The notes below the pieces were generated by a model. The model did not search any database and was not told the DNA's origin. It saw nothing but the letters and a program-made list of their open reading frames with translations. A stretch of 64,000 nucleotides of DNA from NCBI RefSeq assembly GCF_001889305.1, contig NZ_CP013074.1:1116001-1180000 (forward strand). The letters run 5' to 3'. Of this stretch, positions 1 to 64,000 are shown one piece after another. Both the position numbers and the translations under genes were made by a program. Numbering within the stretch: the first letter of the stretch is position 1; every line of letters begins with the position of its first letter. Source of the stretch: Dehalococcoides mccartyi (GTDB lineage Bacteria > Chloroflexota > Dehalococcoidia > Dehalococcoidales > Dehalococcoidaceae).

Positions 1-1
1 C

Positions 2-661
2 CGCAGCGCACCTGACTACGGGCAGATTGACTTTGTACGCAAGATAAGCACACCCGCAGCCTACGAATGGCAAAAGGAAAAACCCTCTTTTGCCGGGTTT
101 CATATAGCGGTACTGGACTGCGGGCTTAAGTACTCTATACTTAACCAGCTGAAATCCCACGGCTGCAAGGTAAGCGTTTTGCCCTGCACTGCCAGCCCGC
201 AAGACATAGATGCCCTTAATCCCGACGGGGTGCTTCTTTCACCCGGCCCCGGCAACCCTGAACTGTTGGACTATCTGGTAAATACAGTCAGATACGCCTG
301 TGAAAAATACCCGGTCATGGGCATATGTCTGGGAAACCAGCTGATAGGCAAAGTCTTCGGTGCTAAAACATTCAAACTGAAGTTCGGCCACAGGGGCGGA
401 AACCACCCGGTTAAAGACCTTACCAGCGGGCGGGTATATATAACCTCACAAAATCACGGCTACTCCCTTGACCCCGCCACCCTGAAAGAAGGGCTGGAGG
501 TCAGCCACATAAACCTGAATGACGGCACGGTGGAAGGGCTTCGCCACCGCGAACTGCCAGTGTTCTCCATACAGTACCACTCCGAAGCTTCACCCGGCCC
601 GATGGATTCCACCTACCTGTTCAAACAGTTTGTGGAAACGATAAAACAAACCAAAAAGTAG
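2..661 (+). CDS. carA: carbamoyl-phosphate synthase small subunit, C-terminal part (cut by window start)
   Basis: This is the glutamine amidotransferase subunit that releases ammonia from glutamine for carbamoyl phosphate, the precursor of pyrimidines and arginine. The frame is open from base 2, so the N-terminal domain lies outside the window. The class I amidotransferase domain is complete: the nucleophile elbow MGICLGNQ carries the catalytic Cys, and YHSEASPGP near the C-terminus carries the His-Glu pair. A RxAPDYG-like linker is read at the very start. It is followed 55 bp later by carB, its large-subunit partner, so the two are surely one operon. Identification is secure; only the 5' end is missing. 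Confidence 0.95.
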   Translation, partial: RSAPDYGQIDFVRKISTPAAYEWQKEKPSFAGFHIAVLDCGLKYSILNQLKSHGCKVSVLPCTASPQDIDALNPDGVLLSPGPGNPELLDYLVNTVRYACEKYPVMGICLGNQLIGKVFGAKTFKLKFGHRGGNHPVKDLTSGRVYITSQNHGYSLDPATLKEGLEVSHINLNDGTVEGLRHRELPVFSIQYHSEASPGPMDSTYLFKQFVETIKQTKK

Positions 662-716
662 CTGACACCACTCAGAGATGGATTAGTTGAGAAAGCAAAA
701 AGGAATATTAGAAGTG

Positions 717-3700
717 ATGAATAAACCCAAAAAAGTTCTTATTATCGGCTCCGGCCCGATTATCATCGGCCAGGCTGCCGAATTTGATTACGCCGGTACC
801 CAGGCCTGCAAAGCCATGCGCGAAGAAGGAGTGGAATCCATACTGGTAAATTCCAACCCGGCCACTATTATGACTGACGAAAATGTTGCGGACAGGGTGT
901 ATATTGAACCCCTGACTGTTGAATCTATAACCAAAATCATTGAAAAAGAACGGCCTGACGGTTTGCTGCCTACTTTAGGCGGGCAGACCGGGCTCAACCT
1001 GGCGGTAGACCTGGCAGATGCGGGCGTGCTTGCCAAGTACAATGTCCGTTCCCTGGGCACACCCATAAATACCATCCGCACTGCCGAAGACCGCGAACTT
1101 TTTAAAGAACTGCTGGCCAAAATAGGCGAACCTGTCCCCCCTTCGGAGACAGTAACCACCGCCGAAGACGCACTTAAAGTCGCCCGTAAAATAGGCCTGC
1201 CGGTAGTAATACGCCCGGCTTATACCCTAGGCGGTACAGGCGGCGGTTTTGCCCACAATTGGGATGAAGTTGAGGAAGTAGCCCAAACGGGACTGAATGC
1301 CTCCCCCATCCACCAGATACTGGTGGAAAAATCGGTTGCCGGCTGGAAGGAAATTGAATATGAAGTAATGCGTGACGGGGCGGACAACTGCATTACCATA
1401 TGCAACATGGAAAACTTTGACCCCATGGGAGTCCATACCGGAGACAGTATTGTAGTTGTCCCGGTGCAAACCCTTACCAACAAAGAATCCCAGATGCTGC
1501 GCACCGCTTCCATAAAGATAATACGGGCACTTGGTATTGAAGGAGGCTGTAACGTACAGCTTTCTTTAAACCCGAACGGCAATGAATATTATGTAATTGA
1601 GGTTAATCCCAGAGTATCCCGTTCATCAGCCCTGGCCAGCAAGGCTACCGGCTACCCCATTGCCAGAGTGGCGTCTAAAATAGCCATCGGCAAGCGGCTG
1701 GACGAAATACCAAACGCAGTTACCGGAAAGACATTGGCCTGCTTTGAGCCGGCCGTAGACTATATAGTAGCCAAAATCCCCCGCTTCCCCTTTGACAAGT
1801 TTGCACTCGGTGACCGCGGACTTGGCACCCAGATGAAAGCCACCGGCGAAGTAATGGCCATTGACCGCAGCTTTGAAGCGGCTATCCACAAATCTATCCG
1901 CTCTCTGGAGTTCGGCAAGAAAACCATACTCTGGGAAGACAGAAGCTGGATAATGGGGGATGATCTTTCCACCTATCCCCTGCACGCCCATGATACCCGC
2001 TTATGGGCAATACTGGCCGCTCTGCGCCGCGGGCATACACCCGAAGCTATTCATGAAAAAACCAAGATAGACAACTGGTTTTTATACAAACTTAAAAACA
2101 TTACCGATATGGAAAAACGCCTGCTTAAGGAAAACCTGACCCCGGAGCTGATGCTTCAAGCCAAAAAACTGGGTTTTTCTGATGAAGAAATAGCCACCCT
2201 GTCAGGCAAACTGGCCGAACAGATACGCCAGACACGCCTGGAGTGGAATATAAAACCGGTATTCAAAATGGTAGACACCTGTGCCGCCGAATTTGATGCC
2301 GCCACCCCTTACTTCTACTCCACTTATGACGAAGAAAATGAAGCTCTGCCTGAGAATATTAAAAAGGCCGTAGTCATAGGTTCAGGGCCTATCCGCATAG
2401 GTCAGGGTATAGAGTTTGACTACTGCTCGGTTCATGCCGCCTGGGCCTTGGAAAAGGCCGGCTTGCAGAGCATTATGATAAACTCCAACCCCGAAACGGT
2501 ATCTACAGATTTTGATACCTCAAACCGGCTTTATTTTGAATCTCTGGACGAAGAGAGTGTCCGGGATATACTGGAAAATGAAAACATTTCCGCCCCCGAA
2601 TCCACCCCCAGCATTGTCCAGTTCGGCGGGCAGACAGCTATAAATCTGGCCTCACCCCTTACCCGCAGCGGCAACCCCATTATCGGCTCATCAGCCGAAG
2701 CTATAGATTTAGCCGAAGACCGCCGCCGCTTTGAACGGCTGCTTTCGGAAATGGGTATACCCCAGGCGCCGGGTGCCGGCATAACCACTCTGGACGAAGC
2801 CCTGAGCATAGCTGAAAGCATTGGCTACCCGGTAGTAGTCCGCCCAAGTTACGTACTGGGGGGACGGGCTATGGAAATAGTCAGTGACGCATCTGACTTG
2901 ATACGTTATATGAGCGCCGCCATAGAGCTGAATACCGGACACCCCATTTTGATAGACAAATATTTGGTGGGCAAGGAAGTGGAAGTTGACGCCATTGCAG
3001 ACGGGGAAACCGTGTTTATCCCCGGCGTTATGGAACATATTGAACGGGCCGGCGTCCACAGCGGGGACTCTATGGCAGTCTATCCCACCCAAAACCTGAA
3101 TGCCCATGACCTGGCCACCATTTCGGACTATACCATACGCATAGGCAAAGCCCTGAACGTACGCGGGCTGATGAATATCCAGTTTGTAGTCTCCAAAGAC
3201 CCCGAAGGCGGAGATAATATAGTGTATGTGCTGGAAGTAAATCCCAGAGGTTCACGCACTGTACCCTTCCTCTCAAAAGTAACCGGCATACCCATGGTTG
3301 ACATCGCAGTGAACATAATGCTTGGTAAAACTATTAAAGAACAGGGTTATCAAAACGGGATTATGCCCAATACAGATTTGGTAGCCATAAAAGCGCCCGT
3401 TTTCTCCATGGCCAAGCTGATTGGGGTAGATACTTACCTTGGACCGGAAATGAAATCCACCGGCGAAGTCATGGGTGTTGACCACACCTTTAATAAAGCC
3501 CTGGTAAAAACCCTTCAGGCGGCATCTATAATGCTGCCCGAAAAAGGCACTCTTCTTTTCAGCGTAGCTGACCGTGACAAGGCCGAAGCCTTGCCCCTTA
3601 TCCGCACCCTGCACGGGCTGGGATATAATTTCTACGCCACCGAAGGCACTGCCGCCATGATGACCGCCGCCGGTATAACCGTTAAACAGATAAGCAAGAA

Positions 3701-3956
3701 GCTGGATGAGGGCCACCCCAATATTGTAGATATTATCCGCAACGGCACCGTCTGCGGGGTGATAAATACCATGACCGGCGGCCGGGTACCCCTTAGGGAC
3801 GGCTTTTATATCCGCCGGGCAGCCGCCGAACGCAAAGTGCCTTGCTTTACTTCTATGGATACCGCTAAAGCCGCAGTGGAAGCTTTGGCAAACGGCAACC
3901 GCCAGATAACGGTCTTGCCGCTGAATGAATACCGCCAGGGCAAAAGCGGCAGTTAG
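717..3956 (+). CDS. carB: carbamoyl-phosphate synthase large subunit
   Basis: The large subunit makes carbamoyl phosphate from bicarbonate, ammonia and two ATP. About 1079 residues with the expected duplicated architecture: each half starts with a nucleotide-binding motif (VLIIGSGPIIIGQAAEFDYA near the N-terminus, VVIGSGPIRIGQGIEFDY in the middle) followed by an ATP-grasp domain with EVNPRxSRSSA or EVNPRGSRTVP. The last ~140 residues form the MGS-like regulatory domain. The ATG at 717 gives MNKPKKVLIIG, the usual family start; GTG at 714 and an upstream TTG at 687 are alternatives. AAAGGA lies about 10 nt upstream. pyrK follows after 9 bp. Confidence 0.97.
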   Translation: MNKPKKVLIIGSGPIIIGQAAEFDYAGTQACKAMREEGVESILVNSNPATIMTDENVADRVYIEPLTVESITKIIEKERPDGLLPTLGGQTGLNLAVDLADAGVLAKYNVRSLGTPINTIRTAEDRELFKELLAKIGEPVPPSETVTTAEDALKVARKIGLPVVIRPAYTLGGTGGGFAHNWDEVEEVAQTGLNASPIHQILVEKSVAGWKEIEYEVMRDGADNCITICNMENFDPMGVHTGDSIVVVPVQTLTNKESQMLRTASIKIIRALGIEGGCNVQLSLNPNGNEYYVIEVNPRVSRSSALASKATGYPIARVASKIAIGKRLDEIPNAVTGKTLACFEPAVDYIVAKIPRFPFDKFALGDRGLGTQMKATGEVMAIDRSFEAAIHKSIRSLEFGKKTILWEDRSWIMGDDLSTYPLHAHDTRLWAILAALRRGHTPEAIHEKTKIDNWFLYKLKNITDMEKRLLKENLTPELMLQAKKLGFSDEEIATLSGKLAEQIRQTRLEWNIKPVFKMVDTCAAEFDAATPYFYSTYDEENEALPENIKKAVVIGSGPIRIGQGIEFDYCSVHAAWALEKAGLQSIMINSNPETVSTDFDTSNRLYFESLDEESVRDILENENISAPESTPSIVQFGGQTAINLASPLTRSGNPIIGSSAEAIDLAEDRRRFERLLSEMGIPQAPGAGITTLDEALSIAESIGYPVVVRPSYVLGGRAMEIVSDASDLIRYMSAAIELNTGHPILIDKYLVGKEVEVDAIADGETVFIPGVMEHIERAGVHSGDSMAVYPTQNLNAHDLATISDYTIRIGKALNVRGLMNIQFVVSKDPEGGDNIVYVLEVNPRGSRTVPFLSKVTGIPMVDIAVNIMLGKTIKEQGYQNGIMPNTDLVAIKAPVFSMAKLIGVDTYLGPEMKSTGEVMGVDHTFNKALVKTLQAASIMLPEKGTLLFSVADRDKAEALPLIRTLHGLGYNFYATEGTAAMMTAAGITVKQISKKLDEGHPNIVDIIRNGTVCGVINTMTGGRVPLRDGFYIRRAAAERKVPCFTSMDTAKAAVEALANGNRQITVLPLNEYRQGKSGS

Positions 3957-3965
3957 GAAAGTATT

Positions 3966-4751
3966 GTGACAACTACCCAGCTAAACCAGCTTTCAGCCAG
4001 TGTAATTGAAAATGAAGAGGTCATGCCCGGAATATACCGGATGTGGCTTGAAGCACCCGAAATAGCGGCTTCTGCCCGTCCGGGGCAGTTTGCCATGCTG
4101 TCCTGCGGCGGTGAAAACCTGCTCAGGAGGCCTATTTCCATCCACCAGTGCCACCAGGAAAACGGGCTTATCGCCCTGATGTATGCGGTGGTGGGAAAAG
4201 GCACAGACTGGCTTAGCAAACTTCAAACAGGAGACAGCCTTTCGGTGCTGGGCCCTTTGGGAAACGGCTTTCGGGTAAATGAGGAAAGCCGTCACCTGCT
4301 GCTCCTGGGGGGCGGGCTGGGTATCGCCCCGCTCCGTTTTCTGGCAGACGAAGCTTTAAAACAAGGCAAGCGGGTTAGTCTGATACAAGGTGCCAGAACC
4401 GAGCTTCAGGTCTGCCCTTCCCATTTGCTGCCGGAAGATGCCAGCTGCCATGTCACCACTGAAAACGGGACTATAGGCAAAAAAGGGCTTATTACCCACC
4501 ATCTGGCGGAGTTTCTGCCGGATACAGACCAGATAATTGCCTGCGGGCCTATGCCCATGCTAAAAGCCCTGGCAAAAGAACCCCAGTTGGGGAGCAAAGA
4601 TGTACAGGTTTCCCTGGAAGTACGCATGGCCTGCGGTCTGGGTATCTGCTACGGCTGTGCTGTAAAAACTGTCAAAGGCATGAAAACTGTCTGCCATGAC
4701 GGGCCGGTATTTGATATACGGGATATCCACTGGGACGAAGTAAAAATATAA
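3966..4751 (+). CDS. pyrK: dihydroorotate dehydrogenase electron-transfer subunit (PyrK type)
   Basis: A 261-residue FAD/[2Fe-2S] ferredoxin-reductase-like protein. PyrK passes electrons from dihydroorotate dehydrogenase B (PyrD) to NAD+. An FAD-binding RRPISI motif lies near residue 55 and a pyridine-nucleotide loop LLLGGGLGIAPL near 111. The C-terminal iron-sulfur motif has Cys223, Cys228, Cys231 and Cys243, the C-x4-C-x2-C-x11-C pattern of PyrK. GTG start with AGGAAAG 6 nt upstream; only 9 bp separate it from carB, so it belongs to the pyrimidine operon. No pyrD is in the window. A PyrK-like sulfide dehydrogenase subunit is possible in principle, but the carAB context favours pyrimidine synthesis. 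Confidence 0.9.
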   Translation: MTTTQLNQLSASVIENEEVMPGIYRMWLEAPEIAASARPGQFAMLSCGGENLLRRPISIHQCHQENGLIALMYAVVGKGTDWLSKLQTGDSLSVLGPLGNGFRVNEESRHLLLLGGGLGIAPLRFLADEALKQGKRVSLIQGARTELQVCPSHLLPEDASCHVTTENGTIGKKGLITHHLAEFLPDTDQIIACGPMPMLKALAKEPQLGSKDVQVSLEVRMACGLGICYGCAVKTVKGMKTVCHDGPVFDIRDIHWDEVKI

Positions 4752-4777
4752 CACCGTCACTGATTACCTGATAAATA

Positions 4778-4805
4778 AAAAGGGGCTTTTAAAAGCCCCT
4801 TTCAT
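4778..4805. terminator. bidirectional rho-independent terminator
   Basis: Hairpin of AAGGGGCTTTT pairing with AAAAGCCCCTT, with an A-run before and a T-run after. It sits between the convergent pyrK (plus) and folE (minus) and can serve both. Confidence 0.85.
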
Positions 4806-4822
4806 TTTTCTTCTAAAAATCC

Positions 4823-5392
4823 TCAGCTTTTGTGCTGGATAAGTGAGAGAAACTCTGCTCTGGCAGCGGGTGACTTATGGAAACTGCCCCGCAGTGCCGA
4901 GGTTATTACCCGGCTGCCGGGCTTTTTGATGCCCCGCATCACCATGCACATATGCTCAGCCTCTATCACCACCGCCACCCCGTCACACTTCAGCCCATCT
5001 ATAATAGCATCTGCAATCTGGGTAGCCATACGTTCCTGTATCTGGGGGCGTTTGGCATAAATTTCCACTACTCTGGCAAGTTTGCTTATACCCACTACCC
5101 GCCCGTCAATATTGGGTATGTATCCTATATGAACCACCCCTGAGAAGGGCAGCAGGTGATGCTCACACATAGAGTAAAAGGGTATATCTTTTATAATCAC
5201 CATCTCACGGTGGCCAAGCTCATAGCCCACCCGCAAGACTTCGGCTGGGTCTTGGTTCATACCCGAAAACAGTTCGGCATACATCTGGGCTACCCGTCTG
5301 GGAGTTTCCTTAAGACCTTCCCGGTCAGGGTCTTCGCCAATAGCTAAGAGCATGTTTTGCACCGACTGTTTTATTGCCTGTTCATCAAACAT
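4823..5392 (-). CDS. folE: GTP cyclohydrolase I
   Basis: Converts GTP to 7,8-dihydroneopterin triphosphate, the first step to tetrahydrofolate (and to queuosine-type deazapurines). At 189 residues it has the normal type IA length. The family signature [12 protein letters not shown] supplies zinc ligands Cys76 and His79, and Cys149 in EHMCMVMRG the third; the Arg and Lys of RGIKKPGS and the C-terminal fold are intact. It is the last gene of the minus-strand run ppi-hom-thrC-folE, 33 bp after thrC, and ends at the shared terminator. Folate supply also matches the downstream formyl-THF enzyme PurU at 38.7 kb. Confidence 0.96.
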
Positions 5393-5425
5393 TTATCAGT
5401 TCTCCAGAATTATTAAGCCGGAAAC

Positions 5426-6472
5426 CTACCAGCCCAGTACTTTTTCCACTGCCCCAAGGCTGGCTTCGGTTTCGGAAAAACCGCCCGCCCCTTTTATGGC
5501 AATATCGCTGTCCTTAAGGCCGTTTCCGGTAACCACACATACAACCTGGCTTGAGGAAAAATCCTGCCCGCCCTTAATACGTTTTATCAGCCCAGCCAAA
5601 GGTGCGGCCGAGGCCGGCTCACCGAAAATACCGGCTGATGCCATTTTATGATAAGCAGCCATTATTTCGGCATCTGAAACCATATCTATAATCCCGCCTG
5701 ACTGGTCTCTGGCTTCCTCGGCCTTTTTCCAGGAAGCAGGATTACCTATGCGGATAGCAGTGGCCAGTGTTTCAGGCTCGGCAATAGCATGGCCGCGGAC
5801 AATGGGGGCGGCCCCTTCGGCCTGAAAACCCATCATTTTGGGCAGGGAAGCGGCTTTACCCAGCTGGTGGTATTCTTTAAAACCTTTCCAGTAGGCAGTA
5901 ATATTGCCGGCATTACCCACCGGTATAAACAAAAAGTCAGGCGCTTTGCCTAAAGCGTCTACAATCTCAAAAGCAGATGTTTTCTGGCCTTCTATACGGT
6001 ATGGATTAACCGAGTTAACCAGCGCCACCTTGTGCTTCTCAGTCAGTTTGAAGACTATCTGCAGGGCTTGGTCAAAGTTGCCTTTTATCTGGATGATTTT
6101 TGCCCCGTAAACAATTGCCTGAGCCAGCTTGCCCAGGGCTATTTTGCCGGACGGGATAATTATAATGGATTCAAGCCCGCTGGCAGCCGCATAGGCGGTA
6201 GCCGAAGCGCTGGTATTGCCGGTGGAAGCACAAACTACTGCTTTAAAACCATCTTCAATAGCCTTGGCAACCGCCATGACCATACCCCGGTCCTTGAAAG
6301 AGCCGGTGGGATTACAGCCTTCCAGCTTGAAATAAAGCTCGGCTATTCCCAGTTCTTTTTCCAGCTTGGGGCAGCGCACCAGAGGCGTATCACCCTCCCC
6401 CAGCGTAAGTGAGGGGGTTTTATCTGTAACCGGCAGATATTTCCGGTAATGCTCAATGACACCCTGTTTCAT
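5426..6472 (-). CDS. thrC: threonine synthase
   Basis: PLP enzyme converting O-phosphohomoserine to threonine. 348 residues. The PLP lysine is Lys60 in [10 protein letters not shown], and the phosphate-binding [12 protein letters not shown] loop and the GNAGN motif follow. The 348-residue length fits the short class of threonine synthase (bacterial/archaeal fold type II). It lies 8 bp downstream of homoserine dehydrogenase on the same strand; homoserine kinase is not in this window. Distinction from cysteine synthase or threonine dehydratase rests on the GSFKDRG motif and the hom neighbour. Confidence 0.95.
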
Positions 6473-6480
6473 ATATTCTC

Positions 6481-7782
6481 CTAAATACCTACCCGAACAA
6501 AATTATTTATATCCTTTACTTTATCCAGCCCGCCCAGCTCTACCAGCGCCTGCTGGACAGAGGCTTCTTTGGCGGGGTGGGTCATGATAACTATCTCGGC
6601 AGTCAGGTTTTCTTCGTCTGTTTCTTTCTGAATTACCGACGAAATGCTGATATTATGGTCACCCAGCACCTTGGCAATAAGGGCCAGCACACCCGGAGAA
6701 TCGGTCACTGTCATCCGCAGGTAATAACGGGTGAGAATATCGCTCATGGGTTTTACGCCCAGAGGTTTGTCCATATTCCAGCGCATGCGGTTACCCACCC
6801 CCAGGTGGATATCCTGCGCCGCCGCCAGCACATCCGCCACCACCGCACTGGAAGTGGCCGAAGCACCAGCCCCCTGTCCCTGAAAGAGCACCGGCCCGAC
6901 TAAATCACCCTCTACCAATACGGCATTGAAAACCCCGTCCACCTTGGCCAGCCACTCATCCTTGGGCAAAAAGACCGGGTGAACCCTGGCTTCTATCTGG
7001 CCGTTGCCGGGTTTGGTGATAGCCAGCAGCTTTATGTTAAACCCAAGCTCATCCGCATAGCAGAAATCACGGCTGGTCAGGCGGGAGATACCTTCACGGT
7101 AAATATCTTCCGGTTTAACCTTACACTGAAAGTTTATGGAAGCCATAATGGCCAGTTTATAAACAGCATCCGTGCCTTCTATGTCATTAGACGGGTTGGC
7201 TTCGGCATAACCCAGAGACTGGGCCTGTTTCAGGGCAGTCTCAAAGTCCAGCCCTTCTTTGGCCATACGGGTCAGGATATAGTTGGTAGTCCCGTTGATA
7301 ATGGCATAAATGCCATTTATATGGTTGGCGGCTAAATCATACTGAAAGGGGGAGATAAGCGGTATTCCCCCGCCCACGCTGGCTTCGCAGCGCAGGCCGG
7401 TATTATTTTCCCTGGCCAGTTTGACCAGTTCCGGAGCATGCTTGGCAATAACCTCTTTATTGGAGGTAACCACACATTTACCCATTTTCAGCCCGCGGGA
7501 AAGCAGGTTGAAAGCGGGGTATTCCCCGCCTATAGCTTCCACCACAATATCCAGACCGGGGGTATTAAAAAAGTCATCCTCATCAGTAGTAAGCACGCCT
7601 TCGGGCAAGACCTTTGCCAGAGGGCGGTTCATATCCTGAGGGAGAACCTTTACCTTTTTCAGTTTCAGGGGGAAGCCCAGCTGGGCAGAAAGGAATCCTT
7701 CCCTTTCATGGAGCACTTTGGACACCTGTCCGGCTACTACTCCCAGACCGATAACTCCTACCCCTATATACTTTTTTTCCAT
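6481..7782 (-). CDS. hom: homoserine dehydrogenase with C-terminal ACT domain
   Basis: Reduces aspartate semialdehyde to homoserine for threonine and methionine. 433 residues: N-terminal Rossmann fold ([12 protein letters not shown]), catalytic domain with the conserved GGGIPLI and NGTTNYIL segments, and an ACT domain from about residue 355 ([20 protein letters not shown]), which in this family senses threonine. ATG start; 20 bp after the upstream prolyl isomerase gene and 8 bp before thrC. Complete, nothing unusual. Confidence 0.97.
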
Positions 7783-7802
7783 TGAAATTGTCCCCTATCC
7801 TA

Positions 7803-9068
7803 TTAGTCCAGCTGGTTTATAGCAAAGGTAATAAGATCATCACTAAATGTATTGGTCAGCTTATCCAGATTGGCATTTTTAAGATCAGTGGTCCACTGTT
7901 CAAGTTTGTTATTTATAAGAAGGGTGCGGTCATCTTCGCTGAGCTCACGGTTTTCGTCAATACTCTTCAGACGGACTATCCAGCACCCGCCGCGGGTGTA
8001 ATTGGTATCATCCTGAATGGGGTCAAGAACAGTATTCAGCTCTACGTCCGTGGCAAAAATGATATCAGCCACGTTTTCCGGTACGCTAGAGAAGGTTATC
8101 CAGTCCATATCCCCCCGGTTTTCTTCAACATTGGCCAGCTGTGAATACTCGACCGCCAAATCACCCCAGTCTTCACCGGCTTCCAAACGAGCTTTCACCT
8201 CAAGTGCCACCTGTTCCGAAGGAAGCAGCATGCCCAGGGTGTGAATCTGCTCTGAATCAGTCTTGCGTTCCAATACTTCTATCAGCCAGTAAGCCCTTTG
8301 CTTGCTTACGTCAGCATCCTGTACCAGAGTATAATCGTACCCTGTAGTTGAAAAAATATACTTTTCCAATATCGCTGAACCATAGAGTGACGTTATGGTA
8401 TTGGCAGGTTTAAAGTCTATAGCGCCTTCGTCAGTTTTGGTATTGGATTCCAAAGACAATTCGGCAGCCTTAGCGGCAAACTCTTCATCAGTAGTTATAC
8501 CTGCCAGTACTTCACTGGCGGCATTTTCGCTTTCAAGGAGCATAGCCAGCGCTTCGCGCTGTTCAGTCGTTTGGGGTACCTGCGGGTCAAAATATTCGGT
8601 CTTCAGCAGGTTAGTCAGCAGGCTTGCCCGGACAATATCCCGCACAGCAGGCACATCATTCAAACTATTTTCCTCTATAGCGGTATCAATCTCATCTTCA
8701 GATATGGTGTAACCCATTTCAGCCGCTTTTTCCACCATAAGCTGGTTCAGCTGAATTCTCTCCGCCACTGCGTCTATAAAATAATAGGCATAGGTGGAAT
8801 CACCACCTGTAAAATGCTTAAGGGCATCTACGAAATAAGCTACATTGTATTTGGTATCACCAACGGTAAGCACGGTGGTATGCATGGGTTTATACTGTTC
8901 TACATACCAGCCTTTGTATACACCTATACCCACCAGAGCCAAAACAATGCCTATTACCGAAAGCCCGGTGGCAAAGATTATCCTCTGGCGTTTCTTTTGA
9001 GCTTCAAATTTAGCTACCTGATGTTTGCTGTAATGGCGTTTTACGGGTTGCTGCGGTTTCTTGGCCAA
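7803..9068 (-). CDS. membrane-anchored SurA/parvulin-like peptidyl-prolyl isomerase
   Basis: 421 residues. A basic cytoplasmic N-terminus (about 30 residues, many Lys/Arg) is followed by one membrane segment, roughly residues 30-50, so the rest lies outside the membrane. The outer part starts with a SurA-N/trigger-like helical region (VGDTKYNVAYFVDAL) and ends with a parvulin-like rotamase domain with the typical EDWGDLAVEYS and GGCWIVRL elements. Such proteins assist folding of exported proteins. TTG start, set by AGGGGGAT about 9 nt upstream. First gene of the run leading into hom-thrC-folE; the link to amino acid synthesis looks incidental. Confidence 0.8.
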   Translation of the reverse strand: MAKKPQQPVKRHYSKHQVAKFEAQKKRQRIIFATGLSVIGIVLALVGIGVYKGWYVEQYKPMHTTVLTVGDTKYNVAYFVDALKHFTGGDSTYAYYFIDAVAERIQLNQLMVEKAAEMGYTISEDEIDTAIEENSLNDVPAVRDIVRASLLTNLLKTEYFDPQVPQTTEQREALAMLLESENAASEVLAGITTDEEFAAKAAELSLESNTKTDEGAIDFKPANTITSLYGSAILEKYIFSTTGYDYTLVQDADVSKQRAYWLIEVLERKTDSEQIHTLGMLLPSEQVALEVKARLEAGEDWGDLAVEYSQLANVEENRGDMDWITFSSVPENVADIIFATDVELNTVLDPIQDDTNYTRGGCWIVRLKSIDENRELSEDDRTLLINNKLEQWTTDLKNANLDKLTNTFSDDLITFAINQLD

Positions 9069-9194
9069 TTTTGTTTATCCCCCTAATACTATCCTGGTAC
9101 TTAAAACAACCCTCGTCATAAAAAGGGCAGTTTGTTGTCCATAAATCCCTTCTCCGCTTTTGTTTTCACACCTCTGCGGAAAGAAAGTCACATA

Positions 9195-9223
9195 ATTATA
9201 GATTCTACCAATATATAACGCAA
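9195..9223 (-). promoter_or_regulatory. sigma70-type promoter for the isomerase-hom-thrC-folE run
   Basis: On the minus strand: TTGCGT (9223-9218), 17-bp spacer, TATAAT (9200-9195). Predicted start near 9188, giving a leader of about 120 nt before the TTG at 9068. Confidence 0.65.
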
Positions 9224-9235
9224 CGCATCAGTTTT

Positions 9236-9254
9236 GGTTAAACTTGATTTAACC
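9236..9254. promoter_or_regulatory. palindrome in the divergent 9.07-9.37 kb intergenic region
   Basis: GGTTAAA-CTTGA-TTTAACC is a perfect 7-bp inverted repeat in the 305-bp gap between the divergent isomerase and nucleotidyltransferase genes. A weak plus-strand promoter (TTGATT at 9244, TAAGAT at 9268, 18-bp spacer) overlaps it, so it may be an operator for the nucleotidyltransferase. The rest of the gap shows no gene. Confidence 0.4.
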
Positions 9255-9373
9255 GCCCCGAATATATTAAGATAAGCTCTCATTACTAATATACACTTAT
9301 CCATTCGTTATCCTTTTTTCTGTACCCTATCCCTCTTAGCTTGTAGAATTTGCTTGGAAGAGAACAAGAACCG

Positions 9374-10459
9374 ATGAAAGCTATTATTCTGGTCGGTGGG
9401 CAGGGCACAAGGCTTCGGCCACTGAGCATAAACACGCCAAAATCCATGGTTCCGGTACTTAACGTACCTTTCTTAAGCCATGTTTTGCGTTACCTGTCTT
9501 CTTACGGCATCAAAGATATTATCCTTACCCAGGGGCATTTGGCCGCCCCTATTGAGCAGTATTTCGGTAATGGCCAAAGTCTGGGTGTAAACCTGGTATA
9601 TTCGGTTGAACACGAGGCTTTAGGCACAGCCGGGGCTATCAAAAATGCCGAACGCTACTTTGATGACACTTTCATAACTTTGAACGGGGATATATTTACC
9701 CATCTGGATTTGTCTGCCATGCTGCGCGCCCACCGGGATAAAAAAGCACTGGTCAGCATAGCCTTAACACCAGTAGATGACCCTACCAAATACGGGCTGG
9801 TGGAAACCGCGGACGGCGGCAGGGTAAGCCGCTTTCTGGAAAAACCTTCACCCGCCCAGATAACAACCAATATGATAAATGCAGGTACATATATAATTGA
9901 ACCTGAAGTCCTCAGATACATACCTGAGGGTGAAAACCACAGCTTTGAAAGACAGCTTTTCCCCCGTCTGCTTAATGAATGCCAGGCGGTTTATGCCTAC
10001 CCGTCCAGTGCGTACTGGATAGACATTGGCAGCCCCGAAAAATACTCCCAGCTAAACAGGGATTTACTCTGCGGCGAGGGCGGAGATTTTGGTTTCAGCC
10101 GGGGTAATGAAATAGTCATTGGCCGCGGTTGCCAGCTTCACCCCACAGCCCGAATCTGCGGGCCGGTACTGGTGGGAGAAGATTGTGTTATAGGCGCAAA
10201 TGCCTGTATCACAGGGCCAGTAGTTATCGGCGCGGAATGCCGGATTGAAGATGAGGCTACCCTTACCGAATCTGTTATCTGGCAAAATGTGACCATAGGA
10301 ACCGAATGTAAAGTTGTTTCGTCCATCATTGCCGATCATTGCCACCTGAAAGCAGGCGGCAAATATGAAAACGTGGTGTTGGGAGACAATGTGACCGCCA
10401 AATGCGGTTGCGCGCCGGAGCCCGGAAGCAAAATCAATCCGGGTATCCTTATGATCTAA
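9374..10459 (+). CDS. NDP-sugar pyrophosphorylase (mannose-1-phosphate guanylyltransferase-like)
   Basis: 361 residues. It joins a sugar 1-phosphate to an NTP to make an NDP-sugar. N-terminal nucleotidyltransferase domain with the signature LVGGQGTRLRPLS and PKSMVPV, then a metal-binding NGD (LNGDIF near residue 103), and after about residue 240 a left-handed beta-helix of hexapeptide repeats. The closest functional guess is GDP-mannose pyrophosphorylase; glucose-1-phosphate uridylyl- or thymidylyltransferase cannot be excluded. The ATG at 9374 gives the family start MKAIILVGG; an in-frame TTG at 9350 is less likely. acs follows 24 bp later and may be co-transcribed. Confidence 0.85.
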   Translation: MKAIILVGGQGTRLRPLSINTPKSMVPVLNVPFLSHVLRYLSSYGIKDIILTQGHLAAPIEQYFGNGQSLGVNLVYSVEHEALGTAGAIKNAERYFDDTFITLNGDIFTHLDLSAMLRAHRDKKALVSIALTPVDDPTKYGLVETADGGRVSRFLEKPSPAQITTNMINAGTYIIEPEVLRYIPEGENHSFERQLFPRLLNECQAVYAYPSSAYWIDIGSPEKYSQLNRDLLCGEGGDFGFSRGNEIVIGRGCQLHPTARICGPVLVGEDCVIGANACITGPVVIGAECRIEDEATLTESVIWQNVTIGTECKVVSSIIADHCHLKAGGKYENVVLGDNVTAKCGCAPEPGSKINPGILMI

Positions 10460-10483
10460 ACAGAGACAAGAGGAGGAAAAGAC

Positions 10484-12442
10484 ATGAGTACCGAAGAAAA
10501 GAAGTTTGACACGCAAAACCTGCCTACCAAGACTTATTTCTGGCCGCTGAAAAGATACCAGGACCTTTATAACAGCTCACTGGCTGACCCGGAGGCTTTC
10601 TGGGCCAAACACTCAGACGTGCTTTCATGGGAAAAACCTTGGGAAAAAGTACTGGACTGGAATCCGCCTTACGCCCGCTGGTTTGTAGGCGGCAAGCTGA
10701 ATATGTCTTACCAATGCGTAGACCGCCATGCCAAAAGCTGGCGTAAGAGCAAGGTAGCTATCTATTGGGAAGGCGAAAACGGGGATACCCAGACCATAAG
10801 CTATTCAGACCTCTACGAAAATGTAAACCGTTATGCATCCGTCCTGAAAAAGCTGGGCATAGGCAAGGGTGACAGGGTAACTGTCTACCTGCCCATGATA
10901 CCTGAAATGGTCTATATTTTATTAGCCTGCAACCGGGTTGGAGCCGTCCATAACGTAATATTCTCAGGTTTCTCTTCCCAGTCTATCGCAGACAGGGTAA
11001 ATGACTCCGGTTCTAAAATGGTTGTTACCGCCAGCGGCGGACACCGCCGCGGTAAGATACTGCCTCTTAAAGAAATCGTAGACGAGGCTGTAAAATCCAC
11101 CCCGACTATAGAACATGTACTGGTTATTAAATATACCGGCCACGAAGTAGCCATGGACCCCACCAGAGACGTATGGGCACATGACCTGTTGAAAGATGCA
11201 GATAAATACGTAGCCCCTGAAGCTATGGAATCCACCGACCCGCTTTTTATCCTGTACACCTCAGGCACTACCGGTAAACCGAAGGGTATTCTGCATGGTA
11301 CCGGCGGCTACGGCGTCTGGGCGTGCAATACCCTTAAGTGGGCTTTCAAACCCACGGATGAATCAGTCTTCTGGTGCACGGCAGACGTAGGCTGGATTAC
11401 CGGGCACACATATGTTGTATATGCCCCGCTGGCGCTGGGACTTACCCAGGTTATTTACGAGGGAGCTCCGGATTATCCTTCAGTAGACCGCTGGTGGGAG
11501 ATTATTGATAAATACGGGGTTAGTATATTCTATACCTCACCTACCGCCATACGCATGTTTATGCGCCACGGCGAGGAGTTGCCTGCCAGACACGACCTTG
11601 GCACTCTGGAAATGCTGGGAAGCGTGGGCGAACCCATTAACCCTGAAGCCTGGGAATGGTATTACAAGAATATAGGCCATGAGAACTGCCCCATTTCCGA
11701 TACCTGGTGGCAGACCGAAACAGGCGGCTTCATGATTACCCCCTGCCCCGGTATACAGTCCTTCCCGCTCAAACCGGGCTCAGCCACTTTGCCTCTGCCG
11801 GGAGTTGACCCGGTAGTGGTAGATGCTGAAGGCAAGGAACTGCCGGCTAATGAAACCGGGTTTATTGCCATCCGCAAACCTTGGCCGGGCATAATGCTGG
11901 GTATATATAACGGTGATGAACTTTATAAAAAGACCTACTGGAGCCGTTTCCCCGGCTGGTATTGTCCGGGAGACTTTTCCATGAAAGATTCTGACGGATA
12001 TCTGTGGCTGCTGGGACGGGCTGACGAAGTTATCAAGGTAGCCGGTCACCGCATAAGCACCGCCGAATTGGAGCATGCTCTGGTAGGCCACAGTTCAGTT
12101 GCCGAAGCGGCAGTAGCTTCCCGCCCTGACGAAGTAAAGGGTGAAGCAATTGTAGTTTTCGTCACCCTGAAAAAAGGAGTGGAAGCCTCTGCGGAAGTAA
12201 AGAGAGAGCTTACTCATCACCTCCGCTCTGCCATCGGCACTATAGCCACCCCGGAAGAGATCATTTTCGTGGAGAAACTGCCCAAAACCCGTTCGGGCAA
12301 GATTATGCGCCGCCTGCTGAAGGCCGTTGCCAACGAAGTACCCATTGGTGATACCACTACACTTGATGATGAGACTTCGGTAAATGAGGCCAGAGCAGCT
12401 TTTGATGAACTGCTGGCAGCACGTAAACACCACAAACACTAA
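10484..12442 (+). CDS. acs: acetyl-CoA synthetase (AMP-forming)
   Basis: Activates acetate to acetyl-CoA through acetyl-AMP. 652 residues, the standard length. The P-loop YTSGTTGKPKGILH, the WWQTETGG motif of the acyl pocket, and the A8/A10 region ending in KTRSGKIMRR are present; Lys606 is the lysine that acetylation controls in this family. An excellent AGGAGG lies 8 nt upstream of the ATG, and a strong terminator follows the stop. In an acetate-dependent anaerobe such as Dehalococcoides this enzyme supplies cell carbon (inference from physiology of the group). Confidence 0.97.
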   Translation: MSTEEKKFDTQNLPTKTYFWPLKRYQDLYNSSLADPEAFWAKHSDVLSWEKPWEKVLDWNPPYARWFVGGKLNMSYQCVDRHAKSWRKSKVAIYWEGENGDTQTISYSDLYENVNRYASVLKKLGIGKGDRVTVYLPMIPEMVYILLACNRVGAVHNVIFSGFSSQSIADRVNDSGSKMVVTASGGHRRGKILPLKEIVDEAVKSTPTIEHVLVIKYTGHEVAMDPTRDVWAHDLLKDADKYVAPEAMESTDPLFILYTSGTTGKPKGILHGTGGYGVWACNTLKWAFKPTDESVFWCTADVGWITGHTYVVYAPLALGLTQVIYEGAPDYPSVDRWWEIIDKYGVSIFYTSPTAIRMFMRHGEELPARHDLGTLEMLGSVGEPINPEAWEWYYKNIGHENCPISDTWWQTETGGFMITPCPGIQSFPLKPGSATLPLPGVDPVVVDAEGKELPANETGFIAIRKPWPGIMLGIYNGDELYKKTYWSRFPGWYCPGDFSMKDSDGYLWLLGRADEVIKVAGHRISTAELEHALVGHSSVAEAAVASRPDEVKGEAIVVFVTLKKGVEASAEVKRELTHHLRSAIGTIATPEEIIFVEKLPKTRSGKIMRRLLKAVANEVPIGDTTTLDDETSVNEARAAFDELLAARKHHKH

Positions 12443-12465
12443 CAAACGGTTTTAATGGTAATCAG

Positions 12466-12499
12466 GCGGGTACAGTTTCGGCTGTACCCGCTCTCTTTT
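12466..12499 (+). terminator. rho-independent terminator after acs
   Basis: GCGGGTACAG pairs perfectly with CTGTACCCGC around a 6-nt loop, followed by a T-rich run (TCTCTTTT). Confidence 0.85.
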
Positions 12500-12561
12500 G
12501 TAAAATTTTGGGCTATAGGATAATATTTTAACTGTCATCAAAGAAATAAGGGTTTGGGACA

Positions 12562-13629
12562 ATGCTTGAAAGATTAGAAAACTGCGAAAAACGCTTCCGG
12601 GAAATTGAAGAGGAAATAAGCAAACCGGAAGTTATAAATGATGCCCGGCTGGTGCGTACTCTGGCCCAGGAGCGGGCTGATTTGCAGACCAAAGTGGAAA
12701 TGTACCGCCGCTATAAAGCCATGTCCAAAGAGCTGGAAGACGCCAAAAATCTGCTTGAGATTGAAAAAGACGAAGACATGCGGGATATGGTTCGTGGGGA
12801 GATTGAGAATCTTGAAAAATCCATGGCAAACCTCTACGAACAAATGACCCTTGAGCTTCTGCCCAAAGACCCCAATGATGACAAAAGTATTATCATGGAA
12901 ATACGGGCAGGCACAGGCGGTGACGAAGCAGGTCTGTTTGCAGCAGACCTTTATAAGATGTATACCCGCTATGCCCTGCTTAAAAACTGGAAAACCGAAG
13001 TTATTGACATAAACGGCAACGTAGCCGGCATTATCAAAGAAGTAGTCTTTGAGGTAAACGGCAAAGGAGCTTTCAGCCGCTTGAAGTATGAACGTGGCGT
13101 CCACCGGGTACAGCGTGTCCCCCAGACCGAGGCTTCCGGCCGTATCCATACCTCTACCGCCACCGTAGCCGTACTACCCCAGGCAGAGGAGGTAGACATA
13201 GATATAAACATGGACGATGTACGGGTGGATATTTTCCATTCCAGCGGCGCCGGCGGACAGAACGTCCAGAAAGTGGCTACCGCTATCCGCCTTACCCATA
13301 TACCCACAGGCTTGGTTGTCTGCTGTCAGGACGAACGCTCACAGCTGAAAAACAAAAACAAGGCCTTTGCAGTGCTGCGTGCCAGACTGCTGGAACTGGA
13401 ACAAAGCAAGGTGGACGAAGAACGCACTGAAAGTCGCCGTGCCCAGGTGGGACAGGCAGACCGCAGCGAAAAAATACGCACTTACAATTTCCCCCAGGAC
13501 CGCCTGACAGACCACCGAATAGGGCTTACCGCCCACAACCTGCCCCACATACTGGAAGGATATTTAGACGAAATTATTGATACTTTGGCTACTCACGAAC
13601 AGACCGAACTTCTAAAGGGCGAAGATTAG
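12562..13629 (+). CDS. prfA: peptide chain release factor 1
   Basis: Reads UAA and UAG and triggers peptide release. 355 residues. The stop-codon-reading tripeptide of the P-x-T class is PQT at 187-189 (RF2 would have SPF), and the catalytic GGQ is at 231-233 in GAGGQNVQK. The N-terminal coiled-coil is normal. It overlaps prmC by one base, so the two are translationally coupled with the enzyme that methylates the GGQ glutamine. Only a weak Shine-Dalgarno (TTTGGGA) is visible. Confidence 0.97.
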
Positions 13630-14462
13630 TGAAATACCGGGAGGCATGGCAGAAAGCCGCCGGTCTCCTTGAGGACAGCGGGCTGGAAGAAGCCCGTCTG
13701 GAAGCTGAAATTCTTTTAAGGTATACTCTGGGCATCAGCCGAGTGCAGCTTCATCTGGAACTGGAACGGGAACTACACCCGAACAAAGAAACCGCCTATT
13801 TCCAAACCCTAAAGCACCGACTTGAAGGTGTGCCCAGTGCCTATATCACAGGTGAAAAGGAGTTTTACGGCCGCACTTTTCAGGTGGATAAAAGGGTACT
13901 TATACCCAGACCCGAAACCGAACACCTTATAGAAAAAGCCCTCCGAATTGCCCGCAGTTATGAAAGCCCCTATATTGCAGATATCGGCACAGGCAGCGGG
14001 GCAATTGCCATCACTCTGGCACTTGAGCTGAAAGATGCTTATGTATATGCCACTGACATATCCGCAGAGGCTCTGGAAGTAGCCCGGAATAACGCCGCTG
14101 AATACCGGCTGGAAAAGCGCCTCATATTTTACCGGGGAGACCTGCTGGAAAGCCTGCCCGAAATGGTAGATATACTAACTGCAAACCTGCCCTACGTGCC
14201 CACCACCGAAGCCAAACTGCTAAAAGGTGAACCACTCTTGGCACTAGACGGGGGAGCAGACGGGTTGGATATATACCGCCGCCTGATACCCGTTTTACCC
14301 GATAAACTCCGCCCCGGCGGCACTGCCCTGCTGGAAATAGGCATACACCAGTCAGAAGTACTGGCAAAATATATAAAAGAGTATCTGCCTCAGGCGGCAG
14401 TTGAGATAAGCCCTGATTATGCCGGCATACCCAGAGTAGTCGGTATAACCCTACCCTCCTGA
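13629..14462 (+). CDS. prmC: release-factor glutamine N5-methyltransferase PrmC/HemK
   Basis: SAM-dependent methyltransferase of the GGQ glutamine in RF1/RF2. 277 residues: helical N-terminal domain, then a Rossmann domain with the SAM loop DIGTGSGAIAI (118-128). The substrate-binding motif, usually NPPY, is NLPY at 186-189. GTG start at 13629 uses the last base of the prfA stop codon. The prfA partner makes the assignment firm despite the motif change. Confidence 0.93.
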   Translation: MKYREAWQKAAGLLEDSGLEEARLEAEILLRYTLGISRVQLHLELERELHPNKETAYFQTLKHRLEGVPSAYITGEKEFYGRTFQVDKRVLIPRPETEHLIEKALRIARSYESPYIADIGTGSGAIAITLALELKDAYVYATDISAEALEVARNNAAEYRLEKRLIFYRGDLLESLPEMVDILTANLPYVPTTEAKLLKGEPLLALDGGADGLDIYRRLIPVLPDKLRPGGTALLEIGIHQSEVLAKYIKEYLPQAAVEISPDYAGIPRVVGITLPS

Positions 14463-14490
14463 AAACTGTACTTCTAACATATTCCTCTAA

Positions 14491-14517
14491 ATAAAAAGAG
14501 GGGCTTTCGCCCCCCTT
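14491..14517 (-). terminator. terminator after the EF-G-like gene
   Basis: Read on the minus strand: a GC-rich stem GGGGGGCGAAAGCCCC followed by TCTTTTTATTT. It lies between the convergent prmC and EF-G-like genes. Confidence 0.7.
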
Positions 14518-14540
14518 GAAAAACCCCAAACCCTGTGAAA

Positions 14541-16592
14541 CTAAACTTTTTCCGCCTCCAGTTGTACCTGCCTCTCGGTAACCAGTTTTTGGGCAATATG
14601 GGCAGGAACCTGCTGGTAATGGGCAAAATCCATCTTGAAATGTCCGCGTCCCTGGGTAATGGATTTTAAGTCTATGGCATAGTGCTGGACTTCGCCTAGC
14701 GGTGCCTGGGCAATAACTACACTTTCATCACCTTCGGTATCCATACCCTGCACCTGAGCCCGCTTGGTATTCAGATCACCTATCACCGCCCCCATATAAT
14801 CTTTGGGAACGATAATCCGCATGTTTTCAATAGGCTCAAGAAGTATAGGCTGAGCCTCGGAAAGCCCTTTCTTAAGCGCACCTGCGGCTGCAATCTTAAA
14901 AGCCATTTCAGAGGAGTCCACCGGGTGTGAACTGCCATCCACCAATGTTACTTTCACATCTACCAGTGGATAACCTGCCATCGGGCCTTCATGGGCAGCT
15001 TCACGGATACCCTTTTCAACTGCCGGAATAAAGTTGCGGGGTACAGAGCCGCCAACCACCGCATCTACAAACTCAATCCCGCTGCCCGGCTCTACTTTGA
15101 TAACCACATGCCCGTACTGGCCATGGCCGCCGCTCTGTTTTTTATGTTTGTAATCCGCACCGGCTGTACCCAGTATGGTCTCGCGGTAAGGTACGCGGGG
15201 AGCAGCCAGATCCACCGCTACCCCAAATTTGCGGCCCATCCGCTCTGCCATTACTTCCAGCTGGGCCTCACCCAAACCGGCAGCAATAGTCTCACCGGTA
15301 TCCGCGTCACGATGCACATGGAGGGTCAAATCCTCTTCGCAGAGTCTAGCCAGCGCATTGCCCAGTTTATCCACGTCAGCCTTGCTCTTGGGGAAAACCG
15401 CCACCTTGTAACTGGGTAAGGGCATTTCAAACCCGCAAAGCAAGGCGGTATGCCCCTGAACACCCAGAGTATCCCCGGTAGCGGTTACCGTCAGCTTAGC
15501 TACCGCCCCCATGTCGCCGGGGCCTATCTCATTTACCGTTTCCTGAGTTTTACCCCTAAGTGAAAACAACTGCCCAACCCTTTCGGGGGCATTTTTATTT
15601 ATATTCCAAACCTGTGAATTCGAATGCAAAACACCGGTAATAACCCTAAGGTAAGTCAGTTTACCTACATACGGGTCAGCCGATGTTTTGTAAACCAGCA
15701 CCGAAAGCGGTGCTTCGGCATTTACTTTTATATCCTCACCCTCGGCGGTTTGGCAAAGGCGGTCAAGCGGGCTTGGCAAATATTTGCAGATATCATCACA
15801 TAAAAGGTCTATAGCAGTATTTGTCAAGGCCGAGCCGCATAGCACCGGTGCCAGTTTACCTTCCAATATCGCCTTGTTAAGGGCAGTTACCAGTTCCTCC
15901 TGATTTATCTCTTCCCCACCCAGATATTTCTCTATCAGGCTGTCATCTGTTTCGGCCACGCTCTCCAGCAGTTTATCCCGCAGGGTTTCTATTTCGGCCT
16001 TAAGCTCCTCAGGCACCGCTATTTCAGCCGCCGGAGTACCGGCATAGGCTTTCATATTTACCAGATCCACTACCCCTTTAAAATCCTTGAAAGAACCTAT
16101 GGGCAGCTGAACAGCAACGCAGCGGTTGCCAAAGTGACTGTGCAAACTATCCATTACCCGCTGGAAACTGACATTCTCACGGTCCATTTTGTTGATAAAA
16201 ATAAAGCGAGGCATTTTTTGTGCCTCGCAATACTTCCATGATTGTTCTGTACCCACTTCCACCCCTGAGGATGCCGCAGCCACTATTATGGCCGCTTCAC
16301 AAACTCTTAAGGCTGCTAGTACCTCACCTGCAAAATCTGCGTATCCCGGAGTGTCCACAGCGTTTATTTTGAAATCTTTCCAACTTAAAGGTATGGGTGT
16401 TAGGTTGATGCTTATTTTCTTTTTTACTTCGTCTGGGTCGTAATCTGAGGCGGTTGTACCTTCGTCTACCTTTCCCATTCTGCCCAGTATCCCGGCGCTG
16501 TAGAGCATGGCCTCTGATAAAGAAGTCTTGCCTGCACCGCTGTGCGATAGTAGGGCTACATTCCGTATCTTTCCCGGATTGACACTTGTCAT
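14541..16592 (-). CDS. elongation factor G-like GTPase (EF-G-II type)
   Basis: 683 residues from the ATG at 16592, which has AGGTG 6 nt upstream; GTG at 16601 is an alternative. It has the full EF-G layout: GTPase domain with P-loop HSGAGKTS and NKMD, domain II, and domains III-V with the GHGQYGHV and PLVDVKV segments of domain IV. The switch II motif, DTPGH in canonical EF-G, reads DTPGYADF, so the GTP-hydrolysis His is a Tyr. The P-loop also departs from AHIDAGKTT. Both are typical of the EF-G-II paralogue group, whose role is unclear. Not the main translocase; a canonical fusA is expected elsewhere. Confidence 0.9.
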   Translation of the reverse strand: MTSVNPGKIRNVALLSHSGAGKTSLSEAMLYSAGILGRMGKVDEGTTASDYDPDEVKKKISINLTPIPLSWKDFKINAVDTPGYADFAGEVLAALRVCEAAIIVAAASSGVEVGTEQSWKYCEAQKMPRFIFINKMDRENVSFQRVMDSLHSHFGNRCVAVQLPIGSFKDFKGVVDLVNMKAYAGTPAAEIAVPEELKAEIETLRDKLLESVAETDDSLIEKYLGGEEINQEELVTALNKAILEGKLAPVLCGSALTNTAIDLLCDDICKYLPSPLDRLCQTAEGEDIKVNAEAPLSVLVYKTSADPYVGKLTYLRVITGVLHSNSQVWNINKNAPERVGQLFSLRGKTQETVNEIGPGDMGAVAKLTVTATGDTLGVQGHTALLCGFEMPLPSYKVAVFPKSKADVDKLGNALARLCEEDLTLHVHRDADTGETIAAGLGEAQLEVMAERMGRKFGVAVDLAAPRVPYRETILGTAGADYKHKKQSGGHGQYGHVVIKVEPGSGIEFVDAVVGGSVPRNFIPAVEKGIREAAHEGPMAGYPLVDVKVTLVDGSSHPVDSSEMAFKIAAAGALKKGLSEAQPILLEPIENMRIIVPKDYMGAVIGDLNTKRAQVQGMDTEGDESVVIAQAPLGEVQHYAIDLKSITQGRGHFKMDFAHYQQVPAHIAQKLVTERQVQLEAEKV

Positions 16593-16671
16593 ATAGTTCA
16601 CCTACCGATAAAAATTAAGTAATTATAACACACAAATATCGGTAAACAAGGTTTTAATTAAATTTCAAAAA

Positions 16672-17229
16672 TCAGATACCAAGTGTTTTCCCGAGCAATA
16701 ACGGGGTAATAAAGGTCTCTATTGCCGCCGCCGGTATCAGCAGAGCCATACCTATACCCAGATAACGCAGGTTGTGGCGAAAATTAGCATTAAGTTGTGA
16801 ACGAGCATCACGGCTGAATACCGAACGCATGGCCATCATACCGAAACTGAGAGCTGCCGCCTGGGCTATTACAAATGCACTCAACTCAAAAATACCATGG
16901 GGAAGTATGCCGGCTATTACCGCCAGCAGGGATTCTTCTCTGGCAAAGAGAACTCCCACCGCCGAAAGTATCCAGCCGTTTAAAAACAGGGAACTTACAG
17001 GATAGATGAGCAAAACAGGTGAAAGCACAAAAGCCATAAGTAAAACAAGTGCATTCTTTATAAGGATAACAAGGAAAATACCCAGGGTAGATATACTTTC
17101 CAAAGCATTGGCTGTGTCTTCCAGACCGGTCAGTTGGTCTGCAATCAAATCCACCGGAGCAAAAAGCCCGGTAATTATGCCGGCAGAAAATATAGCCGCT
17201 GCCAGAATAAGCCACTTTTTATAATTCAT
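16672..17229 (-). CDS. SpoIIM/DUF95 family membrane protein
   Basis: About 185 residues with four to five predicted membrane segments. The hallmark GILPHGIFELSAFVIA, then aromatic and glycine-rich helices, matches the SpoIIM/DUF95 family, which in Bacillus acts in peptidoglycan removal during engulfment but is widespread in non-sporulators. ATG at 17229 has AGGGAT 5 nt upstream; an ATG at 17244 is possible. No other sporulation gene is here, so function should not be inferred from the name. Confidence 0.8.
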   Translation of the reverse strand: MNYKKWLILAAAIFSAGIITGLFAPVDLIADQLTGLEDTANALESISTLGIFLVILIKNALVLLMAFVLSPVLLIYPVSSLFLNGWILSAVGVLFAREESLLAVIAGILPHGIFELSAFVIAQAAALSFGMMAMRSVFSRDARSQLNANFRHNLRYLGIGMALLIPAAAIETFITPLLLGKTLGI

Positions 17230-17268
17230 AATATCCCTAACCATATTCTTGCGGGTTAAATAAACCCG

Positions 17269-17288
17269 TACCTGCCTTCGGGCAGGTA
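17269..17288. terminator. stable hairpin with UUCG loop
   Basis: TACCTGCC-TTCG-GGCAGGTA, a perfect 8-bp stem closing a cUUCGg tetraloop on the plus strand. It lies just downstream of the minus-strand 88-residue gene. No clean T-run follows on the minus strand, so terminator is only a guess. Confidence 0.4.
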
Positions 17289-17343
17289 TCTGTATAGGAA
17301 ATATTTAAATTTATAAATACCCGCAGGATTCAACCCATACGGG

Positions 17344-17610
17344 CTAAATTACCAGCGCCAGTACTGCAAGAGCAACGGCGATAATCACCGCCAGTATACC
17401 CATCAGCTTAAGCTCGGAACCAATTTCAGGCGGTGCCAAAACGGGTATATTCCGCTTGGCAGTTTGAGCCGCAGGTGCGGCAGCCGCACTTTCGGTTTTA
17501 TTTATACCCGCTGCTTCAGCCTTAGGCGTTTCCGAAGCCATCTGCTGCCGGGTGGTTTTATTCTTTTTATCTTGATAGGCCAGTTTGCCTACACCGCGTT
17601 TTTTAGACAT
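17344..17610 (-). CDS. small tail-anchored membrane protein, function unknown
   Basis: 88 residues, not recognised. The first third is strongly basic (MSKKRGVGKLAYQDKKNK), the middle is Ala/Pro/Thr-rich and probably unstructured, and the last 20 residues (LMGILAVIIAVALAVLALVI) form one membrane helix ending at the C-terminus. It follows xerD by 33 bp on the same strand. A GGAGG lies 12 nt upstream of the ATG, a long spacing. It could be a small protein of the envelope or of chromosome handling; nothing more can be said. Confidence 0.6.
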   Translation of the reverse strand: MSKKRGVGKLAYQDKKNKTTRQQMASETPKAEAAGINKTESAAAAPAAQTAKRNIPVLAPPEIGSELKLMGILAVIIAVALAVLALVI

Positions 17611-17643
17611 TTTCAGAAAGTTCCTCCCTGTATATTAGAACGC

Positions 17644-18552
17644 CTATTTTGCCCGGGGATGGGCTTTTTCATAACTCCGCCGTATATGTTCGGAAGTAAG
17701 GTGGGTATATATCTGGGTAGTAGAGATGTTGGCATGACCCAGCAGCTCCTGTACCGAACGCAAATCTGCACCGCCGGAAAGCATATGGGTGGCAAAACTG
17801 TGGCGAAGGGTATGGGGGGTAACCACGTCATCCAGACCGGCTTCCCGGGCATAACCCTTTAAAATCTGCCACAAACCCTGACGGGTCAAACGGTCACCCC
17901 GCCTGTTCAAAAACAAGGCTTTTTCGGTTTCGGCCCGCACCAGATTGGGGCGGATTTCGGTTAAATATTCCTGAATGCTTTGTGCTGCCTGAGGATAAAT
18001 AGGTATCATCCGTTCTTTGCGCCCCTTGCCGAAACAGCGCACAAAGCCTTCTTTCAGGTCTATATCCAATACATTAAGATTTACCAGTTCAGTAACCCGC
18101 ATACCCGAAGCATACAAAAGCTCCAGCATGGCCTTATCCCGCTTGGCTTCCGAACTGCCAGACTTAACAGGCTGGTTTAGTAGAGCCCTGACCTGGCTTA
18201 TGCTGATAGCATCAGGCAGTGGCTTGCCCACTTTGGGAGTACTGATATTTTCGGTAGGGTTTTCTTTAAGCTTGCCCTCGGCAACCATAAAGTTAAAAAA
18301 GCTCTTGGCGGCCGCCATCTTGCGGACTACGGTAGTTATGGCGTAATTCCGTTCCTTAAGGTCCAGCATATAGGCCAGCATGGTCTGGCGGGTAAAGTTT
18401 TCCCAGCCGGGTATCTTGCCGGACTTGGCGGCTTCTTTATCGGCAAAGGTCATCATCTGGCGAAGATCATTCTCGTAAGCTTCGGTGGTATTTTCTGAAA
18501 ACCCCTTTTCAACCATAAGGTAGTTCAGAAAACTTTGTATATCATCACGCAT
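17644..18552 (-). CDS. xerD: XerC/XerD-type tyrosine recombinase
   Basis: 302 residues, the length of chromosome-dimer-resolution recombinases. N-terminal SAM-like core-binding domain, then the catalytic domain with all six residues: Arg152 (ASGMRVTEL), Lys176 (FGKGRKER), His247 and Arg250 (HTLRHSFATHML), His273 (LLGHANISTTQ) and the nucleophile Tyr282 (IYTHL). ATG with GAGGA 6 nt upstream. Being complete, housekeeping-sized and in a stable operon, it is likely the host Xer, not a phage integrase; XerC versus XerD cannot be told from this alone. Confidence 0.88.
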   Translation of the reverse strand: MRDDIQSFLNYLMVEKGFSENTTEAYENDLRQMMTFADKEAAKSGKIPGWENFTRQTMLAYMLDLKERNYAITTVVRKMAAAKSFFNFMVAEGKLKENPTENISTPKVGKPLPDAISISQVRALLNQPVKSGSSEAKRDKAMLELLYASGMRVTELVNLNVLDIDLKEGFVRCFGKGRKERMIPIYPQAAQSIQEYLTEIRPNLVRAETEKALFLNRRGDRLTRQGLWQILKGYAREAGLDDVVTPHTLRHSFATHMLSGGADLRSVQELLGHANISTTQIYTHLTSEHIRRSYEKAHPRAK

Positions 18553-18682
18553 CAGAGTCCTCGCTAAACGTTTAGAATTTTATTTATGTATTGTAACATA
18601 ACTTTTGCCGCCGTCAAATACGCCGGAAAATGATTTAGCTTTATTTCCCCCCGAAAAAAATATATCGGTTTTTACTGCCCCT

Positions 18683-18711
18683 TTGCTTACCTGAGCTGCG
18701 GTTGCTACAAT
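18683..18711 (+). promoter_or_regulatory. uvrC promoter, probably making a leaderless mRNA
   Basis: TTGCTT (18683-18688), 17-bp spacer, TACAAT (18706-18711). The ATG of uvrC starts at 18718, which is where transcription should begin. No Shine-Dalgarno is present. Confidence 0.65.
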
Positions 18712-18717
18712 TTATCT

Positions 18718-20541
18718 ATGCCAAGCGAAACCCTGCAAAACCAGATAGCCAGTTTACCCGAAAATCCCGGCGTTTACCTGATGAAAAATGCCCAGGGAGA
18801 GATTATTTATGTAGGCAAAGCAGCTGTTTTAAAAGACAGGATCAAATCGTACTTTGTACCCCCCTCCCGCCTTGAACCCAAAACCCGTCAGCTGGTCAGC
18901 CAGATAAACGAACTGGAATACCTGATAACCGGGTCTGAACAGGAAGCTTTGATACTGGAACTGAACCTGATAAAGAGGCACCGCCCCTATTTCAATGTCC
19001 GCCTGAAGGACGATAAGGGTTTTCCGTACCTGAAAATAACTTCAAATGAAAAATGGCCGCGTATTTATATAACCCGTAGTATGGCAGATGACGGCGGCAG
19101 GTATTTCGGCCCGTTTGCCAGCACCCGTTCCGTCCGCCATACCCTGCAGGTGCTAAAAGAGCTTTTTCGTTTCCGCTCTTGCAACCGCACCGAACCGGAA
19201 AAACGCAGCCGCCCCTGTCTGGAATACGATATCCACCAGTGCCTTTCACCCTGCACCGGCAAAATAAGCAAGCAGGATTATGACCACCTTATCTCGCAGG
19301 CCATACTCTTTCTGGAGGGCAAACAGGATAAGGTGCTGAAGCTGCTTGCCAAACTTATGAACGAAGCTTCTGCCCGGCTGGATTATGAAACCGCCGCCCT
19401 CCGCCGTGACCAGATATCATCTATAAAAGAGGTGATTGAAGGACAGCAGCTGGCCGCCAGAGTAAGCGGCGAACAGGACGCCATTGCCTTTGCTCAGGAA
19501 GGAGACCTGTCCATGGTGCAGGTTTTCTTTATCCGGCGGGGCAAACTTATCGGGCGGGAAAGCTTCAGCCTGCAGGGTACCCGCGAAGAAAAACCGGGTG
19601 ATATCCTTTCGGAATTTGTAAAACAGTTTTACCACTCCTCCACCCAGATACCGCCAAAAATAGTTACCCAGTACCCGCTTTCAGACCGCGAAATACTGGA
19701 AAAGTGGCTGTCTGAAAGGCGGGGTGGCAAAGTGCAGATAACGGCGGGGCTTCGCGGACAGCCCAAGGACCTTATAAATATAGTAGCCGAAAATGCCAGG
19801 GAACAGCTGAAACAGGCACGGATAAAAAACCTGTCTTCAGCCGTTACCCTGACAGATGCGCTGGAGGAACTGCAAACTGCGCTGGGACTGCCCCTGCCGC
19901 CGCAGCGGATAGAAGGCTACGATATATCCAATATACAGGGCACCAATGCCGTAGGCAGCATGGTGGTTTTTGAAAACGGTAAACCCCAGAAAGCCCATTA
20001 CCGCCGTTTCCGCATCAAAACCGTAAAGGGCGCGGATGATTTTTCCATGCTCAAAGAGGTCATCAGCCGCCGCTTCGGCAGGCTAAATAAAGACAATGCC
20101 GGCGAAAGTTTTGCCCGGCGGCCCTCACTCATGCTGATAGACGGCGGCAAAGGTCAATTAAGCTCGGTCAAAGAAACATTAGACACCCTGGGGCTTGAGG
20201 GGCAGGCCGTAATAGGTCTAGCAAAAGAATTTGAAGAAATCTATCTGCCCGGAAAATCCGAACCCATCAGGCTTACGGCCAACTCCCCCGCCCTTCAGCT
20301 GCTTCAGCGGGTACGTGACGAAGCCCACCGCTTTGCACTGGGGTATCACCTGAATATCCGCCATAAATCAGGGCTGGCTTCGGCGTTGGACGGGATTCCC
20401 GGTATCGGCCCAAGCCGCCGCCGCCTTCTTATCAAAACATTCGGTTCGGTTTCAGGTATCCGTCAAGCCAGCCTTGATGAGCTTTCACAGGTAAAGGGTA
20501 TAAATCAGGCACTTGCCCTGTCTATTAAGGAACTGCTCTAA
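18718..20541 (+). CDS. uvrC: UvrABC excinuclease subunit C
   Basis: Makes both incisions in nucleotide excision repair. 607 residues: GIY-YIG nuclease at the N-terminus ([20 protein letters not shown]), UVR domain near residue 205, the RNase H-like 5' nuclease domain ([21 protein letters not shown]), and paired helix-hairpin-helix motifs at the end ([12 protein letters not shown]). ATG start, without Shine-Dalgarno, 6 nt after a -10 box. Complete. Confidence 0.97.
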
Positions 20542-20580
20542 ACAAAGGCTGCCCCAAAGAGGCAATCAACTACCTGATAG

Positions 20581-20589
20581 TGGTATAAT
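20581..20589 (+). promoter_or_regulatory. extended -10 promoter of the GNAT gene
   Basis: TGGTATAAT, an extended -10 (TGn-TATAAT), with no good -35. It leaves a leader of about 23 nt containing AAGAGG before the ATG at 20619. Confidence 0.55.
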
Positions 20590-20618
20590 AGGTTTCAATC
20601 TAACGGTAAGAGGTTTAT

Positions 20619-21110
20619 ATGCTGGAAATACGTACTCAAACCCCCGAAGATGCCGAAATGGTAGCCGCCCTGACTGAAGCTACCAATAGCCCCATACTGG
20701 GAGTGCTGTTTAAAAAACTGGAAGAAGAAGACCTGACCGCATTTAATGAAGTAGCCGTATGGGACGGCAAGATAGTGGGCAAGGCAGTAGCTATAAAAGC
20801 TGAGATAGAGTCTGAAGAAGCGTCTCTGCCGGTTTTGTACCTTATGCCGCTGGTAGTTATGCCGGAGTACGTCAGGCGGGGCATTGCCCTGGTGCTGGTA
20901 CGCAAAATACTGGAAAACTGCAAAACCCAGGAAACAGGGGCACTGCTGGCTCACGGCAACCCGGAGTTTTTTAAGCATCTGGATTTTCTGCCGGCTGAAC
21001 TTCACGGCATTAAAGATACCACCGGCGAAGCCACTGACAAGCTGATGGCCAAAGAAATAACCGAGGGCTATCTGGCAGAAAAAGGCGGAAACCTGATACT
21101 GCCCTTCTAA
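20619..21110 (+). CDS. GNAT-family N-acetyltransferase (YhbS-like)
   Basis: 163 residues with a GNAT fold: beta4 and the acetyl-CoA pyrophosphate loop are read in YLMPLVVMPEYVRRGIALVL (R/Q-x-x-G-x-A motif is RRGIA). Later a FFKHLDF segment matches the F-Y/H-x-x-x-G-F region of YhbS-like members. Acceptor substrate unknown. AAGAGG precedes the ATG by 6 nt. It converges with the HAD phosphatase gene 11 bp downstream. Confidence 0.8.
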   Translation: MLEIRTQTPEDAEMVAALTEATNSPILGVLFKKLEEEDLTAFNEVAVWDGKIVGKAVAIKAEIESEEASLPVLYLMPLVVMPEYVRRGIALVLVRKILENCKTQETGALLAHGNPEFFKHLDFLPAELHGIKDTTGEATDKLMAKEITEGYLAEKGGNLILPF

Positions 21111-21121
21111 ATATCCTGTAT

Positions 21122-21937
21122 CTAAATAAGAAACTTACTGAAAGCGGCTGCAAGGCCGCTTTCTTCTACATCTAGAGTAACGTAATCTGCCATTTCCTTC
21201 AGTTCGGCTCTGGCATTCCCCATTGCCACCCCGAAACCGGCCGCCCTGAATAGCGGCAAATCATTGCTCCCGTCCCCGAAAGCAATCACATTCCTGAGTG
21301 AAATACCCATCTGGGCGGCCATTTTCTCAAGCGCCTGCCCCTTTGAAACACCCGGGCTAAGCACATTTACAAACTCCACTTCAGGATAAGCCGGAGCACG
21401 GGCTATGGAGAAATGAAAATCATCTTCAAAACGGGACATGAAAAGTTCCGCCCCGCTGCGTTCCGCAGTGTTATGCACCATCAGCTCTATCTTCTGCACG
21501 TCCTGCCGCAAGGCTATCTTCTTAAAATCAGTAACCGTGGGAGAAATATGGAAAAATTCGCGGTGCATTTTGGCAGACCAGTTTTCATACTCCACGTAAT
21601 AGTCCAGTATAGTGTAAAGTTCCAGATAAATACTTTGTTCCCGCACAAAATCAATAGCCGAAAGGAGGGGCTCACAGCTAAGGGGCTGGGAATAGCAGGT
21701 CTGGGCGGTATCAGGGTTGTACACCAGCGCCCCGTCACAGAAAATATGAAACCCGTCTAGCCCCAGTTCTTTCAGCAGATAAGTGCAGGCAGGCACGACC
21801 CTGCCGGTTGACAGGGCAACCGTAATCCCCTTTTCCCTGGCCTGGGAAATAGCCTTTTTATCCGCCTCGGATATCTTGCCCTGTTTGTTTATCAGGGTTC
21901 CGTCTACATCTATAACAGCCAGTTGAAAGTCCGGCAA
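21122..21937 (-). CDS. HAD-superfamily phosphatase, Cof/YidA type
   Basis: 271 residues with HAD motif I VIDVDGTLIN (nucleophile first Asp), motif II STGR, motif III Lys in the KGQALEKM region and motif IV GDGSNDLPLF. The long insertion between motifs II and III is the C2B cap of the Cof/YidA group, which dephosphorylates sugar phosphates and other small metabolites. TTG start, with GGGGGA 7 nt upstream. Substrate cannot be told from sequence. Confidence 0.9.
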   Translation of the reverse strand: MPDFQLAVIDVDGTLINKQGKISEADKKAISQAREKGITVALSTGRVVPACTYLLKELGLDGFHIFCDGALVYNPDTAQTCYSQPLSCEPLLSAIDFVREQSIYLELYTILDYYVEYENWSAKMHREFFHISPTVTDFKKIALRQDVQKIELMVHNTAERSGAELFMSRFEDDFHFSIARAPAYPEVEFVNVLSPGVSKGQALEKMAAQMGISLRNVIAFGDGSNDLPLFRAAGFGVAMGNARAELKEMADYVTLDVEESGLAAAFSKFLI

Positions 21938-22080
21938 TTTAAATCCCCCGCGTTTTATAAATGATTAACAGCCAGAGCTGAAAGCCAATTGTAACATCAC
22001 TGCCGGACAGATAACAAAAAATACGCCCGCCGCAGAGTGAACATTTTCAGCCCTTACTTCCCTTTAGGCCGCCAAGCAGT

Positions 22081-22086
22081 TAAAAT
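22081..22086 (+). promoter_or_regulatory. probable -10 box of mutS, near-leaderless
   Basis: TAAAAT ends 8 nt before the mutS ATG (22095) and no Shine-Dalgarno exists. The -35 region is poor (TTCCCT at 22058, 17-bp spacer). Confidence 0.4.
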
Positions 22087-22094
22087 GTAAGCTC

Positions 22095-24671
22095 ATGGAA
22101 AATATAACTCCCCTGCGTAAACAATACCTGGATATAAAAAAGAACTACCCCGAAGCGATAGTCTTTTTCCGCTTGGGAGACTTTTACGAAACCTTTGAAG
22201 AAGACGCCCGTATAGCTGCCCGTGAACTGGAAATAGTCCTTACCAGCCGCGAAATGGGCAAAGGGCTGAAAGTGCCGCTGGCCGGCATACCTTACCACGC
22301 CCTGGATAACTACCTTTCCCGCCTTATAAACCGCGGCTACAAGGTAGCCATTTGCGAACAGGTAACCAAACCGGGCGAAACCAAGGGCTTAGTGCAAAGA
22401 CAGGTAACCCGCCTGGTGACCCCCGGTACGGTAGTTGAGCCGAACCTGCTAGAGAGCAAACAGAATAATTTTCTGCTCAGCCTGTACCTGACCGAAGACA
22501 GCTGCGGGCTGGCCTTTGCGGATATATCCACCTCGGAATTCGGCTGTACCCAGCTGGATATAAACGGGCTGGAAGCCGAAATAAACCGCCTGAACCCGGC
22601 GGAAATAATACTGCCTAAAAGCCAGAGCTTAAACCTGCCACTGCATCTGAAAGCCACTATAAGCAAGCTGGACGGATACTATTTTGAAGCAGACGTGGCC
22701 CGTGAACGTTTACTTAAGCACTTTGAGTGCCAGAACCTTTCCGCTTACGGCTGTGAAAACCTGCAGCTGGCCGTTTCGGCAGCGGGTGCTCTGCTTAACT
22801 ATCTGGAGGAAACCCAGAAATCATCCCTGAAGCAGCTGGAAAGGCTGGCTGTCTATACCATATCTGACTATATGCAGATAGACAGCCATACGCTTTCTAA
22901 TCTGGAAATCTTCCGCTCAAGCGGCGGAAACTCCCTCAAAGGGTCTTTACTGGGAGTGCTTGACCAGACCAAAACAGCTATGGGCGGCAGGCTTCTCCGC
23001 AAGTTTTTAGGACAGCCGCTGCTTAGGCAGGAAGATATTGAAAAGCGGCTTTCGGCGGTGGATTATTTTTTTGAAGAGAGTCTGGCACGCGCCAGCCTTG
23101 CCAAAGCACTGGGACAGATTGCCGATATGGAGCGGATAGCCAACCGTATCCGCCAGAAAACCATACTCCCCAAGGATCTGATTTCACTTAAAAACAGCTT
23201 GGAAACTGTTTCCGTCATTCACCGCCAGTTCGGGCTTATGCCGCCGCCCCGTTTGGCATATTTCCTAAACGGGCTTAAACCCCTGCCCGAAATGCTGGCT
23301 ATTATAAACGAAGCTATTACCGATGACCCACCCTCCACCCTGGGTGAAGGCAAGGTAATACGGTCAGGTTTCAACCCCGAAATGGACAAACTCTGCTCTC
23401 TGGCCGGGGACGCCCGGACATTCCTTTCCCAGATGGAAGCCCGTGAACGGGAACAGACCGGCATAAAATCACTGAAGCTGGGGTATAACCGGGTTTTCGG
23501 GTATTACATAGAGGTGTCAAATGCCAATCTGGCTGACATCCCCCAAAACTATATCCGCAAGCAAACGCTGGTAAATGCCGAAAGGTTTATAACCCCCGAA
23601 CTGAAAGAATACGAAAACCTTATCTTAAATGCTAAAGAACGCCTGCTGGAAATGGAAACCAGGCTTTACGAACAGGTTTTAAACCAGCTGGGGGGCTTTT
23701 ACTCCGCTTTGCTCTCAAACGCCGCCGCTTTGGCATCTTTAGACGTACTTTCAGCCTTTGCCGAAGTAGCGGTACGAAACGGCTATGTCCGTCCCGTTTT
23801 CCACTCTGAAAACAGCCTGGTTATCCATAAAGGCCGCCACCCTATGGTGGAACAGGGGCTGGGATACGGCAGTTTTGTAGCCAATGACATTTCCCTGTCC
23901 GCCGAAGACTGCCAGATAATTATCCTGACCGGCCCCAATATGGCCGGCAAATCCACTTATCTTAAACAGACTGCCCTTATTGTCCTGATGGCCCAGATAG
24001 GTTCTTATGTTCCGGCAGAAACCGCCGAACTATGCCTGACAGATCGTATTTTCAGCCGCATCGGGGCAAAGGAGGATTTGAGTGCCGGGCAGTCTACCTT
24101 CATGGTGGAAATGGTGGAAACAGCATCTATATTGAATACTGCCACCAGCCGCTCCCTGCTGATACTGGACGAAATAGGCCGCGGCACCAGCACCTATGAC
24201 GGTCTGGCCATTGCCCAAGCAGTAGTGGAGTATATCCATTCCCAGCCTTCACTGAATGCCAAAACGCTCTTTGCCACCCACTATCACGAACTGGTGGAGC
24301 TGGCGAATTACCTGCCCAGAGTAAAAAACTACAATATCGCGGTCAGCGAAGACCGTGGGGAAGTTGTGTTCCTGCACAAAATAGTCCCCGGCGGAGTAGA
24401 TAAAAGTTACGGTATTCACGTGGCTAAACTGGCCGGTATGCCCAAATGGGTTATCAAACGGTCTTACGAAGTACTTACTGAACTTGAAAATCCTGCTAAA
24501 AAACAGCCAAAAAACCGCACCTGCCAGCCGCAGCTTCTGCTGCCCCTGACAGAGCAGACTTCGGCGCTGGCAGAGGAAATAAAAGGGCTGGAAATAGAAT
24601 CTCTGACGCCGCTTGCGGCTCTTAACAAACTCTACGAACTGAAAAAGAAGGCCGAAGAAAAGGGATTCTAG
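22095..24671 (+). CDS. mutS: DNA mismatch repair protein MutS
   Basis: 858 residues. The mismatch-probing Phe-x-Glu is F30-Y31-E32 in RLGDFYETF, followed by connector, core, clamp and ATPase domains. The ATPase has Walker A TGPNMAGKSTYLKQ, then Walker B LLILDEIGRGTSTYDG and the FATHYHEL His loop. Full-length MutS1, not MutS2 (no Smr domain). The coding end overlaps the convergent 72-residue gene by 4 bp: both stops use the shared CTAG. No MutL in the window. Confidence 0.97.
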   Translation: MENITPLRKQYLDIKKNYPEAIVFFRLGDFYETFEEDARIAARELEIVLTSREMGKGLKVPLAGIPYHALDNYLSRLINRGYKVAICEQVTKPGETKGLVQRQVTRLVTPGTVVEPNLLESKQNNFLLSLYLTEDSCGLAFADISTSEFGCTQLDINGLEAEINRLNPAEIILPKSQSLNLPLHLKATISKLDGYYFEADVARERLLKHFECQNLSAYGCENLQLAVSAAGALLNYLEETQKSSLKQLERLAVYTISDYMQIDSHTLSNLEIFRSSGGNSLKGSLLGVLDQTKTAMGGRLLRKFLGQPLLRQEDIEKRLSAVDYFFEESLARASLAKALGQIADMERIANRIRQKTILPKDLISLKNSLETVSVIHRQFGLMPPPRLAYFLNGLKPLPEMLAIINEAITDDPPSTLGEGKVIRSGFNPEMDKLCSLAGDARTFLSQMEAREREQTGIKSLKLGYNRVFGYYIEVSNANLADIPQNYIRKQTLVNAERFITPELKEYENLILNAKERLLEMETRLYEQVLNQLGGFYSALLSNAAALASLDVLSAFAEVAVRNGYVRPVFHSENSLVIHKGRHPMVEQGLGYGSFVANDISLSAEDCQIIILTGPNMAGKSTYLKQTALIVLMAQIGSYVPAETAELCLTDRIFSRIGAKEDLSAGQSTFMVEMVETASILNTATSRSLLILDEIGRGTSTYDGLAIAQAVVEYIHSQPSLNAKTLFATHYHELVELANYLPRVKNYNIAVSEDRGEVVFLHKIVPGGVDKSYGIHVAKLAGMPKWVIKRSYEVLTELENPAKKQPKNRTCQPQLLLPLTEQTSALAEEIKGLEIESLTPLAALNKLYELKKKAEEKGF

Positions 24672-24886
24672 AGGTTTACAGTGCCGACAAATTCCGGAGA
24701 GTTAACATCAAATGTACGGCTGACAATCTCCACGTAATCATCTTTCTTAGTAGCATAGCTGACAACTAAAATGCCGTCTTTGTACTTTTCTACAGTACAA
24801 TCTTCAAGTGTCTCCAGTATGGCCTGACCGGACTGGTCCCAACCTACCCTGTAGGTAACCGAAACCATATCACCTTTGTTAAGCAT
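24668..24886 (-). CDS. hypothetical 72-residue protein
   Basis: Not recognised. 72 residues, soluble, mixed charge, predicted mostly beta (VSVTYRVGWDQSGQAILETLEDCTVEKYKDGILVVSYATKK, read in parts), suggestive of a small SH3- or OB-like barrel. GGGAGAG lies 6 nt before the ATG, and a minus-strand promoter is at 25030-25003, so it is probably real. Its stop codon overlaps the mutS stop on the other strand. Confidence 0.65.
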   Translation of the reverse strand: MLNKGDMVSVTYRVGWDQSGQAILETLEDCTVEKYKDGILVVSYATKKDDYVEIVSRTFDVNSPEFVGTVNL

Positions 24887-25002
24887 TCAGCTCTCCCGGA
24901 ATGTCCGCTTTTTTATTTCACCAGTTATAAATACTGTCTGAAACAGACGGGCTATCCCTAAAATATTACCGCCCTTGGCTGTCACAGCCGAAACCGTGCA
25001 TG

Positions 25003-25030
25003 ATTATATCATAAACCAGTTTGCTTTCAA
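25003..25030 (-). promoter_or_regulatory. promoter of the 72-residue gene
   Basis: Minus strand TTGAAA (25030-25025), 16-bp spacer, TATAAT (25008-25003). Confidence 0.55.
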
Positions 25031-25058
25031 GTTGACATTTAAGAGGATATAAAACATA

Positions 25059-25087
25059 TTGACTGAGAGCCTGGCGGCATCTAATAT
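25059..25087 (+). promoter_or_regulatory. promoter of the 120-residue membrane protein
   Basis: TTGACT (25059-25064), 17-bp spacer, TAATAT (25082-25087); leader about 30 nt. Confidence 0.5.
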
Positions 25088-25122
25088 AAACTCAAGGTGC
25101 AGTATCTGCTGCTTATATACTT

Positions 25123-25485
25123 ATGAAAAGACCTGAGGGCATACTGGTTCTGGCAATCTGGCAGTTTTGTGCCGCTTTCTTCAGCCTGGCAGATGTGGTA
25201 ATAATAACTTTATTTTTCATGCCTGCCATTGCTGGGCTGTATGATTATGCCCGTGAAGGCGCAGCCTGGGGTCTAAGCATACTTTCATTTTTCACCGTCA
25301 CATATCTGCTAATTTCACTTATCGGCGGGATAGGTCTTTTAAAAGGCAGGAAGTACGGGCGGGTATTCAGTCTGTATCAGGCAGCATTTTCATTGCTTAT
25401 ATTCCCCTTGGGTACGGTTGCCGGCATAGCCGGACTTATATACCTCAACCAGCCAAATATCAAACAGTATTTAAATACACGGTAG
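25123..25485 (+). CDS. small integral membrane protein, function unknown
   Basis: 120 residues with three membrane segments (about 8-35, 45-70 and 80-105) and short charged ends (MKRPEG, QPNIKQYLNTR). The pattern resembles small uncharacterised membrane proteins that start K-R-P-x-G-I/V; no motif gives a function. No clear Shine-Dalgarno. Monocistronic, convergent with the FAH-family gene. Confidence 0.65.
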   Translation: MKRPEGILVLAIWQFCAAFFSLADVVIITLFFMPAIAGLYDYAREGAAWGLSILSFFTVTYLLISLIGGIGLLKGRKYGRVFSLYQAAFSLLIFPLGTVAGIAGLIYLNQPNIKQYLNTR

Positions 25486-25526
25486 ACAGAGTGGGGGTGA
25501 TTTGGAAATATTTTACCCTTATAATC

Positions 25527-26288
25527 CTATGCCAGAGTCAGGTGGTTGACCAGACTGCCTATACCTGAAATGCGTACTTCCACCCTGTCTCCGGGTTTCA
25601 TCGGCCCTATGCCCGAAGGCGTGCCGGTGGCAATAATATCCCCCGGAAGCAGTGTCATTACCTCTGATACAAAGCTGACTATATATGGAATACTGAATAT
25701 CATATCTGCCGTGGAAGTGCGCTGTTTAAGCTTGCCGTTAAGATAAGTCTCCAGCAATTGCGTCTGCGGGTCAAGTTCGGTTTCAACCCACGGGCCACAA
25801 ACCGCAAACGTATCAAACCCCTTAGCACGTGACCACTGTCCGTCTGCCTTCTGCAGATCTCTAGCGGTTACATCATTAAAACAGCTATAGCCCAGTATGT
25901 AATCAAAAGCAGTTTCGGGGCTTATATTACGGGCTTTCTTTTTTATAACAACTGCCAGTTCCCCTTCATAATCCACCCGTTCAGACTGCGGCGGTTTTAT
26001 TATGTTATCTTCTGTACCGATAATCCCATCGGCATTTTTAAAAAATATAAGGGGTGTCAGGGGCAGATTTTCAGCCATCTCTCCGGCATGGGCTTTATAG
26101 TTTAAACCGATAGCAATTATTTTAGAGGGAACTGAGGGAGAAAGAAGCCTAACCCCCGAAACATCAAAAACCCTGCCGGAAAAAACAATTTTACCGAAAG
26201 GGTTGCCCTTAAGTTCTTTTAGCTTTGTACCTTCCAGCACGGCATATCCTGTCCGCTTGCCAGAAATATTAAAACGTACTATTCTCAT
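25527..26288 (-). CDS. fumarylacetoacetate hydrolase family protein
   Basis: 253 residues. The FAH catalytic domain is complete: IGLNYKAHAGEM, the metal-binding YEGELAVVIKK with its Glu pair, FNDVTARDLQ, and IATGTPSGIGPMKPGD. The N-terminal ~60 residues are the usual small DUF2437-like domain. Members hydrolyse or decarboxylate 2-oxo acids (oxaloacetate, acylpyruvates) or isomerise 5-carboxymethyl-HHD. No aromatic degradation genes are near, so an acylpyruvase or oxaloacetate decarboxylase role is more likely. Confidence 0.88.
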   Translation of the reverse strand: MRIVRFNISGKRTGYAVLEGTKLKELKGNPFGKIVFSGRVFDVSGVRLLSPSVPSKIIAIGLNYKAHAGEMAENLPLTPLIFFKNADGIIGTEDNIIKPPQSERVDYEGELAVVIKKKARNISPETAFDYILGYSCFNDVTARDLQKADGQWSRAKGFDTFAVCGPWVETELDPQTQLLETYLNGKLKQRTSTADMIFSIPYIVSFVSEVMTLLPGDIIATGTPSGIGPMKPGDRVEVRISGIGSLVNHLTLA

Positions 26289-26384
26289 ATTGTTATCATT
26301 CTAGCTTTTAAGTCTGAAGGGTGCAATCAGGAATTTGCATCCGCAAATAGAGTTGTCTGTGAACAGGGATATCAAGAGTTTGGC

Positions 26385-26413
26385 TTGACAGTCCCGTATG
26401 CCGCTGTTAAACT
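26385..26413 (+). promoter_or_regulatory. promoter of the adenosyltransferase-FBPase-rdgB operon
   Basis: TTGACA (26385-26390), 17-bp spacer, TAAACT (26408-26413). Transcription would start near 26420, downstream of the in-frame ATG at 26398, which therefore cannot be the translation start. Confidence 0.7.
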
Positions 26414-26451
26414 TTATCTTCGGCGCCAAGCCGTATGTTTGGGAGGATTTT

Positions 26452-26997
26452 TTGGCAACAAACCATACCCCTTACCTTGAAAAAGGCCTTATATCCATAT
26501 TCACCGGTGAAGGCAAGGGTAAAACCTCGGCGGCTGTCGGCACTTCTGTCAGAGCTGCCGGTCACGGGTTAAGGGTTTGCCTTATTTTTTTTGCCAAGGG
26601 GAAACGCTTTGACCACGGCGAGTTCAAAATATTGTCCTCCCTGCCGAACGTAACCCTGCAGAGTTTCGGTCAATCTGGCTGGATACTCAAAAATATATCC
26701 GAAGAAACCCGCAAACAGGCGGAACTGGCCTTCGAGGCCGCCTCCGAAGCGGTAACCGGCGGGCAGTATGATCTGGTGGTCATGGACGAAATTATGATAG
26801 CTTTGACGGCCGGGCTGGTCACCACCGAGCAGGTTATCCGTATGATAAACGCTAAACCGCCGTATGTAGAGCTGATTATGACCGGGCGGAGCGCCCCGGC
26901 TGAACTTGTAGAATTGGCTGACCTGGTTTCCGAAATAAAGGCAGTCAAACACCCGTATACTAGGGGCATCAAAGCCCGTAAAGGTATAGATTACTAA
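26452..26997 (+). CDS. cobO: cob(I)yrinic acid a,c-diamide adenosyltransferase (CobA/CobO/BtuR type)
   Basis: Transfers the adenosyl group of ATP to cob(I)alamin or precursors. 181 residues from the TTG at 26452, which has GGGAGG 6 nt upstream; the ATG at 26398 falls inside the promoter. The P-loop GEGKGKTSAAVG and VVMDEI motif mark the CobA/CobO family. It matters in corrinoid-dependent dehalorespirers, which salvage cobamides, though the cofactor used by reductive dehalogenases needs no adenosyl group. First gene of an operon with fbp (20 bp later) and rdgB. Confidence 0.9.
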   Translation: MATNHTPYLEKGLISIFTGEGKGKTSAAVGTSVRAAGHGLRVCLIFFAKGKRFDHGEFKILSSLPNVTLQSFGQSGWILKNISEETRKQAELAFEAASEAVTGGQYDLVVMDEIMIALTAGLVTTEQVIRMINAKPPYVELIMTGRSAPAELVELADLVSEIKAVKHPYTRGIKARKGIDY

Positions 26998-27017
26998 TCT
27001 TCACCAAGGAGAAAATA

Positions 27018-28115
27018 ATGAAAGTAACCCTGAGTGTTATTAAAGCAGATATCGGCGGTTTTGTAGGCCATTCGGACTCACACCCGCAGTGTCTGGTCAG
27101 GGCTGAAAAGCACCTGGCAGAGGCTAAAAAGAATGGCATGCTGATTGATTACCATATTACCAAATGCGGTGATGACCTCCAGCTTGTCATGACCCACCAG
27201 AAAGGTATAAACAACAAAGTTATCCACGAAATGGCTTGGGATACCTTCGTAAGCTGCACCGAAGTTGCCAAAGAGCTGAAGCTTTACGGCGCCGGGCAGG
27301 ACTTGCTGTGTGATGCCTTCTCCGGAAACGTAAAGGGCATGGGTCCCGGCGTAGCCGAAATGGAGCTTGAGGAACGGCCTTCCGAACCTATCATAATCTT
27401 CATGGCCGACAAGACCTCTTCCGGTGCCTGGAATCTGCCTCTTTACAAAATGTTTGCTGACCCCTTTAACACCATAGGTCTGGTCATAGCCGAAAACATG
27501 CATGACGGCTTTTCTTTTGAAGTACATGACGTAAAGGAAAGCAAGGGCATTACCTTTAACACTCCCGAAGAAATCTATGACCTGCTGGTATTTATAGGTG
27601 CTCCTTCCCGCTTCGCTATTAAAAGCGTTTCCACCCGCAAGGGCGAAATTGCGGCTGTGTCTTCCACCCAGAAACTGGCTTTACTGGCCGGACGCTACGT
27701 CGGCAAAGATGACCCGGTTTGTATTGTCCGCGCCCAAGGTTCTTTCCCGGCTGTAGGTGAAATACTTGAACCCTTCACTCAACCTTACCTGGTAGAAGGC
27801 TGGATGCGCGGCTCGCACAACGGCCCTATTATGCCTGTCTCAGTAGATGACAGCACCCCCACCCGCTTTGACGGCCCGCCACGGGTAACCGCTCTGGGTT
27901 TCCAGCTGTCAAACGGTATGCTTATCGGCCCGCGTGATATGTTTAAAGATAAGTCTTTTGACAATGCCCGCCAGAAATCACTGGATATGGCAGATATGAT
28001 GCGCTCCCACGGCCCATTTGAGCCCCATCGCCTGCCGCTGGAGGAAATGGAATACACCACCATGCCTCAGGTATCCAAGAAACTGGCCGGACGCTTTAAA
28101 CCCCTGGAAGACTAG
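27018..28115 (+). CDS. fbp: fructose-1,6-bisphosphate aldolase/phosphatase (class V FBPase)
   Basis: Bifunctional gluconeogenic enzyme: condenses DHAP and glyceraldehyde 3-phosphate and removes the 1-phosphate to give fructose 6-phosphate. 365 residues. Motifs of the archaeal-type enzyme are clear: VIKADIGG at the N-terminus, GDDLQL, the metal-binding MADKT, and YVGK (Tyr227, Lys230), which gives the Schiff-base lysine and nearby Tyr of the aldolase mode. GWMRGSHNGP and FDGPPR follow. AAGGAG 7 nt before the ATG. This family is mostly found in Archaea and deep-branching thermophilic or anaerobic bacteria. Confidence 0.95.
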   Translation: MKVTLSVIKADIGGFVGHSDSHPQCLVRAEKHLAEAKKNGMLIDYHITKCGDDLQLVMTHQKGINNKVIHEMAWDTFVSCTEVAKELKLYGAGQDLLCDAFSGNVKGMGPGVAEMELEERPSEPIIIFMADKTSSGAWNLPLYKMFADPFNTIGLVIAENMHDGFSFEVHDVKESKGITFNTPEEIYDLLVFIGAPSRFAIKSVSTRKGEIAAVSSTQKLALLAGRYVGKDDPVCIVRAQGSFPAVGEILEPFTQPYLVEGWMRGSHNGPIMPVSVDDSTPTRFDGPPRVTALGFQLSNGMLIGPRDMFKDKSFDNARQKSLDMADMMRSHGPFEPHRLPLEEMEYTTMPQVSKKLAGRFKPLED

Positions 28116-28118
28116 TTT

Positions 28119-28718
28119 ATGCCCAAGCTGCTGCTGGCAAGCAATAACCGGGGCAAGCTGAGAGAATATGCTTCTCTCCTCTGTAGTTCGGGTTTTGAGC
28201 TTGTCACTCCGGCAGATATGGGTATAGATATAACAGTTGCCGAAACCGGCACTACATTTGAAGAGAATGCCCGCTTGAAAGCCGCCGCTCTGGCGGAAGC
28301 AAGCGGGCTTCTTACTTTGGCAGATGACTCCGGTCTAGCAGTAGACGCTCTGGGGGGTGAACCCGGTGTCTATTCCGCCCACTATGTCGGGGAAAACGCT
28401 CTGGATACAGACCGGAATGCATATCTCCTGTCTAAAATGCAAACTATCCCCGCTGAAAAACGCACCGCCCGCTTCTGCTGTGTAATCGCCATTGCCCAGC
28501 CGGGCCATATCATCGCCACCTTTGAGGGTACTTGCGAAGGATTTATAAGCACTGACCCCCGCGGCACTAACGGATTTGGCTATGACCCCGTTTTTTATCT
28601 GCCGGAATACGGTAAAACTATGGCCGAACTCCCGTCTAAAACAAAAAACAGCATTTCCCACCGGGCTATGGCCGCCCAAAAAGCCAGCCGGTTTCTGACC
28701 AAAATAGCCACTAGCTAG
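28119..28718 (+). CDS. rdgB: XTP/dITP pyrophosphatase (RdgB/HAM1)
   Basis: Hydrolyses non-canonical purine triphosphates (dITP, XTP) to keep them out of DNA and RNA. 199 residues. N-terminal substrate loop SNNRGKLREY, the conserved FEENARLKA segment and LADDSGLAVDAL, FGYDPVF, and a C-terminal SHRAMA motif are all present. It begins 3 bp after the fbp stop codon, so it is co-transcribed; no functional link to fbp is obvious. Confidence 0.95.
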   Translation: MPKLLLASNNRGKLREYASLLCSSGFELVTPADMGIDITVAETGTTFEENARLKAAALAEASGLLTLADDSGLAVDALGGEPGVYSAHYVGENALDTDRNAYLLSKMQTIPAEKRTARFCCVIAIAQPGHIIATFEGTCEGFISTDPRGTNGFGYDPVFYLPEYGKTMAELPSKTKNSISHRAMAAQKASRFLTKIATS

Positions 28719-28818
28719 TTAAGCCACACCGAATAAACTTACACACTCTGCTCTTTTTTAATCCCGTTTTTGTCTCTTGATAAACTATTTACTGCCTCAT
28801 TTTGAGCACAAAAATATC

Positions 28819-28847
28819 TTGTTTAAGTGCTATTCTTGGGATATACT
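28819..28847 (+). promoter_or_regulatory. dnaN promoter
   Basis: TTGTTT (28819-28824), 17-bp spacer, TATACT (28842-28847); leader about 25 nt with GGGGGT before the ATG. Confidence 0.6.
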
Positions 28848-28878
28848 GAAAGACCAGTAAATAACCCCGGGGGTAAAT

Positions 28879-30015
28879 ATGAAACTTACATGCTTACAGG
28901 AAAATCTGAACAAGGGTCTAAACATTGTGGGCAAAGCGGCTGCCGGCCGGACTACCCTGCCCATTACCAACAATGTCCTTATCTCAACTGATGACGGCCG
29001 TTTAAAACTAGCTGCCACCAACCTTGAAATGGCTATCAGCTGCTGGATAGGAGCCAAGATAGAGGAAGAAGGGAGCACTACCGTACCTGCCAAACTCCTG
29101 ACCGAATTTGTCAGCTCTCTGCCCAATGATAAAATAGAATTAAACCTTAATGCCAAGTCAAAGGCACTCAATATTAAATGCGCCCGCTTTGAGGCACGCA
29201 TAACAGGCGTTGACGCAAAAGACTTCCCGCCTGTACCCAAAGTGGAAAACGGAATTTCTACCAAGATTAACGTTGAGGCCTTCCGACAGGCCGTAAGCGA
29301 AGTGGTATTTGCTTCGGCAACTGACGAATCCCGCCCGGTGCTCACCGGTGTCAACGCCGAATTTGAAGGCAGCACCCTGACTCTGGCTGCAGCTGATGGT
29401 TTCCGTTTGGCTGTTTATAAACTGCCTCTGCTGGAAGCGGTAAAAACTGCTACTAAAGTAATCATTCCAGCCCGTACACTGGGTGAGCTTTCCCGCCTGG
29501 CCAGTATGGACGAGGAAGAAGCCCTGATGATAAATGTAGATACTGCCAAGAGCCAGATACTTTTCAGGCTTAAAAATATTGAGCTGGTATCTCAGCTGGT
29601 ACAGGGGAATTTCCCCCAGTACAACCAGATAATCCCCCAAAGCTTTACTACCAAAGTGGTAGTAGATGCCAACCAGTTCCTTATGGCCACCAAAACTGCT
29701 ACAATCTTTGCCCGTGACGGCGGCGGCATAGTCCGGCTGATGATGAACCCCGGCGGCAATAATACCCCCGGTAAGCTCACTATCTCAGCCCGCTCTGAAG
29801 AAGTAGGTGACAATACCGGTGAACTTGACGCTGTTATCCAGGGTGAAGAAGCTAAAATAGCCTTCAACGGCAAGTATCTTCTGGATGTGCTGGGTGTGCT
29901 TAAAGCCCAGCAAGTAGCGCTGGAAGTGACCAGCCCGTCAAGCCCCGGTGTGATAAAACCGGTAGGTGCAGACAACTATATCCACGTTATCATGCCCATG
30001 TTCGTGCAGTGGTGA
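28879..30015 (+). CDS. dnaN: DNA polymerase III sliding clamp, beta subunit
   Basis: Ring-shaped processivity factor for replication. 378 residues in three similar clamp domains; recognisable are the N-terminal MKLTCLQENLNKGL, LPITNNVLI and the C-terminal YIHVIMPM, where many clamps end in MPMRL. Here four residues, FVQW, follow MPM before the stop. GGGGGT is 6 nt upstream of the ATG. The last 26 bp overlap, on the opposite strand, the 3' end of a serine recombinase remnant. Not next to dnaA in this window. Confidence 0.97.
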   Translation: MKLTCLQENLNKGLNIVGKAAAGRTTLPITNNVLISTDDGRLKLAATNLEMAISCWIGAKIEEEGSTTVPAKLLTEFVSSLPNDKIELNLNAKSKALNIKCARFEARITGVDAKDFPPVPKVENGISTKINVEAFRQAVSEVVFASATDESRPVLTGVNAEFEGSTLTLAAADGFRLAVYKLPLLEAVKTATKVIIPARTLGELSRLASMDEEEALMINVDTAKSQILFRLKNIELVSQLVQGNFPQYNQIIPQSFTTKVVVDANQFLMATKTATIFARDGGGIVRLMMNPGGNNTPGKLTISARSEEVGDNTGELDAVIQGEEAKIAFNGKYLLDVLGVLKAQQVALEVTSPSSPGVIKPVGADNYIHVIMPMFVQW

Positions 30016-30937
30016 GTACGTTCAAATCAAGGTAACCTTTGATGCTTACACCTTCAGGAGTAGCTGAAACTTTCAAATCCAGATAGGTGTAAGCATCTTT
30101 CTTTTCAGCGTTTGAGCAATTATCTAAACAGGGCACGACTTTCGCACAAAGTTCTTTAATGCTCTCCTGCATCTCTAAAGCCTTTGCCAGGTTTTCTTTA
30201 GCCTGGATAAGACCATTCAGGCGCACCTGATCTGCTTCCCGTTCTTTTTTCATAAGGTTCATTTCATCCAGAATAATATCCGGCGTTGCCAAATCCATAC
30301 GCAGTACATTCATAAGACGCCGTTCTTGCCCATCATATCCTTTAAGACGGCGGCTTAATTCTTTAATCTCCTTGTCCATTGTACCTGTGGAATAGTGAGC
30401 CTTTTCATTTTCTACCTGTTTGCCCACTTCAGCTAACAGAAGTTCAGGCTGGCTAAGAACGCTTTTCACTTTATCCCAAACCACTTCTTCAAGCCAATCA
30501 GCTCTAATATAATGGGCATCACATATCTTTGCCCTTGATGCCGTGAGATACGTTCCACGACAATGGTAATAACGATAATTCCCTCGCAAACAACTACCGA
30601 TCAGTGAACTACCGCACTTCTCACAAACGACAAATCCAGTTAATGGATATTCATGTTTAGCTTTTCCGGAGTGGAGTCCTCTCAGTTTCGCAAGGGCAGA
30701 TTGTGCTTGTTCAAATAATTCCTGGCTAATAATAGCAGGCGTAACATCTGTAAGAACGTGCCAAGTATCTTCGTTTGTTTTCTTATGATCTTTGCCAGTA
30801 GTACGACCAAAATAAGTTATCCCTGTGTAAGCTTTATTATGAAGTACCCGATTAACAGTCCGTGCTTCCCATTTTTTACCCGTTATATATGGAAATAAAA
30901 AGAATTTAAGTGCGGTAGAACCTGTATATGACGACAC
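29990..30937 (-). pseudogene. large serine recombinase remnant, catalytic domain missing
   Basis: Open frame of 315 residues. From about residue 18 it matches a large serine recombinase: Recombinase domain (KKWEARTVNRVLHNKAYTG), a zinc ribbon (CEKCGSSL with a second Cys pair further on, CRG and C-D-A), and a long coiled coil to the end. The N-terminal resolvase domain with the nucleophile Ser is absent; the first 17 residues look like read-through noise, so the break is near base 30886. Its stop codon lies inside dnaN. It cannot recombine DNA by itself and probably marks a decayed integrated element. Confidence 0.85.
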
Positions 30938-31086
30938 CGGGACATTAAAAAGCTTCCTAGCATCCAGCTAGGCATACTTTCTGTTTACTAGTCATCCACA
31001 TAGGCATCAGTTAATCAGCCTCGTGACAACCGGTTTTAATACCGCCATTCTAGTCAAATTCACATAAACAGCGAATATCCGTTTGG

Positions 31087-32433
31087 TTATGAGGCACTTT
31101 GAGGTAGAAATACTTTAAATTCGGAGCCTTTACCCTGTTCGCTAATAACCTCAACCCGCCCTTTATACAGTTCCGAAGTGCCCTTCACTATAGACAAGCC
31201 TAGTCCTGTACCTTCTATATCCCAGTCACCCCTATAAAACCTGTCAAAAATATGGGGCAGGTGTTCCTTGCTTATGCCGATTCCGCTGTCTTGTACAGAT
31301 ACTACAATAAACCCGTCCTCTTCCTTCAGGGAAATGCCCACTTCACCCCCTGACGGGGTGTATTTCACAGCATTGGATAAAAGATTATCAAACAGGCGGT
31401 TAAACTGCTCAGCTTCGCCATATATGCTTAACCCATGTTGAATCTGGCGAACAGATTTTATTTTTTTTATTTGCATAGCGGTCTGCCATTTATCAGCACT
31501 ACTTTCCAAGGCAGCACCCAAATCTATTTTTGAGCTGTGTGACAGACGCGGGCCGGCATCAAGGCTGGCAAGTGTCATCAAATCATCTATAATAAGGGTC
31601 ATCCTCTCTACCTGTTTGACGATATTTTTAAAAGCCTGACGATACTCTTCGGAATTCCGTTCTTTCCTCAGGGCCAGCTCGGACTCTGCCCGTATCACGG
31701 TAAGGGGGGCTTTAAGGTCATGAGAAGCATCTGAAGTAAAACGGTGCTGACTCTGAATAAAACCATATACACGGTCAAATAGTGAATTGAGAGTTGAGGA
31801 AAGCTGTCCCAGTTCATCATTTTGCTTTACCGGAATACGATCCTTCAGATTAGCCGGATTGATACTATCGGTAGTTTGGGCAATCACCTTAACCTGTCTG
31901 AAAGATCTATGAGCCACAAAATACCCGAACACCGCAGCGATAATAAGGGCGAATGGAATAGTCATATAAAGTACGTGTTTATATTCATCCAGGGTACGGT
32001 AGATATAACTGGCATCACCTACATATACAAGCAGCAGATTAGCTTCAGAAACATGCTCATACCGGGTCACATATAAACGTATTTCAGGATCAGATGTTTC
32101 CAGCAGCATGCAGGGTATATCTCCGCTGGTAGCGCAGATATCTGAAACAGACGCTAAAACTATAGATTCATACACCTCACTACCAAACACAGTTCCGGTT
32201 TCTATATCATAAACATACACTAAATCAGCGGATACACTTCCCGTATAATACAAATTGTTATCACTGCCTTGGATTATCAATCCCTTGGCTTTTTCGGCTT
32301 CGCCAGCCAGAGAACTATCCAGATTGCTGAACAAATCATATGATAATAAAAAATACGATGTAAAACCAAAAAACCCAAGAACAATCAGCAATACCAGTGA
32401 ATATATGACAGTAAGCTTAGCCTTAACACTCAT
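31087..32433 (-). CDS. sensor histidine kinase
   Basis: 448 residues. Membrane helix 1 at about 7-30, an extracytoplasmic sensor of about 120 residues, membrane helix 2 at about 155-175, HAMP, then HisKA with phospho-acceptor His238 (DASHDLKAPLTVI) and an HATPase_c domain (N box NLLSNAVKYTP, G1 DSGIGI, G2 GTGLGLSIV). Its start overlaps the response-regulator stop by 4 bp (ATGA), so they are one operon. The sensor domain was not recognised; it holds two Cys (SDIC and IPCML). Ligand unknown. Confidence 0.93.
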   Translation of the reverse strand: MSVKAKLTVIYSLVLLIVLGFFGFTSYFLLSYDLFSNLDSSLAGEAEKAKGLIIQGSDNNLYYTGSVSADLVYVYDIETGTVFGSEVYESIVLASVSDICATSGDIPCMLLETSDPEIRLYVTRYEHVSEANLLLVYVGDASYIYRTLDEYKHVLYMTIPFALIIAAVFGYFVAHRSFRQVKVIAQTTDSINPANLKDRIPVKQNDELGQLSSTLNSLFDRVYGFIQSQHRFTSDASHDLKAPLTVIRAESELALRKERNSEEYRQAFKNIVKQVERMTLIIDDLMTLASLDAGPRLSHSSKIDLGAALESSADKWQTAMQIKKIKSVRQIQHGLSIYGEAEQFNRLFDNLLSNAVKYTPSGGEVGISLKEEDGFIVVSVQDSGIGISKEHLPHIFDRFYRGDWDIEGTGLGLSIVKGTSELYKGRVEVISEQGKGSEFKVFLPQSAS

Positions 32434-33098
32434 CTGTCTAGCCTGTATCCCGCCCCGCGCAAGGTTTTGATAGGACCAGTCCGCGCATCCCAGCCAAGCT
32501 TTTGGCGTAACTTTTTTATAAGCGAATCAATTGAGTTTGAAGCAGAGGTACTTTCCGCTCCCCAAAGATGTTCTTCCATCATTGACCTGGTAATAAGCAC
32601 GTTTGGCATAGTGATGAAGTATTCCAGCATTTGAAATTCCGCCGCAGTCAGTTTAATCTCGTTGTTACCATTTTTGACTTCATGGGACAAATTATTAAAA
32701 AATATGCCGCCTATCTCTACAACAGGCGACATAACCCTTGATGCCCTGCGTTGCAATGCCCGGATACGGGCAAACAATTCGCTGTAAGCAAATGGTTTAC
32801 AAAGGTAGTCATCTGCCCCTGCATCCAAACTTTTTACCTTTGATTCAAGGGTATCTCTGGCTGTCAGCATAAGAATAGGTAAGGCGGCACCTTCAGCTCT
32901 AACCATACGGCAAACTTCAATGCCGTTTTTGTCAGACAGACCAATATCCAATATCATCAAATCAAATTCTCCATTCCGGGCAAAGTACTCACCCGAAATG
33001 CCGTCACAGGCATATTCAACTACATGCCCAAACTCACCAAGCGCCCGTCTCAGCGTTTGACACAGAGCTTTATCATCATCAACCAACAAAATCCGCAA
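32430..33098 (-). CDS. OmpR/PhoB-family response regulator
   Basis: 222 residues: receiver domain with the acidic pair DDD at 7-9, phospho-acceptor Asp51 (LMILDIGL), Thr in MLTARD and Lys in CKPFAYSEL; then a winged-helix Trans_reg_C domain (EFQMLEYFITMPNVLITR, SIDSLIKKLRQKL). It is transcribed away from a secreted-protein gene across a 146-bp gap that holds four 11-bp-spaced repeats, the typical site layout for this family. Self-regulation and control of the divergent gene are likely but inferred. Confidence 0.94.
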   Translation of the reverse strand: MRILLVDDDKALCQTLRRALGEFGHVVEYACDGISGEYFARNGEFDLMILDIGLSDKNGIEVCRMVRAEGAALPILMLTARDTLESKVKSLDAGADDYLCKPFAYSELFARIRALQRRASRVMSPVVEIGGIFFNNLSHEVKNGNNEIKLTAAEFQMLEYFITMPNVLITRSMMEEHLWGAESTSASNSIDSLIKKLRQKLGWDARTGPIKTLRGAGYRLDR

Positions 33099-33165
33099 TT
33101 AACAAAACCCTTTATCTATTCTCTATCCATAATCCCTAATAATAGCACTATTTTACCCTCAATGG

Positions 33166-33205
33166 TCATCTGATAATCATCTGTTGTTCATCTGGTGTTC
33201 ATTTT
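33166..33205. promoter_or_regulatory. four phased direct repeats, probable response-regulator operator
   Basis: TCATCTG begins at 33166, 33177 and 33188, and a weaker copy TCATTTT at 33199: exactly 11 bp apart each. OmpR/PhoB-type regulators bind such head-to-tail 11-bp sites. It lies between the divergent regulator gene and the crystallin-like gene. Possible -10 boxes for the latter follow (TATGCT at 33208 or TAGGCT at 33213). Confidence 0.75.
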
Positions 33206-33244
33206 CATATGCTAGGCTGTATTCAAAAGCTCTGAGGAGTGATT

Positions 33245-33916
33245 ATGACTAAAGTAGTGTTTTCGATATTACTTGCAATCGTTATATCTATTCTGCCGGA
33301 AATGACCACAGTTTCTGCAATAGAACCCGTAAACAAATATTTCCCAAATCAGGGTACTCTTGATAGCACCTTTAAAACCCCACTTAGTCCCTCGGAAATA
33401 GTAGCCATGTACCCGATGTCCGCAGAAGAAGAAGCCAAAATTATCCAAGTTATACCCCAATGCCCTGTGAATGTAGATGGCACATGGTACAGAGCGGAAG
33501 AAATCACCCTTTTTAATGGGCAGCAACTCCATTTTACCACTGATAAAACAGGAGCACTGTACGCTTTTACCGATGCCAAAGCCATGGAAACATTTCTTGA
33601 AGCGGAATACGGGAAAATATATGACCTGCCATTTAATGGCAGTATACAAAACCTGAGGTTTGATCAAAGCGAACTTTTTAAAGACTGGATGTACTCAGGC
33701 GAACTTATGCAGCTTGCCCCGTTTATACAGTTATCCAATCTGGCATCACTGGGGTGGGATGATTACATATCTTCCGCCAAAATTTGCAGCACGGCACCGG
33801 TTACACTCTGGGAATATTCCGGTTTTCAGGGCAACAGCTTTACCATGCCCGCAGATTCCAATCATGCAGCGTTAACATTTGAAGGGTGGAATGACAGGGC
33901 ATCGTCTATATCTTAA
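33245..33916 (+). CDS. secreted protein with a C-terminal beta/gamma-crystallin-like motif
   Basis: 223 residues from ATG 33245, which has GAGGAG 5-6 nt upstream. A signal peptide (hydrophobic residues 4-20, cleavage probably after VSA) directs export. The middle ~130 residues are not recognised. The last ~40 (VTLWEYSGFQGNSFTMP then GWNDRASSIS) form one Greek-key motif of the beta/gamma-crystallin or peptidase-inhibitor I36 type, which can bind calcium; only one motif is present where domains usually have two. Its promoter region carries the response-regulator repeats, so it is a likely target of the system. Confidence 0.75.
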   Translation: MTKVVFSILLAIVISILPEMTTVSAIEPVNKYFPNQGTLDSTFKTPLSPSEIVAMYPMSAEEEAKIIQVIPQCPVNVDGTWYRAEEITLFNGQQLHFTTDKTGALYAFTDAKAMETFLEAEYGKIYDLPFNGSIQNLRFDQSELFKDWMYSGELMQLAPFIQLSNLASLGWDDYISSAKICSTAPVTLWEYSGFQGNSFTMPADSNHAALTFEGWNDRASSIS

Positions 33917-34036
33917 CGACATTTATATTTTTACCCCAGCCTTTTCCTCTGAAACGCAGAGAAAAATTAATATATAGGTTTGGAATGCTTAAATTTTGTG
34001 TTTAACAAGCCGTAAAATACCTGGAAAGAGTAGCTT

Positions 34037-34225
34037 ATGCCGAAGCTTATAATACTTAGTCCCGCATTTATCTTATGGCTTATCTTTTGCAGTACCTTAA
34101 CTGTATTTGTTGTGAAGGATGCAATAAAACGCAGCTACAGAAAAACATATATATTCTTTTGGGGAGTCTTCACGTTCTTCTTCCCCATGCTGGGGCCGAC
34201 AATTTACCTTATAGTGAGAAAGTGA
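34037..34225 (+). CDS. small two-helix membrane protein, PLDc_N-like
   Basis: 62 residues with two membrane helices (about 5-27 and 38-58) separated by a basic loop (KDAIKRSYRK). The FFPMLGPTIYLIVRK ending resembles the PLDc_N (phospholipase-nuclease N-terminal) family of small membrane proteins. GGAAAGAG precedes the ATG. Function unknown. Confidence 0.6.
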   Translation: MPKLIILSPAFILWLIFCSTLTVFVVKDAIKRSYRKTYIFFWGVFTFFFPMLGPTIYLIVRK

Positions 34226-34332
34226 GTTTTATATCTACCCTTAAAATTCACTTTCGCTCACCGGGTGGCGAGACAAAGTAAAATCCGGAGTAACTATATA
34301 AAACATAGGCAGACGGGATTAAAAACTATAAA

Positions 34333-34743
34333 ATGTCCAGAATAAAAAATAGAGCGGTTCTTGTAGTATTATGTGGCGTACTGGCATTCCCCATGATAAG
34401 TTTTGCCGGGTGTGATAGTGACGAAGCATTATGGGGAGCAGCTCCGGTTTTTTCAGAAATTACTTATTGCGGGCATTTATACCGTAAATCAGGTGAAATA
34501 ATAGCCAAACAGCAAACACCTGCTGATTTGCACCCCATAGGGATTTATGACACGGCAACAAATACAGCTACTGATTATACAGCTAGCAACTTTTCGTCTC
34601 CGGATACCAATGGCAGTGCCAATCCTGTTATTTATGCAATAGATGGGGTAGAACCGGAAGAGGCAATCGCACTAAAAGTCCTGCTCATTTCCCATAAGGG
34701 AACAGTGTGGTATTACTATTTCAGATATGACAGAGTATTATAA
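34333..34743 (+). CDS. exported small protein, possibly a lipoprotein
   Basis: 136 residues, not recognised. N-terminal signal sequence (MSRIKNRAVLVVLCGVLAF) followed by SFAGC, an imperfect lipobox with Phe at -3, so lipid attachment at Cys27 is uncertain. The mature part has several Tyr/Trp and ends in WYYYFRYDRVL. No clear Shine-Dalgarno. Sits in a run of secreted proteins between 33.2 and 36.4 kb. Confidence 0.55.
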   Translation: MSRIKNRAVLVVLCGVLAFPMISFAGCDSDEALWGAAPVFSEITYCGHLYRKSGEIIAKQQTPADLHPIGIYDTATNTATDYTASNFSSPDTNGSANPVIYAIDGVEPEEAIALKVLLISHKGTVWYYYFRYDRVL

Positions 34744-34770
34744 AATCAATATGTCAAAAAGGTGCATCTC

Positions 34771-35256
34771 ATGAATGCAAAATTTCTGGCGCTATTTATC
34801 ACTATCTGCCTGCTGGTGCAGCCGCTAACCGGTTGTTTGTCAACCGGACAATGCGGTTTCAGGCTTGTCCTGATGGACAGCGCCAAAGTATTGCTTACTG
34901 ACCAGGATATTTCAGGTTTCAACTGCACCGAATGCGCCCTGATACTTAGTAAATCGGGAATTGAAAAGTGGAATGCATATTTGGGTTACAGTGATATACC
35001 CAAGCTTTCAAACGGGCTTTATTCCAAAGATTTTATTATCAGGATTGACGATGAAGAGATATGCCGGGGCAAATTCTGGTCGTCTGTTTCTTCAACCAGC
35101 ACCGAAGGGGTAATCATAACCGATTGCGTAATGGAACTAACCAGCAGTTTTAACTGCATTTATTTACAAATCAACTATCCCGCCTGCCAGCCGCTCGAAG
35201 AGGCTATTACCGCTAAAATAAGAGGGTATTTTGAAAATCGCAATATTTCCAGTTAA
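34771..35256 (+). CDS. hypothetical lipoprotein
   Basis: 161 residues, not recognised. Signal peptide with a good lipobox LTGC (Cys at about residue 22), then a Cys-containing globular part with several Cys (NCTEC, ITDC, NCIY, PAC). AAGGTG lies 6 nt before the ATG at 34771; a GTG at 34762 is less likely. Follows the previous exported-protein gene by 27 bp. Confidence 0.65.
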   Translation: MNAKFLALFITICLLVQPLTGCLSTGQCGFRLVLMDSAKVLLTDQDISGFNCTECALILSKSGIEKWNAYLGYSDIPKLSNGLYSKDFIIRIDDEEICRGKFWSSVSSTSTEGVIITDCVMELTSSFNCIYLQINYPACQPLEEAITAKIRGYFENRNISS

Positions 35257-35410
35257 TATTCTAAGATACACCGCAGGGGAATACATCGGTAAGCTCAAGC
35301 ACAAATAAATGGCTCGGGTTTTCTCCGAATATATTGCAACCAGTTTTAGAAGTGTTTATTATTACACTACCTTTGGCATCTGTAGCCAATGCGAACGGAA
35401 GGACTAAAAC

Positions 35411-35551
35411 ATGCGAAAAGACCGGATGATCGTCGGATTGCTTTGCATAGCATTTGCCGTATGGACATTCCTTTCAGACAACACAACCGGCCCTGCCATA
35501 GGCATAGGTATTTTAGGTATTATTACTTTGGCAATTGCCAGAAAAAAGTAA
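35411..35551 (+). CDS. small hydrophobic protein of 46 residues
   Basis: MRKDRMIVGLLCIAFAVWTF begins a 46-residue protein with two short membrane helices around an NTTGPAIG turn, ending in ARKK. GGAAGGA lies 6 nt before the ATG. Short, but the ribosome site, the positive-inside ends and the clean stop speak for a real gene. No family recognised. Confidence 0.5.
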   Translation: MRKDRMIVGLLCIAFAVWTFLSDNTTGPAIGIGILGIITLAIARKK

Positions 35552-35622
35552 AGCAAAACAACCAAATATGGATTGCCGCCAAGTGCTTATCACAAGCTAT
35601 TTTACAGTTAAATTGTAATATC

Positions 35623-36381
35623 TTACCCTTGATAAATAGTCAGTATTTCCGCAGGTGAAAGAGCACGGTTATAAATAGCTATTTCATCAATCAAACCTTT
35701 GTACAAAGTTTCGGTAAAATTCCTTCGTCCTATAAACCAGCTGCCTTCATAGGTGGGCAGAGCAGGAGAAGTATCTGTTACCTGACTTACTAACTGGCCG
35801 TTACGGTAAATACTGTAATCATTGCCGGAACGGATAATTGCAATATGAGTCCACTGGTTTAAAGGAACATCAATTTCTCCAAATTCGTGCAACTCACTGT
35901 CCGCAGAGCGGTAGTCAAAACCAAAAAGGGCTTGATTATCCCAGCCGGAAAAGACATGAAACCTGTTTGAGTCTTCATTGTCACTTCGCGTCCAGAAAAC
36001 AGGCCGGTGAGTGGTATCTGACGGGTTAATCCAGAATGAGATAGTAGCCTCGGCGGATTGGTGAAATATAAACGTCTGAGCCACCGTCACCCAGTTGTCC
36101 ACTCCATTAAAACTTAAGGCATAACCTTTTTTGCCTGTAACCCAGCTAGCACCGCTTATTACGCCGTCATTATGACTGGAGGCAGAATCATAAATGGTAT
36201 TTCCCGTACCCTCGTCCATATGCCACATGGTTACCAGCCCTTCCAGAACTTCTGTATTTTGGCTGGAGGGAGAGTTAACCGGTATGTTATCTCCGGCAGC
36301 CGGTGCAGTATTGCACCCGCCCAGCATTACTGCCGCCATGACAAAAGAAACCAGGGAAAGTGCCTTACGGCTTCGAAACAT
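35623..36381 (-). CDS. LamG-domain lipoprotein (concanavalin A-like)
   Basis: 252 residues from ATG 36381, which has a strong GGAGG 7 nt upstream. Signal peptide and lipobox LGGC, a Pro/Ser-rich linker, then one laminin-G/LamG-like jelly-roll domain of ~200 residues (MWHMDEGTGNTIYDSA at its start, FNGVDNWV, SFWINPS, WTHIAIIRSG, YRNGQLV, GLIDEIAIYNRALSPAEI at its end). Such domains bind carbohydrate or protein at the cell surface. The last strand signature DEIAIYNRALS is typical for LamG_3. Ligand unknown. Confidence 0.85.
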   Translation of the reverse strand: MFRSRKALSLVSFVMAAVMLGGCNTAPAAGDNIPVNSPSSQNTEVLEGLVTMWHMDEGTGNTIYDSASSHNDGVISGASWVTGKKGYALSFNGVDNWVTVAQTFIFHQSAEATISFWINPSDTTHRPVFWTRSDNEDSNRFHVFSGWDNQALFGFDYRSADSELHEFGEIDVPLNQWTHIAIIRSGNDYSIYRNGQLVSQVTDTSPALPTYEGSWFIGRRNFTETLYKGLIDEIAIYNRALSPAEILTIYQG

Positions 36382-37209
36382 GGCAAACCTCCTAATGCAA
36401 TTACGAAGATACCTGCTCAATTGATAAGATTTTAACCCCGCAGATTGGTAAATACAATCCCCGTATTTTTATCCGCAAAGATATACTATGCAGGTAACGG
36501 AAAGCTTGTTGCTCCCGCTTTGTCGTTACATTATTCAATCCTGCCGATTTCTTGGTAAGGCTGATACCCGCCAAATGGTACAGCGGAATATGCCTGAGTT
36601 AGATCCGGCCGCACCCGTTAATTTAAATAATATGCCCGCTCCCGCACATCTGTTTACACCGGAACCATAGAATTCGAGATGCGTAAAAGTTTTAAACGCG
36701 GCTGACCTTTTAGATACCCTGCCTTAAAGCGGCAAACTTAGCATTACCGGCATAGGCAAAAAAGCATACCCCTGCCAAGTCTAGAACAAATTTCGGATAT
36801 TTTTGAAGCAAACGAATGACTGTTATTCGAAAAAATCCCACAGGGTTTTGGCAGGCCGTTACTCACGCCTATCTCTTTGCCAATGCCCATTTCAATAAAA
36901 CATCTAAAAGCATCTATTATCAATCATGCCGCTAAAGGGCAAATCTATCAAACTAGACTGTCTGGTTTCACCTCTTCATACCTGTGCGGATTAACAATCA
37001 AAAACAGGGCTGGTATGGAAAACATTAATCAAGCACCGGATACCCATGGACTGGCAATAAAATTTGAGCATAGAACTGCGGGGGTCTTCGATAGTCAGGT
37101 TAAGCCCTATCTAAATGCATATCCAAAATACTATATTGAAGCTGATTTGTTTTAGCCTTACAATAAGTTGTAATTATGCTACTGGAATCCGATAAAACAG
37201 GATTAATAA
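36382..37209. other. intergenic stretch without a supported gene
   Basis: 828 bp between the LamG gene and the DUF1801 gene. Two open frames, 36488-36670 and 36877-37155 (plus), have no Shine-Dalgarno and no recognisable motif; the second (92 codons) is hydrophilic and could be a decayed coding region. No terminator-like hairpin or RNA fold was obvious. Confidence 0.5.
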
Positions 37210-37572
37210 ATGCGAAATACACCAGCTAAAAGCATAGATAACTATATTCAGGGGTTTCCGGAAAATGTACAGGCTATTCTTAAGGAGTTAAGGCAAGTTA
37301 TCCGCGAACAGGCCCCCCAAGCCACTGAAACTATCAGCTACGGCATACCCACTTTTAAACTAAATGGCAACCTGGTGCATTTCGGAGCTTTCAAAAACCA
37401 TATCAGCTTTTTCCCTACTTCCTCAGGCATACAGGCTTTTGAAAAGGAACTGGCACCCTACGAAATATCTAAAGGCACTGTCAGATTCCCACTTAACGAG
37501 CCTATACCTTTTTCTCTGATAAAAAAGATAGTGACCTTCCGAGTAAACGAGGTGTCCGCAAAAAGAATTTAA
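37210..37572 (+). CDS. DUF1801 (YdhG-like) protein
   Basis: 120 residues. SIDNYIQGFPENVQAILKEL at the start, ETISYGIPTFKLNG, then HISFFPTSSGIQAF and KGTVRFPLNEPIPFSLIK are the landmarks of the DUF1801/YdhG family, which has a frataxin-like fold (some members act as iron chaperones). GGATT-rich leader, no strong Shine-Dalgarno. Role unknown. Confidence 0.85.
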   Translation: MRNTPAKSIDNYIQGFPENVQAILKELRQVIREQAPQATETISYGIPTFKLNGNLVHFGAFKNHISFFPTSSGIQAFEKELAPYEISKGTVRFPLNEPIPFSLIKKIVTFRVNEVSAKRI

Positions 37573-37743
37573 CCATGTTACTTCTAAATGCTTTGCCCCT
37601 GTCATATATAAACCCGAAGTACCCTCCATCCTCCATCTTTTGTGCGCCAAAACCCCTAGTATTTGGCAAATGGTGACATTTAGTTTATGATGCACATATC
37701 CGGCATACACTCTGCCCACCAAATATATGAACGGTAAGAAGAA

Positions 37744-37998
37744 ATGGCCAAACTGGTTTTAGATTTGCATGATATATACAACAAAGGCGGCCAGATAGAA
37801 GCCGAACTGCACAGGGTAATGAACCAAGCGGTTGAAAAGAAAATCAGCCCGGTGGAAATTATTCCCGGCAAGGGTTCCGGCCAGCTTAAAAAGCACGTCC
37901 TCAGATTCTTAGCTCAGCCGGATATTAAAAAACTCTATCACAGGCTGGAAAAAGACGATAAAAATTTCGGGCGGGTCTTTGTCCACTTCAAGTTTTAG
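37744..37998 (+). CDS. stand-alone Smr-domain protein
   Basis: 84 residues comprising almost only an Smr domain: LDLHDIYNKGGQIEAELH (the D-L-H motif), then VEIIPGKGSGQLKKHVLRFL (the I-x-G-K/H-G-x-G motif). Smr domains bind or cleave nucleic acids (MutS2, ribosome-rescue SmrB). Here it is a bare domain. Weak AAGAAG upstream of the ATG. Confidence 0.8.
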   Translation: MAKLVLDLHDIYNKGGQIEAELHRVMNQAVEKKISPVEIIPGKGSGQLKKHVLRFLAQPDIKKLYHRLEKDDKNFGRVFVHFKF

Positions 37999-38055
37999 CT
38001 AAAAATAACGCTTATCTCTTTTCTCACATACCTATCCGAAAAGTTTTGTTATGGC

Positions 38056-38081
38056 AAGGAGGGCAAAAGCCCTCCTTTTGT
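38056..38081. terminator. bidirectional terminator
   Basis: AAGGAGGGC-AAAA-GCCCTCCTT followed by TT. It sits between the convergent Smr and 69-residue genes. Confidence 0.85.
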
Positions 38082-38111
38082 ATTTCATAATTTGAAAAAC
38101 ATACTTAAACC

Positions 38112-38321
38112 CTAAGCAAAGTTGAAAAATCCGTCAACCAACTTCTTAATCTCGTCATTTTTATTAAAAAAACGCTGGCTCAAGTCTTTGTTATTATACT
38201 TTTCCAGCATCTTGGTTATGCCAGCAATAACCCCTGCAGGGAAGACACCATTAGCCTCATAAACAGCCCTATCAGACTGAACAATAAAGTCCGAGGGCAA
38301 GACAGCTTTTAAATCTTGCAT
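38112..38321 (-). CDS. hypothetical 69-residue protein
   Basis: Not recognised. Soluble, Lys-rich helical C-terminal half (DLSQRFFNKNDEIKKLVDGF). No strong Shine-Dalgarno at proper spacing (GGGAGA is about 15 nt upstream). Its position right before a shared terminator supports a real gene, but only moderately. Confidence 0.45.
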   Translation of the reverse strand: MQDLKAVLPSDFIVQSDRAVYEANGVFPAGVIAGITKMLEKYNNKDLSQRFFNKNDEIKKLVDGFFNFA

Positions 38322-38714
38322 CGTTTTGTTCTTAATTCTCCCTATCCATTTAATTTTTAGTTCACTACATATAAAACTTATATCTCCAGCGTAGATGGCT
38401 TATCCGTATTTTCCCCAGTCAAGGCTAATATCAGATCAATCGGAAATTTAACAAAGCTAAACGGTATACAGCTACCGCAAGAAATGCCGCTTCCAATAAT
38501 GGCAGATAAAAACCGGATAATTTTTCTGTTTTTTTACAACCCCGCGATGATTTTTATTACATACATTTTTCCAAAGAACTCAAACAATTATTTTTAAAGC
38601 GAATAATTTTTTATAAACGTTACAGAATTTGCCCCAAAAATCATAGCTAAACTGATTGTTTTGACACTAAATAACTGGTAGAGTATGTAATAACTTTTTA
38701 AAAAGAGAAATAAT
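38322..38714. other. AT-rich intergenic region upstream of purU
   Basis: 393 bp, markedly AT-rich, with no open frame of note. It holds the likely purU promoter near its end (38661-38689) and several T- and A-runs. No riboswitch fold was recognised by eye. Confidence 0.5.
38661..38689 (+). promoter_or_regulatory. purU promoter
   Basis: A perfect -35 TTGACA (38661-38666), then TATGTA at 38684 (17-bp spacer) or TGTAAT at 38686 (19-bp). The weak -10 suggests help from an activator or a poor promoter. Confidence 0.45.
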
Positions 38715-39569
38715 ATGTCCAGCGCTATACTTAAAATTCACTGCACAGATAAAAAAGGCATCATTTCCAGCATTTCAAGCTTTATTTGCCGTAATAACGG
38801 CAATATCATCACTTTGGACGAGTTTGTAGACCACCCGTCAAACACCTTTTTTATGCGTTTGGAATGGGATATCTTTGCCTTTTCACTAAGCCGTGAACAG
38901 ATGGAAGCCGAGATTGCGGCTATGGGACTGGAATACAATTATGCTGACAACTGGCAGATATTCTACTCCGACAGGAAGCCCCGCCTAGCTATATTCGTAT
39001 CTAAATATGACCATTGTCTGTGGGATATAATGCTTAGATACAAAGCCGGGGAACTGAAGTGTGACATCCCTCTGATTATCAGTAACCATCCAGACTTAAA
39101 GCAAATAGCCGACTTATTCGGCATTGATTATAAAGTAGTAAAGGTTGCTCCCGATAATAAACTTGAGGCGGAAAATGAGCAGACACGGCTGATTTCCGAA
39201 TACAATATAGATTTCATGATACTGGCCAGATATATGCAGGTACTTTCACCTGAATTTGTAGCCCGTTTTGAAAACAGGATAATAAATATTCACCACTCTT
39301 TTTTGCCGGCCTTTGAGGGGGCACGTCCTTACCATCAGGCTATCGAACGCGGAGTAAAGCTGGTGGGTGCTACCGCTCATTTTGTAAATAACAATCTGGA
39401 CAAAGGCCCTATAATCTGCCAGTCCACCATGCCCATAAGCCATGAGGATAGCGTAGAAGACCTTATGGTAAAAGGCAGGGATATTGAAAAACTGGTGCTT
39501 TCACAGGCAATGAAGGTGTTTTTAGACCACCGTATCTTCGTACATAATAACCGTACTATCATTCTCTAG
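38715..39569 (+). CDS. purU: formyltetrahydrofolate deformylase
   Basis: Hydrolyses 10-formyl-THF to THF and formate. 284 residues: ACT domain first (about 4-80, TDKKGIISSISSFI), then a formyl-transferase domain with NIHHSFLPAF (catalytic Asn and His) and the Asp in NNNLDKGPII. AAAGAGAAA precedes the ATG. In acetogenic-type C1 pathways this enzyme can release or balance formyl groups. It could in principle be mistaken for PurN, but the ACT domain decides for PurU. Confidence 0.95.
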   Translation: MSSAILKIHCTDKKGIISSISSFICRNNGNIITLDEFVDHPSNTFFMRLEWDIFAFSLSREQMEAEIAAMGLEYNYADNWQIFYSDRKPRLAIFVSKYDHCLWDIMLRYKAGELKCDIPLIISNHPDLKQIADLFGIDYKVVKVAPDNKLEAENEQTRLISEYNIDFMILARYMQVLSPEFVARFENRIINIHHSFLPAFEGARPYHQAIERGVKLVGATAHFVNNNLDKGPIICQSTMPISHEDSVEDLMVKGRDIEKLVLSQAMKVFLDHRIFVHNNRTIIL

Positions 39570-39757
39570 GGATTGCCAACCGGAGAAAATCTAAAACCGG
39601 CTTAAGACGTACCTCAAAATGCCGCCTGATGCTTTATATTTCTGGTAAGGTTTTGTTATACTTACTTAGGTTGGTTTGGCCAATTGATCCAAAGTGCCTT
39701 AAAGGTGCTCTCCCGCATACATTCCAAACTGCCAATATTTTTTAAGAGGGATAGTTT

Positions 39758-40576
39758 GTGAAAAAATGCCTCAGACGTATTGCCTTTATGAGCCTTGTTT
39801 CCCTGCTTTTGGTACTTTCCGCCTGTGGCGGAGGAAATGACCCTGACAGCAACCCATCTAATCCCCCCCCAGATGACAACTCCAATAATTCTTCCAATCC
39901 GCCGCCTGTATATGACCCCTATTCCCAGTATGAGGGGTACCTGCTGCAAGGATACCCTGAGCAGATGTGGCCGCTTTATGAGAGCAAGGCCATAAGCTCC
40001 TGCAATTTAGATGTGTTTTTCCCCGGCTTTAATATGAACCCGGGATATGTATGTACTTACAACGTTGTTTACTACAGCGAAAAACCCAAAGCTGAGATTG
40101 TAGCTTATTATGCCGGGCTTGCCGGAAGCCTGAACCCCTCCAGCTTTTATGACGTGGACACTGATATAAATGATTATCACTTTACCGCCAGAATTGTAGA
40201 AGAAGGCAGCCGTAATCTGATTTACCTGGCAGCTGATATGCCTGATAATTTTTATACCAAACATCCCCTTTGGGGGGATTTCCCGTCAGATGTATTCCCC
40301 GTTTTTAACCTTACCCAGCAGCGATACCATGACGTAGCCTGCCGGAGCAACGGAGACGGTGAACTTCAGTACACCAATCACTATAATTTCAGCGGCGGCA
40401 GACAAGCCGCAGTGGAATACTACCGCGCCCGGCTGCAGAATATGGCTGAATATGCTGAAACTATAAATTCGGATAGTACCTGCACCACTCTTTCTGGTGT
40501 AGTACGCGGCTTTGACTTTCAGGTATTGATTTACAATGACAACATTGCAATTTTCCTGGAAAAACCGTTTGACTAA
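39758..40576 (+). CDS. lipoprotein with two copies of a ~65-residue domain
   Basis: 272 residues. Signal peptide and lipobox LSAC (Cys23), then a Pro/Asn/Ser linker (24-50). The rest looks like two tandem copies of one unit: residues ~66-125 (YPEQMWPLYE ... AEIVAYYAGLAG) and ~175-235 (FPSDVFPVFN ... QAAVEYYRARLQ), each two strands then a helix with a YY pair, each with Cys. GTG start with AGAGGGA upstream and an own terminator. Family and role unknown. Confidence 0.75.
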   Translation: MKKCLRRIAFMSLVSLLLVLSACGGGNDPDSNPSNPPPDDNSNNSSNPPPVYDPYSQYEGYLLQGYPEQMWPLYESKAISSCNLDVFFPGFNMNPGYVCTYNVVYYSEKPKAEIVAYYAGLAGSLNPSSFYDVDTDINDYHFTARIVEEGSRNLIYLAADMPDNFYTKHPLWGDFPSDVFPVFNLTQQRYHDVACRSNGDGELQYTNHYNFSGGRQAAVEYYRARLQNMAEYAETINSDSTCTTLSGVVRGFDFQVLIYNDNIAIFLEKPFD

Positions 40577-40596
40577 TACTCAAGCCTAAAACTAAA

Positions 40597-40623
40597 AGGG
40601 GCGGCTGTGATGCCGCCCTTTTC
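40597..40623 (+). terminator. rho-independent terminator
   Basis: GGGCGGC (40599-40605) pairs with GCCGCCC (40612-40618), then TTTT. Confidence 0.85.
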
Positions 40624-40756
40624 TATGCAGCCAACCTGTTTTCAAATATAAAATACAAAACAGCAGTTGGAAAAACACGGATTTTTCTGATACCATGGAC
40701 AAGTACCATTTTTTTAAAACAGCCTGCACTATAATTCATATCAGAAAGGTAAACTA

Positions 40757-41386
40757 ATGAAATCCACTAAAGCCCTTATTCTGGCTACACTGTTCCCCGT
40801 AACCCTGTTTGCCGGCAGTTGCAACGGCGGAGATGCCGTACCCGAAGTGACACCCATGTCATGGACTACCGCCCCCGCCATGCAAATAGACCCTGCCAAG
40901 CAGTATTATGCAACTGTTGAAACTACACTAGGGACTTTTAAAATTGAGCTATTTGCCTCTGAATCTCCCAAAACCGTAAATAATTTTGTATTTCTAGCCA
41001 AGGAAAACTACTACAACGGGGTAATTTTCCACCGCATAATAAAAGAATTTATGATTCAGACAGGTGACCAGACAGGTACCGGCAGAGGCGGTCCGGGTTA
41101 CCGCTTTGCTGACGAACTGCCGGTGAAACACTCGTATGATCCCGGCATAGTTGCCATGGCAAACGCAGGCCCCAATACCAACGGCAGCCAGTTCTTTATT
41201 TGCACCGGCGCACAGGCAAAAAACCTGAACTACCAGCCCAACTACACCCAGTTTGGCAGGGTAATTGAAGGAATGGATGTGATTACCAAGCTGGCATCCG
41301 TGCCGGTGATAGGTAACAGCTATGGTGAGGTCAGCACTCCATCCAATCCCCCTAAAATTATAAAGATAACCATAACCGAAGGCTAA
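40757..41386 (+). CDS. exported cyclophilin-type peptidyl-prolyl isomerase
   Basis: 209 residues. Signal sequence with a lipobox-like AGSC (Cys22), then a cyclophilin domain: VETTLGTFKIELF, FHRIIKEFMIQTGD (catalytic Arg), GPNTNGSQFFI, and NYTQFGRVIEGMDV. Probably tethered outside the membrane to help fold exported proteins. AAAGGTAA precedes the ATG and TATAAT lies at 40730. Complete; a terminator follows. Confidence 0.92.
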   Translation: MKSTKALILATLFPVTLFAGSCNGGDAVPEVTPMSWTTAPAMQIDPAKQYYATVETTLGTFKIELFASESPKTVNNFVFLAKENYYNGVIFHRIIKEFMIQTGDQTGTGRGGPGYRFADELPVKHSYDPGIVAMANAGPNTNGSQFFICTGAQAKNLNYQPNYTQFGRVIEGMDVITKLASVPVIGNSYGEVSTPSNPPKIIKITITEG

Positions 41387-41420
41387 AACGGCCTTTACAT
41401 AGGTAAAAATTAAAACCGAA

Positions 41421-41448
41421 GGGCGGCTTATAAAGAGCCGCCCTTTTT
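41421..41448 (+). terminator. rho-independent terminator
   Basis: GGGCGGCT (41421-41428) pairs with AGCCGCCC (41436-41443), then TTTTT. Confidence 0.88.
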
Positions 41449-41622
41449 ATGAGCAGAATTTTCTGCACCAAACACAACGCCTGATACAAACCGAAAAACA
41501 CAATTAATATATCAGGTTTAATCCTGCAACAGGGAAGGCAGCTAGTCTTTTCCAAAGATAGTTGACTAATATCTAATTGTTCATTATATTTAAGCCAATA
41601 TTCTAAACAAGGTGACAAACTT

Positions 41623-42687
41623 TTGCCATCAAGCGGAATAACAAATAAACTGCCCTTGATTGACCGGTTTTTGACACTCTGGATATTTCTGGCTATGCTT
41701 GCCGGCATCGGGCTGGGGTATTTTGCCCCACAGACTTCAGATATTATCACTTCCTTTCAAATAGGCACTACCTCCATACCTATTGCTATAGGCCTGATCC
41801 TTATGATGTACCCACCTCTGACCAGAGTCAGATATGAAAAAATCCCTCTGGTTTTCAAAGACTTGAAATTCCTCAGCTTTTCTTTGCTTTTAAACTGGGT
41901 AATCGGACCTTTGCTTATGTTCGGGCTGGCACTCCTATTTCTGCGTGATTATCCCGAATACATGATTGGCATTATTATGGTGGGTCTAGCCAGATGCATC
42001 GCCATGGTAATTGTCTGGAATGAGCTTGCAAAAGGTGACCGTGAGTATGCAGTGGGTCTGGTAGGGATAAATGCTGTTTTCCAGGTACTATTTTACTCGG
42101 TTTATATATATTTCTTTATTACCTTCCTGTTAGGTAAAATGGGGCTGGCAGACGGGCTGGATATTGAACTCTCTATAGCTCAGGCGGCTAAAACTGTTTT
42201 CATTTATCTGGGGATACCATTTTTGCTGGGAGTTATTACCCGTTACAGCCTGTTGGCACTTAAAGGTAAAGACTGGTTTGAAAATCGTTTCATCCCCAAA
42301 TTCAGTCTGATTACTCCTGTTGCCCTCTTATTCACTATTGTAATCATGTTTTCTCTGAAGGGAGAATACATTGTTGAACTGCCTCTGCATGTACTCCGGA
42401 TAGCTATCCCGCTGGTTTTATATTTCGGCATAATGTGGTTCGGGGCATTCTTTATCAGTAAAAAACTTAATGCCGGTTACCCTAAAACAGCCGCAGTAGC
42501 ATTCACCGCCAGTTCCAATGATTTTGAACTGGCCATTGCAGTAGCTATTGCCTTGTTCGGTTTAAATTCCGGCGAAGCCTTTGCATCTGTTATCGGTCCG
42601 CTTATAGAGGTACCAGCCCTGATTTTACTCGTAAACGCTTCCTTGCGGCTGAAAAGGAAGTTCTTTCCCGAAGCACCTTCTGCCTGA
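41623..42687 (+). CDS. acr3: ACR3-family arsenite efflux transporter
   Basis: 354 residues, ten predicted membrane helices. The family signature [19 protein letters not shown] with its essential Cys, and [15 protein letters not shown] near the start, identify ACR3, which exports As(III) (and sometimes antimonite) by proton exchange. TTG start with AAGGTGA 8 nt upstream. No arsR or arsC is adjacent; the ArsR-like gene at 45.7 kb pairs with SdpI and is not its regulator. Confidence 0.93.
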
Positions 42688-42706
42688 AAAGTCCGGCTAT
42701 TTTAAA

Positions 42707-43243
42707 TTATGTTATCTTCCGCAGTTTAGGTAAATATTCTTTCAGCTTGGCAAGTTTCGGCTGGATAACAAAGCGGCAGTAAGGCTGGTTGGAATTTGAG
42801 GCGTAATAATTTCGGTGATAGTCTTCAGCCACATAAAAATTTGAGAGGGGCAATACCTCGGTCACTATCCGCTTGGGAAAGACGGCACTTTCATCAAGAG
42901 TTGCTATTGCTGCTTCCGCCTGTGTCTTCTGGGCAGGCGTAGTATAAAAAATAACAGAACGGTACTGTGTACCTATATCGTCACCCTGCCTGTTTGGGGT
43001 TGTAGGGTCATGCATTTGGAAAAAGATATCCAGCAAAGCCGCATATGATACCACGGCGGAGTTAAATTTTAATCGGATAACCTCGGCATGTCCGGTGTCT
43101 CCGCTGCAGACCTGACGGTAAGTAGGATTCGGCAAATAGCCGCCTGCATAGCCGGGCTCAACCTTCGTCACACCCGGAAGGCTGCTAAATACCGCCTCCA
43201 TGCACCAGAAGCACCCCCCACCGAATATGGCTGTTTCAGTCAC
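42707..43243 (-). CDS. msrA: peptide methionine-S-sulfoxide reductase MsrA
   Basis: Repairs the S-epimer of methionine sulfoxide. 178 residues from the GTG at 43243, which overlaps the msrB stop as GTGA; a longer frame to 43294 exists but would lie inside msrB. Catalytic Cys in [25 protein letters not shown] and DYHRNYY motifs follow. Coupled translation with msrB is expected. Confidence 0.94.
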
Positions 43244-43614
43244 TTGCCGCCGCCGGTCTCGGGCACAAACTTGATTGAAAGCGAATTTACACAATGACGG
43301 GTATTTTTGGGGGTAAAACTCTCCCCTTTAAATACATGCCCCAAATGCCCGCCGCAGGCAGCACACAGTATTTCAGTACGCCGCCCGTCAGGGTCTGGCT
43401 GGCGCTTAACCGCACCCGGCAATTCATCATCAAAGCTGGGCCAACCGCAACCTGAATGAAACTTATCCTTGGAGGAATAAAGAGGCGCGTTACACCGCCG
43501 GCAGACGTATTTACCATCTTTAAACAGATTTTCATACTCACCGCTAAAGGCTGGTTCGGTTCCCTTACGGACTATAACTGCTTCTTCTTCGGGACTCAGT
43601 TTATTATATTCCAT
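43240..43614 (-). CDS. msrB: peptide methionine-R-sulfoxide reductase MsrB
   Basis: Reduces the R-epimer. 124 residues. Two CxxC pairs (CRRC and CAAC) bind structural zinc; HSGCGWPSF is conserved, and the catalytic Cys lies in [11 protein letters not shown]. Forms an operon with msrA by 4-bp overlap. In an obligate anaerobe it serves against transient oxidative damage. Confidence 0.95.
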
Positions 43615-43689
43615 ATGTTTTATTCCTTTTATGCCTTTATACTTTTAGCATAATAAGCAAAAGGGCAAAACACAATACATTTTTTGAAA

Positions 43690-43720
43690 AACAACAGGGC
43701 TGTCCTTTAAAGAACAGCCC
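43690..43720 (-). terminator. terminator after the iron-sulfur flavoprotein gene
   Basis: GGGCTGT (43697-43703) pairs with ACAGCCC (43714-43720), with further inner pairing; a T-rich stretch follows on the minus strand. Confidence 0.75.
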
Positions 43721-43745
43721 CATCAGAAGATAGTGTTTATAAACC

Positions 43746-44318
43746 TTAATTCAGTTTTTTCAGTAACCCAGCCATATTTTTACCCAGCAAGATAAAGGTG
43801 TTTTTACCTTCTTCATCTTTTTCAATATCACCCGGCGCCCCACCAAGGGTCAGATTCCAATAGCTGGAACCCGGGATTACCATCTGGTTGATACCAAAAA
43901 AGAAATTAATAGCCGAATAAACAAAGGTAGCGCCCGCCCGTCTGGCAGCAACCAGCGGCACACCTACTTTCCCCTTCAGCACATGGTTATTGGCTCTGGC
44001 TACCACCCCTGCCCGGTCAATAAGGGCCTTAACCTCCGTGCTAACATTGCTGAAATATGTAGGTGAACCTATTATAATGCCGTCTGCCTCAAACATTTTA
44101 GCGATAAAAGTATTCATTTCATCATCACTGCGGGCACAACGCAGATTTTTGTTTACTTTGCACTGGTTGCATGCCAGACAGCCGAATACTCTCTTGCCGC
44201 CCAGCTGGATAAGTTCAGTCTGGATACCCTCTTTCTCCAGTTCCGCCAGCACTATTTCCAAACCACGTCGGGTATTGCCCTGCTCACGCGGACTGCCATT
44301 AAAGGCCACTACTTTCAT
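43746..44318 (-). CDS. iron-sulfur flavoprotein (NADPH-dependent FMN reductase fold)
   Basis: 190 residues, flavodoxin-like. FMN phosphate loop GSPREQGNTRRG, then a compact cysteine motif Cys47-x2-Cys50-x2-Cys53-x7-Cys61, as in iron-sulfur flavoproteins, which hold a [4Fe-4S] cluster next to FMN and act in electron transfer or oxygen/peroxide defence in strict anaerobes. GSPTYFSNVS is the second FMN loop. Single gene with own terminator; lies near msrBA. Confidence 0.88.
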   Translation of the reverse strand: MKVVAFNGSPREQGNTRRGLEIVLAELEKEGIQTELIQLGGKRVFGCLACNQCKVNKNLRCARSDDEMNTFIAKMFEADGIIIGSPTYFSNVSTEVKALIDRAGVVARANNHVLKGKVGVPLVAARRAGATFVYSAINFFFGINQMVIPGSSYWNLTLGGAPGDIEKDEEGKNTFILLGKNMAGLLKKLN

Positions 44319-44548
44319 GCTATAAATCTCCCTAATTACTGGTTATTTTTCAACGCATATATATAAGAAACAGCCTGTAATTCTGCCGTTTGATACCCGT
44401 TTCTCTAATATACCATTTGAATTGAGATAGTTGTCAAAACCTGTAAAGCTCACTTTATCTGTATCCCCAAGATATTTTCAGCCAATAACTTACACTTTTC
44501 TTATAAAGGGGAAGGCCAATTCCAGATATACTATGTACCAAAATCTTA

Positions 44549-44576
44549 AGGGGGTTGAATTTACTCAACCCCTTTT
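44549..44576. terminator. hairpin, probable terminator
   Basis: GGGGTTGA (44551-44558) pairs with TCAACCCC (44565-44572); TTTT follows on the plus strand. It lies downstream of the minus-strand TfoX-N gene. Confidence 0.6.
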
Positions 44577-44606
44577 ATTATCCGTTTTTCCGCACTATAA
44601 AGGATA

Positions 44607-44939
44607 TTACTTTTTGGAAGCCTTTTTGGAAGCCATCAGCCTGGCTTGTGTAACCGAACGCTCCGCCCATTTTAAAAACAAAGCATCATCTTCAAATACA
44701 TCTGCAGGTACCTCCCAATACGGCATAGGCTTAAACTGGTGACTAGCATATAACTGGTAATCAGCCAGATTGGTCTCACCGGCCTTGAAATATAAACTGT
44801 TTTCATCTGCCAGCAGTCCGAACATAAACCCTCCGGAATATATGCCGTAACCGCCGAACATGGCCCGGCTGTCAAGTGCGGGTAAGGAGGAAAGTTTATC
44901 CATAACTGACTGCAAAAATTCCTTTGTGGCTCTCATCAT
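44607..44939 (-). CDS. TfoX N-terminal domain protein
   Basis: About 110 residues. The TfoX_N signature MFGGYGIYSGGFMFGLLADENSLYFKAG (read in two parts: SRAMFGGYGIY and GLLADENSLYFKA) then MPYWEVPADVFED. Small TfoX_N-only proteins are common; TfoX/Sxy controls competence in gamma-proteobacteria but these short forms have unknown roles. AAAGGA precedes ATG at 44939 (a second ATG at 44936). 18 bp from the upstream membrane protein gene, so probably one operon. Confidence 0.85.
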   Translation of the reverse strand: MMRATKEFLQSVMDKLSSLPALDSRAMFGGYGIYSGGFMFGLLADENSLYFKAGETNLADYQLYASHQFKPMPYWEVPADVFEDDALFLKWAERSVTQARLMASKKASKK

Positions 44940-44957
44940 CTTGTCCTTTCCTGACAA

Positions 44958-45425
44958 TCAGACTTTTTCATACAGGCCGCGAGCCTTGTTCTGCTGGACA
45001 ATATTGTAGTATTCCTGATCTACACTGACCCCTTTTTCCCGCAGAACCCGCTCAGTCATTTCAACAGCATGATTCAAATCTAAAAACTGGTGCAGCCATT
45101 TTTGATGGTCTTCGGGATTTTGGGAATATGCCTGTGCAAATTCGGTATATTCTTCAGATATCTTTTTATACTGGTGGTCAAGAGTAAAATTACCCTTAAC
45201 CCGGGGAAACTTAAAAACCTCTTTAACCCTGTTAAAATGCCTCTGGAATATATACTTGTCCACGTACCAGAAAACGCAGGCCAATACAAACTGGTTTAAA
45301 AGGAAGGCGGGAATAGTGGCTATGCCCAATTTATCCGCAAAAACAAACTGGATAAGGGCACCGGCAATACCGGAAAGCAGCAACCAGCGGCCGATTACGT
45401 AAATAAACCACTCTTTGGAAAACAT
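44958..45425 (-). CDS. membrane protein with MazG-like cytoplasmic tail
   Basis: 155 residues. Two membrane helices in the first ~60 residues (about 8-30 and 38-58), then a soluble helical part. The tail has ISEEYTEFAQAY (EExxE pattern), FLDLNHAVEMTERVLREKG (a D-x-x-H/D-A helix) and ends with QNKARGLYEK, which resembles MazG-like all-alpha NTP pyrophosphatases (EExxE, D-L-x-H-A, KNxxRGYY). That assignment is by eye only. AGGGGAG-type ribosome site upstream. Followed by the TfoX-N gene. Confidence 0.6.
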   Translation of the reverse strand: MFSKEWFIYVIGRWLLLSGIAGALIQFVFADKLGIATIPAFLLNQFVLACVFWYVDKYIFQRHFNRVKEVFKFPRVKGNFTLDHQYKKISEEYTEFAQAYSQNPEDHQKWLHQFLDLNHAVEMTERVLREKGVSVDQEYYNIVQQNKARGLYEKV

Positions 45426-45622
45426 ATAAACTCCCCTCCTTGAACACCCTTTTTAAGCCTTTGCCAAGTGATTAATTATAGCTCTAATTTAAAAAACTTA
45501 CACTTACTGAACCCCTTTTACCAATAGGTTTAGAACCACTTGCAACCCTCATTTTACCCTCCCGCTCAGGTTACATTTTTTGTAATTGGAAACAGAACTA
45601 ATGACTTTTAATCTGGCCTTCT

Positions 45623-45650
45623 TTGACAAATAACTGCTATCGCCTATATA
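45623..45650 (+). promoter_or_regulatory. sdpRI promoter
   Basis: TTGACA (45623-45628), then TATATA at 45645 (16-bp spacer) or TATACT at 45647 (18-bp). Confidence 0.65.
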
Positions 45651-45651
45651 C

Positions 45652-45673
45652 TATTTCGGCATATACCGAAATA
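45652..45673. promoter_or_regulatory. palindromic operator for the ArsR/SdpR-type repressor
   Basis: TATTTCGG-CATATA-CCGAAATA, 8-bp perfect arms, immediately after the -10 box and over the expected transcription start. This is where an autorepressor would bind. Confidence 0.7.
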
Positions 45674-45693
45674 CTTTTTGGGGAGTGCGGCTG

Positions 45694-45993
45694 GTGGACA
45701 ATCTAGTATTCAAAGCCTTATCAGACCCGAACCGAAGACAGATACTTAAACTCCTCGGTGATGCCCCTTTAAGTGCCGGCGAAATAAGCCGCGAATTTGA
45801 TCTGGCACTATCCACCCTCTCGGGGCATTTTAAATTACTCAAAGAAGCCGGACTGATACGGGAAGAGAAAAAAGGCAACCATATATTCTACAGCCTGAAT
45901 ACCTCGGTACTGGAAGAAACGCTGAACCTAATGATGGAAATATTTAAAAAAGATAAACCAAACCTCCGTAATATAAAGCAGGAAGGGTCATAA
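45694..45993 (+). CDS. sdpR: ArsR/SdpR-family transcriptional regulator
   Basis: 99 residues from the GTG at 45694, which has GGGGAG 8 nt upstream; a GTG at 45685 is also in frame. Starts in the typical way (NLVFKALSDPNRRQILKLL), then the recognition helix region ISREFDLALSTLSGHFKLL and the wing EEKKGNHIFYSL. No metal-binding CxC, so not an arsenic sensor. It overlaps the SdpI-like gene by one base (TAATG). In Bacillus subtilis SdpR represses sdpRI and is captured by SdpI at the membrane; the same control is inferred. Confidence 0.88.
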   Translation: MDNLVFKALSDPNRRQILKLLGDAPLSAGEISREFDLALSTLSGHFKLLKEAGLIREEKKGNHIFYSLNTSVLEETLNLMMEIFKKDKPNLRNIKQEGS

Positions 45994-46658
45994 TGCACAT
46001 AAACTGGAAAGAGCACCGCCTGAGTTTACTGATTATACTGGCAATGTTTATAACAGGGCTGATTACCTGGCCAAACTCCCCTGATTTGCTGCCGGTCCAC
46101 TGGGAAATTGACGGTACTGTTGACCGCTACGGCGGCAAGTTTGAAGGGTTGCTTCTTATGCCCTTAATAAGCCTCGGCATATTCCTGCTTTTGATATATC
46201 TGCCATATCTTGACCCCCGCAAGGCCAACTACCTGAAGTTTGAAAAAGTGTACAGCATGTTTATCCGCCTAATAACAGTCTTCTTCGGGGGTATTTACGG
46301 CATAACTATACTTTATGCTTACGGAATTGTTGCCAATACCAGCACCTTTATACTGGTAATGGTGGGACTGCTGCTGGCACTGCTGGGAAATATGTTCGGC
46401 AAACTGCGTCCCACATGGTTTGTAGGCATACGCACTGCCTGGACTCTTACCAGTGACCTGTCGTGGGATAAAACCCACCGTCTGGGCGGCAAAATATTTG
46501 TAGGTGCGGGTTTGCTCATGATACTGGCAGGCATTACCAGCTTTACATGGCTGATGATTGCCAGCATAGCCGGCCTGCTTTTGGGTGTGATAGGTTTATT
46601 TATTTACTCCTACCTGATATGGAAGAAAGACCCTGACGCCAGAACTTCCCGATTTTAG
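45993..46658 (+). CDS. sdpI: SdpI-family membrane protein (DUF1648 plus SdpI)
   Basis: 221 residues, six predicted membrane helices. N-terminal DUF1648 (LLPVHWEIDGTVDRYGGK) and a C-terminal SdpI domain with RPTWFVGIRTAWTLTSDLSW and KTHRLGGKIFV. In Bacillus SdpI is both immunity protein against the SdpC toxin and a signal receiver for SdpR. No toxin gene is adjacent, so protection against foreign peptides or envelope-stress sensing is a fair guess. Confidence 0.88.
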   Translation: MHINWKEHRLSLLIILAMFITGLITWPNSPDLLPVHWEIDGTVDRYGGKFEGLLLMPLISLGIFLLLIYLPYLDPRKANYLKFEKVYSMFIRLITVFFGGIYGITILYAYGIVANTSTFILVMVGLLLALLGNMFGKLRPTWFVGIRTAWTLTSDLSWDKTHRLGGKIFVGAGLLMILAGITSFTWLMIASIAGLLLGVIGLFIYSYLIWKKDPDARTSRF

Positions 46659-46727
46659 GTTTACAAATATAGTTTCGGCCATTTGTTGCTGAGGTGAAAA
46701 ACCGCCGGCACTCCGGAATGAATTTAT

Positions 46728-46743
46728 TACGTATATATACGTA
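46728..46743. promoter_or_regulatory. 16-bp perfect palindrome upstream of the DUF2892 gene
   Basis: TACGTATATATACGTA, 58 bp before the ATG at 46802. Looks like an operator; no matching regulator gene is near. Confidence 0.5.
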
Positions 46744-46801
46744 TTGCCCTTAATCGTACGAAGAGTAAAATAGGTAACAAATATCGTCAAGGAGTACAAA
46801 C

Positions 46802-46996
46802 ATGCCGAAGAACATGAGCAAAGCTGACCGCACTATACGCATTATTCTTGGCATCATCGCTCTGGCACTTGCCGTTTTCGTAACCACAGGCGGCTGGTCG
46901 GTATTACTTTATATAGTAGCGGCAATATTTATTGTAACTTCGCTGGTGGGCACCTGCCTGCTTTACATACCCTTTAAGATAAACACCAACAAATAA
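46802..46996 (+). CDS. DUF2892 (YgaP-like) membrane protein
   Basis: 64 residues with two membrane helices. The family landmarks are MSKADRTIRIILG at the start and LVGTCLLYIPFKI at the end, as in the membrane part of YgaP. These small proteins often sit next to rhodanese or thioredoxin genes, but none is here. AAGGAG precedes the ATG. The 16-bp palindrome upstream suggests regulation. Confidence 0.82.
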   Translation: MPKNMSKADRTIRIILGIIALALAVFVTTGGWSVLLYIVAAIFIVTSLVGTCLLYIPFKINTNK

Positions 46997-47008
46997 CCGG
47001 TAAATTTG

Positions 47009-47569
47009 TCAGGATACACCCTTTAGGGAAGCTGCCAGTGTCTGCCCCATATCCCGGGCAAGGCTGATTAATTCGGTGTTGGTTTTTGCATCTCCCTCAC
47101 GGGCAGCATAACCAGTCAAGACTACCAGTTCATGGGCTTTTACTTTAAAGCTGCTGTCCAGATACTGCACCAGAGTGTTCAAGGTATCATCCAACCCCTG
47201 TTCTTCGGCCAGTATCACCACCCCTACAGCTTTAAATTCCAATGATATATCATGCTTGTACAGAAAATAATGGCGGTCTATAAAGGCTTTGAGCTGAGCC
47301 GTCACGTTGTAATAATAAACTGGAGTAGCCACAATAAAGCCGTCTGCTTCGCGCATCTCATTAAAAATGGCATCCATATCATCATTTTGGGGGCATCTTT
47401 TATATCCGGCACAATTGTCATGTCCCAGACAGGGTTTGATATTTGCCTGGCTGATATCTATTTTTCGGGTCTCAATGCCCTCTTTTTCTAGCTCAGAAAG
47501 AACTTCATCAAGCAAAAACGCTGTGTTTCCCTGAGAACGCGGACTGCCCATTACGGCCAGAACTTTCAT
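47009..47569 (-). CDS. NAD(P)H-dependent FMN reductase / flavodoxin-fold protein
   Basis: 186 residues. FMN loops GSPRSQGNTAFL and ATPVYYYNVT, as in multimeric flavodoxin WrbA-like and iron-sulfur flavoproteins. Cysteines (KPCLGHDNC, KRCPQ) are spaced C-x5-C-x5-C, unlike the compact cluster motif of the relative at 43.7 kb, so a cluster is doubtful. Probably an NAD(P)H:FMN or quinone oxidoreductase. Monocistronic. Confidence 0.85.
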   Translation of the reverse strand: MKVLAVMGSPRSQGNTAFLLDEVLSELEKEGIETRKIDISQANIKPCLGHDNCAGYKRCPQNDDMDAIFNEMREADGFIVATPVYYYNVTAQLKAFIDRHYFLYKHDISLEFKAVGVVILAEEQGLDDTLNTLVQYLDSSFKVKAHELVVLTGYAAREGDAKTNTELISLARDMGQTLAASLKGVS

Positions 47570-47691
47570 AACAAACCCCTTTTATAAACGATATATATCA
47601 TAATACCCTATACTGCCTAAACCGACTATACATCTTGACAAATATTTTGCTTCGGCTGATTATTATATGTCCGGTATTTTATGAGGTGAAT

Positions 47692-47919
47692 ATGTATAGC
47701 AGCGTAGTTGAACAAGCATGGCAAAGATGCGGCGGCAAATGCGAATGCAAAGACCAGTCTCATGCCCATACTTATATACGCTGTAGCCGCAAACTTGTCT
47801 ACGAAAACAAAGATAAACCCCGCATTGACGGCTGGAAGGTGATTTACCTGACCGGAGCCGCAGCTGATACTGCTGAAAATATCCGCATTTATTGCCACAG
47901 TTGTTTTAAGCAGGACTAA
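47692..47919 (+). CDS. small cysteine-rich protein, HNH-like zinc fold
   Basis: 75 residues from ATG 47692, set by GAGGTG 5 nt upstream; a longer in-frame start at 47635 lacks such a site. Cys13, Cys17 and Cys19 (CGGKCEC), His and Cys in the middle (HAHTYIRCSRKL), and CHSC near the end suggest a treble-clef zinc fold as in HNH proteins; AENIRIYCHSC resembles the E-N-L-x-x-L-C-x-x-C part of HNH nucleases. The first catalytic His of a true HNH is not evident, so activity is doubtful. Confidence 0.6.
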   Translation: MYSSVVEQAWQRCGGKCECKDQSHAHTYIRCSRKLVYENKDKPRIDGWKVIYLTGAAADTAENIRIYCHSCFKQD

Positions 47920-48074
47920 AACGGATAGCCGACCTGACCGGATACAGATTGCCTGACAGGACAGTACCATTTTCCCCTTGTGTCTTGGGCAAATTACGTA
48001 TTAGCACTAATAGCAATCCCGCTGAATATAAAATAAAATACATTTATACAGCCCTGTCTTAAAAGGAGACGTTT

Positions 48075-48275
48075 ATGGGACATACCCATGAATGGGTAAA
48101 ACAGGAGAGCGGGGTTTATAAATGCCTCTGGTGCAGCCGAACCATGACCAGAGATGACCTGTACCTATGGCTAACCGGGCAACGCAGCAGCCTTTCCCAG
48201 ATTTGGCTGGATTCACCCGTCCGGGAGGAATTTTTGAACATCCGCAAAGCTGTCCAAACACGCAATCATATTTAA
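48075..48275 (+). CDS. small zinc-ribbon-like protein
   Basis: 66 residues. One metal-binding half: GHTHEWVKQ, then YKCLWCSRTMTRDDL. Only one CxxC pair, which with two His (GHTHEW) could hold one zinc. The rest is helical. A strong AAAGGAGA lies 5 nt before the ATG. Function unknown. Confidence 0.6.
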   Translation: MGHTHEWVKQESGVYKCLWCSRTMTRDDLYLWLTGQRSSLSQIWLDSPVREEFLNIRKAVQTRNHI

Positions 48276-48402
48276 CAGGCTATCAAAACCATACCTGCAC
48301 TGAGTAAACAATAAAAGTGCGGCTGTAACTGTCTGTTGGGACAATACACATCTTGTTTCAGCCCTGCGCCTGCCTTTAGAAACTGCTTTAATGCAACTTC
48401 TA

Positions 48403-48430
48403 TTGACATATGTGCATTATAAGCTATTAT
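48403..48430 (+). promoter_or_regulatory. promoter of the PilT-like gene
   Basis: TTGACA (48403-48408), 16-bp spacer, TATTAT (48425-48430). About 65 nt of AT-rich leader follow. Confidence 0.6.
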
Positions 48431-48500
48431 ACATATAATAAGTTATTCATCTGTTATATATCACACATTATGCTTATCTGCATTTTAGAGAGGTGCGGCC

Positions 48501-49577
48501 TTGATAGAGGTATATGAGCTTCTGAAACTGGTAGTGGACAAAGATGCTTCAGATTTACATATCAAAGCACCCACTTCACCTGTCCTGCGGATAAACGGAG
48601 ACCTGATACGCCAAACGCAGTATCCGCCGATTACGCCGGAAGATGCCGAACACATTTTTCTGTCCATTACCAACCCTCACCAACAGGAAACGTTTGCCGC
48701 TGAAAATGAACTGGATTTTGTTTATTCCGTCACCAATCTGGCCCGCTTTAGGGTAAATGTACTCCGCCAGAGGGGCAGCCTGAGTCTGGCATTCAGGGTA
48801 GTCCCCTTTGTTATCCGTAATATAGACGAGCTTAATCTGCCTGTTATTCTTAAAAGCCTGATTATCCGCCCGCGCGGGCTGCTGCTGGTTACCGGCCCTA
48901 CCGGCAGCGGCAAATCTACTACCCAAGCCGCCATGATAGAACATCTGAACCATTGCCGCAGATGCAATGTAATCACTATCGAAGACCCCATAGAATATCT
49001 TTTTCACGATAATGAATGCATTATATCCCAGCGTGAGCTTGGGGGAGACACCCGCTCTTTTGCAATAGCATTAAAACACGCCCTCCGCCATGACCCGAAT
49101 GTAATAGTGATTGGCGAAATGAGAGACCTGGAAACCATATCCACTGCTATTGCCGCCGCCGAAACAGGCCATCTGGTAATAGGCACGCTCCACACTACAG
49201 ACGCCCCGCAGACAGTAGACCGTCTGATAGATATGTTCCCGCCTTCCCAGCAGCAGCAAATACGTCTTCAGCTTTCCCAGGTAATTGAAGCCATTGTTTC
49301 CCAGACACTTATCCCCCGTATTGATAACAAAGGCCGTGTGGCCGCTTTTGAAATACTGGTGGCCAACAATGCCGCCCGCAACCTTATCCGCGAAGGTAAA
49401 ACATTTGAACTGCTGACTGTGATGCAACTGGGTAAAAATGACGGCATGCAGACGTTGGATAATGAACTAACCCGTCTGGCAAAAGAAGGGTTAGTAAGCG
49501 TAGAAAACGCAATTTTAAAAAGCAGTAATCCTGAAAGACTGCGCAAAGCCTTATCCAATATATCTCACGGTTCCTGA
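48501..49577 (+). CDS. pilT: PilT-like type IV pilus retraction ATPase
   Basis: 358 residues. TTG start set by GAGAGGTG 5-6 nt upstream. N-terminal PAS-like domain beginning VDKDASDLHIK, then Walker A TGPTGSGKSTTQAAM, Asp box TIEDPIEYLF, Walker B VIVIGEMRDLETI and His box GHLVIGTLHTTDA. In other bacteria PilT pulls back type IV pili. No other pilus gene is adjacent. PilU or a PilB-type role in secretion is possible, but the size and motifs fit PilT. Confidence 0.9.
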   Translation: MIEVYELLKLVVDKDASDLHIKAPTSPVLRINGDLIRQTQYPPITPEDAEHIFLSITNPHQQETFAAENELDFVYSVTNLARFRVNVLRQRGSLSLAFRVVPFVIRNIDELNLPVILKSLIIRPRGLLLVTGPTGSGKSTTQAAMIEHLNHCRRCNVITIEDPIEYLFHDNECIISQRELGGDTRSFAIALKHALRHDPNVIVIGEMRDLETISTAIAAAETGHLVIGTLHTTDAPQTVDRLIDMFPPSQQQQIRLQLSQVIEAIVSQTLIPRIDNKGRVAAFEILVANNAARNLIREGKTFELLTVMQLGKNDGMQTLDNELTRLAKEGLVSVENAILKSSNPERLRKALSNISHGS

Positions 49578-49609
49578 AAATAAAGCTTTGCCCATGATAC
49601 AAATTTACC

Positions 49610-49629
49610 TTGAATAACCGCTTATTCAA
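49610..49629. promoter_or_regulatory. palindrome abutting the argJ -35 box
   Basis: TTGAATAA-CCGC-TTATTCAA, perfect 8-bp arms, 1 bp before the -35 TTGCCC. Half-sites TGAAT and ATTCA are those of arginine boxes, but the spacing between them is 8 bp where the known ArgR box has 4. Candidate operator for the arginine operon. Confidence 0.5.
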
Positions 49630-49630
49630 A

Positions 49631-49659
49631 TTGCCCTCTGAGTTGGGAAGTGGTATATT
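49631..49659 (+). promoter_or_regulatory. argJ promoter, probably leaderless
   Basis: TTGCCC (49631-49636), 17-bp spacer, TATATT (49654-49659). The argJ ATG is at 49668, 8 nt after the -10 box. Confidence 0.6.
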
Positions 49660-49667
49660 CTAATGCT

Positions 49668-50885
49668 ATGAAAAGTAGTATAGATATTTTGCCTGACGGC
49701 AGCATTACCACACCCAAAGGTTTTAAAGCCGGTACTATTTATGCCGGAATCAAGAAAAAATCCAAGAACAACTTGGATCTGGCCATTTTGTATTCAGACA
49801 CACCCTGCACAGCCGCAGGCATATTTACCGCCAACAAATTCCGAGCTGCCCCGGTGTATATTTCAGAACACAATCTGAGCTTTTCCGATAACCGGGCTAT
49901 TGTAGTCAACAGCGGCTGTGCAAATGCAGGCACAGGCGATGCCGGTATGGCGGATGCTGTTGAAATGGTAAAGACCACAGCCGACACCTTGAATATGCAA
50001 CCCAAAGATGTGCTTATAGCTTCCACCGGAGTTATTGGACACCGCCTGCCTATAGATAAAATAAAGGAAAATGTCCGCCTGATAGGCCTTTCCCAGCGCA
50101 ACGGGCATGATTTTGCACGGGCTATTATGACCACTGACACCCATACCAAAGAGATTGCGGTACGGGTAAATATAGAGGGTTTCCAGTTTTATATAGCCGG
50201 GGCTGCCAAGGGAGCAGGCATGATTCACCCCAATATGGCTACCATGCTGGGTTTTATAACTACAGATGCCGCCGTAAGCAAAGATTTTTTACAGTTTGCC
50301 CTTAAGGAAGCGGCTGATGTCAGCTTCAATATGATAACTGTTGACGGGGATACCTCTACCAATGACAGCCTTTTTATGCTGGCAAACGGGCAGGCCGAAA
50401 ACCCCACTTTTGCCGGAGATACCGAGTATTCACTGGTATTCCAGCAAGCGCTTAGAATTGTCTGCCAATCTCTGGCCAAAAGCATTGCCAGAGACGGTGA
50501 AGGTGCCAAACGATTGATTGAAATACAGGTGGAGGGCGCAGCCAGCCTGGAAGATGCCAAACTGATTGCCCGCACGGTGGCCGGCTCACCACTGGTGAAA
50601 ACTGCCGTTCATGGTGCGGACCCTAACTGGGGGCGAATACTGGCAGCTGCCGGACGGGCCGGGGCTGATTTTGATATAGACCGGGTAGACCTTTCTCTTG
50701 GAGAAAGCCCTGTACTCCAAAAAGGCCAGCGGACAGGTGTAGACGAAAAAGAACTCTCTTCGTGGCTGAAGCAGGTAGAGGTTATCATAAAGTTAAACCT
50801 GAACCTGGGCGAAGGCAAGGCTACAGCCTGGGGCTGTGACCTTTCAGCCGAATATGTAAAAATAAATGCGGATTATACTACTTAA
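49668..50885 (+). CDS. argJ: glutamate N-acetyltransferase / N-acetylglutamate synthase
   Basis: Cyclic arginine pathway: moves acetyl from N-acetylornithine to glutamate. 405 residues. The autoprocessing site is in [10 protein letters not shown], where Thr192 becomes the new N-terminus and nucleophile; GHRLPIDKI and [10 protein letters not shown] (oxyanion region) are present. ATG at 49668 chosen because the -10 box covers the GTG at 49650. First gene of the arg operon. argC and argF are not here. Confidence 0.95.
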
Positions 50886-50891
50886 ACCGAG

Positions 50892-51710
50892 ATGAAAATG
50901 CCCCAACCAAGTAACCAAATAGCAGTAATAAAGCTGGGGGGTTCAGTCCTGGACTCAAAGGATACCTCCCTAAAAGATATTGCCACCCTGAAACAGCTGG
51001 GACTGAAGCCGGTGCTTATCCACGGCGGTGCCAGCACGGTTAGTGCCTGGTCTGCCAAGCTGGGACTGGAAACACGCCTTGTAAACGGCGAACGAGTGAC
51101 AGATGAGACTACTCTGGATGTAGTTGCCGCCATTCTGGCAGGACTAGTAAACAAGGAAATTGTAGCCGCCCTGCTTGATATGGGTATACAAGCCGCCGGC
51201 ATATCAGGGGTAGACGCCGCTACCGTAACCGGTCAAATGCGGGCAACCGAAACCGGTTATCTGGGGGATGTGATAAAGATAAATACCGAACTTATCACCA
51301 CCCTATTAGATGCAAATATTACTCCGGTAATATCGCCGGTCAGTTTTCACCAGACAAACCGCCCATCCGGCAGCCGCCGTATACTGAATATAAACGGTGA
51401 CCCGGTAGCCGGAGAAATTGCAGCCGCACTTCAGGCTGAACGGCTTGTGTTTATGACAGATGTCCCGGCTGTAAAGGGCAAGAACGGCGAAGCCCTAGGC
51501 GAAATAAGTGCAGACCACGCCGCAGAACTGCTCTCTTCGGGTACAGCCTCAGGCGGTATGATACCTAAACTCCGTTCCTGCCTTAAGGCTACTCTGGCAG
51601 GTTGTTCTGCCTGTATAATAGACGGCAGAAAACCCCATATGCTGGTGCGGGAATTCACCGAGGGCAATTGCGGTACTACCGTGATCGGTCAGCATCTCAG
51701 GCGCAGTTAG
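50892..51710 (+). CDS. argB: acetylglutamate kinase
   Basis: Phosphorylates N-acetylglutamate, the second arginine step. 272 residues of the amino acid kinase fold: IKLGGSVLD (phosphate loop), LIHGGASTVSAW, NINGDPVAGEIAA and TDVPAVKGKNGE. It starts 6 bp after argJ. The usual HGGGP is HGGAS here, a small departure also seen in the LysZ/ArgB side branches, so substrate range might be wider. The arg context favours ArgB. Confidence 0.9.
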   Translation: MKMPQPSNQIAVIKLGGSVLDSKDTSLKDIATLKQLGLKPVLIHGGASTVSAWSAKLGLETRLVNGERVTDETTLDVVAAILAGLVNKEIVAALLDMGIQAAGISGVDAATVTGQMRATETGYLGDVIKINTELITTLLDANITPVISPVSFHQTNRPSGSRRILNINGDPVAGEIAAALQAERLVFMTDVPAVKGKNGEALGEISADHAAELLSSGTASGGMIPKLRSCLKATLAGCSACIIDGRKPHMLVREFTEGNCGTTVIGQHLRRS

Positions 51711-51783
51711 ACATAGTAACCTGTTAACCCAGCAGATTACCTCCCGAACAGAGGTGATAATACTATTAATAAAAGAGGTTAAA

Positions 51784-52980
51784 ATGGATAACTGGCAAGA
51801 GCTTGAACATAAATATTACATGCAGACTTTTTACCGCGCACCCATCACTATTGTGAAAGGCCAAGGGGTTAAGGTCTGGGATGATGCAGGCAAGGAATAT
51901 CTGGATTTTGTAGCCGGTTGGGCGGTAAACAGCCTGGGGCACTGCCACCCGGCAGTAGTCAAAGCTGTCTCAGAGCAGGCTGGCATCCTCATCCAGACTT
52001 CCAACAATTTCTATACTATTCCCCAGCTTAAACTGGCCCAACTGCTGGTTGATAACAGTGTGCTGGACCGTATTTTCTTTTGCAACAGCGGCACCGAAGC
52101 TACCGAAGGTGCAGTCAAACTTGCCCGCCGCTACGGCAAGCTCAAACTCAAAGGGGCTTACGAAGTAATTACCGCCACCGGTTCTTTTCACGGGCGGACA
52201 CTGGCCATGGTTTCGGCCTCCGGCCAGAGCAAGTACCAGGAGCCTTATACTCCTTTGCCAACCGGTTTTATAAACGTAGAGTACAATAACCCTCAGGCTA
52301 TAAAAGCGGCTATCACAGACAAAACCTGTGCCGTTATGCTTGAACCCATACAAGGTGAAAGCGGGGTAAACGTGCCGGATTCCGGTTATCTGAAGGCTGT
52401 CCGTCAGATATGTGACGAAACCGGCATACTTTTAATACTGGATGAAATCCAGACCGGTATCGGCCGTACCGGCAAACTATTTGCTTATGAGCATTCCGGT
52501 ATTGAGCCGGATATAATTACCCTTGCCAAAGGGCTGGCTTCCGGGGTACCAATAGGTGCATTTATGGCCAAGGAGAATGCCTCGGTCTTTGCCAAAGGGG
52601 AGCATGGCTCTACTTTCGGGGGTAACCCACTGGCCTGTGCCGCCGGATATGCCACGATGAAATTTATTCTGGATAATCATATTTCCGAACATGCCGGTAT
52701 TATGGGCAGTTACCTTGCCAAAGGGTTTGAAAAACTTAAAGCAAAGCACCGCCTGATACAGGGTTACCGCGGTTGTGGTCTGCTGATGGCACTGGGCTTC
52801 AATACCGATATTGCTAAAGAAATAGAGGAAAGTTGCCTGGAAGAAGGGCTGCTGCTGAATGCGGTTAAGCCCAATGCCCTGCGTTTTATGCCTTCGCTGA
52901 ATATTACCCAAGCAGATATAGATGAGGCACTATCTAAACTGGAGCGTGTTCTCACCCGCTATGAAAATTCCGGAGTCTAA
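51784..52980 (+). CDS. argD: acetylornithine aminotransferase
   Basis: PLP enzyme making N-acetylornithine. 398 residues from ATG 51784, which has AGAGG 5 nt upstream; a start at 51754 is unlikely. Class III signature LILDEIQTGIGRTGKLFAYE, then PLP-Lys in ITLAKGLASG; GTEATEGAVKLARRY and STFGGNPLACAA are typical. 73 bp after argB. Confidence 0.93.
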   Translation: MDNWQELEHKYYMQTFYRAPITIVKGQGVKVWDDAGKEYLDFVAGWAVNSLGHCHPAVVKAVSEQAGILIQTSNNFYTIPQLKLAQLLVDNSVLDRIFFCNSGTEATEGAVKLARRYGKLKLKGAYEVITATGSFHGRTLAMVSASGQSKYQEPYTPLPTGFINVEYNNPQAIKAAITDKTCAVMLEPIQGESGVNVPDSGYLKAVRQICDETGILLILDEIQTGIGRTGKLFAYEHSGIEPDIITLAKGLASGVPIGAFMAKENASVFAKGEHGSTFGGNPLACAAGYATMKFILDNHISEHAGIMGSYLAKGFEKLKAKHRLIQGYRGCGLLMALGFNTDIAKEIEESCLEEGLLLNAVKPNALRFMPSLNITQADIDEALSKLERVLTRYENSGV

Positions 52981-52986
52981 AAGCTG

Positions 52987-53877
52987 ATGGACTGGGGTAT
53001 ACTGAAGATTATTTTGGGTATTGTTGTCCTTCTGGCAGTAGGGGCTGGCATACTTTTGCTTGCGGACCCTCTGCCTGTTCCGGGGATATTCCGCAGCAGC
53101 TCCGGTGCAAAACTAAGCGAAGATGACCTGTCCGCAGTACCTGATAAAATAGATGCAGAAGCGGCCAAACTGGCAATCCAGTTTTTCCCGGATAATCCTG
53201 CCAAACAATCCGAATACCGGAAGAACTTGCTGGCTGCCTATTTGACATTGAAAAATACTGATTTGCTGCTTCTTTTTAACCCCGGCGGTTATGGTTATGC
53301 CAAACTATCCGCCTCCAAAGGTTGGGAAAGCATAACAGTGGGTATAAGAGAGCTCACCCGAAGCTGGGGACTAAATACACTGGTGCTTGATTATCAGCGT
53401 ACTGCCCACAGTCTGACCGGAAAATTCAGCGAAGTACTGGCATCAAGCAGTCATTCTATCAGCAAAGCTAAAGAGCTTTCATCCAAACTGACTTTCCTGC
53501 TAGATTACCTGCCTGCCCTAAAAATAGTGCTGGGCAGTGAAAGCAACGGCAGTGTTTCAGCTAATAATACCCTGATGTTCCTGAAGGAAAACCCCAGAGT
53601 AGTCAGTATTGAAACCGGACCGCCCGTCTGGCACAAAGGGTTTGACCATGAAAGACGTCTGCTGATGCGAAGCAACGGGCTGGTGCCGGATTCGTTCAGT
53701 TACGGGGATATAAAAACCATACTCTCCGCCAATTTTATGGCACTCTTCGGGCGCTCACCTAAAAGCCCCGGCAACGTGCTTTTGTATATAGGTGCTCCCG
53801 GACATGAATATTCGTGGGAACATGCAGAAGTAAAGAAACAGATAACAAATTTTTTAACAAATAAGTTAAAACCGTAA
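52987..53877 (+). CDS. membrane-anchored alpha/beta-hydrolase-like protein within the arg operon
   Basis: 296 residues, family not recognised. One N-terminal membrane helix (about 5-27), then a globular part. LLLLFNPGGYGYAKL, then WGLNTLVLDYQ, KIVLGSESNGS (a possible S-x-S-x-G nucleophile elbow) and a late His in GAPGHEYSWEH follow the strand and residue order of alpha/beta hydrolases. It starts 6 bp after argD, with argG 62 bp further on, so it is almost surely co-transcribed. No known arginine step is missing that it would fill. Confidence 0.65.
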   Translation: MDWGILKIILGIVVLLAVGAGILLLADPLPVPGIFRSSSGAKLSEDDLSAVPDKIDAEAAKLAIQFFPDNPAKQSEYRKNLLAAYLTLKNTDLLLLFNPGGYGYAKLSASKGWESITVGIRELTRSWGLNTLVLDYQRTAHSLTGKFSEVLASSSHSISKAKELSSKLTFLLDYLPALKIVLGSESNGSVSANNTLMFLKENPRVVSIETGPPVWHKGFDHERRLLMRSNGLVPDSFSYGDIKTILSANFMALFGRSPKSPGNVLLYIGAPGHEYSWEHAEVKKQITNFLTNKLKP

Positions 53878-53939
53878 AAATAACTGGACTTCAGCCAAAG
53901 GTTAGTAGATAATAAATCAATTATTTAAGGAAGGTTCTT

Positions 53940-55160
53940 ATGTCTGAAAAAGTTGTTCTGGCATACTCCGGCGGGTTGGATACCTCAGCCGCTGTGAAAT
54001 GGCTTCAGGAAAAATACGGCATGGATGTTATTGCCGTTACTATAGATGTGGGTAATGAAAAAGATTTCACCCTGATAAAGGAAAAAGCCCTCAAAGTAGG
54101 CGCTAAAAAGGCCTATGTACGGGATGTGCGTAAAGAATTTGCCGAAGATTATATCTGGAAGGCTATCAAGGCCAACTCCATGTACGAGGGTGTCTATCCT
54201 CTGGCAACCGCTCTTGCCCGCCCCCTGATTGCCAAGGTTATGGTAGATATAGCCCTTGAGGAAGGGGCTACCGCCATTGCCCATGGCTGTACCGGCAAAG
54301 GCAATGACCAGGTACGTTTTGATGTGGGCATAAACACCCTTGCCCCCCATTTGAAGATTATTGCCCCCGCCCGCCAGTGGGGCATGACCCGTGAGCAGAC
54401 TATGGAATACGCCCAGAAATGGGGTATTCCCGTACCTATTTCAGTCAAAAACCCTTTCTCCATAGATGAAAACCTGTGGGGGCGGAGTATAGAGTGCGGT
54501 CTGCTGGAAGACCCCTGGAACGAGCCTATTCCCGAAGTATTTGCCTGGACCCGCCCGGTAGAAGCAACCCCGGACGCACCGGAATACCTGGAAGTAGAGT
54601 TTGAACAGGGTGTGCCGGTAGCCGTAAACGGGGAAAAGCTGTCTCCTATGGCACTTATACAGAAAGTGCATGATATTGCCGGTCTGCATGGGGTAGGCCG
54701 TATTGACCATGTGGAAAACCGTCTGGTAGGCATTAAATCCCGCGAGATTTATGAAGCCCCTGCGGCGGTGGTGCTGATTGCCGCCCACCAGGCTCTGGAA
54801 GCCATGACCCTTTCCAAGAGCCAGTTACGCTTTAAGCAGATGGTGGAAGCCACCTATTCGGATATTATTTATAACGGGCTGTGGTTCTCTGCCCTGCGGC
54901 AGGATTTGGACGCCTTTATAGACTCCAGCCAGCGCTTTGTCAGCGGCACAGTTCGCTTAAAGCTTTCCAAGGGCAGCTTCCGGGTAGTGGGACGCAAATC
55001 CCCCTATTCACTGTACCACAAGGGCATGGCCACCTATGATAAGGGAGACCAGTTTGACCCGTCTTCGGCAGTGGGTTTCATAACCCTGTGGGGACTTCAG
55101 GCCAAACTGCAGGCCCAGCTCCAGCCTATTCTGGAAGAAGAAAAGGGGAATGAATCCTAG
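53940..55160 (+). CDS. argG: argininosuccinate synthase
   Basis: Joins citrulline and aspartate with ATP. 406 residues. ATP pyrophosphatase loop LAYSGGLDTSAAVKWL; SMYEGVYPLATALARPLIAK, HGCTGKGNDQVRFD and FEQGVPVAVNG are diagnostic. AAGGAAGG precedes the ATG. Only 0 bp separate its stop from the argH ATG. Confidence 0.97.
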   Translation: MSEKVVLAYSGGLDTSAAVKWLQEKYGMDVIAVTIDVGNEKDFTLIKEKALKVGAKKAYVRDVRKEFAEDYIWKAIKANSMYEGVYPLATALARPLIAKVMVDIALEEGATAIAHGCTGKGNDQVRFDVGINTLAPHLKIIAPARQWGMTREQTMEYAQKWGIPVPISVKNPFSIDENLWGRSIECGLLEDPWNEPIPEVFAWTRPVEATPDAPEYLEVEFEQGVPVAVNGEKLSPMALIQKVHDIAGLHGVGRIDHVENRLVGIKSREIYEAPAAVVLIAAHQALEAMTLSKSQLRFKQMVEATYSDIIYNGLWFSALRQDLDAFIDSSQRFVSGTVRLKLSKGSFRVVGRKSPYSLYHKGMATYDKGDQFDPSSAVGFITLWGLQAKLQAQLQPILEEEKGNES

Positions 55161-56546
55161 ATGAGCCATATCCGCAGCCGCTTTTCAAAACCGGCAGATG
55201 AACTGGTGGTCAGATATACCACCTCACTGCCGTTTGACTGGCGTTTATACCAGGAAGATATAAAATGCTCAACCGCCCATGCCCGCATGCTGGGTAAGCA
55301 GGGCATTATTTCCGCTGAGGACAGCCAGTCCATCATAAACGGGCTTTCGGATATTCTGACCGAGATTGAAACCGGCAGTTTTGTGTTTAAACCCGAAATG
55401 GAAGATATCCATATGGCCATAGAGGGGCGGCTTTTTGAACTTATCGGCGAGGCGGCCGGCAGATTGCACACCGCCCGCAGCCGGAATGACCAGGTAGCTA
55501 CCGATGTACACCTGTTTGTAAAAAACACCTGTACCAGTACTATCAATAAAATACGCACTCTTCAGGGGGCTTTGCTGAAACAGGCGGAAGCCCACCAGCA
55601 AACCGCTTTGCCCGGTTATACCCATTTGCAGGTAGCCCAGCCGGTGCTTCTTTCGCACCACCTGCTGGCTTATTTTGAAATGCTGGAGCGTGACTGCGGG
55701 CGTTTTACAGACGCGAAAAAACGCTCAGATGTGATGCCTCTGGGCAGCGGGGCTTTGGCTGGCGTACCTTATCCGCTTGACCGCGAGATGGTAGCAAAAG
55801 AACTGGGTTTTACCGCTATCAGCCAGAACTCGCTGGATGCCGTTTCAGAGCGGGATTTTGTACTGGAATACCTTTCAGACGCCGCCATCTGCCAGATGCA
55901 CCTCTCCAGACTGAGTGAAGAAATGGTGATATGGTCTTCGGCGGAATATGCCTTTGTAGAGCTTGATGATGCCTATACCACCGGCTCAAGCATTATGCCC
56001 CAGAAGAAAAACCCTGACGTGGCTGAGCTTTGCCGCGGCAAGACCGGGCGGGTATACGGCTCTCTAAATACCATGCTGACTATCATGAAGGGACTGCCAC
56101 TGTCATACAACCGTGACCTTCAGGAAGATAAAGAACCTCTGTTTGACTGCGTGGATACCCTGGGTGACAGCCTTGAGGTATTTGCAGGCATGATAAAAAC
56201 CGCCACGTTTAAACCTGAACGCATGCTCCGTGCTTTGGAAAAAGGGTATGTGCTGGCAACTGATATTGCTGATTATCTGGTGGGTAAAGGTGAAAGTTTC
56301 CGTAATTCACACGGCATTGTAGCCCGTCTGGTGAGCTACGCCATCTCCCAAAATAAAACCTTTGGTGAGCTGAGCCTTGAAGAATACCGCCAATTTTCAA
56401 ACCTGTTTGGAAACGATATTTATACAGTAGATATAAAGTCTGCTTTAAACGCCCGCAACCTGACCGGCGGAACTGCCCCAAAACAAATAGCCCGGGCAAT
56501 TGCCTGGGCTAAGAAAATACTGGCTGAAGCTGGAATTAAAAACTAA
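55161..56546 (+). CDS. argH: argininosuccinate lyase
   Basis: Releases arginine and fumarate. 461 residues of the fumarase/aspartase superfamily: HTARSRNDQVATD, the catalytic loop GSSIMPQKKNPDV, and GYTHLQVAQP. The ATG directly follows the argG stop (TAGATG), so translation is coupled. Last gene of the operon; convergent with rpmB, 9 bp apart. Confidence 0.97.
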   Translation: MSHIRSRFSKPADELVVRYTTSLPFDWRLYQEDIKCSTAHARMLGKQGIISAEDSQSIINGLSDILTEIETGSFVFKPEMEDIHMAIEGRLFELIGEAAGRLHTARSRNDQVATDVHLFVKNTCTSTINKIRTLQGALLKQAEAHQQTALPGYTHLQVAQPVLLSHHLLAYFEMLERDCGRFTDAKKRSDVMPLGSGALAGVPYPLDREMVAKELGFTAISQNSLDAVSERDFVLEYLSDAAICQMHLSRLSEEMVIWSSAEYAFVELDDAYTTGSSIMPQKKNPDVAELCRGKTGRVYGSLNTMLTIMKGLPLSYNRDLQEDKEPLFDCVDTLGDSLEVFAGMIKTATFKPERMLRALEKGYVLATDIADYLVGKGESFRNSHGIVARLVSYAISQNKTFGELSLEEYRQFSNLFGNDIYTVDIKSALNARNLTGGTAPKQIARAIAWAKKILAEAGIKN

Positions 56547-56555
56547 ATGTCCGTA

Positions 56556-56744
56556 TTAAGCAGTTTTAGCAAGCTTGGCCTGAGAACGGATACAACGGGT
56601 GCAGAGCTTCATGCGAACCTCAGTGCCGTTGACTGCAACTTTGGCAGAATGGATATTCGGCATCCAGACGCGGTTAGTGCGCCTCTTGGAATGGCTTACA
56701 TTATGCCCAAATGTAGGGGTCTTACCACACATTTCACATTTCAT
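56556..56744 (-). CDS. rpmB: ribosomal protein bL28
   Basis: 62 residues. MKCEMCGKTPTFGHNVSHSK and RRTNRVWMPNI identify L28; two CxxC pairs (CEMC and CTRC) make it the zinc-binding form. ATG is the family start, but the nearest Shine-Dalgarno, AGGAG, lies 16 nt upstream, unusually far. Transcribed towards argH; the head faces fakA, as in the rpmB-fakA-recG neighbourhood known from Firmicutes. Confidence 0.95.
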   Translation of the reverse strand: MKCEMCGKTPTFGHNVSHSKRRTNRVWMPNIHSAKVAVNGTEVRMKLCTRCIRSQAKLAKTA

Positions 56745-56872
56745 AATTTTGAAAGATTTACTCCTTTGACTGAACCACTAAATTCATATAAAATCCGACA
56801 AGTAAATATATCATAGCACTTTGCCCTTTACAAGTTTGCCCACTTAGAATTGCTATAAGCAAAGGTGAAAAA

Positions 56873-58507
56873 ATGACACAGAACGGAAACATCAGCGGTG
56901 CCCAATTTAGAGATATGGTGGCAGCTGCTACAAACTGGCTGGAGAAAAGCTCTCAGGATATAGACGCTTTAAACGTGTTCCCCGTTCCTGACGGGGATAC
57001 CGGTACAAATATGTTACTCACCATGCGCTCAGCGGTAGAAGAAACTTATAAATACAATGACCCGAATGTCTCAACCGTAGCCCTGGCCATAGCCAAGGGC
57101 TCTTTAATGGGTGCCCGCGGCAACAGCGGTGTTATCCTCTCCCAAATATGGCGGGGTGTTTCCATTGCCCTGAAGGATAAAGCTGCTATATGCGCCTCTG
57201 ACTGGGCGGCAGCCATGAAACAGGCCTCGGAGACCGCTTACCAGGGGCTGAATAACCCGGTGGAAGGCACTATCCTGACTGTACTAAGAGATGTTGCCAC
57301 CACCAGCCAGCAAGAGGTTGATAACGGCATAACCAGTGTAAGTGAGTTGGTTGAAAAAGGTATGAATGCGGCCGGTGAATCTGTAGCCAATACCCCCAGC
57401 CTGCTGCCTGCCCTGCGTGAAGCCGGAGTGGTAGATGCCGGCGGACAGGGTTTTTATACCATACTGGAGGGGGCTCTCCATTTCCTGCGGGGCGAAATTG
57501 AGGACATGCAGTTCCGCAAATCACGGGTTATTACCGGAAATATACCTACCGGAAATTTGTCCGGGCAATATGTGGTAGATGACGAAGAAGCCTTTGGCTA
57601 CTGTACCGAGTTTTTGCTCAAAGGCGAAAATATGGATATTGACAAGATACGTGAGCGGCTGAAGAAAAAGGGCGTTTCGCTTATAGTAGTTGGTGACCCC
57701 ACCACCGTAAGGGTGCATATACATACCCTAAAGCCGGGCAGTGTTATGAACTACGTGTGTGACCTGGGTACTATGCACAAGGTCAGCGTACGCAATATGG
57801 ACGAACAGCACGAAGACTTTTTAGCCCTGCAAAAGGAACGCATGCCGGCAGTGGATACCGCTATTGTGGCCGTAGTTGCCGGTGACGGGCTGAAAGAGGT
57901 TTTTAAAAGTCTGGGCGCCCAGAGTATTATCTCCGGCGGACAGACCATGAACCCGTCTACCAAAGATATTTTACAGGCAGTGGAAGCCGCCCCTTCTGAC
58001 AAGGTAATAATACTGCCGAACAATAAAAACATTATCCTGACAGCTATTCAGGTAGAAAACCTGACCAAGAAAAAAATAAAGGTTATACCCAGCATCACCA
58101 TACCCCAGGGCGTGGCCGCCCTGCTGGCTTTCGACTATGAGGCAGACTTTGAAACAAACTTCAACCTGATGAAGGAAGCCAAAGAAAACGTTAAGACCAT
58201 TGAGATAACCAGGGCAGTCCGCTCTACCAAGCTGAATGACCTTAATATAAAGAAAAAACAGGCTATCGGCCTGCTGGATGACGAACTTTGTGCGGTGGGT
58301 GATGAACCCAAGGCTGTACTTGATGAAATAATATCCAAACTGGACCTTTCCAAGTCAGAGGTTATCACCGTATATTACGGAGCGGACACAACCGAAGACG
58401 AAGCCAAAATACTGGAGACTGAGCTTATAGAAAAGTATCCATCGCTTCAGGTTGAGATGGTGAATGGGGGACAGCCCCATTATAACTACACCGTTTCTAT
58501 TGAATAG
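56873..58507 (+). CDS. fakA: fatty acid kinase FakA (DAK2/YloV family)
   Basis: Phosphorylates fatty acids held by FakB, for use in phospholipid synthesis. 544 residues: N-terminal DhaL/DAK2 ATP-binding domain (NVFPVPDGDTGTNMLLTMRS with the Mg-binding Asp residues, GARGNSGVILSQI), central and C-terminal DegV-like domains (FGYCTEFLLKG, VYYGADTTEDEA). AAGGTG precedes the ATG. The first FakB gene follows in 9 bp. Same protein as Staphylococcus FakA by motif; activity inferred from family. Confidence 0.93.
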   Translation: MTQNGNISGAQFRDMVAAATNWLEKSSQDIDALNVFPVPDGDTGTNMLLTMRSAVEETYKYNDPNVSTVALAIAKGSLMGARGNSGVILSQIWRGVSIALKDKAAICASDWAAAMKQASETAYQGLNNPVEGTILTVLRDVATTSQQEVDNGITSVSELVEKGMNAAGESVANTPSLLPALREAGVVDAGGQGFYTILEGALHFLRGEIEDMQFRKSRVITGNIPTGNLSGQYVVDDEEAFGYCTEFLLKGENMDIDKIRERLKKKGVSLIVVGDPTTVRVHIHTLKPGSVMNYVCDLGTMHKVSVRNMDEQHEDFLALQKERMPAVDTAIVAVVAGDGLKEVFKSLGAQSIISGGQTMNPSTKDILQAVEAAPSDKVIILPNNKNIILTAIQVENLTKKKIKVIPSITIPQGVAALLAFDYEADFETNFNLMKEAKENVKTIEITRAVRSTKLNDLNIKKKQAIGLLDDELCAVGDEPKAVLDEIISKLDLSKSEVITVYYGADTTEDEAKILETELIEKYPSLQVEMVNGGQPHYNYTVSIE

Positions 58508-58516
58508 AAGGAAAAT

Positions 58517-59356
58517 ATGACAGTCAAAATAGTAACCGACAGCACTTCGGATATCAGCCAGAAGCTGGCCGCTGAACTGGGCATAACCGTAGTTCCGCTG
58601 ACAGTTTCGTTTGACAATGAACACTTTAAAGACGGCCTAAGCATAACACCTGACCAGTTTTTCAGCCGCCTTACTTCTCAAAATATATTCCCCACTACCA
58701 CCCAGCCTTCACCGGGAATATTTCTGGAAACATTTGAAAAACTATGCGGAGAAACAGACGAGATACTGGTTATCACCCTTTCCTCAAAACTTTCCGGTAC
58801 TTATTCATCTGCTAAAAATGCCGCCGAGATGATACACGGCCGCTGCCATGTGGAAGTAATAGATTCCGAAAAGGTCATAATGGGAACCGGGCTGCTGACT
58901 ATTTATGCCGCCGAACTGGCCAAAACCGGTCTCAATCTTAAGGAACTCAGCCAGACTATCCGCCAAAAAATGGCAGACTGCCACCCCATCATGTACTTTG
59001 ATACCCTGACTTACCTCCACAAGGGAGGGCGAATGGGTAAAGCTCAAAGTCTGGTGGGGTCGCTGCTTTCTATAAAACCCATTTTGAAAATGGAAGACGG
59101 CATTATCTGCCCCCTTTCCAAAGTGCGTTCCCGCAGAGCCGGCATGGATTACCTGTATAAATTTATCACCGCTTTCCCTAAGATAAAATACCTGGCGGTA
59201 GAACACGCCACCAGCCCGGAAGATGCGGATGAACTGGTATCTAAACTGGGAGAAATACTGCCCAAAGTGAAAATATACCGGTCGCAAATTGGACCGGTGG
59301 TAGGCGCCTATACCGGGGCGAATGCGGTAGCCGTTACCGTTCTGGAAGACAAATAA
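58517..59356 (+). CDS. DegV/FakB-family fatty-acid-binding protein, copy 1
   Basis: 279 residues. FakB proteins hold a fatty acid while FakA phosphorylates it. DSTSDI at the N-terminus, TTTQPSPG lipid-carboxylate loop, SSKLSGTYSSA, FDTLTYLHKGGRMGKAQSL and KVRSRRAGMDYL are all family hallmarks. The C-terminal motif, usually H-x-G-P-G, reads GAYTGANA: the His is a Tyr and the second Gly an Asn. AGAAGGAAA before the ATG; 16 bp to copy 2. Confidence 0.92.
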   Translation: MTVKIVTDSTSDISQKLAAELGITVVPLTVSFDNEHFKDGLSITPDQFFSRLTSQNIFPTTTQPSPGIFLETFEKLCGETDEILVITLSSKLSGTYSSAKNAAEMIHGRCHVEVIDSEKVIMGTGLLTIYAAELAKTGLNLKELSQTIRQKMADCHPIMYFDTLTYLHKGGRMGKAQSLVGSLLSIKPILKMEDGIICPLSKVRSRRAGMDYLYKFITAFPKIKYLAVEHATSPEDADELVSKLGEILPKVKIYRSQIGPVVGAYTGANAVAVTVLEDK

Positions 59357-59372
59357 TTTTAAGGAGCAGTAT

Positions 59373-60215
59373 ATGGCGGTAAAAATAATAACCGACAGCA
59401 CCTCTGACATTCCGCCCGAAATGGCTAACGATATGGGGATTACGGTAATCCCCCTGACTGTCTCTTTTGGCAGCGAACACTTTCTGGATAATGTAAATTT
59501 GAAACCTGACGAATTTTACCGCCGCCTTTCCTTAAGCGGCATTTACCCCCATACCACCCAGCCCTCACCGCTTGTCTTTAAAGAAACCTATGAAAAACTT
59601 ATGCCGCAGGCCGAAGGCATACTGGTTATTACCATATCATCCAAGCTGTCCGGCACCTACCAGTCCGCCCTGAGTGCCGTAAGTATGCTGGAAAACCCCG
59701 GCTGCCCTATAGAAATAATAGACTCTCAAACAGTCAGTCTGGCACTGGGTCTGCTGGCTATAAAAGCAAATGATTTGGCAAAATGCGGGAGAAATCTTGC
59801 AGAGATAAAAGAGACCATTACCCAAAGCCTGCCTGATGCCCAGCCGGTTATGTTTTTTGATACCCTGACCTACCTGCAAAAAGGCGGGAGAATAGGCCGT
59901 GCCCAAAGCATGCTGGGTTCACTTCTTTCGGTAAAGCCGCTGCTTACGGTACGTGACGGTATAGTAACTCCCTTAACCAGAGTACGCTCACTGCAAGCCG
60001 GCATGGACCAGCTTTACAACTTTGCCGCCCAGCACAGCACTCTTGAGTATGTGGGTATTGGTTATGCCACATCTACCGCTGATGCCCTAAAACTAAAGGA
60101 ACGCCTTGCTCCCCTGTTCCCGCCTGAAAAAATATACATAACCCAGGTAGGGCCGGTAGTGGGCACATATACAGGGCCGAATACCCTGTGTATAAACGTA
60201 ATCGGAAAAAGTTGA
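59373..60215 (+). CDS. DegV/FakB-family fatty-acid-binding protein, copy 2
   Basis: 280 residues, clearly a close relative of copies 1 and 3 (same DSTSDI, FDTLTYLQKGGRIGRAQS and RVRSLQAGMDQLYNF). The carboxylate loop is HTTQPSPL, and the C-terminal motif GTYTGPN again has Tyr in the His position. AAGGAG 7 nt upstream. 24 bp to copy 3. May bind a different chain type than copy 1. Confidence 0.92.
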   Translation: MAVKIITDSTSDIPPEMANDMGITVIPLTVSFGSEHFLDNVNLKPDEFYRRLSLSGIYPHTTQPSPLVFKETYEKLMPQAEGILVITISSKLSGTYQSALSAVSMLENPGCPIEIIDSQTVSLALGLLAIKANDLAKCGRNLAEIKETITQSLPDAQPVMFFDTLTYLQKGGRIGRAQSMLGSLLSVKPLLTVRDGIVTPLTRVRSLQAGMDQLYNFAAQHSTLEYVGIGYATSTADALKLKERLAPLFPPEKIYITQVGPVVGTYTGPNTLCINVIGKS

Positions 60216-60239
60216 TAACAGGTTTTTGGAGGCTCTAAT

Positions 60240-61085
60240 TTGAATGTCCAGATTGTAATTGACAGCACATCTGATATTTCACCCCAAATGGCCAAAGAGA
60301 TGGGGAATGTCCATATAATGCCGCTCACCGTATCTTTCGGAAACGAACACTTTCAGGACGGCATAGATATAACTCCTGATGAATTTTACACCCGCCTGCC
60401 CCAAGACGAAAATATCCCCACCACTACCCAACCTCTTCCCGGATATGTAATAGATTTGGTGACCCGTCTTTCGGAACAAACCGACCAGATACTTATCCTT
60501 ACCCTTTCCCAGAAACTCAGCGGTACTTACCAGTCGGCAATGTATACCAAAAAAACTCTGGAAAGCCCCGCCTGCCGTATAGAGGTATTTGATACAAACC
60601 TGACCACACTGGGACACGGACTCAGGGCTTTTCGGGCATCGGACATGGCCAAAGAAGGGGCAAATCTGGACCAGATACTGGAAGAACTCCGAAAGCCCCA
60701 TAACTATCTGGCGGGAGTCATGTACTTTGATACTCTGAAGTATCTGGCCAGAGGCGGGCGGATTGGCAAAGCCCAGAGCCTGCTGGGGGCTATGCTTTCA
60801 TTCAAGCCCATTATTACCGTTCAGGACGGAGAGGTCAGCCCGGTAACCAGAGTGCGTTCCCATCAGGCGGGTATGGATTACCTTTACAACTATGCCGCCA
60901 GCCGCAAGAATATCCGCTATCTGGGGGTTGAACACGCCAACACACCCGAAGTAGCCGAAAGTCTGATAGACCGTTTGGGTAATATTTTCCCTAAAGAAAA
61001 GATAATCCGCTCACGGATAGGCCCGGTAATCGGCACATCTATCGGCCCTAATGCTGTCTGCGTGGTAGCCTGGGCAGATGCCTAG
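60240..61085 (+). CDS. DegV/FakB-family fatty-acid-binding protein, copy 3
   Basis: 281 residues. TTG start, with GGAGG 7 nt upstream. Same layout: DSTSDI, TTTQPLPG (Ser of the QPSP loop replaced by Leu), FDTLKYLARGGRIGKAQSL, RVRSHQAGMDYLYNY. The C-terminal motif GTSIGPN has Ser where most FakB proteins have His. 29 bp to copy 4. The two changes at the carboxylate site make it the most divergent of copies 1-3. Confidence 0.92.
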   Translation: MNVQIVIDSTSDISPQMAKEMGNVHIMPLTVSFGNEHFQDGIDITPDEFYTRLPQDENIPTTTQPLPGYVIDLVTRLSEQTDQILILTLSQKLSGTYQSAMYTKKTLESPACRIEVFDTNLTTLGHGLRAFRASDMAKEGANLDQILEELRKPHNYLAGVMYFDTLKYLARGGRIGKAQSLLGAMLSFKPIITVQDGEVSPVTRVRSHQAGMDYLYNYAASRKNIRYLGVEHANTPEVAESLIDRLGNIFPKEKIIRSRIGPVIGTSIGPNAVCVVAWADA

Positions 61086-61114
61086 ATAAAAATCTGATTT
61101 AAAGGTATGAATAA

Positions 61115-62050
61115 TTGAGCGTAAAAATAGTTACCGACAGCACAGTGGATTTACTTCCGGAAACTATAAAAGAACTGGGCATTACGGTAGTACCGGTATA
61201 CGTAATGTCGGGCAGTAAAACCTATCGGGACGGGCTGGATATAACCCAAACCGAAATCTACAACCGAATGCTGGCAGGTGAGCAATTCACCACCTCCCAG
61301 CCCACCCCGGCTGATTTTGCCAATGCATATAAAACGCTTTCAAAGGAAACTGACCAGATAGTCTCCCTGATTATGGGTGCCAAACTATCAGGCACTTATA
61401 ATTCGGCGTTGCAGGGGCGTGAACTGGCACAAAGCAGCAGCAATATAGAGCTCATAGATACCAAGGCTACTTCCGGAGCTTTGGGTTTGCTGGCTACTCA
61501 GGCGGCTGAAATGGCAAAAATGGGTGAAAGTGCCGGGAATATAATAAACAGCATCAAGAGCTATATCCCCCAGGTACATATCTGGGCTTTGCTGGATACC
61601 ATAAAATATGTGCTGAAGAGCGGGCGTCTCAGCAGTGCATCCAACCTTATCAGCGGGGTTTTGAGTATCCGCCCCATGCTTACCCTTAGAGACGGCTCTC
61701 TCTGGCCGGCCAGTATCCACCGCACCCGCAATAAAGGTATTGAAAAACTGACCGAACTGGTAAAAAATAACCGCAATCTGGAAGCGGTTCAGATAGTTCA
61801 AAGTGTAGATCTGGTGGAAGCTCAAAGCATGAAGGAAAAACTGGCTGATTTTATTGACCAGAGTAAAATCCATATCTCACAACTTGGACCTGCTCTGGGT
61901 GTTCACGGCGGTCCCGGCACTCTGGTTGTGGCTATCAGGGAAAAGCTAAGCGGGATTGGAACCGCAATTTCAGATGAAACGGAAGACAAGAAGTCATTTA
62001 AACTGCCCTCTATCCACCTACCCAAGCTGGGTTTTTCCAGCCTGCATTAG
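61115..62050 (+). CDS. DegV/FakB-family fatty-acid-binding protein, copy 4
   Basis: 311 residues. TTG start with AAAGGT upstream. More distant from copies 1-3: DSTVDL, TTSQPTP loop, LDTIKYVLKSGRLSSAS and SIHRTRNKGIEKL. It alone keeps the usual C-terminal H-x-G-P-G (GVHGGPGTLVV). It also has an extra ~35-residue tail rich in Lys and Ser (DETEDKKSFKLPS). Ends the array before a strong terminator. Likely the copy closest to a standard FakB. Confidence 0.92.
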   Translation: MSVKIVTDSTVDLLPETIKELGITVVPVYVMSGSKTYRDGLDITQTEIYNRMLAGEQFTTSQPTPADFANAYKTLSKETDQIVSLIMGAKLSGTYNSALQGRELAQSSSNIELIDTKATSGALGLLATQAAEMAKMGESAGNIINSIKSYIPQVHIWALLDTIKYVLKSGRLSSASNLISGVLSIRPMLTLRDGSLWPASIHRTRNKGIEKLTELVKNNRNLEAVQIVQSVDLVEAQSMKEKLADFIDQSKIHISQLGPALGVHGGPGTLVVAIREKLSGIGTAISDETEDKKSFKLPSIHLPKLGFSSLH

Positions 62051-62073
62051 TTTTTAAAAATATTTCAAGCTTG

Positions 62074-62104
62074 AAGCCCTCCCCTTAAAAGGAGGGCTTT
62101 TTAT
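62074..62104 (+). terminator. rho-independent terminator of the fakA-degV run
   Basis: AAGCCCTCC-CCTTAAAA-GGAGGGCTT followed by TTTATT; marks the end of the fakA transcript before recG. Confidence 0.88.
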
Positions 62105-62117
62105 TGCAGGGATAGTG

Positions 62118-62146
62118 TGGACAAGTGAGGGCATATGGTCTATCAT
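62118..62146 (+). promoter_or_regulatory. recG promoter
   Basis: TGGACA (62118-62123), 17-bp spacer, TATCAT (62141-62146); start near 62153, giving a ~22-nt leader with CGGAG before the TTG. Confidence 0.55.
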
Positions 62147-62174
62147 TTTTAAAAACCGAAGGCGGAGTATAAAT

Positions 62175-64000
62175 TTGGGAGCAGATACCGGCGCCTTTAA
62201 AAAAATACTTCAGCTGGAAGTACAAAAAGGTTTTGCTGATAACGCCGTTATGGGCGGGCTGGACCACTTTCTGTCCCGCTGGGCAAAGGAAGCCGCAACG
62301 GGTATAAATAACCCTGATGACCTGCTTGAATTTCACAAACTGAAACTCTCTGACCCGGGTTATGCCCGAATGTCAGAGGATAAACGCCATAAGTGGATAA
62401 CCGAAGTGCTGGCATTTCTGCCCAAGCTGGAAAACCAGCCTGCAGGTGCGCCTGTAACCTGCAAAGTGTCCAAAGCCAAATCTGCTACCAAAACACCTGC
62501 CAGACCGAAAACAGACGGCTGCCCACCAGCCCTTGACGGGGATATTTCTTTAGTAAAAGGCATAAGTGCCGCTACCGCCCCCAAATTTCATAAAATGGGC
62601 ATCAATACAGTACGCGATCTGCTTTATTATTTTCCAAACCGCCATCTGGATTACAGCCGCCTGAAAAAAATATCCCAGCTGGAAGCAGGGTCTGAACAGA
62701 CCATAATTGCCAATGTCTGGCAGTCCAAGGTGAATTACATGGGAGGACGCCGCTCAACCGAGGCGGTACTGGGGGACGATACCGGCAATATGCGGGCGGT
62801 CTGGTTTAACAACCCCTATATGGTGCGTAATCTGAAACCAAATGCCAGAGTGGTGCTTTCGGGGCGGGTTTCCATATTTAATGGCAGACCCGTATTTGAA
62901 TCCCCCGAATGGGAGGAACTGCCTGACGAAGCTGACCTTATCCATACCGGGCGTTTAGTGCCGGTTTACTCCCTGACCGCCGGTCTTCACCAGCGAAGCC
63001 TGCGCCGCCTGATGAAAAACTTTATAGATATTTCCACCCCCGGTATTTCAGATTTTCTGCCGGAAGATACCCTTAAAAGAACCCGCCTGCTGCCGCTTGC
63101 CGAAGCTATCCGGCAGGCACATTTTCCTGATACGGAAGAATTGAAAGACGCCGCTCGCAACAGGCTGGCATTTGATGAGCTGTTTATCCTCCAGCTTGGA
63201 GTGCTGGCTAAGAAAAAACGTTGGCAAGAACAAACAGGACAGGCTTTAAAGGTAAACCTGCCCGCTATAGACCATTTTATTTCCCGTCTGCCGTTTAAAC
63301 TGACTGATGCCCAGACCAAATGTCTGGCTGATATAAAGGCTGATATTTCCAAGAATGTGCCCATGTCCCGCCTGCTTCAGGGGGAAGTGGGTTCGGGAAA
63401 GACCATAGTCGCCGTTATTTCCCTGTTTACCGCCGCTGCCAACGGGCTTCAGGGAGCATTTATGGCACCTACCGAGATACTGGCTGAACAGCATTTTAAA
63501 AGTGTCACCCGCCTGTTTGCCTCTATCGCCAAAGTGAGCACCCTTCTGGACGGGGTGTATACCTTTGAAGGGTTGCTAGACCGCCCGCTCAGGGTCGCTT
63601 TGATGATAAGCGATATGAAATCCAGCCAGAAAGATATCCTGAAGGAAAAGATTAAAAAAGGCGAGATTGATATAGCCATTGGCACCCATGCCCTTATCCA
63701 GAAGGAAATCCGCTTCAAGTCCCTGGGGCTGGCTGTTATAGACGAGCAGCACCGCTTCGGGGTGGAACAACGCTCTGCCCTCAGGAGCAAGGGAATAAAC
63801 CCCCACATACTTATCATGACCGCCACCCCCATACCCCGCACCTTGGCTTTAACGCTGTACGGAGACCTTGACCTTTCAGTCATAGATGAGCTGCCGCCCG
63901 GACGCCAGAGCATAAAAACCCGCTGGCTGAAACCCGAACAGCGTAACAGTGCCTATAATTTTATACGCAAACAGATTGAGGCAGGACGGCAGGCATTTAT
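62175..64000 (+). CDS. recG: ATP-dependent DNA helicase RecG, N-terminal part (cut by window end)
   Basis: Branch-migration helicase acting on stalled forks and Holliday junctions. TTG start with CGGAG 7 nt upstream. 608 codons are in the window. An extra N-terminal domain of ~115 residues, including a Lys/Pro-rich linker, precedes the wedge domain (LVKGISAATAPKFHKMGI, DLLYYFPNRHLDYS). The helicase core begins with Walker A QGEVGSGKTIVA; DEQHRFGVEQR is the DExH box, and MTATPIPRTLALT motif III. The C-terminal helicase domain is past the window edge. Confidence 0.95.
   Translation, partial: MGADTGAFKKILQLEVQKGFADNAVMGGLDHFLSRWAKEAATGINNPDDLLEFHKLKLSDPGYARMSEDKRHKWITEVLAFLPKLENQPAGAPVTCKVSKAKSATKTPARPKTDGCPPALDGDISLVKGISAATAPKFHKMGINTVRDLLYYFPNRHLDYSRLKKISQLEAGSEQTIIANVWQSKVNYMGGRRSTEAVLGDDTGNMRAVWFNNPYMVRNLKPNARVVLSGRVSIFNGRPVFESPEWEELPDEADLIHTGRLVPVYSLTAGLHQRSLRRLMKNFIDISTPGISDFLPEDTLKRTRLLPLAEAIRQAHFPDTEELKDAARNRLAFDELFILQLGVLAKKKRWQEQTGQALKVNLPAIDHFISRLPFKLTDAQTKCLADIKADISKNVPMSRLLQGEVGSGKTIVAVISLFTAAANGLQGAFMAPTEILAEQHFKSVTRLFASIAKVSTLLDGVYTFEGLLDRPLRVALMISDMKSSQKDILKEKIKKGEIDIAIGTHALIQKEIRFKSLGLAVIDEQHRFGVEQRSALRSKGINPHILIMTATPIPRTLALTLYGDLDLSVIDELPPGRQSIKTRWLKPEQRNSAYNFIRKQIEAGRQAF

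Follow-up and report, generated by a model that had tools for sequence, protein, structure and literature searches.

A predicted PhoB-type operator-promoter between a two-component system and a secreted crystallin-like protein gene in Dehalococcoidales

Four short repeats lie one behind the other, 11 bp apart, between a two-component system and a divergently transcribed gene encoding a secreted crystallin-like protein, which raises the question of whether they are the operator through which the former controls the latter. We consider it likely (probability about 0.85) that 33165-33218 functions as a class II promoter of the PhoB kind, dependent on an activator; the regulator encoded at 32430-33098 would bind it as tandem dimers, activating the secreted-protein gene (Table 1). 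An earlier note on this DNA had reported the four phased repeats between divergent genes, and their exact positions, their strand, and a chance test bear this out; TCATCTG starts at 33166, 33177, and 33188 and TCATTTT at 33199, all on the plus strand. To the repeats, with which the earlier note had stopped, we add their in-phase run into an extended -10; the whole element reads, in one register, GTCATCTGATA ATCATCTGTTG TTCATCTGGTG TTCATTTTCAT A-TGC-TAGGCT (33165-33218). The TG of the extended -10 is located exactly 11 bp past the start of the last TCAT, and the extended -10 ends 26 bp ahead of the ATG of the secreted-protein gene (33245). A sigma-70 scan of 33000-33400 found no promoter, and no -35 hexamer is recognisable there.

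Table 1. Coordinates (in the window), strand, and basis of the features discussed.
Feature	Position	Strand	Basis
Four tandem 11-bp operator units, GTCATCTGATA / ATCATCTGTTG / TTCATCTGGTG / TTCATTTTCAT	33165..33208	+	sequence, chance test, phylogenetic footprint
Extended -10 TGC-TAGGCT (TGCTAGGCT)	33210..33218	+	sequence, footprint across genomes
Secreted protein with C-terminal beta-gamma-crystallin domain, predicted target gene	33245..33916	+	domain search, predicted model, motifs
OmpR/PhoB-type response regulator (Response_reg + Trans_reg_C), predicted repeat binder	32430..33098	-	domain search
Partner sensor histidine kinase (extracytoplasmic domain of ~110-130 residues, HAMP, HisKA, HATPase_c)	31087..32433	-	domain search
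Candidate extended -10 of the regulator-kinase operon, TGCTATTAT	33139..33147	-	sequence; inference

On both strands of the window (i.e., the whole stretch of DNA analysed, 64 kb), the element is the sole place where at least three TCAT lie in 11-bp phase, and at none of the other periods from 8 to 15 bp do even three TCAT fall into phase. Three phased TCAT are expected 0.005 times per window by chance (200 Markov-1 simulations); the same 200 simulations gave zero cases of four phased TCAT and of two or three phased TCATCTG. Across all 1.52 Mb of the genome, the composite pattern TCAT-N7-TCAT-N7-TGNTANNNT has a single match, which is this element. A larger regulon in the same genome was rejected, as up to two mismatches gave 37 matches versus 32 for a reversed control, which is no excess. 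The sole other one-mismatch element of the genome lies outside the window (G000 C1:1045849-1045879, minus strand), where a different OmpR-family regulator starts 5 bp away; it is possibly due to chance.

Head-to-tail repeats with an 11-bp period, as found at 33165-33208, are characteristic of OmpR/PhoB-family operators; PhoB-family effector domains bind head-to-tail on 11-nucleotide direct-repeat units (PMC4415409), and the four units are predicted to be binding sites for two regulator dimers. At 33165-33218, the repeats also take the place of a -35, with constant spacing to the -10, as in PhoB-type class II promoters; PhoB sites in pho promoters overlie the -35 region, and there PhoB makes contact with sigma and RNA polymerase (PMC3348028). 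The regulator itself combines a receiver with a winged-helix Trans_reg_C domain (PF00072, 4.5e-25; PF00486, 2.9e-19; both above gathering scores), and its assignment to the OmpR/PhoB family by the earlier note is thus correct. It scores below the cut-off of the PhoB model (TIGR02154; 173.5 bits versus 296.2) and of every listed NCBIfam equivalog and is therefore not PhoB itself.

In the mechanism that we propose, the kinase would sense an outside signal, leading to phosphorylation of the regulator, and the phosphorylated regulator would bind the four head-to-tail units as two tandem dimers, with the promoter-proximal units covering the place of the missing -35. Because these units occupy the -35 position, the bound regulator would recruit RNA polymerase, which would recognise only the extended -10 (TGCTAGGCT), and the secreted beta-gamma-crystallin-domain protein would be switched on. 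We infer, in this scheme, the binding by this particular regulator, activation over repression, the dependence on phosphorylation, and the signal. Matches to the fold of the sensor's outer domain are weak (PAS- or PhoQ-like, none at E <= 0.001) and do not point to a particular signal. Two cysteines in this outer domain, to which the earlier note had drawn attention, did not hold up as a feature, as they are confined to this genome's sensor and missing in all ten others in the alignment, even the nearest (71% identity); a two-Cys redox sensor was rejected for this reason. The notion of sensor and secreted protein as one signalling unit is compatible with the conserved synteny.

We computed directly the presence and phase of the repeats, their constant spacing to the -10, their conservation with the module, and the identity of register to Escherichia coli phoA. 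The pho box before annotated E. coli phoA reads GTCATAAAGTT GTCACGGCCGA GACT-TATAGT, an 11+11+4+hexamer register; set out in this register, the element reads TTCATCTGGTG TTCATTTTCAT ATGC TAGGCT, and its core-to-core and core-to-hexamer distances equal those of phoA. The two share head-to-tail units of 11 bp with TCA(T/C) as core, a 14-nt distance between the final core and the -10 hexamer, the lack of a good -35, and an OmpR/PhoB-type regulator with a Trans_reg_C domain. The element differs from phoA in having four units, not two, and an extended -10; in addition, it does not represent a phosphate regulon on present evidence, since the regulator is below the PhoB cut-off and its neighbour is a secreted crystallin-like protein. 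A distant phylum thus appears to use the pho-box register without change, and for a target with no obvious link to phosphate. An 11-bp period of direct repeats is also shared with Mycobacterium tuberculosis PhoP, whose sites are 7-bp motifs with a 4-bp spacer to which a cooperative OmpR/PhoB-family dimer binds (PMC4832192); core sequence and regulon differ from those here. The operator-promoter is of the known PhoB kind, and its two-component system is undescribed; the open literature, as far as we searched it, treats two-component systems of this group solely alongside reductive dehalogenases.

Conservation was assessed across genomes of the order and class, with orthologues defined by reciprocal synteny or best match rather than as a clade from a regulator tree. 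An alignment query of the genome contigs returned, as named relatives, only Dehalococcoidales/Dehalococcoidia metagenome bins, and a single-sequence query returned none; we take three sister-genus genomes (G032-G034) to be compatible with Dehalogenimonas. The regulator-kinase pair divergent from a crystallin-like gene is present in eight genomes (this genome, G000, as well as G001, G032, G033, G034, G136, G139, and G140), twice in G033 and in G034; the module proteins of G001, the second genome of the genus, are 78%, 71%, and 70% identical to the regulator-kinase pair and crystallin-like protein described here. The earlier note would have given up its proposal if the repeats were not conserved in orthologous promoters; they are, with four TCAT units upstream of the target in G001 and one sister-genus locus (G033a) and two copies in most others (G034a, G034b, and G139), in the same register to the -10. 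The corresponding region of G032a carries GTCATAATTCT-GTCAGG. In both genomes of the genus, each of the four TCAT cores is retained, as is the extended -10, but the subsequent CTG is not. TCATCTG, the repeat given by the earlier note, is exact as to positions; as a consensus it was rejected, as CTG varies among the relatives' sites. The informative core is (G/A/T)TCAT, and what is conserved is (G/T)TCAT at 11 bp with a fixed distance to the -10.

The same register recurs beyond the module. Loci of related regulators with other neighbours (G032b, G036, G110, G132, G142, and G144) contain TTCAT units 11 bp apart and 11 bp before a -10. The TG of TGNTANNNT follows the last TCAT at 11 bp in G000, G001, G032b, G033a, G034a, and G034b, as well as in both G139 loci, G142, and G144; the spacing is the same in G036, G110, and G132, whose -10s are of the TGTTAAA type. 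The 19 upstream regions of regulators contain 21 TCAT pairs at 11 bp (and 9 at 22 and 5 at 33 bp), versus a mean of 0.195 and a maximum of 3 pairs at 11 bp in 2000 shuffles. Phase and conserved register together support the earlier proposal that an OmpR/PhoB-type operator of tandem 11-bp sites would control the secreted gene. The TCAT core is lost in G136, G137, and G140; despite this loss, G137 has two 11-mers identical at 10/11 positions in unchanged register, which suggests drift of the repeat sequence within a retained architecture. In five regulators (G033b, G136, G137, G139, and G140), the sites of which depart from TCATC, the wing motif has Tyr in place of Arg (VYGxGYR or IYGxGYR versus VRGxGYR), which hints that regulator wing and operator site may co-evolve across lineages.

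Genome-wide specificity was assessed by pattern search. The composite pattern gave 45 matches in 156 genomes of the order, versus 4 for the reversed control. With a stricter 32-base pattern, all 15 matches came from four genomes of this family; the 389 other genomes of the class, out of 393, had none, and neither did the control. When gaps of 3-15 were allowed in both places, 25 of 57 matches in G032-G034 had exactly the 7/7 combination, one of 169. Elements number 8 in G032, 7 in G033, and 10 in G034, all of which have the crystallin-like gene; family members without this gene (G002, G029, G030, G031, and G035) have none, and G036 has one. The sister-genus elements mostly precede predicted secreted, lipoprotein, or membrane genes; judged from their sequences, the genes behind them include ABC-2-type permeases and a sigma-factor-like gene, and the gene behind the element of G142 and G144 is periplasmic-adaptor-like. 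Two further copies in G033 (L119 ~2329, minus strand, and L120 ~2422, plus strand) precede short fragments that have the C-terminal crystallin domain only, with a transposase-like ORF beside one of them, an arrangement that looks like duplication or disruption of promoter and gene end by insertion elements.

We rate as an even chance the broader possibility of an undescribed Dehalococcoidales envelope-response regulon, in which one regulator lineage would control a secreted calcium-binding crystallin-like protein and, in each of the three sister-genus genomes, 7-10 secreted/lipoprotein/membrane promoters, the regulon being reduced to one promoter in the two Dehalococcoides-like genomes with the module, with wing and operator apparently changing together. 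The operator definition allows candidate regulons to be listed in relatives, a poorly explored group, and at this locus a complete circuit (kinase, regulator, operator, promoter, and target) is readable from sequence.

The operator may be real and yet be bound mainly by a paralogous response regulator of the same genome. The genome has many other response regulators (23 matches to the regulator encoded at 32430-33098), and the 11-bp direct repeats recognised by OmpR-family members resemble each other (PMC4415409), so a paralogue could bind. We consider this unlikely, as in many genomes the element adjoins an orthologue of precisely this regulator, several sister-genus sites are within ~10 kb of its co-orthologues, and the only perfect element of this genome is in this regulator's own intergenic region; G002, without a close regulator match and without the target gene, is also without the element.

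A second alternative is that the operator mainly represses, keeping polymerase off the promoter of the secreted protein and perhaps off that of the regulator. The last unit does sit between the -35 position and the -10, and unit 1 overlaps the probable -35 region of a minus-strand promoter with the candidate extended -10 TGCTATTAT; the latter is identical in G001, which suggests a separate promoter for the regulator, and mutual control is conceivable because of this overlap. Repression as the main role is nevertheless very improbable in our judgement, as the register is identical to that of phoA, an activated promoter, and its poor -35 and retained extended -10 are as at activator-dependent promoters. 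Finally, the simulations, the conservation and fixed register across genomes, and the regulon-like recurrence in the sister genus refute a functionless tandem repeat that arose by chance or from low complexity.

We therefore return to activation of the secreted-protein gene by the adjacent regulator. The earlier note's suggestion that the regulator perhaps also controls itself did not find support here, as no TCAT-11-TCAT-11-(-10) element faces the regulator in this genome, and autoregulation through such a mirror-image element was rejected. A second, opposite-facing element ahead of the regulator gene was found solely in three distant relatives (L073 of G144, L074 of G142, and L078 of G110), where positive autoregulation is likely, judging from this arrangement.

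The predicted target is a protein of 223 residues with two N/D-N/D-x-x-S/T-S motifs (DDYISS and NDRASS, at 172 and 216 of 223), which are calcium-binding motifs described for microbial beta-gamma-crystallins (PMC3551895); every aligned family member has at least one such motif. The predicted model, with a modest mean pLDDT of 67.6, matches 2bv2 (Foldseek E 5.5e-05, probability 1.00) as well as 1hdf and 3i9h (probability 1.00), and the Pfam crystallin and I36 matches are below gathering score; by predicted Greek-key fold and motifs, the C-terminal part is a beta-gamma-crystallin domain, and it probably binds calcium. It resembles Spherulin 3a and microbial beta-gamma-crystallins in predicted fold and in its two motifs and differs from them by an additional N-terminal region of ~130 residues present in these relatives only.

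Several neighbouring genes were also observed. A serine-recombinase remnant (29990-30937, minus strand), with Recombinase and zinc-ribbon domains and no resolvase catalytic domain, is located between a sliding-clamp-like gene and the two-component system, suggesting that an integrated element may have left a scar next to the module. Two small secreted/lipoprotein-like genes (34333-34743 and 34762-35256, plus strand), neither of which matched a family, may belong to the module, because homologues of the former and the latter are found near the crystallin-like genes of G139 and G032, respectively. A gene encoding a lipoprotein-like protein with a LamG-type (Laminin_G_3) domain (35623-36420, minus strand) adjoins the module.
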